A DNA stretch of 20,948 bases from a virus: positions 1 to 20,948 of IMG/VR virus record IMGVR_UViG_3300035145_001211; one strand, written 5' to 3'. A program made the translations under genes and the position numbers. The notes below the pieces were generated by a model. The model had not been told where the DNA came from. It searched no databases and worked only from the letters and a program-made list of their open reading frames with translations. How positions within the stretch are numbered: position 1 is the first letter of the stretch; each line of letters starts with the position of its first letter. This document shows positions 1 to 20,948 of this stretch, piece after piece.

Positions 1-1003
1 CAAACTTTGTTGCGTCCTTTCTAATTTTCTTCATCGTAATAGGACTTAACAGTAGTGAAGAAGAAGATACGAACTCGTTACCATACTGTCTGTTAAATGC
101 TTCTTCTGAACCTAAGTTAGCTAATTCTCTTTCATACCATGCTTCATCTCTGTCAGGGTGTTGCCACCAATCGATTCTTGTTGCAGTATATTCATTAAGG
201 CCTTTGTTGGCAGCTGCGTATATTTCATAGAACTTATTAAAACCATTTGGAGTTGAAGTGATGTTAATTCTTGACACCTTTGAAGCTGAGAGTGTGGGAT
301 ATACGTTTTCATAGAAAGAATCTACTATAGTGTGATGAACGTGAGCAAACTCATCAAGGTACAGATTGTGTATTGTAAAACCAATACCTGCCTTGGCAGT
401 TGTTGCCTGTCCAACTAATCTACAACCATTATCACACCTAACGTTCATTACGTCGTATTTAATAATACCTGGTTTCATAAAGAAAGGAAGATTTTCAATA
501 ACTACCTTTGCCTTATCAATAATTTCTTTGGTTGATTCTGATTTGTTAGCTAATAGTAATGTATTTTTGTCGAAGTTAAATGTTAAATACCATGCATTAA
601 ATATAGAAGCGGTTACCGTTTTACCCATTTGCCTAGAGGCTAGAACGATATTAAACCTTTCATTTTGAAAGCTATATAGAAGGTCTTTTTGATAATCTCT
701 TAATTTAACTTTCTGTACACCTTCGTCTGTCATAACAACGGCATACTTTTCAGCAAAATAAACGATGTCATTTGCACATCTAGATAATTCAATTAACTCA
801 TCTTCAGTATACTCAAATACAATGTTTCCTTTTCTAAGAAATTGCTTACCTTCGTAGAATGGCATAGAAACTTGTGGCCTGTAACCTTTGTCTAAGGCAA
901 CAAGTAAATCATCAACCTGTTTTGTAGACCAAACTAGCTTTTTAGTATCAGCGTCTGCTCCACCTTTAGGAATCCATGCATTATCTCCTACGTAATCACT
1001 CAT
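1..1003 (-). CDS. 17: Terminase large subunit (gp17-like), 3' end cut by window edge
   Basis: This is the motor ATPase and headful nuclease of DNA packaging, which docks on the portal. I translated 334 codons from the ATG at 1003, and the frame stays open to base 1. Visible ATPase signatures are a Walker A of the T4 type (SRQMGKT, residues 123-129), a hydrophobic Walker B ending in DE (LYLDEF, 214-219, with the catalytic glutamate at 218) and the coupling motif TSTPNG (249-254). An adenine-binding-type segment with RDYQ lies at 102-105. The C-terminal RNase H-like nuclease domain lies outside the window. The start is one base after the gp16 stop, so translation is probably coupled. Family assignment is firm. 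The missing half cannot be assessed. Confidence 0.93.
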   Translation of the reverse strand, partial: MSDYVGDNAWIPKGGADADTKKLVWSTKQVDDLLVALDKGYRPQVSMPFYEGKQFLRKGNIVFEYTEDELIELSRCANDIVYFAEKYAVVMTDEGVQKVKLRDYQKDLLYSFQNERFNIVLASRQMGKTVTASIFNAWYLTFNFDKNTLLLANKSESTKEIIDKAKVVIENLPFFMKPGIIKYDVMNVRCDNGCRLVGQATTAKAGIGFTIHNLYLDEFAHVHHTIVDSFYENVYPTLSASKVSRINITSTPNGFNKFYEIYAAANKGLNEYTATRIDWWQHPDRDEAWYERELANLGSEEAFNRQYGNEFVSSSSLLLSPITMKKIRKDATKF

Positions 1004-1004
1004 C

Positions 1005-1667
1005 TTATTCTTCTGTTTCTTCTACGTCCTCTATATCTTCCTCACTTGTACTTGCGATTCCTTGTTGAATAGCTCTCATCAAATCTTTAGTTCCTCGCTG
1101 AACAGAGCCATCTTCAGATGAAGCTCCTGTTTCAGCAATCTCTCTATCATTTTCTCTCTTTTTATAGATTTCTATATCCTTAGCTATTCTCTTCGTACTT
1201 TCTTCAGTTGCCATAAGATACATTGTCTGTGATTTAATAATATCTAGCATTGACTTTTGAAGAGTTGCAAGTACTTCAAACATTCTTGGAGCCAACTCAC
1301 CATCTTCGATGGTTTCTAAAAGAGTTGTAAGAGCTCTTTCACCTGCCTGTAGTTGATATACTAATGAGGCCATGGTCATCTCGTCCATCTTCTTTTTGGC
1401 TGCAATGTACTCATCCTTCTCTATTATATCTTCATCTAAATAAAATTTCATTAGAGCAGATATAGTTCTCTTTGCTTGAGTTGCAGATTTATTCTTTAAT
1501 TCTGGAAATGAAGGAAGAGGAACATAGTCTTCGTTCTTAACAGGAAGATTAGGATCGGTTTCAACCACCTTTTCGATAGGCTCACTGTCAAATCCAATCA
1601 GATCGTCTAATTCCTTTCTTATTTCATCAACCTGTGCTTTTATAGGTTTTTTATCTTTATCAGACAT
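1005..1667 (-). CDS. 16: Terminase small subunit (gp16-like)
   Basis: The protein has 220 residues, against about 164 in T4. In the family, gp16 forms a ring that binds viral DNA and regulates gp17 nuclease and ATPase activity. The match is the central helical region: the stretch around residues 127-150 with PRMFEVLATLQ lines up with the T4 segment PRHMEVFATLM, followed by a helix that in T4 mediates oligomerisation. Both ends are charged and low in complexity, with an acidic tail ending EEDIEDVEETEE. Position directly before gp17, with one base between them, strongly supports the call. A late-type octamer GATAAATA lies at 1687-1694, inside the end of the upstream gene. No Shine-Dalgarno sequence precedes the ATG. 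Confidence 0.82.
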   Translation of the reverse strand: MSDKDKKPIKAQVDEIRKELDDLIGFDSEPIEKVVETDPNLPVKNEDYVPLPSFPELKNKSATQAKRTISALMKFYLDEDIIEKDEYIAAKKKMDEMTMASLVYQLQAGERALTTLLETIEDGELAPRMFEVLATLQKSMLDIIKSQTMYLMATEESTKRIAKDIEIYKKRENDREIAETGASSEDGSVQRGTKDLMRAIQQGIASTSEEDIEDVEETEE

Positions 1668-1686
1668 TTTACATTAATTTATATAG

Positions 1687-1694
1687 TATTTATC
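1687..1694 (-). promoter_or_regulatory. Late-type promoter octamer before gp16 gene
   Basis: The minus strand reads GATAAATA, followed by CTATATAAATT and then the gp16 ATG about 20 bases on. It overlaps the stop codon of the 657-residue gene. It differs from T4 late TATAAATA only at the first base. Confidence 0.55.
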
Positions 1695-3663
1695 TCGCAT
1701 TCTTGAACTTCTGGTAACCGATGCTGGGTATGGCGTTATCGGTTAAAAGACTCAATTGACTGTCTCTTACGACATATTGATTCAGTACATTTGAGTGTTG
1801 TTCGAGCTCTATAGGATTTTTAAATACTCTAATGTTAGTCATATACGTTTTATTTCCTCTAAGATGGAAGTTTGCGCTAGTGTCGTCTCCACCCCAAACC
1901 ATTGAAGTTGGTACGTTTTCTATTTGTTCGAATTCTTTTACTAGATCGTTATCATCTGACTGTGGAGAAGGAACTCTTCTTGTGTTTATTGAAACGTCTA
2001 AGCTGTAAATATAAACTCCAAGCTGTCTGTATTGATTATTGAAATTCACAATAACCCCATACCATTTAGTAGGCTCTAAGTTTATTCCATGTGTAAATGT
2101 TTTAACATCACTTCCATAATAGACTTTAAATTCGTTATTACTAATATACATTCTCATACCCGTTTCTCCTTGAGGGACTAGGGCTCTTTGGTCTCCAAAT
2201 AAGAAATACTCATTAGTATCTGTGTATTTAAACTTAGGTTGGAACCATAAAGAAACTGCAAGGTTTGAATCAGAGTTTAAATCTGATTTTACATCATATT
2301 CTAATGCTGTTGAAAGTTCAGCAACAGATTCAAGGTCATAGTAATTCTTACTAACAACCGTCCATCTGTTTTTCAAATCATAATCTCTAATAGTCAAATC
2401 TGCGTCAATATATTTTCTAATACCGTCTCTATATGATGTAGTGACAGTTTGAAATTGTTGAGGTTTTGTATTTTTATCATACTCCTCCTTTATCTCTTCT
2501 CCAAATACTTCTTCAATTCCTGTAACTAGTGTATCGGTTGCTGCATCAAAGTCTCCTTTAAGAACTGAAGACCTGTCTTGATATTTAACAAGCTTAACTC
2601 TCCAGTAACTAGAACTATGCATAAACTCGTCTGCGATGTTGACTGAGCTAATTTCATACATTCTATTAATTAAAGGAATAAACATATAATCTTTTGCTCT
2701 TGGTCTCTTGCCCGAACCGAATACTCTTTCAAATTCTTGTTGAACTATGTGAATCTCGAACTCTTCAAAGTTCATTCCGAAAATATCGTATGTGATAGTT
2801 TCGTCAGGGAAAGCATTATCAGGTACTAATACTTTAACTGATTCTTGATCGACTACATTGTGTAGTGAATACTCCATTAAAATAACGTCCTTTGTTCTTA
2901 AATCAGGTTCTGTTCTGAAATAAGTAACGTTATGTCCAAATATATTACTAACTAAAAAGTTTAAATCTTTATAGAGTTTAGTGTGCTTTCCTAGATTGTA
3001 AGGCTGAAACAAATTTGAATCAGAGCAGTCGTCCACTATTATATTAGCACATCCTGTATATGCAAAAGGATCGGTACAATCTGTACAGAATTGAGGACAT
3101 GATGTTACAGCACCATCTGAAGTTTCTAAAATAAAATTCATAGAAATAAGAGTTAAACTATTTCCAGGTTGTATTGCCGCAACTTCAGGTTTTATGTCTA
3201 TATAGAAATCGTTGTCAGGATTTAAAGATAATGACAAAATGTCACCAAACATCTGGTCTTTATTAAGTTCTCTAAATTCTGAAAAAGTTTTTCCATCAAT
3301 CGACCATCTATATTCAAAATCAAATCTATTTGCATTGTTAGATGGAAGGTAATACTCAATGTCATTTACTGTAAAGTCGGGAGCAACTGTTAAATTAAGC
3401 TCTATGGGAGATAATATAGTTGCAATTCTATATGATTGGTTACCTATTAAAATATCATCCCCTACATTTAGATTTTCAAAATTGGTTCTCTTTCCTAAAA
3501 CTGTTGTCGATCCACTAACAGTACTTATTGTACCTGTTAAGTTGAAAGGTTTAAGTCCTACGATTATCTCCCAATCTAAAACTCTAACAGTGTTTTTGTA
3601 AGGTTGTTGTAGTGATGCTATAAAAAAGTCACCGTATTCGTTAGCAGTATATCCTTTTACCAT
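1690..3663 (-). CDS. Large virion protein with LamG/concanavalin-like C-terminal domain
   Basis: I do not recognise a specific T4 counterpart in this 657-residue protein. Residues 43-105 carry the beta-rich pattern common in phage tail and fibre proteins: GTISTVSGSTTVLGKRTNF, then a GDDILI-like strand and closing strands. Residues about 115-135 look like a fibronectin/Ig-type strand pair (YRWSIDGKTFSEF). A cysteine cluster follows (C189, C193, C196, C205, C213). Residues about 465-640 resemble a LamG/concanavalin jelly roll (SLWFQPKF, MYISNNEFKVYYG, KWYGVIVNF), a fold often used for glycan binding. There is no signal peptide. It lies between the replication block and terminase and has its own late-type octamer, so a structural role (neck, whisker or fibre-like) is inferred. 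Confidence 0.6.
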   Translation of the reverse strand: MVKGYTANEYGDFFIASLQQPYKNTVRVLDWEIIVGLKPFNLTGTISTVSGSTTVLGKRTNFENLNVGDDILIGNQSYRIATILSPIELNLTVAPDFTVNDIEYYLPSNNANRFDFEYRWSIDGKTFSEFRELNKDQMFGDILSLSLNPDNDFYIDIKPEVAAIQPGNSLTLISMNFILETSDGAVTSCPQFCTDCTDPFAYTGCANIIVDDCSDSNLFQPYNLGKHTKLYKDLNFLVSNIFGHNVTYFRTEPDLRTKDVILMEYSLHNVVDQESVKVLVPDNAFPDETITYDIFGMNFEEFEIHIVQQEFERVFGSGKRPRAKDYMFIPLINRMYEISSVNIADEFMHSSSYWRVKLVKYQDRSSVLKGDFDAATDTLVTGIEEVFGEEIKEEYDKNTKPQQFQTVTTSYRDGIRKYIDADLTIRDYDLKNRWTVVSKNYYDLESVAELSTALEYDVKSDLNSDSNLAVSLWFQPKFKYTDTNEYFLFGDQRALVPQGETGMRMYISNNEFKVYYGSDVKTFTHGINLEPTKWYGVIVNFNNQYRQLGVYIYSLDVSINTRRVPSPQSDDNDLVKEFEQIENVPTSMVWGGDDTSANFHLRGNKTYMTNIRVFKNPIELEQHSNVLNQYVVRDSQLSLLTDNAIPSIGYQKFKNAR

Positions 3664-3686
3664 TAAGTTTTTTACTTACTTTTTTC

Positions 3687-3694
3687 TATATATT
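3687..3694 (-). promoter_or_regulatory. Late-type promoter octamer before LamG-like virion gene
   Basis: The minus strand reads AATATATA followed by G and an A-rich leader of about 23 bases to the ATG at 3663. It is part of the recurrent RATAWATA set in this window. Confidence 0.55.
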
Positions 3695-3706
3695 CTAGAA
3701 AATAAG

Positions 3707-4354
3707 CTAGTAATCTGTGATTAAGAGGAGTCTTGGATTATCTCCTTCTATTTTAGGTTCTATAGAATCTGCTAAATAATCAAGTAGTGCTAATTTTTGC
3801 AGATTACCTTCAAGCAAATTGGCTCTTAAATCTAATTTTCTTAAAAGTTCTCCGGTTGTAATTCTAGTGTAAGGTTTATTTTTTAATATACCCGCTTTCA
3901 CCAACTCTACGTTTAAATCTTGTAAATCTTCAAATTTATATGCATTATAGAGTCTGATTGTTCCATGTAAAACTTTAAAATTAAACTTGATGTTTACTCC
4001 ACCTTCTTCAGCGTTTTCAATAATTCTACTGTAAGACTTATCCTTATTTATGGTTATCTTAATGTACTTTAAGTTATGAAACTCGTCGATCATGGTTTGA
4101 AGAAAGTGAATAGAAGTTGCTTCTTTGTGTAAAGACTCGTATCCATTTGACCTCAATCGTAAAAGTTCTGACTTATAGTTAGTTTTTAAAATAGCTTTAA
4201 TCTGATTTGCGCTTACTAAAATAGAATTCTCATCTATTTCTTTATAGTCAACCTGGTTTCTAAGCTCAGTATAAAGTTTATTATCGACATAATTGTATCT
4301 ATACAACGTTACGTCAACTACTGTTGGAATACTATTTAAATCGAATTCTACCAT
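3707..4354 (-). CDS. Unknown protein of replication block
   Basis: The protein has 215 residues and I do not recognise a family. It is predicted soluble, with mixed alpha/beta composition, no membrane segment and no cysteines. The N-terminal half is strand-like (TVVDVTLYRYNYVDNKLYTEL) and the C-terminal third is leucine-rich helix (GELLRKLDLRANLLEGNLQK). The ATG shares one base with the stop codon of the preceding gene (TAATG), so it is translationally coupled to the clamp-loader-A candidate. No late-type octamer precedes it. This suggests co-expression with the replication genes, but its sequence gives no activity. A phage baseplate or regulatory protein cannot be excluded. Confidence 0.75.
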   Translation of the reverse strand: MVEFDLNSIPTVVDVTLYRYNYVDNKLYTELRNQVDYKEIDENSILVSANQIKAILKTNYKSELLRLRSNGYESLHKEATSIHFLQTMIDEFHNLKYIKITINKDKSYSRIIENAEEGGVNIKFNFKVLHGTIRLYNAYKFEDLQDLNVELVKAGILKNKPYTRITTGELLRKLDLRANLLEGNLQKLALLDYLADSIEPKIEGDNPRLLLITDY

Positions 4355-4788
4355 TAATTAATCACCTGAATTGATGCTTCTATTTTTTTTAAATTTTCAT
4401 CAAGTTGTTTTGGAAACATTTTTTGAAGCTCTTTAAATTCTCTAACTCCAATTTCATTCTTCTGCATATAAAACCTTGACACCTCGTCTTTTTCGGTATA
4501 CTTAGATTTAGCGGATGTTGTTTTACTTGTTGCTTTTTTAGTTCTAGTATAAATCCATCCAGGAACACCCTTAAACCTAGAAGCAACTGCCGCCCAACTA
4601 TCTATCACTGCAACTGGATTTATACCATTGAAGTTAAACGCATGTGCATTAGCAGGAAACTTTATAGAAAAGAATCTGTTCATCATAAAGTGATGTCTTT
4701 TCTTGTTATGATTAGAGATAGTCTTGTATTTAGACGGCTTGGTAAAAACTATCTTAATGAAATCAAAGAGTTTAGTTTCATCTAACAT
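4354..4788 (-). CDS. Candidate clamp-loader small subunit (gp62/phage clamp-loader-A-like)
   Basis: The protein has 144 residues and is basic and helical. In T4, gp62 is the single A-position subunit that joins four gp44 ATPases to load the gp45 sliding clamp. Evidence here is partial: an N-terminal helix, then the pattern HHFMMNRFFSIKFPANAHAFN (around residues 32-52), and a GVPGWIYTRTKK segment (around 74-85). These resemble my memory of phage clamp-loader-A proteins (FM.NR..S, then a short P.W.Y-K motif). It lies two genes downstream of gp44 with no other candidate nearby, as expected for a 44/62 pair. Sequence identity to T4 gp62 itself is not evident. It could instead be an unrelated replication accessory protein. 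Confidence 0.45.
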   Translation of the reverse strand: MLDETKLFDFIKIVFTKPSKYKTISNHNKKRHHFMMNRFFSIKFPANAHAFNFNGINPVAVIDSWAAVASRFKGVPGWIYTRTKKATSKTTSAKSKYTEKDEVSRFYMQKNEIGVREFKELQKMFPKQLDENLKKIEASIQVIN

Positions 4789-4812
4789 ATAATTGGCTTT
4801 AAATCTTGTACC

Positions 4813-4998
4813 TTATTTTTCTGAAATGTTTACATTCTGTGTAAGTTTATTATACACATAAATGTAAGCGTCTAATAGAGATTCTCTTGGATTATTTTTG
4901 ATGTAATCATCAACCTCTTTTCTGAGATTTTCTACAATGCCTTCTTGATAGGCATTCCATAGAATCTCTTCAATGTGCTCTTCACTAGAAAAGCTCAT
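4813..4998 (-). CDS. Small acidic protein overlapping RNase H gene end
   Basis: The protein has 61 residues, is mostly helical (EEHIEEILWNAYQEGIVENLRKEVDDYI) and belongs to no family I recognise. Its ATG overlaps the last 14 bases of the upstream flap nuclease gene, a typical coupled arrangement, and the next gene starts 24 bases after its stop. Length, charge pattern and tight packing support a real gene rather than a chance ORF. It may be a partner or regulator of the nuclease or clamp loader, but that rests on position only. Confidence 0.6.
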   Translation of the reverse strand: MSFSSEEHIEEILWNAYQEGIVENLRKEVDDYIKNNPRESLLDAYIYVYNKLTQNVNISEK

Positions 4999-6211
4999 TT
5001 AACCTCTTTGTTTTTGGTTTTTCACCAGAAGAAGTGTCTAAACCTTCAAATGCATCAAATTGCTTTGGGGCTCCGGTTGCTTTTTTTGAAGTCCAGTGGG
5101 TTCCTTCTAAAATTCTTTCCATCTGAGATAGACCTTGAATGTCGGGAGAAACGCTTTCATCGGCTTCAACGCTTTTAAAGATTTGCTTTTGAATAGGTTC
5201 AGGTATTGTATTGTAATGTAATAACATGAGGTCTAAGTTCTGATTAAACCTTACCTTAATTTCATTCAGACTACTTTTCTTAGTAACTCTATAAATAATA
5301 TCTACAAGCTTATCGATTCTTTCAGTGTTAAAGAAGTGGTCAATATGAAAATCACCTTCTTCTTTCTTATATTGGTCCAGTATCTTAATAGCCTGCTTTT
5401 CTGTTATTGAAAAGTTTCTGATTTTACCTGAAGCTGTTTTCTTTTCCCAACTAACAACTGACTTGATATTATCTGACTTATCTCCTTGAAGAATCTTTGT
5501 AAAGATAAAATCATCACAGTTAATTTCTTCAATAGAAACTTTGTTTTTAATTGTCCATTCTTGAAAGTCTTCTTTTAACTTATCGTAAGTTGCTTCGTCT
5601 GAACCTATGTTAAATAACAATTCTTCGTTTGACATTTCGCTTGTTTTTCTGGCATTGAGAACCTTCTCAAAACCTTCGAATGCAATTAAGTGTCTTTTAG
5701 AATTGTAATACCATAGAGAGTATGCATCTGTTGCAGTATTGTAGTTAACAAGTTGAATAAGGTCTCTATCGCCTGTCCATACAATACAGTTCTTACCTTC
5801 ATTGTTTAACTGTGTAGACCAGCCGAAGAGAACATCATCTGCTTCTGCACCTGAAATTTGATGAATAACTACACCTTTATTGTGAAGAATTTTTTGAAAA
5901 TCAGAATACACACCGAATACATTTTCCCAGTTGATTGAATCATCATGTGTACGTGTACCTTTATATTGTGCATCTGGAAATAGGTCCTTTCTCCATGACT
6001 TAGAGTCAACCGCAACCACAATTTGGTCGACGAAAGGTGTCATCTTTCTAACTTCAGAAGCAAAGTCAATTGAGAGCTTTCTCATAAGTTGAGACTTTTC
6101 TTCATCAGTCCCAAGTAATTGCTTTCCTTTTTTTCGAGGTAAAACAAACAAACGGCTGTGTAGAAAGTAATTACCGTCTATTAATAGAGTATGTTTTCCT
6201 AACTTCATCAT
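4985..6211 (-). CDS. rnh: RNase H / 5'-3' flap exonuclease (T4 Rnh, FEN-1 family)
   Basis: The enzyme removes RNA primers and flaps from lagging-strand fragments using two metal ions. The acidic metal ligands of the family are visible: D12 in LLIDGNYFLHSR, D69 in VVAVDS, E123/D125/D126 in SGAEADDVLF, D148/D150 in TGDRDLIQL, and D244/D247 in LQGDKSDNI (the helix-hairpin-helix side). It has 408 residues against about 305 in T4. The extra length is mainly a C-terminal extension ending KRLNELF, which resembles a sliding-clamp-binding tail (inference). Two Met codons open the frame. The first is taken because a GATAAATA octamer lies just upstream. It follows gp44 after a 68-base gap with a hairpin. 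Confidence 0.88.
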   Translation of the reverse strand: MMKLGKHTLLIDGNYFLHSRLFVLPRKKGKQLLGTDEEKSQLMRKLSIDFASEVRKMTPFVDQIVVAVDSKSWRKDLFPDAQYKGTRTHDDSINWENVFGVYSDFQKILHNKGVVIHQISGAEADDVLFGWSTQLNNEGKNCIVWTGDRDLIQLVNYNTATDAYSLWYYNSKRHLIAFEGFEKVLNARKTSEMSNEELLFNIGSDEATYDKLKEDFQEWTIKNKVSIEEINCDDFIFTKILQGDKSDNIKSVVSWEKKTASGKIRNFSITEKQAIKILDQYKKEEGDFHIDHFFNTERIDKLVDIIYRVTKKSSLNEIKVRFNQNLDLMLLHYNTIPEPIQKQIFKSVEADESVSPDIQGLSQMERILEGTHWTSKKATGAPKQFDAFEGLDTSSGEKPKTKRLNELF

Positions 6212-6215
6212 ATAT

Positions 6216-6223
6216 TATTTATC
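6216..6223 (-). promoter_or_regulatory. Late-type octamer directly before rnh
   Basis: The minus strand reads GATAAATA, only a few bases before the double ATG. If used as a T4-type late promoter it would give a transcript with almost no leader. A chance AT-rich match is possible because rnh is expected to be needed early. Confidence 0.35.
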
Positions 6224-6241
6224 TTATTTAGCTAATATACT

Positions 6242-6266
6242 AAATTTCTACGACCCGTGGAAATTT
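6242..6266 (-). other. Hairpin between gp44 and rnh genes
   Basis: AAATTTC (6242-6248) pairs with GAAATTT (6260-6266), and inner ACG (6250-6252) pairs with CGT (6256-6258) around a three-base loop. One mismatch separates the two stems. No U-tract follows on the minus strand, so this is more likely an RNA processing or stability element or an attenuator than an intrinsic terminator. Confidence 0.45.
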
Positions 6267-6279
6267 TTTAGCAACTTTT

Positions 6280-7230
6280 TTACTGTCTAACTATTTCTTG
6301 CAGCTTATATACACAACTCAACAATGTTATCACCGGGTCGATTACATGATTTCTTTGTGCTTGGTGTTCAGCTACTGTTATTGCGATTTGAGGAATAAAT
6401 CTAGTTGCATTTGATTTTTCTGACTGAATGTACTCAATAAACTCTTCTCCTAAGGTTTGCAAAACATCATCAACTCTGTTAGAATACTCGCTCACAAGCA
6501 ATTTGTAGTTTTTAACAGGGTCCGTTTCATTAAATATCAACTCAAAGACATCTTTGTAAACAGAGTTAAATCTTTTTACATCGTCAATAGTTATGTTTTC
6601 AGTTCCTTGAGTTTTGTAACCCTGTAGTTTGTTAAGAGTAGACCTCAAATCTGGAAAGTTACGTCTTACAAATTCTACAAGAGCTGGTTTTTCAATGGTC
6701 ATATCTTCTTGACCACAGATTTGATAAACTCTTTTAATATATTTCTTAGTTAATTCAGATTCCTCTTCTTTATCAAAGTCAAAATTAATTACTTCGAACC
6801 TTGAAAGAATAGGGTCAGGAAGTTTATTGATATAATTACATGTTGCGATAAATCTAGAATTAGAAGCAAATTGTTCCATAGTTGCACGAAGTGCTTTAAA
6901 GAACTGGTCAGATACACCGTCAACCTCATCTAGAATTACAACTTTAAATTTTCCTTGGTCATCTAAGACTGACATAGTCGAACAAAAGTCAATGATTCTT
7001 GTTCTAATAACATCAACAGAAGTATCTGTAGATGCATTAATATAGATATAAGGTAATTCAAATTGATTTACAAGTGCCTTTGCACATGATGTCTTACCAG
7101 TACCAGGAGAACCAGCAAATAACATGTTCTGTGTTATGCCATCTTTAAACTTTGACATAACTCTATCTGGTAAAATTAATTCACCTAAGTCTTTTGGTCT
7201 GTACTTTTCTGTAAATAACGCGTTAATCAT
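6280..7230 (-). CDS. 44: Sliding clamp loader ATPase (gp44-like)
   Basis: This AAA+ ATPase, with the small subunit, opens and loads the replication clamp and in T4 phages also supports late transcription. The 316-residue length matches T4 gp44 (about 319). Visible motifs are the N-terminal TEKYRPKDLGEL box (7-18), Walker A GSPGTGKT (40-47), Walker B VVILDEVD (97-104), sensor-1 ATCNYINKL (129-137) and the SRF arginine-finger motif (143-145, T4-type SRC box). A host-type promoter lies directly upstream, unlike the virion genes. This fits early expression. It diverges from the plus-strand gene across a 61-base gap. Confidence 0.93.
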   Translation of the reverse strand: MINALFTEKYRPKDLGELILPDRVMSKFKDGITQNMLFAGSPGTGKTSCAKALVNQFELPYIYINASTDTSVDVIRTRIIDFCSTMSVLDDQGKFKVVILDEVDGVSDQFFKALRATMEQFASNSRFIATCNYINKLPDPILSRFEVINFDFDKEEESELTKKYIKRVYQICGQEDMTIEKPALVEFVRRNFPDLRSTLNKLQGYKTQGTENITIDDVKRFNSVYKDVFELIFNETDPVKNYKLLVSEYSNRVDDVLQTLGEEFIEYIQSEKSNATRFIPQIAITVAEHQAQRNHVIDPVITLLSCVYKLQEIVRQ

Positions 7231-7248
7231 TGTACTTTTTGTTTAGAA

Positions 7249-7278
7249 TTTATACACCCGAACAGTAAAATGTTTCAA
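7249..7278 (-). promoter_or_regulatory. Host sigma70-like promoter for gp44 gene
   Basis: On the minus strand TTGAAA (7278-7273) is followed after 18 bases by TATAAA (7254-7249), about 18 bases before the ATG at 7230. Each hexamer has five of six consensus bases. It is the clearest host-type promoter in the window and suits early expression of the clamp loader. Confidence 0.55.
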
Positions 7279-7279
7279 G

Positions 7280-7287
7280 AATAAATA
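7280..7287 (+). promoter_or_regulatory. Late-type promoter octamer for the plus-strand gene
   Basis: AATAAATA is followed by CTAT and then the ATG at 7292. Octamer plus the next bases (ATAAATACTATAT) is identical to the stretch before the gp16 gene. The start codon lies so close that the message would be leaderless or nearly so. Confidence 0.5.
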
Positions 7288-7291
7288 CTAT

Positions 7292-7804
7292 ATGGCGTAT
7301 AGTAAGAAATATCCTAAAATACAGAGAACTGGTGGCAGCTATCCTTCAAATCGTTTTGGCGTAGTTCTGTCAAATCTTTCTCGTCAACAAAAAAGATTGT
7401 TGATTGAAAATCCTATCATGGCAGAAAGAGCTCAAAGCGATCAATTTGTCCATATCATCTTTGAAATGTGTCAACACAGATACACGACAAAGAAGGACCG
7501 AATATATTACGACTGGTCTACTGGAAAGTTTATGAAAATGGATAAATTAAAAGAAAACTATAGGACCATAGATTGGGTTTGTGCACTCTCTGGTAAACCA
7601 ATCCGAGCTAAGACTGATGACTTCTCCTTAGAAAACTTTGTACATCCAGAGTATCATGATGTTCTGTCGTCAGCAACTATGGTTGATAGTAGGATACTCA
7701 AGTCTTCGGTTGAGTTTCGTAAGCACGTAAAAAAACTCTTATTGAATCAACAACAAGAGTTTTTAAAATTAGCTCGTAAAAATTCTAAGAAAAAATTAGA
7801 TTAA
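7292..7804 (+). CDS. Unknown basic protein, only plus-strand gene
   Basis: The protein has 170 residues, is strongly basic, and I recognise no family. It has a lysine-rich N terminus (MAYSKKYPKIQR), a central tryptophan/tyrosine-rich part (YYDWSTGKFMKMDKL, DWVCALSGKP) and a C-terminal helix ending in a lysine cluster. Only two cysteines are present, so a zinc site is unlikely. Nucleic-acid binding is a reasonable guess from charge. It diverges from gp44 and converges on the 555-codon gene, with the two stop regions overlapping by nine bases, so the two late transcripts would be antisense at their 3' ends. A late-type octamer lies four bases before the start. The lack of other plus-strand genes suggests an inserted or inverted unit. 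Confidence 0.8.
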   Translation: MAYSKKYPKIQRTGGSYPSNRFGVVLSNLSRQQKRLLIENPIMAERAQSDQFVHIIFEMCQHRYTTKKDRIYYDWSTGKFMKMDKLKENYRTIDWVCALSGKPIRAKTDDFSLENFVHPEYHDVLSSATMVDSRILKSSVEFRKHVKKLLLNQQQEFLKLARKNSKKKLD

Positions 7805-9463
7805 TTTAGAAAATCTATCTTTTATTGAAAGAGACTCTTTAATCATTTCTGACATTTCAAGTTTTCTTAACTCAGATTCTAATATAATACCTAGTTTAGT
7901 TCCTTCAATCTGCCAAGATTCTTTCTTTAAAATGTTAGCTTTTAATTCTTTAGCTTTCTTAAGCTTTTCTTCCTCTCCAGATTCTTGATATTTCTTAATA
8001 AGAGCGTCAACTCTCTTAGTCATACCTTCTTTAGAATTATCTGTTTTATCTACAGGTTCTTCTTTAGGTTCTTCTTTAGGTTCTTCTTTAGGTTCTTCTG
8101 TAGTTTCACCTCCTTCTGGTTTCTCAGTAGTTTCACCATCTCCTGAATCAGTTTCAGTATCAGATGTGGTAGTAGTTGTCATTAAATTATCAGTGTCGGC
8201 CTGTCCTGATTTTGGAGTTTGGTCAGTTGGAGTTTCCATTCCATCTTCTTTAGACTTTTCGATTGCATCATCAATCTCTCCTACCTTTTCAGGATTCTCT
8301 TCTTTAATCTTTTCTAGGCTTTTCTCCTGTTCATCTTTTATTTTCTTAATTCTCTTCTTTTGTCTCTTTTGAGCGTCTTGAATTCTATCTTCTGTTTCTT
8401 TCTTAACACTCTTTTCCATATCTGAACCAAGAGCCTTTAACTTATATTCGGCAACTGAAACTGTGATGTCATCTATCAAGTGAGCTTTAAGTTCCTTTGA
8501 CTTTCCTCCTTGTCCACCCATTGCAGTTGACAATTTATCTTCACTATACTTTTGTTCTAGAGAAGCTTCAAACTCTTTTACAGGAGCTTCAAGTTGCTCT
8601 ATTCTAACTTTCATATCCTCAATCTGATTATCCAGCTTCTTTTTCATATCAACCTTCTTCTCTTTACTCTTATCTGGTTTTTCTTCAGCTGGTGGTGTGT
8701 CGCCTTTAGGTGCATCTGTTTTAGGAGCATCGTCTTTAGGGGCATCCGTTTTAGGAGCATCTACTTTAGGAGCATCGTCTTTAGGGGCAGGTTTGTCTTT
8801 TATCTTGGAGATATTAGTTTTTACCTGGTCTAAAGATGCTTTAAGCTTATCTATTTTTGCCTGCATCTTTGGCTTTGCTTCAGCTGCAACATCAGCTTTC
8901 ATTTTTCTTAATCCGTCTATTTGCTGTTGAAGTTTTTCTTTTTGCTTTTCAAATCCTCTCAAAGCACCATCAACAAAAGACTTATTTGCCTTACTCTTTG
9001 CACTACTAACTTCATCTAAAGAAGTATCTTCATTTAGTTCTTGTCTCTTTAGTTCAAGTTGAGCCTTTGTAACCTCACTCTTAGCCAATTCCATCTTGTA
9101 TTGCTTAAGCTTAGCGTAATCAGCTTCCATACTGGCTCTGATTTTCTTGTGCTTTTTAGCCGTTTTAAGAGTGTAAGCTGCACCACCTACCGCTGCAACG
9201 GTTGTAAAAACACCAACCTTTAAAAGTGCAAGAAGAGGGTCAGCATCTAAAACTGCTTTAATCTCATCCGTGTTTTCAAGTATTAAGCTTTCATTAAGGG
9301 GAGCTGGGTCTACGAGGTCATGCTCTTCTTTTAATTGTGTAGAAAGTTCTTCTAACGATGCGAGAATAGCATCAACTTCTCTAATTACTTCTTCTTTTCT
9401 ATCTGTAGCAATTTGCTCAATAGATTCGTTAACAGAAGAATACCATTTACTAAATGTGTTCAT
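7796..9463 (-). CDS. Large lysine/glutamate-rich coiled-coil protein, possible head-core or virion protein
   Basis: The protein has 555 residues, with no family recognised. The N terminus MNTFSKWYSSVNES resembles the capsid-targeting peptides of T4 internal proteins, ending in V-N-E. L-N-E at 56-58 and 143-145 fits the gp21-type cleavage rule (L/I-x-E). A hydrophobic alanine/valine stretch spans about 77-99, possibly membrane-active. Long charged helices follow, then a proline-rich DAPKx repeat (225-255), more coiled coil (265-400), a threonine/acidic linker with an EEPK repeat (456-470) and a helical C-terminal domain. It lies directly after the major capsid gene, behind a terminator, with its own late octamer. 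An internal head protein or extra scaffold is inferred; a tail-tape or injected protein is possible. Confidence 0.7.
   Translation of the reverse strand: MNTFSKWYSSVNESIEQIATDRKEEVIREVDAILASLEELSTQLKEEHDLVDPAPLNESLILENTDEIKAVLDADPLLALLKVGVFTTVAAVGGAAYTLKTAKKHKKIRASMEADYAKLKQYKMELAKSEVTKAQLELKRQELNEDTSLDEVSSAKSKANKSFVDGALRGFEKQKEKLQQQIDGLRKMKADVAAEAKPKMQAKIDKLKASLDQVKTNISKIKDKPAPKDDAPKVDAPKTDAPKDDAPKTDAPKGDTPPAEEKPDKSKEKKVDMKKKLDNQIEDMKVRIEQLEAPVKEFEASLEQKYSEDKLSTAMGGQGGKSKELKAHLIDDITVSVAEYKLKALGSDMEKSVKKETEDRIQDAQKRQKKRIKKIKDEQEKSLEKIKEENPEKVGEIDDAIEKSKEDGMETPTDQTPKSGQADTDNLMTTTTTSDTETDSGDGETTEKPEGGETTEEPKEEPKEEPKEEPVDKTDNSKEGMTKRVDALIKKYQESGEEEKLKKAKELKANILKKESWQIEGTKLGIILESELRKLEMSEMIKESLSIKDRFSKLI
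8054..8098 (-). repeat. 12-base tandem repeat coding EEPK
   Basis: Four near-perfect copies of a 12-base unit (plus strand GGTTCTTCTTTA) encode EEPKEEPKEEPKEEP inside the 555-residue protein, residues 456-470. In-frame repeats of this kind change copy number readily without breaking the gene. Confidence 0.85.
8699..8791 (-). repeat. 15-base tandem repeat coding DAPKx
   Basis: About six copies of a 15-base unit encode A-P-K-[DVTG]-D (residues 225-255 of the 555-residue protein), alternating acidic and basic residues with proline. It probably forms a stiff extended linker between two coiled-coil regions. Confidence 0.85.
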
Positions 9464-9487
9464 TATGTTTTGGATTTAATTATAGTC

Positions 9488-9495
9488 TATATATT
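9488..9495 (-). promoter_or_regulatory. Late-type promoter octamer before 555-codon gene
   Basis: The minus strand reads AATATATA, then GAC and about 24 bases to the ATG at 9463. It follows the major capsid terminator by about six bases, so the downstream gene appears to be an independent late unit. Confidence 0.6.
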
Positions 9496-9500
9496 CCTAT

Positions 9501-9533
9501 AAAAAAAGAAAAGGGAGCAAAATGCTCCCTTTT
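9501..9533 (-). terminator. Intrinsic terminator after major capsid gene
   Basis: A perfect 11-bp stem (9509-9519 with 9523-9533; AAAAGGGAGCA paired with TGCTCCCTTTT on the minus strand, TTT loop) is followed on the minus strand by CTTTTTTT. It lies 26 bases after the gp23 stop. Confidence 0.92.
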
Positions 9534-9558
9534 CAAAAGGTTATGTTCTAGAACTAAA

Positions 9559-11007
9559 TTATGCTAAGTCAATGATGTTTGACCATGAACCGTCAATTAA
9601 GAAAGTAGCATATTGAGTTTCAGGGTGGAATCCAGCTTCAACTAAAGCGAATCTAGATTTTACAGCAACCTTAGGAGCCATAGTTCCTTCAGCGATAGCC
9701 TGTACTGATTCAGCCATTAAGTAAGGCATGAATACAAGACCAGCTGAGTTACCGTCACCTTTTCTACCAACTGATACGTAGTAGTCGTTCCATGCTCTGT
9801 TAGGGTCAGTGTAAACATTGACACCAGCAACAGAACCAACTGGGTAAATAGCACCTGCAGATTGTGCAAATGTATTAGCCATTGGGTTAGCAACGAAACC
9901 AGCAATAGATTGAAGAACAGTAGCAACCTGTGGTCCTACAACCGCAAAGTTACCAGCACCTCTTCTACCTCTGTTAGCGATAAGGTTAGCAGCAGCTAAG
10001 ATGTTAGTTAAGATTTTTCTCTGCTCAGAAGCAGCAGTTTCACCACCACTTAAAGATGCAGCAGCAACCAATGTAAGGTCTAATCCACCAGCACCTAATG
10101 CATTAGTTACGTTAGTAGTACCTAATGTAGAGATTTTACCAAGGATTAACTTGTTGATTGACTGTGTCAATTCGTTAACTAATACTGACTCAACTTGAGC
10201 AACAGCATCAACACCGAATTGTTTTAAATCTTGAACTTGCTCTCTTGTAACAGCAGCAGCGATCTGATAAGTTTCAGCAGCTACTGACTTGCTAAATAAA
10301 GAAAGTCCCATTAATTTGTCAGGAGTTTGCTCACCAACACCTCTTTCGAAAGCAGTTCCATCATCGTTACCAGACATTCCAGGAATGTGGTCTTCTAACG
10401 CTTTTACTAATTCAACAGAACCAGCATCAGCACCAGCAGCTTCTAAGTCAGCAGCAACAGTAGCGTTAGCACTATCTAAAGTACCTACTTTAAAGATTGA
10501 CTTTCCATCAATTCTTGAAGAACCAACGTAAGTGTAATCACCGTTTGTACCACCTGAAGCAGCGATGTTTGAAGTACCTGCACCAGAAGCTTTTACATAA
10601 GTAGGAGCTTCAGAACCTCCAATCTTACCACCTTCATATACGAAGTCTAAGTAAGATAAAAGACCCATTGGCCCAGCCATTGGTACAACAGGAACTAAGT
10701 CTAAACCGATAGTTTGACCAGCAACCTGCATAGCTAATGGTAATAAAGAAGGTGACTTGTCACCAGAACCATCAGCAGTTGATGTTGATTGACCAGAACC
10801 CATACCAGAAGGTAAAGATGCTGCTCCCATACCAAAGATGTTACCAGCATTGCCTAAAGACATGATGTTAGCATCTTCGTAAAGTTTGTGGTTGTGGCAG
10901 TATTGCGACATCCACGCTAATTTGCTAGATTCAGTAATACCAGTCGCAGACTCGATGATCGGTGACCAAGTATCTCTAATCTCAGCTTCATTAATTAAAT
11001 TTGCCAT
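9559..11007 (-). CDS. 23: Major capsid protein (gp23-like)
   Basis: This HK97-fold shell protein has 482 residues, against 521 in the T4 precursor. Characteristic parts are the N-terminal helix MANLINEAEIRDTWSPIIES, the segment LLPLAMQVAGQTIGLDLVPVVPMAGPMGLLSYLDFVYEG (around 88-127), which matches T4-type gp23 around its conserved PM..P.G motif, the NRGRRGAGNFAVV region and the C-terminal ETQYATFLIDGSW. The usual gp21 cleavage motif near residue 65 is not evident. Only L/I-x-E-like sites at I5-N6-E7 and I24-T25-E26 are seen, so maturation may remove a shorter peptide. It has a late octamer, a long structured leader and a strong terminator, the organisation of a very highly expressed monocistronic unit. 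Confidence 0.95.
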   Translation of the reverse strand: MANLINEAEIRDTWSPIIESATGITESSKLAWMSQYCHNHKLYEDANIMSLGNAGNIFGMGAASLPSGMGSGQSTSTADGSGDKSPSLLPLAMQVAGQTIGLDLVPVVPMAGPMGLLSYLDFVYEGGKIGGSEAPTYVKASGAGTSNIAASGGTNGDYTYVGSSRIDGKSIFKVGTLDSANATVAADLEAAGADAGSVELVKALEDHIPGMSGNDDGTAFERGVGEQTPDKLMGLSLFSKSVAAETYQIAAAVTREQVQDLKQFGVDAVAQVESVLVNELTQSINKLILGKISTLGTTNVTNALGAGGLDLTLVAAASLSGGETAASEQRKILTNILAAANLIANRGRRGAGNFAVVGPQVATVLQSIAGFVANPMANTFAQSAGAIYPVGSVAGVNVYTDPNRAWNDYYVSVGRKGDGNSAGLVFMPYLMAESVQAIAEGTMAPKVAVKSRFALVEAGFHPETQYATFLIDGSWSNIIDLA

Positions 11008-11039
11008 TTTGATTTTATATTTTTTTATGGTTTTTAATT

Positions 11040-11080
11040 TCGATTACATTTCAGATTTTTGCTTCTTATCTGACAATCGA
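11040..11080 (-). other. Two-tier stem-loop in major capsid 5' leader
   Basis: Outer stem TCGATT (11040-11045) pairs with AATCGA (11075-11080). Inner stem TCAGAT (11051-11056) pairs with ATCTGA (11068-11073) around an 11-base loop, with an asymmetric bulge of five against one bases. It starts close to the predicted transcript 5' end, so it could protect the abundant capsid message from decay. Confidence 0.6.
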
Positions 11081-11089
11081 TTTCTTTTC

Positions 11090-11097
11090 TATATATT
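11090..11097 (-). promoter_or_regulatory. 23: Late-type promoter octamer for major capsid gene
   Basis: The minus strand reads AATATATA followed by GAAAAG. The ATG is about 82 bases downstream, the longest leader of the set. Confidence 0.65.
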
Positions 11098-11117
11098 TTT
11101 GCGTTTTTTAAAATTTC

Positions 11118-13049
11118 TTATTTTTTAAATTTTTTCGCAATACTTTCTTGAATTCCTTCTAAGTTGTATGGTAATTCTTTAGTAGCTTCTTTAGATTCTT
11201 TCACTAACTCTACTTTTTCCATAACAACTTTGTTGTCTCTCAAGTCTCTTGTTTGCCAGAAGTTTCTAACTTGATAGTGTGTTTCAAGTCTGTGATACTT
11301 AGACTGTGCAAGTAATTCTTTCTTCTTAGATTCAGAAAGAGTTTCCCATTTGTCTTTGTACTCTTTTGGCATCATTGTAATAACATTAGGCTCGTTAGTA
11401 GCTTCATCAGTTACTAATGAAGAGTTCCATAATGTTGCAATTTGAGACTCAGTTAAGAAACCTTTACCTTCGACAGCTTTAGTAACTTTAGCTTGGTCTT
11501 CTTTTGAAAGTGAATTGAATTCTTCTTTCTTAGCCTCGTTAATAAATCTAAAGAAGTGTGGGTCTTTAGAAGTTTTAGCTTCTGCTTTTTCGATAAGAGC
11601 TTGAAGTTTCTCAGTGATTGAGTTTTTATACTCTTCAACGTGGTCTTCTTCTTTTTCCTCTTCAGCAACTTCTTCAGTTTCTTCTGATTCTTCAGTTACT
11701 TCTTCAGTTTCTTCTGACTCTTCAGTAGTTTCTTCAGCTTCTTCAGTTACTTCTTCAGTTTCTTCTGACTCTTCTGTAGCTTCAGTTTCTTCTTCAGCAA
11801 CCTCTTCTTCAGATTCTTCAGATTCTACTACTTCTTTAGCACCTTCTTCGCCGTCAACGATTTCTGCTTCAACCTCAGCAGCTTTATCTTCTGCTCTGTC
11901 TTTAGCGTCTTCCATTTCTTCTCCGTCGAATTCTTCTTTTTCAGTCTTATCAACTGGCTTTTCTTCTGGTTCTAGACCAGCTTCTTCACCGTCTTCTAAG
12001 ATTAGGTTATTGTTAACTGTTTCTGCAACGTACTCTGCATATTCAGTTACTTTTTCTAAATTTTCTTTTAAGTACTCTGCATACTTTACAACTGCGTCAG
12101 CTTTTAAAGCACCTTCGTTGTAAGACTCTGCTAAATAATTAGTATAGTCTTTAACAGCTTGTGTAGCTTCTGCAACATGTTCAGTATATTCTATAGAGCG
12201 CTCAACTTTTTCATTTAATTCACTATTTGCAGTAATGTTCTTGTCAACATTCTCAGCTAAATAGTTAGCGTACTCGATTGATTCATCAAGTTTTTTAGCA
12301 AGGTATGTGCTGTACTCCTTTAAATTCTCTACTTCACCTTGGATACCTTCAGAACTTTCAAAAGTCGATAAAGTTTCTTTAAGACCTTTGATTTCTTCAG
12401 ATAGGTAAGCTGAGTATTTATTGAAATCTTCAACACTTACGAATTTTGATTCAGCCATTTTTGTTTCAGTTTTATTTTCGGTAGTTAAAAGTTCTTTTCT
12501 AGGTTCAATGTCGTAAATGAACAAATTATCGTTATTATCAAAACCATAGGATTCATTTACTCTTTTCAATTCAGCATTCTCAAATCCAGGGTCTGCTACT
12601 AAATCGTATGTAAATAATTGTTTAATTTTTACAGTTCCGTTAGACTCAACAGTTCCTGCTGCTCTTGATGAAATTTGTAAAGGAACACCAGCATCTACTA
12701 AGGCTTTAGCCTGTCTTCCGGCTTCAGTATCTAATAGTCTGATTTTTCCTCTGACCTGCTTGCTTTCTTTATCATAGTGAAGTTCCTCTATAATGTGAGA
12801 AACGTTCTTTAAAGAAACGTCAAAATTTTGTGGGTGGTCCAGTTCTCCAAGAAGTTTAGACGACTTAATTTTGTCTTGAAGAGCCTCAATCTGAGGAAGA
12901 TATTCGTCTTCCGTGTAGATTCTATTGTTTCTGTTCTTTTTGTCTATTTCACCAAAAGTGCCCTCAAGTACATAAGCTCCGTCGCTTTTCTCAAACTTCA
13001 ATTCACCTGAAGACCTTTCCAGGATTAGAAGGTTTTTTAATGTACTCAT
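11118..13049 (-). CDS. Prohead protease fused to scaffold (gp21-gp22-like)
   Basis: The protein has 643 residues. Residues 1-165 are a T4 gp21-type prohead protease: GTFGEID and NRNNRIY early, then LLGELDHPQ with likely catalytic H72, QISSRA with the nucleophile among S127/S128, and the DLVADPGF motif (149-156). T4 gp21 is only about 210 residues and stops there. Here a coiled-coil scaffold follows: seven Y-x-x-Y-L-A-E-like repeats (208-344), an acidic EES/TEEV repeat tract (411-465), and a helical C-terminal domain (470-643). L/I-x-E sites (278-280, 478-480, 503-505, 532-534) would let the protease degrade it during maturation. No separate gp22 gene lies between it and gp23, so the fusion replaces T4 genes 21 and 22. 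The reading frame is continuous. Confidence 0.85.
   Translation of the reverse strand: MSTLKNLLILERSSGELKFEKSDGAYVLEGTFGEIDKKNRNNRIYTEDEYLPQIEALQDKIKSSKLLGELDHPQNFDVSLKNVSHIIEELHYDKESKQVRGKIRLLDTEAGRQAKALVDAGVPLQISSRAAGTVESNGTVKIKQLFTYDLVADPGFENAELKRVNESYGFDNNDNLFIYDIEPRKELLTTENKTETKMAESKFVSVEDFNKYSAYLSEEIKGLKETLSTFESSEGIQGEVENLKEYSTYLAKKLDESIEYANYLAENVDKNITANSELNEKVERSIEYTEHVAEATQAVKDYTNYLAESYNEGALKADAVVKYAEYLKENLEKVTEYAEYVAETVNNNLILEDGEEAGLEPEEKPVDKTEKEEFDGEEMEDAKDRAEDKAAEVEAEIVDGEEGAKEVVESEESEEEVAEEETEATEESEETEEVTEEAEETTEESEETEEVTEESEETEEVAEEEKEEDHVEEYKNSITEKLQALIEKAEAKTSKDPHFFRFINEAKKEEFNSLSKEDQAKVTKAVEGKGFLTESQIATLWNSSLVTDEATNEPNVITMMPKEYKDKWETLSESKKKELLAQSKYHRLETHYQVRNFWQTRDLRDNKVVMEKVELVKESKEATKELPYNLEGIQESIAKKFKK
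11658..11774 (-). repeat. 33-51-base acidic tandem repeat in scaffold
   Basis: Residues 426-464 repeat EESEETEEVTE three times (third ends VAE), with a related spacer. The plus strand is a run of TTCTTCAGT-type units. The high negative charge is typical of phage scaffolds and core proteins. Confidence 0.8.
12018..12428 (-). repeat. Seven degenerate YxxYLAE protein repeats in scaffold
   Basis: Residues 208-344 contain YSAYLSE, YSTYLAK, YANYLAE, YTEHVAE, YTNYLAE, YAEYLKE and YAEYVAE, spaced about 14 to 35 residues. The pattern puts two aromatics on one face of a helix and suggests a regular assembly rod. The DNA copies have diverged, so the protein pattern is under selection. Confidence 0.75.
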
Positions 13050-13073
13050 AATTATTCTAGAATATGTTTGTTG

Positions 13074-13081
13074 TATATATC
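13074..13081 (-). promoter_or_regulatory. Late-type promoter octamer before protease-scaffold gene
   Basis: The minus strand reads GATATATA, then CAACAAAC and about 24 bases to the ATG at 13049. Confidence 0.55.
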
Positions 13082-13115
13082 TTTATAGAAAAATGATTTT
13101 TTCATTTTTACGGTT

Positions 13116-13586
13116 TTATGACTCTAAATCTGCAAGCTGTGCCGCTAAGTCTTCATCATCATCTGATGCTGGCTCTTCAGCTGGAACCTCTTCAGTTCCA
13201 GAATCGGCTGCAGCTGCATCTTCCTCTTCTTTTTCTTTTTCAGCTTTTTCAGCGTTTTTCTCTTCTTGATATTCATTGTAGAATTTAACAAGAGTCATAA
13301 TATCGGCTTCGGTGAATGCGCCGTTTCCATATTCGTTGTAGAAGTAATCTTTAAATTCCTTTTCTGTTTCTGAGTCAATTATTACACCTAGTATCTCAGC
13401 TCCTTTAATCTCTTCGCCAGAGTCTAAAGTAATATCATCGATTACAACATCAGAGTCTTCACCCGCTTTGACGGCATCTTCCTCAATACCATTAACAAAT
13501 TCATTGAATTTCTTAATTGTTACAGGTGCATAATTAGAATCTTCCGATTCGTTGATATAATTTGAAAAGTCTCTTAAATTTTTCAT
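13116..13586 (-). CDS. Acidic prohead-core-like protein between portal and protease
   Basis: The protein has 156 residues and is very acidic, with a C-terminal alanine/glutamate/aspartate-rich tail (PAEEPASDDDEDLAAQLADLES). The N terminus MKNLRDFSNYINES strongly resembles the capsid-targeting peptide of T4 internal proteins (MKTYQEFIAE), and its I-N-E would be a gp21-type cleavage site. In T4 the core genes 67 and 68 occupy exactly this place between 20 and 21. I cannot say which one it matches, or that it is homologous by sequence. Role inferred: a core protein packed in the prohead and trimmed by the protease. It has its own late octamer eight bases before the ATG. Confidence 0.7.
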   Translation of the reverse strand: MKNLRDFSNYINESEDSNYAPVTIKKFNEFVNGIEEDAVKAGEDSDVVIDDITLDSGEEIKGAEILGVIIDSETEKEFKDYFYNEYGNGAFTEADIMTLVKFYNEYQEEKNAEKAEKEKEEEDAAAADSGTEEVPAEEPASDDDEDLAAQLADLES

Positions 13587-13594
13587 AGTTACTT

Positions 13595-13602
13595 TATATA
13601 TC
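13595..13602 (-). promoter_or_regulatory. Late-type promoter octamer before core-like gene
   Basis: The minus strand reads GATATATA, then AAGTAACT and ATG, in the 18-base gap after the portal gene. The predicted transcript would begin at or next to the start codon. Confidence 0.5.
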
Positions 13603-13604
13603 TT

Positions 13605-15203
13605 TTACATCATGCCCATGTCCATTGGATCGATTTCTGGCTCTTCAGCATCTTTAGCAGCTTGTCTCTGCTTATATGCTTTATTAGCAGCTTTATCATC
13701 CGGACTTAATTTTAAGTATCTGTCTACAAGGAAGTCCATATCGAAGTAGTTCTCTTCTTCCATTGTTATTGGGTCAGTTTTAACTAGGGAGTCTTGCATT
13801 GTTGTAATGAAGTCTAGTCTCTTTTCCATGATTTCCATTTGCTTTAACTCAGCAAACATATTTTCTTCATTAAATTCAATGGCAATCTGTGTTCTAAAGT
13901 TAGCGTCTTCTTTGAATTCAGGGAACTTCAAGCACATTTGTAACCATAGTGGCTTTACTAAGATTTCTTGCCAAGAAGAACGTAATCTCTTGATAAACTT
14001 AGAGAATTTAATTTCATCTCTAATCATACCATCGGCTGCAAGGTTGTAGTCTCCTCCGCCATCTTCATACATGAATCTATTGAAAGGAATTTTAGAAACT
14101 TGCTTAAGTTTATCTGAGAAGTATTTAAGTGCTTCTGTATCGCTTAATTCAGGTCCATCTCCACCAAGTGTTTCAATCTCTGGTTGTTCACCGTCTTTAG
14201 AAGGTAACCAATACTCTTTGTTGAATTGTAACATTGGTTTTCCATTTGTAGTAAGGTTTGCAGATTCCCAATCAAAGTCAACAACTTCTTTATAGTTATT
14301 CATTAACTGTGCAAGAGATTGCTTTGCTCTTGTTTTTGATTTACCACCTACTGGGATGATAAACTTCATTCTATATGATGAATTGGTAACAGCCCAAATA
14401 ACTCGGGTATGTTCCATAATTCTCATTAGGTTAAATGCTCTAATTAATCTTTCAAGATAAGAAACTCTAGATGCAGTAGTTACAGAAGAGTAAGAAATAT
14501 AAACTATTTGCGCATCGTAAAGAACTCTTTCTTTTAAAGGATCGTCTTTAAACTGAATCCAAACCTTCTTACCATCGTCTTTATTATACCCTGGCATCAG
14601 TGTTACGGGGTCAATTTCTTTAAAACCTATAATTTCAGTTTGCTCAGGATTGTAAATAATTTCAAATGACAGATAGCCATCAACTAAGAATTTTCTAAAG
14701 AAGTACCATGCTGATTGGTCTGTATTAAAACCAAAGTATTGATAGATGTCTCTGTAAGATTTATTTAAATACTTTTGAACTTCATCAGAAACTTCCATTC
14801 CTATAATCTCTGGATTTCCAATAAAATTTTTATTATCATACACTACTGATTCATCACATAAAATATCAAGTATGTCTTCTATTTCGTCATAGGTTGAGAA
14901 CTTTCTAAGTTCTTCTCTTTTATTTACATAATTTTGGTCAAAGAACGGGATGTTCTTTCTCATGTTGACGTCTGCCATAGATAGTGCTGCAAAAGCACCA
15001 TACATGTCGTCGCTGTCAACTCCAAACATGTTCATTTGGCCGTAGCCAAACTCATCTTCTACTGGACCTATCGCCTGTGATTGTCTTAAAACTAAATCGT
15101 CATAGTACATACCAAACGAAGATAGTCTCTTTAGGGTATCACCTATAGTAAATGGTCTCTTCTTGTAACTAAGTGGGCCATTTCTGTCTACGAATCCTGC
15201 CAT
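13605..15203 (-). CDS. 20: Portal protein (gp20-like)
   Basis: This dodecameric portal at the capsid vertex initiates head assembly and binds terminase and neck proteins. Its 532 residues match T4 gp20 (524). Typical stretches are the N-terminal clip/wing region with YDEIEDILDILCDESVVYD, the body QSAWYFFRKFLVDGYLSFEIIYN, SYLERLIRAFNLMRIMEHTRVIW, the tunnel-loop region with FNKEYWLPSKDGEQPEIETLGGD, and KQVSKIPFNRFMYEDGG, all characteristic of T4-type portals. The C-terminal tail is acidic and ends DPMDMGMM. It is preceded by a late octamer and a 31-base A-rich leader without Shine-Dalgarno, and followed at 18 bases by the core-like gene, as in T4 20-67-68-21. Confidence 0.95.
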   Translation of the reverse strand: MAGFVDRNGPLSYKKRPFTIGDTLKRLSSFGMYYDDLVLRQSQAIGPVEDEFGYGQMNMFGVDSDDMYGAFAALSMADVNMRKNIPFFDQNYVNKREELRKFSTYDEIEDILDILCDESVVYDNKNFIGNPEIIGMEVSDEVQKYLNKSYRDIYQYFGFNTDQSAWYFFRKFLVDGYLSFEIIYNPEQTEIIGFKEIDPVTLMPGYNKDDGKKVWIQFKDDPLKERVLYDAQIVYISYSSVTTASRVSYLERLIRAFNLMRIMEHTRVIWAVTNSSYRMKFIIPVGGKSKTRAKQSLAQLMNNYKEVVDFDWESANLTTNGKPMLQFNKEYWLPSKDGEQPEIETLGGDGPELSDTEALKYFSDKLKQVSKIPFNRFMYEDGGGDYNLAADGMIRDEIKFSKFIKRLRSSWQEILVKPLWLQMCLKFPEFKEDANFRTQIAIEFNEENMFAELKQMEIMEKRLDFITTMQDSLVKTDPITMEEENYFDMDFLVDRYLKLSPDDKAANKAYKQRQAAKDAEEPEIDPMDMGMM

Positions 15204-15233
15204 TATTGTTTAATTAAATTATTTTCTCTTCTT

Positions 15234-15842
15234 TTATATATTTCGATTTCGATTGTATTCTTCGAATAATGCTCTCAGCATTGTTTTATTAGCTCCTTCA
15301 AGTTCTATAAAGTCACAAAGTGCTATTTCAGGCCATTTGTTATATGAAACGACAGCCTGTTTAGACTTTCTGTTTCTTTTATATCTTCTTATGGCGAAGC
15401 CAAACCCATATTGGTCTAGATAATTCTTAACTCCATCATACGTTATTCTAAGAGCTCTTTGTCTTTTAGCGTGATTTTCTTTACTTCCACTACTAGCAGA
15501 TTTTATCTGACCTTCTAGATTATTATACAAATCATCTAACATTTGTTCTTTTATTCTTATAGGTAATAGATTTAAATTAACTCCTATATCATCTCCAGAT
15601 GGAGTAGGGTCCATTGCTAACACAACTGGATTCTTATCAAACCATGGTAAATTTTTAGTAACGGGTGCATATTCAAAAACATATATCTTTCCGGGTTCGA
15701 ATGCAGTTCTTGTAGAAACTACAGTGTCTTCCTTTCTGGATCGTAAAGAATCAGAAAACCATTCCTCAGCTATCTTTCTAGCTCTGGTTTTTCCTTTAGC
15801 AGCTACGCTAAGTTCCTTTATTCTATTTTTTATGTAACCCAT
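15234..15842 (-). CDS. Candidate DNA end protector / head completion protein (gp2-like)
   Basis: The protein has 202 residues and is basic. The recognisable part is residues 50-77, PGKIYVFEYAP then LPWFDKNPVVLAM, followed by a GVNLNLLP segment. This pattern (PGK.Y.F.Y...K..LP..D..P.V) recurs in T4-type marine phages in proteins that I recall being annotated as DNA end protector or neighbouring virion proteins. In T4, genes 2 and 4 are adjacent, and here the gene follows gp4, overlapping it by 20 bases. Gp2 protects packaged DNA ends from host RecBCD. The assignment comes from memory of a motif plus position. A baseplate wedge component is an alternative. Confidence 0.45.
   Translation of the reverse strand: MGYIKNRIKELSVAAKGKTRARKIAEEWFSDSLRSRKEDTVVSTRTAFEPGKIYVFEYAPVTKNLPWFDKNPVVLAMDPTPSGDDIGVNLNLLPIRIKEQMLDDLYNNLEGQIKSASSGSKENHAKRQRALRITYDGVKNYLDQYGFGFAIRRYKRNRKSKQAVVSYNKWPEIALCDFIELEGANKTMLRALFEEYNRNRNI
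15235..15242 (-). promoter_or_regulatory. Late-type promoter octamer before portal gene
   Basis: The minus strand reads AATATATA, overlapping the end of the 202-codon gene, with a 31-base A-rich leader to the ATG at 15203. Confidence 0.6.
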
Positions 15843-16317
15843 TTAATATAGTGTCTTCAGTTAAAACTATGAACTTATATCCTAAGTTTTCACAATACTC
15901 TTTTGCCGCATTATATTTATCCATATTTCTAACATACTGCTCTGCTAGAAATTTATAGGATTCTACGGCTTTCTTTGAATTTTTAGTAGGTGGCTTTGGT
16001 TTTGTTATCTGTGCTTTGGGTTTTATTTCAGCGATATATTGTAAATCGCTTCCATCCTTCTGCGTAGCTCTAAACCAAAAATCAGGATAATACTTATGCG
16101 CTTTATTATCTTGTCTAGACCAGTATTTTATTTCAACTGGTTCACTTGACCACCTTGTAATTCCCTCATGACCGTCACACCAAATCATAAACTTTCTCTC
16201 CCATGAACTTCTATAAATTATAGGAATAGGTCCAACATATTTTTCTGGATTATTAGGTGTAAAATACCCTTGATTGAACCCTGATTTTTTGGTAGGTTTG
16301 ACGTTTTTAATGGACAT
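15823..16317 (-). CDS. 4: Head completion protein (gp4-like, TnsA-type nuclease fold)
   Basis: Gp4 (T4 gene 50/65/4) is needed to finish heads before tail joining. The 164 residues match T4 gp4 (about 150). Shared elements are the N-terminal YRSSWERKFMIWCD (35-48; T4 has YRSNWEKFFFEW), SSEP (57-60), YYPDFW (76-81) and the AEIKPK motif (96-101), then a C-terminal DKYNAAKEYCENLGYKFIVLTED that aligns with T4. The E-D-ExK arrangement (E40, D79, E97, K99) is that of PD-(D/E)XK nucleases such as TnsA, so real nuclease activity is plausible. Its ATG shares a base with the gp55 stop (TAATG), and its end overlaps the next gene by 20 bases. Confidence 0.88.
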   Translation of the reverse strand: MSIKNVKPTKKSGFNQGYFTPNNPEKYVGPIPIIYRSSWERKFMIWCDGHEGITRWSSEPVEIKYWSRQDNKAHKYYPDFWFRATQKDGSDLQYIAEIKPKAQITKPKPPTKNSKKAVESYKFLAEQYVRNMDKYNAAKEYCENLGYKFIVLTEDTILNGLHKK

Positions 16318-16691
16318 TAGATGCTATAAATACCAGTTTGACTATCCTGGTTACCTGACTTGTCGATTGACAAGGTTCCTTTATATTTTTGAGGATGTAT
16401 TTTATTCCATCCCTTTGCATAACCTCTTTTTGCTATTTCTGTAAAATATGCAAATGCATTCGTGTATTTTGGATTAAAATTTCTCCAATACTTTAATAAA
16501 TCTAAAACTGCAAACTGAAGACAATCCATTCTATCATCTTCATTTACATATCTCATTTTATTAATAGTTCTTTCCGCTAACAAAATTAGCATCTTTTCAG
16601 CTTCTTTGGTTAGAAAGTCTTGTTCTTTAGATATAACGAGCTGATCGTATAAATCTCTATTGTTAAGGTAATTCTTTTTTCTTTTGGGCAC
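16317..16691 (-). CDS. 55: Late-transcription sigma factor (gp55-like), short form
   Basis: Gp55 replaces the host sigma on RNA polymerase and recognises the late -10 octamer. The N terminus NYLNNRDLYDQLVISKE aligns with T4 NYVNNKELLQAIIDWK, and residues 54-101 (DCLQFAVLDLLKYWRNFNPKYTNAFAYFTEIAKRG) match the sigma region-2-like core. It has 124 residues against 185 in T4, and the T4 C-terminal clamp-binding motif (SLDFLY) is absent. The start is GTG: a stop codon lies three codons upstream in frame and the next Met is residue 34, so no other start fits. No late octamer precedes it; a weak TATAAT at 16746-16741 might serve as a -10. Confidence 0.82.
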   Translation of the reverse strand: MPKRKKNYLNNRDLYDQLVISKEQDFLTKEAEKMLILLAERTINKMRYVNEDDRMDCLQFAVLDLLKYWRNFNPKYTNAFAYFTEIAKRGYAKGWNKIHPQKYKGTLSIDKSGNQDSQTGIYSI

Positions 16692-16822
16692 AGGTAACTA
16701 TTATTATTTTTTATTCAACGCTGACGTGAATTTGTTAATTATTATACTACGCGAAGTAAAATTGTTTATACAAACAAGAAAGGGGACCTGTGGTCCCCTT
16801 CTTTAAATTAAATAAGATTGAA
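16692..16822 (-). other. Intergenic gap with terminator and possible gp55 promoter
   Basis: This 131-base gap holds the hairpin described separately (16780-16800) and a minus-strand TATAAT (16746-16741) 50 bases before the gp55 GTG. No convincing -35 is found at 16-18 bases. No ORF or tRNA is seen. Confidence 0.4.
16770..16800 (-). terminator. Intrinsic terminator after 261-codon gene
   Basis: A perfect 9-bp stem (16780-16788 with 16792-16800; AAGGGGACC paired with GGTCCCCTT, three-base loop) is followed on the minus strand by TCTTGTTTG. The U-tract is imperfect. It lies 22 bases after the stop at 16823. Confidence 0.8.
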
Positions 16823-17608
16823 TTAAGCTTTAAGCTCTGCTATTTTATCTTCCCAAGTTTTAATTTCTTGGTTAATCAGAGTATCTGCTTCTTTGATTTC
16901 TTCGATAGATTTATCAGCATCTGCTAATAAGTTTCTTTGGTCTTTTAAGAAAGCTATCATTGATTCATATTGCTTTACTTCGCCAGCGATTTCAGCCTCT
17001 TTAGCTAATTCACCGTCTACCATTTCTTTTAAGAAATCAAGGGCATCTTGTCCAGTTTGGTCTTTAACATACTTAACCGCTTGATTACCATTTTCAGCAA
17101 CAAAGAATTTTGAAAGTTTAGTTTCGTTATTGTATCTTGAAACGTAAACTTTTTCGTCTACTTTAAATAAGTCAACTGTTACATTGTTTCCTTCAAATCC
17201 AGCAGCAAAGTCTAATACGATGTAATTTTCTACCAAAGAAGGAAGTGATTCGAAAAGGTCAGCTAAAGGTTTGTTTTCGTATCTAACAGCGCCTGCTGCT
17301 AAAACGTGTTTAGAAAAGGTTTGACCTACTTCTTCTGCGAGAAGAACTTCAGTTTGACCCCAGTAAAACTTATTTTCTTGAATGTTGTAGGTAAATTTAG
17401 CACCTTCGTGATACCATACTACCTTTGATTCGCTAAACTGAAAGTTTTCGAATGCTTGAACGCTAGGAATTAAAGACTTATTTACTTCTTTTTGCTCTAG
17501 CTCTTTTAATTCGTTTGAAGAAGAATTCAACTCAAATACTCGTCCATTCACATAGAATTGAACGCTGTCTTCTGTCTTAACGAATGGAGAAAGAATGTTG
17601 TTATTCAT
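16823..17608 (-). CDS. Unknown late protein with C-terminal coiled coil
   Basis: The protein has 261 residues, with no family recognised. Residues 1-180 look beta-rich and soluble (VQFYVNGRVFELN, VVWYHEGAKFTYN, VDLFKVDEKVYVSRYN). Residues about 205-261 form a charged helix with heptad-like spacing (EIAGEVKQYESMIAFLKDQRNLL, then ADTLINQEIKTWEDKIAEL). No signal peptide or membrane segment is seen. It follows gp15 with a late octamer in the gap and ends at a terminator, so it is expressed as a short late unit. A tail or neck structural role is plausible by position and promoter type only. An internal virion protein is also possible. Confidence 0.75.
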   Translation of the reverse strand: MNNNILSPFVKTEDSVQFYVNGRVFELNSSSNELKELEQKEVNKSLIPSVQAFENFQFSESKVVWYHEGAKFTYNIQENKFYWGQTEVLLAEEVGQTFSKHVLAAGAVRYENKPLADLFESLPSLVENYIVLDFAAGFEGNNVTVDLFKVDEKVYVSRYNNETKLSKFFVAENGNQAVKYVKDQTGQDALDFLKEMVDGELAKEAEIAGEVKQYESMIAFLKDQRNLLADADKSIEEIKEADTLINQEIKTWEDKIAELKA

Positions 17609-17633
17609 GATATTTATGTTTATTTTCTTTTTG

Positions 17634-17641
17634 TATATATT
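17634..17641 (-). promoter_or_regulatory. Late-type promoter octamer before 261-codon gene
   Basis: The minus strand reads AATATATA, then CAAAAAG and an A-rich leader of about 25 bases to the ATG at 17608. Confidence 0.6.
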
Positions 17642-17647
17642 CCTTTA

Positions 17648-18442
17648 TTATAGGTCATTTTCATCTATGATGGTAGAATCTCCTGGAGAAGGTGTTCCAT
17701 TCATATCCATATTCTGTATGATATTAGATTTAATCTGGAACATTCTTTTTCCTGCATGGGTTTCAGTATCATATTCAAAGGATGGAATGAATGAATTTAC
17801 TTCGATGGGGAAAGTAATTTTATATTGTTCTTTATCTTCAAATGTAAATTCTATAGGTCTTGCAATTTCATAGTCGTCTGGCATTGCATAGTAAGATGAT
17901 AATCTATAAGTACCTTCGTTTAAATGACCTACCTCTACATTAAAGTAATTAGATTTATAGAGTCTCTTAATCATGGCCTCTGTTAATTTAAATGCATCTA
18001 ATGTAGATGAAACTATTATCTCAACATCGAAACCTAGAGTTACAGGTATCATTTCAAATTCTGCAACATAGCCTTCCATTCCTCCTTCTTCGTTCATCTT
18101 AGTGTATTGACCTTGAATTCTTTTGTTGACCAGCTTGTCAGCATTAATCGCCATACTTGTCATGTTGGCAACACCCCTTGGTACTACGTCATAATTTCCA
18201 TCTGCAAAACCTTGGTCAGGTACACAGTTAGGTCCTGTTGGTGTAGCAAATAAAAAGTTGTCTCTTAAAAATTCATCGTCACCTGTAATTGAATAATAGA
18301 ATGGAACATCTATGATACTTCTTTTAGTGTTACTTAATTGTCTATGAAAATAAACCTTGTTATTTAAGTCAGCTAAAAGACCTACAATAATGTGCCTAAT
18401 AACAGAGTCGTCAGAATTAAATTTTAAATTGTAACTAGCCAT
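17648..18442 (-). CDS. 15: Tail sheath terminator / tail completion protein (gp15-like)
   Basis: Gp15 forms the hexameric cap on the top of the T4 tail, binds the sheath and joins tail to head. The length (264) matches T4 gp15 (272). Aligned signatures are the N-terminal VGLLADLNNKVYFHRQ (T4 MGDLFSNIQIKRQ), IIDVPFYYSITGDDEF (T4 RVPITYASKEHF), the central MIPVTLGFDVEIIVSSTLDAFKLTEAMIKRL (T4 YELSIFTRYEDDMFQIVEQIL) and the C-terminal YKITFPIEVNSFIPSF (T4 SLTFEVNGWMYPP). The match covers the whole protein at low identity. It sits 12 bases after gene 46, unlike T4, where 15 neighbours 13/14/16. A late octamer overlaps the gp46 stop and lies four bases from the ATG. Confidence 0.75.
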   Translation of the reverse strand: MASYNLKFNSDDSVIRHIIVGLLADLNNKVYFHRQLSNTKRSIIDVPFYYSITGDDEFLRDNFLFATPTGPNCVPDQGFADGNYDVVPRGVANMTSMAINADKLVNKRIQGQYTKMNEEGGMEGYVAEFEMIPVTLGFDVEIIVSSTLDAFKLTEAMIKRLYKSNYFNVEVGHLNEGTYRLSSYYAMPDDYEIARPIEFTFEDKEQYKITFPIEVNSFIPSFEYDTETHAGKRMFQIKSNIIQNMDMNGTPSPGDSTIIDENDL

Positions 18443-18446
18443 ACAC

Positions 18447-18454
18447 TATATATC
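18447..18454 (-). promoter_or_regulatory. Late-type promoter octamer before gp15 gene
   Basis: The minus strand reads TAA-GATATATA-GTGT-ATG: the octamer fills the gap between the gp46 stop and gp15 start. With T4 late-promoter geometry the transcript would start at or near the ATG. Confidence 0.5.
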
Positions 18455-20125
18455 TTATTCAATGGTTTCTATATCGAATTTAGAAAAACCATTTTCTCTA
18501 TAGATTTGTATTTTTTTATCAAACAACTCATGTGGAAGTGTTGAGTGATTAATTACAAATGTATTTATATTAGACTCTTTGATAACTTGTCCTAAAATCT
18601 TAAGAATGTTATGCACACCATCAGCATCAACAGAAGATAAAAGCTCATCTAAAAATAGAAGGTTTAATTGTGGAAATCTTAGTTTTAAGATTTTGATTAT
18701 GGCGATAATAATAATAAAGTCAGCCTTCTTTCTTTCACCTGTTGAAAGTGTAAGTGGATTAATCTCTTCACCCAAATGATTTATCAAACAATTGAACTTT
18801 TCGTCGAATCTAATATGAAAAGGAAGGTGCATTGTTTGTGTCATTGCTGCAATGTTAGCATTTAACCCTGGAAGAATAGTTTTTATTGCCAGGTTTTTAA
18901 CACCATCTTCACCTAAAATTTCTTCAATAGTTTCTAAGAAATTATAGTCTGAATTTACAGAATCTTTTGATTCCCATTTTTCTTTTTCTTGCTTTTGAAA
19001 GTCTGTGATAATTTGCTTTAAGTGATCGAAGTCTGAAGATGTATCTTTGTCTTTTAAAGATATTAACTCATCCTTAAACTTTGACATATTAAATTTATGG
19101 TCAGTAATCTTAGATTCAATATCCGTTTTCTTAAAGTTAACCTTTGATATTTTATCTCCTATCTCGTCCATTTTAATCTTAATAGACTTAATGTCTTCAG
19201 TGTTTTCGTTTATCTTTTCACTAAACGTAGATTTTTGAGATAAGTGCCAATCAGAAGTCAACTTAGTTTCACAGGTTGGACAGTGGCCGCTTTCATATAG
19301 TTCTAACTTCTTTTTTAAGTAGTCTATTTCTCTTTTTATATCTGAAGCTTCTGACCTCTTTTCATTGTGTTCGGCGTTTAGAGAATCTAGTACGCCTGAA
19401 TTTTCAAGCTTTAATTTATTAAGATTTTTAAGCTCTTCATTTAATGTAGTAAGAGTGTCCTTTAGTTCTTGTATCCTTCCACTATCTTTTTCGGTTTTTT
19501 CTGCTAAAAGTTGATTTAACTTCATATTAACCGAAACAATACTTTCACTTATTTGATTTAATTCTCTATCAAAAGAATCTAAATCGCTTTTTAAATCTCT
19601 TCTATCGTCTTTAACCTGTTGTTGCATATCGTTTAAAACAGAAAAGCCAAACATTCTATCTATGATTTGTTTTTTATCATAGTTAGACATTGTTAAAAAT
19701 GACTTAAAGTCGTTTACAGAAAGAATTATTATATTTTTAAATACATGATAAGGTATACCGAAAATCTCTTCTTCTAAATACTCTTGCACAGATTTTTTAC
19801 CTGCTTTATCGAATTCTACTCCGTTTAATAAAACTTTAAATTTATTTGGTAAGAGGCCTCTTTCTATTTCAACGGTTGTAGTTTTACACACTAACTTTAT
19901 TCTAACCCAAAGGTCTTTGTTTATTCTATTAGGTATATCCGCTAACTTGACACCTTCGACCTTTCCATATAGAGCATATACTATTGCATTGGCGATAGTG
20001 GTTTTACCATGTCCATTTTTACCAAGCGTTAAAAATAACTCCGCCCCATCATCTCTAAATTCAATAGCTTGAACTTTATTTCCGTAAGATGCAAAGTTTT
20101 TAAATTCTATGGATTGTATTTTCAT
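18455..20125 (-). CDS. 46: Recombination endonuclease ATPase subunit (gp46, Rad50/SbcC-like)
   Basis: With gp47 it resects DNA ends for recombination-dependent replication. The 556 residues match T4 gp46 (560). In order: the N-terminal IEFKNFASYG, Walker A GKNGHGKT (35-42), a Q-loop-like stretch around 130-150, a short antiparallel coiled coil interrupted by the zinc-hook CPTC (282-285), the ABC signature LSTGERKKAD (460-469), Walker B LLFLDELLSSVD (489-500) and the H-loop INHS (525-528). All expected catalytic elements are intact. The ATG is one base after the gp47 stop, the conserved T4 order 47-46. No late octamer precedes it. Confidence 0.95.
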   Translation of the reverse strand: MKIQSIEFKNFASYGNKVQAIEFRDDGAELFLTLGKNGHGKTTIANAIVYALYGKVEGVKLADIPNRINKDLWVRIKLVCKTTTVEIERGLLPNKFKVLLNGVEFDKAGKKSVQEYLEEEIFGIPYHVFKNIIILSVNDFKSFLTMSNYDKKQIIDRMFGFSVLNDMQQQVKDDRRDLKSDLDSFDRELNQISESIVSVNMKLNQLLAEKTEKDSGRIQELKDTLTTLNEELKNLNKLKLENSGVLDSLNAEHNEKRSEASDIKREIDYLKKKLELYESGHCPTCETKLTSDWHLSQKSTFSEKINENTEDIKSIKIKMDEIGDKISKVNFKKTDIESKITDHKFNMSKFKDELISLKDKDTSSDFDHLKQIITDFQKQEKEKWESKDSVNSDYNFLETIEEILGEDGVKNLAIKTILPGLNANIAAMTQTMHLPFHIRFDEKFNCLINHLGEEINPLTLSTGERKKADFIIIIAIIKILKLRFPQLNLLFLDELLSSVDADGVHNILKILGQVIKESNINTFVINHSTLPHELFDKKIQIYRENGFSKFDIETIE

Positions 20126-20126
20126 A

Positions 20127-20948
20127 TTATTCCGCTTCGTAGTTATACACGCAAAGGTCGTGTAAAGATTTTAGTTTACTTTTTATCTTTTGTTTCATTT
20201 CATCGTCATCTGTCATACCATCGACGTACAAATTACAGAGATGTAATATATTATAGTTCTTATACATATCTTCTATCTCGTCCATATCGTATAAGTCCTT
20301 GTCTAGGAATGTATCTTGTTCGTATATGTTTGGTTCAATTTTTCTACCTATCTTTTGAACCTTATTGATGAGTCTTCCAAGAGCAGATGTCGTTGCGATA
20401 TTAGAAGGGACGTATAAATCTACAAAGTTATTTTTAATCTTTTCTTTAAATTCACCCAGGGTTACACTGTAAAGCGAGGTAAGATAGAACTTTACAAACT
20501 TTGGTGATATATTGTTTTCAAAGAAAGTCTCTTCCATAGTCTCTAAGTTAACGAGGTCAAACCCTTTAGTATTGCCCGAATCTGATCGAGTTAGCTCGTA
20601 TGGAGTTCCTACTAATCTTAACTTTCCTTTATTTTGTCTATAGTGAATATGCCCAGAGTACACTGCATCGTAATTTTTATATGAGTTAGTGTCTGTTCCT
20701 TCGTTATTTTTAACTTTAGAATTTAGTTTAACACCACTAACTTCGGAGTGGCAGAAAACTATATTTGCATTAGGGTATTTGGCTAAAGTTTCTGTTTCAT
20801 GATTAGAGTCTCTTCTCCAAGGCATTAACAAAACTTTCTTTTTATTCCACGTATACAACTTCGGCTTTTTATAGACTTGCACGTTTGGAATCCACTTTAA
20901 ACTGTCGATTGAACTAACTTCGTTTGATTTCTTGGCCCATATATCGTG
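20127..20948 (-). CDS. 47: Recombination endonuclease nuclease subunit (gp47, Mre11/SbcD-like), 5' end cut by window edge
   Basis: The 3'-terminal 273 codons are present; the frame is open to the window edge (HDIWAKKSNEV at the start), so the GTG at 20882 is an internal valine codon rather than a start. Metallophosphoesterase motifs visible are the H-D pair at the very edge, FCHSEVSG and YSGHIHY (the GHxH motif, late metal ligands), followed by LVGTPYELTRSD, as in SbcD/Mre11. The C-terminal part carries the helical ATPase-binding region. It partners with gp46 encoded one base downstream. The first metal-binding motif lies outside the window. Confidence 0.92.
   Translation of the reverse strand, partial: HDIWAKKSNEVSSIDSLKWIPNVQVYKKPKLYTWNKKKVLLMPWRRDSNHETETLAKYPNANIVFCHSEVSGVKLNSKVKNNEGTDTNSYKNYDAVYSGHIHYRQNKGKLRLVGTPYELTRSDSGNTKGFDLVNLETMEETFFENNISPKFVKFYLTSLYSVTLGEFKEKIKNNFVDLYVPSNIATTSALGRLINKVQKIGRKIEPNIYEQDTFLDKDLYDMDEIEDMYKNYNILHLCNLYVDGMTDDDEMKQKIKSKLKSLHDLCVYNYEAE

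Follow-up and report, generated by a model that had tools for sequence, protein, structure and literature searches.

A fused prohead protease and predicted scaffold gene with a candidate internal start in T4-type phages of Bacteroidota

Known protease-scaffold arrangements and the locus examined

In phage lambda, the 3′ part of the protease gene, C, also encodes the Nu3 scaffold in the same frame, from an internal start of its own. The herpesvirus genes UL26/UL26.5 specify a protease-scaffold fusion and a nested scaffold-only product, with a release site between the two parts, the short form being made from a separate promoter. The cleavage motif of T4 is [LI]xE, and Shine-Dalgarno sites, used in E. 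coli, are mostly not used by the host group of the phages considered here. The core of the T4 prohead contains about 580 copies of gp22 to 55-100 copies of gp21 (PMC9958956; PMC5694885). C-terminal autocleavage has been proposed for T4 gp21 (Keller and Bickle, 1986, as cited in PMC5694885), and work also cited in PMC5694885 regards the herpes protease as a distant relative of gp21.

The window, a virus record of 20,948 bases, carries on its minus strand a late gene block of T4 type in the order end protector, portal gp20, a 156-aa acidic protein, a fused protease/scaffold gene, gp23, and a 555-aa acidic protein (Table 1). It resembles T4 in the protease family, the catalytic His/Ser, the gene order 20-(67/68)-21-22-23 and the type of site that follows the protease domain. 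However, in T4 and other phages with separate genes, the spacing of 21 and 22 ranges from an overlap of 8 nt to a gap of 68 nt, whereas the window has both parts in one frame, and no homology to gp22 was detected for its scaffold part. T4 gene 21 does have an annotated internal start, but this lies near the start of the gene, shortens the protease and yields no scaffold. As in lambda, the scaffold forms the in-frame 3′ portion of the gene, although neither lambda protein, the S49 / ClpP-like protease C nor the scaffold Nu3, is related to its counterpart here. The herpesvirus layout differs in that a candidate internal promoter was found here only in one lineage of relatives (that of L182) and not in the window.

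Other phages have comparable genes. Tenacibaculum phages PTm1 and pT24, Prevotella phage Lak and Listeria phage LIS04 are fused too, with an S77 protease and a long C-terminal part just before or near the major capsid gene, and LR756500-LR756504 and LR745206 (462-735 kb) have a fused gene, 33-45% identical, with a Met at the same place. PHROG 207 already includes fused members and the PTm1 gene is annotated “prohead core scaffolding protein and protease,” which is the usual name of gp21; in the literature we found no description of this fusion as a nested gene. We consider that protease and scaffold are probably nested in the fused gene as they are in lambda C/Nu3 or herpesvirus UL26/UL26.5, here in T4-type phages of Bacteroidota.

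Table 1. Features of the fused gene and its surroundings, in positions of the window (a slash marks the candidate cleavage point)
Feature	Position	Strand	Basis
Fused head-maturation protease / scaffold gene, 643 aa	11118..13049	-	Open frame; S77 and phrog_207 matches; intact in 188 relatives
Protease domain, residues 1-166; H72, S127 = T4 gp21 H85, S140	12552..13049	-	Pfam, phmmer, alignment, Foldseek
Candidate autocleavage (release) site V-N-E/S, residues 164-167	12549..12560	-	Alignments; same site in separate gp21
Disordered, variable, N/K/T/E-rich linker, residues 167-197	12459..12551	-	pLDDT <50 from residue 184; length and sequence vary in relatives
Candidate translation-initiation region, codons -7 to -1, A-rich	12459..12479	-	Top synonymous constraint in the window's clade; A positions
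Candidate internal start codon Met198 (MAESKF...)	12456..12458	-	Linker Met in all clusters; context score +2.25
Predicted scaffold-only product, 446 aa	11121..12458	-	Inferred from Met198
Coiled coil with degenerate Y-x-x-Y-[LIV]-A-E repeats bearing [LI]xE protease-like sites	11991..12434	-	Model helices 206-353; 6 repeats
Acidic low-complexity stretch, ~residues 355-470	11640..11987	-	Sequence; pLDDT ~30
Conserved helical C-terminal domain, ~residues 468-600	11250..11648	-	pLDDT mostly 56-86; conserved alignment block
Candidate late-promoter motif GATATATA, 32 nt before fused gene	13074..13081	-	Motif search
RATATATA positions	3687, 9488, 11090, 13074, 13595, 15235, 17634, 18447	-	Motif search

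The protease domain, the predicted scaffold and the spread of the fusion

The open frame runs uninterrupted through 643 codons between the portal and the gp23-type capsid gene (its neighbors match Portal_T4 and Gp23), and the gap of 110 nt that separates it from gp23 holds no gene. The first-pass annotation had placed protease and scaffold in one gene, with no gp22 gene before gp23, and both points held, the fusion being clade-wide. Scans of IMG/VR gave 80 loci with the window protein, 80 with a megaphage protein and 22 with the LR756500 protein (PTm1, as a viral-contig query, matched only itself), and protease and scaffold share one frame in all 188 of the 188 relatives that run past the linker, a count that leaves out two loci ending in the linker and one record without a parsable linker.

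Residues 24-137 match Pfam Peptidase_S77, the family of T4 gp21 (E 1.6e-10, 41.2 bits against a cut-off of 27), and residues 15-547 match phrog_207 (head maturation protease), as does T4 gp21 itself. The relationship was also seen with phmmer against 5jbl (E 0.0024) and with Foldseek, for which 5jbl, T4 gp21, was the best PDB match of the AlphaFold model (E 2.4e-7, probability 1.00). Both the family and the catalytic His/Ser of S77 were found, and because H72 and S127 align with the T4 residues listed in Table 1, their earlier selection as gp21 protease motifs was correct. The overall pLDDT of the model is 56, and therefore only its protease and C-terminal domain are reliable. A site of the form [VIL]xE/[SAG] ends the protease domain in all aligned T4-type gp21 proteins, fused and separate, except that of LIS04 (in T4 it is ITE/S), and in the alignments N165 and E166 are invariant in the clade.

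Several relatives have in addition a stand-alone second S77-like protein: L207 (G001:C1:156418-156672), L208 (LR756501.1 11386-11787) and L209 (LR756500.1 154951-155127). It is without the catalytic His and Ser, GELGYP/FRPR replacing GELDHP/SSRA in L207 and L208, and is a putative conserved pseudoprotease paralog.

Beyond the protease, the AlphaFold model continues with a linker of low confidence (184-214) and long helices (206-353); an acidic stretch modeled as disordered then leads to a C-terminal domain made of helices. This part has several traits of a gp22-like protein, being a coiled coil, acidic, rich in gp21-type cleavage sites and encoded directly upstream of gp23. The window scaffold contains 15 [LI]xE sites vs. 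10.6 (sd 2.6) in shuffles, and relatives with full scaffolds contain 14-24 vs. 6-13. Residues 198-643 had no PHROG match. Homology to gp22 was considered and rejected: when the scaffold alignment was compared by hhalign with seven separate proteins at the gp22 position (some annotated as hypothetical only), and with a C-terminal subset, the probabilities were 0.4 and 0.1, neither significant, although one block, LSKEDQAKVTKAVEG, was nevertheless paired with T4 LTESQKEKVSALVEG. The scaffold function is thus predicted from position, composition and modeled helices, without gp22 homology, and “gp22” is, on the sequence evidence, a positional label only for this part of the fused gene.

The scaffold of the 635-735 kb phages and their kin (L087-L090, L099-L178) consists of 13-aa tandem repeats (YSEYIAENLDKNI), near-perfect and present in 11-12 copies in the three scaffolds counted, compared with six degenerate copies in the window. 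Every 13-aa repeat has an [IL]AE site resembling the prohead protease's own cleavage motif. We dropped the idea of repeat number as a ruler of genome size, because scaffold lengths and genome sizes rank differently (~429 aa in the 462-kb LR756500, ~443 aa in 235-kb relatives).

Two acidic proteins of the window, of 156 aa (13116-13586, minus strand) and 555 aa (7796-9463, minus strand), flank the fusion and gp23. Their N-termini, MKNLRDFSNYINE/S and MNTFSKWYSSVNE/S, resemble T4 capsid-targeting sequences, which suggests that they may be internal core proteins cut by the protease of the fused gene; neighbor proteins in L007, L031, and L046 have similar N-termini, e.g., MKTFEQWYNS and MKIIKTFEEF.

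The fused branch includes LR756500 (462 kb) and LR756501/2/4 and LR745206 (635-735 kb), whereas 21 and 22 are separate genes in T4 and in cyanophage, Campylobacter, Rhizobium, Ackermann-type, PA5oct and CBB phages. A supported branch (95/93) divides the protease tree, with the separate genes to one side and all fused forms to the other; LIS04 is on a very long branch and unsure in its placement. Because this branch parts the two forms, it seems that fusion (or splitting) happened only once among T4-type phages. Of the two origins suggested earlier, that the arrangement was kept or was converged upon, this would make the likeness to lambda a convergent one. The genome-contig loci came mostly from Bacteroidota bins, consistent with Bacteroidota hosts for the branch. 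The search for a separate gp22 elsewhere in the genome, raised in the first-pass annotation, was made with the gp22 families phrog_237 and phrog_23627, which were found in control phages but went undetected in the records of 178-236 kb, 462 kb, 642 kb and 735 kb and in that of PTm1, the long IMG/VR records being of unstated completeness.

The linker methionine and its surroundings

A methionine occurs in the linker in 41/41, 21/21, and 11/11 clusters (90, 80, and 70% identity, respectively), so that the conservation of Met198 in relatives, proposed as a check by the first-pass annotation, was borne out. A stretch of equal length elsewhere in the clustered proteins contains Met ~36% of the time, and the product over clusters is 4e-11 at 80% identity and 4e-6 at 70%, values that ignore shared ancestry. 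In none of the 188 loci is the linker Met changed to Leu or Ile. The sequences that begin there vary widely (MAESKF, MEQSRF, MENQAR, MTSYVN, MEKQNS, MEDFVK, MENFVT, MENSTD, MEKNTS, MDNTTP, MDNGQY, and MNKNEF). It is the Met itself that is kept and not its surroundings, because the Met-aligned neighbors are mostly 10-45% identical (up to 67% at position -5 in the thinnest set) and the next conserved block lies anywhere from 12 to 29 residues away; in the megaphage clade the Met is kept and its neighboring residues are conserved too. In 18 of the 21 clusters the Met is preceded by 193-203 residues, close to the 209-224 aa of separate gp21 proteins, and the linker Met thus sits where a separate scaffold gene would begin.

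The linker Met is absent from the fused gene of Tenacibaculum phage PTm1, and those of pT24 and Listeria phage LIS04 have no start-like internal site; since all three are fused, a fusion can work without an internal start. The fused open reading frame of Prevotella phage Lak-A1 (L085) has a possible internal start, M212, with a start-like context score of +2.35.

The A-rich stretch reported earlier upstream of Met198 was confirmed, the preceding 20 nt being 75% A, in the top percentile of the open reading frame. With a start-context model built from the clade's other genes (AUC 0.98, starts vs. internal Mets), Met198 scored +2.25, the gene's own start +2.39 and the other internal Mets of the frame at most -4.5. 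The linker Met had a median of +2.1 (the better-scoring being used where two exist, a small bias), compared with -6.8 for the remaining in-frame Mets of these genes and +5.9 for true starts. The local RNA at Met198 is unstructured (95th percentile). In the window, A is present at -3, -6, -12, and -13 of Met198, positions at which A raises initiation in Flavobacterium johnsoniae as determined by ribosome profiling (PMC6847099), and at least three of these four are A in 6 of 21 lineages vs. 15 of 160 control Mets (p 0.02). A codon-shuffle control pooled across lineages gave a mean z of only +0.49, which is weak, and much of the A-rich context therefore follows from amino-acid choice.

Synonymous constraint was measured as codon identity over sequence pairs sharing a residue, corrected for pair divergence and amino acid. 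In the window's clade the top 6-codon window of 519 was that of codons -7 to -1 before Met198 (3.55 sd), and a set of 14 sequences under 92% identity left it in first place (3.38 sd). The same test gave no such constraint in the codons after Met198 in the window's clade and no peak at the linker Met in the megaphage clade. A conserved candidate internal start with initiation signals was found in the window's clade and is absent in the Tenacibaculum phages, and we think it likely, judging by these signals, that Met198 is used as an internal start in the window's clade.

The motif RATATATA occurs eight times in the window vs. a shuffle mean of 2.9, always on the minus strand and just upstream of a minus-strand gene, and in most lineages it lies 24-39 nt before the fused gene, making it a good candidate for the late promoter of the phage. 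It was not found within 150 nt upstream of the linker Met in the window or in most other lineages, and an internal promoter in the window, sought upstream of Met198 by motif search, was rejected. In the L182/L188/L194 lineage, GATATATA lies inside the coding sequence 47-50 nt before the linker Met; the top window of 536 for synonymous constraint in this lineage is codons -18 to -13, reading GGATATATAGAA, and the embedded motif codons GGA TAT ATA GAA (GYIE) are invariant. Because of this embedded motif, the lineage probably makes a scaffold transcript as well.

How the scaffold may be supplied

In the nested arrangement that we favor, translation from the first ATG would give a low number of protease-scaffold fusions, and initiation at Met198, on the same mRNA and in the same frame, would give the scaffold alone as the commoner product. 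The two would pack together into the prohead core via their shared coiled-coil and C-terminal parts, and because these parts are common to both products the fusion would carry the protease into the core. Once the shell is complete, the protease would free itself at V-N-E/S, at the end of its domain, and then cut the scaffold at many [LI]xE sites. We infer Met198 use, product ratio and co-assembly here, and the cleavage sites are drawn from T4 biology. The nested reading of the first-pass annotation gained from the clade-wide fusion, the conserved Met198, the synonymous constraint in the window's clade and the missing gp22 families; what it overlooked is that the Tenacibaculum phages are fused without an internal ATG, and an internal start is therefore not required for the fused architecture as such.

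It is feasible that all scaffold is made as the fusion and split after assembly at V-N-E/S, Met198 going unused. The retention of [VIL]xE/[SAG] in fused and separate gp21 alike, with N165-E166 invariant, fits this account, as do PTm1, pT24, and LIS04, fused without a start-like internal codon. It leaves unexplained, however, a universal linker Met with variable surroundings, the synonymous peak before Met198 and the promoter embedded in the L182 lineage, and it would supply one protease per scaffold subunit, unlike T4, whose scaffold:protease ratio, by our reasoning, the fusion alone cannot attain. We regard this account as unlikely, and the release site and an internal start are in any case compatible with each other.

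Alternatively, Met198 may be an ordinary protein residue, e.g., in the first turn of a scaffold helix, the A-rich context reflecting the N/K/T/E codon content of the linker. That the codon-shuffle test attributes most of the start-like score to amino-acid content would agree with this, as would the megaphage clade, in which neighbors are conserved too and there is no synonymous peak, but a Met that is never Leu or Ile in 188 loci, at 12-29 residues from the helix block, and a peak in the window's clade already corrected for amino acid and divergence make such a residue quite improbable. The scaffold could also have its own transcript, from a late promoter inside the gene, and not arise by internal initiation on the long mRNA. 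This is what RATATATA 47-50 nt before the linker Met of L182/L188/L194, in invariant codons, would suggest for that lineage; since the window and most lineages have no motif within 150 nt upstream of the Met, and the window's late genes all have one, we consider it highly improbable as the general route.

A wider reading of the nested gene, which we put forward tentatively and with some doubt, is that a Bacteroidota branch of T4-type phages, including the largest known phages, may build its heads from one nested gene by Kozak-like internal initiation free of Shine-Dalgarno pairing, and that one lineage, by adding an internal late promoter, may have recreated the UL26/UL26.5 layout. The repeat-built scaffolds of the 635-735 kb phages give a clue to the shaping of very large heads. 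A concrete candidate, with a start codon that can be tested, is now available within the protease gene of the T4-type huge phages of Bacteroidota. If true, the nested arrangement would extend the protease-scaffold nesting of lambda and the herpesviruses to a third, T4-type setting and would be a clear example of internal, in-frame initiation that dispenses with Shine-Dalgarno pairing.
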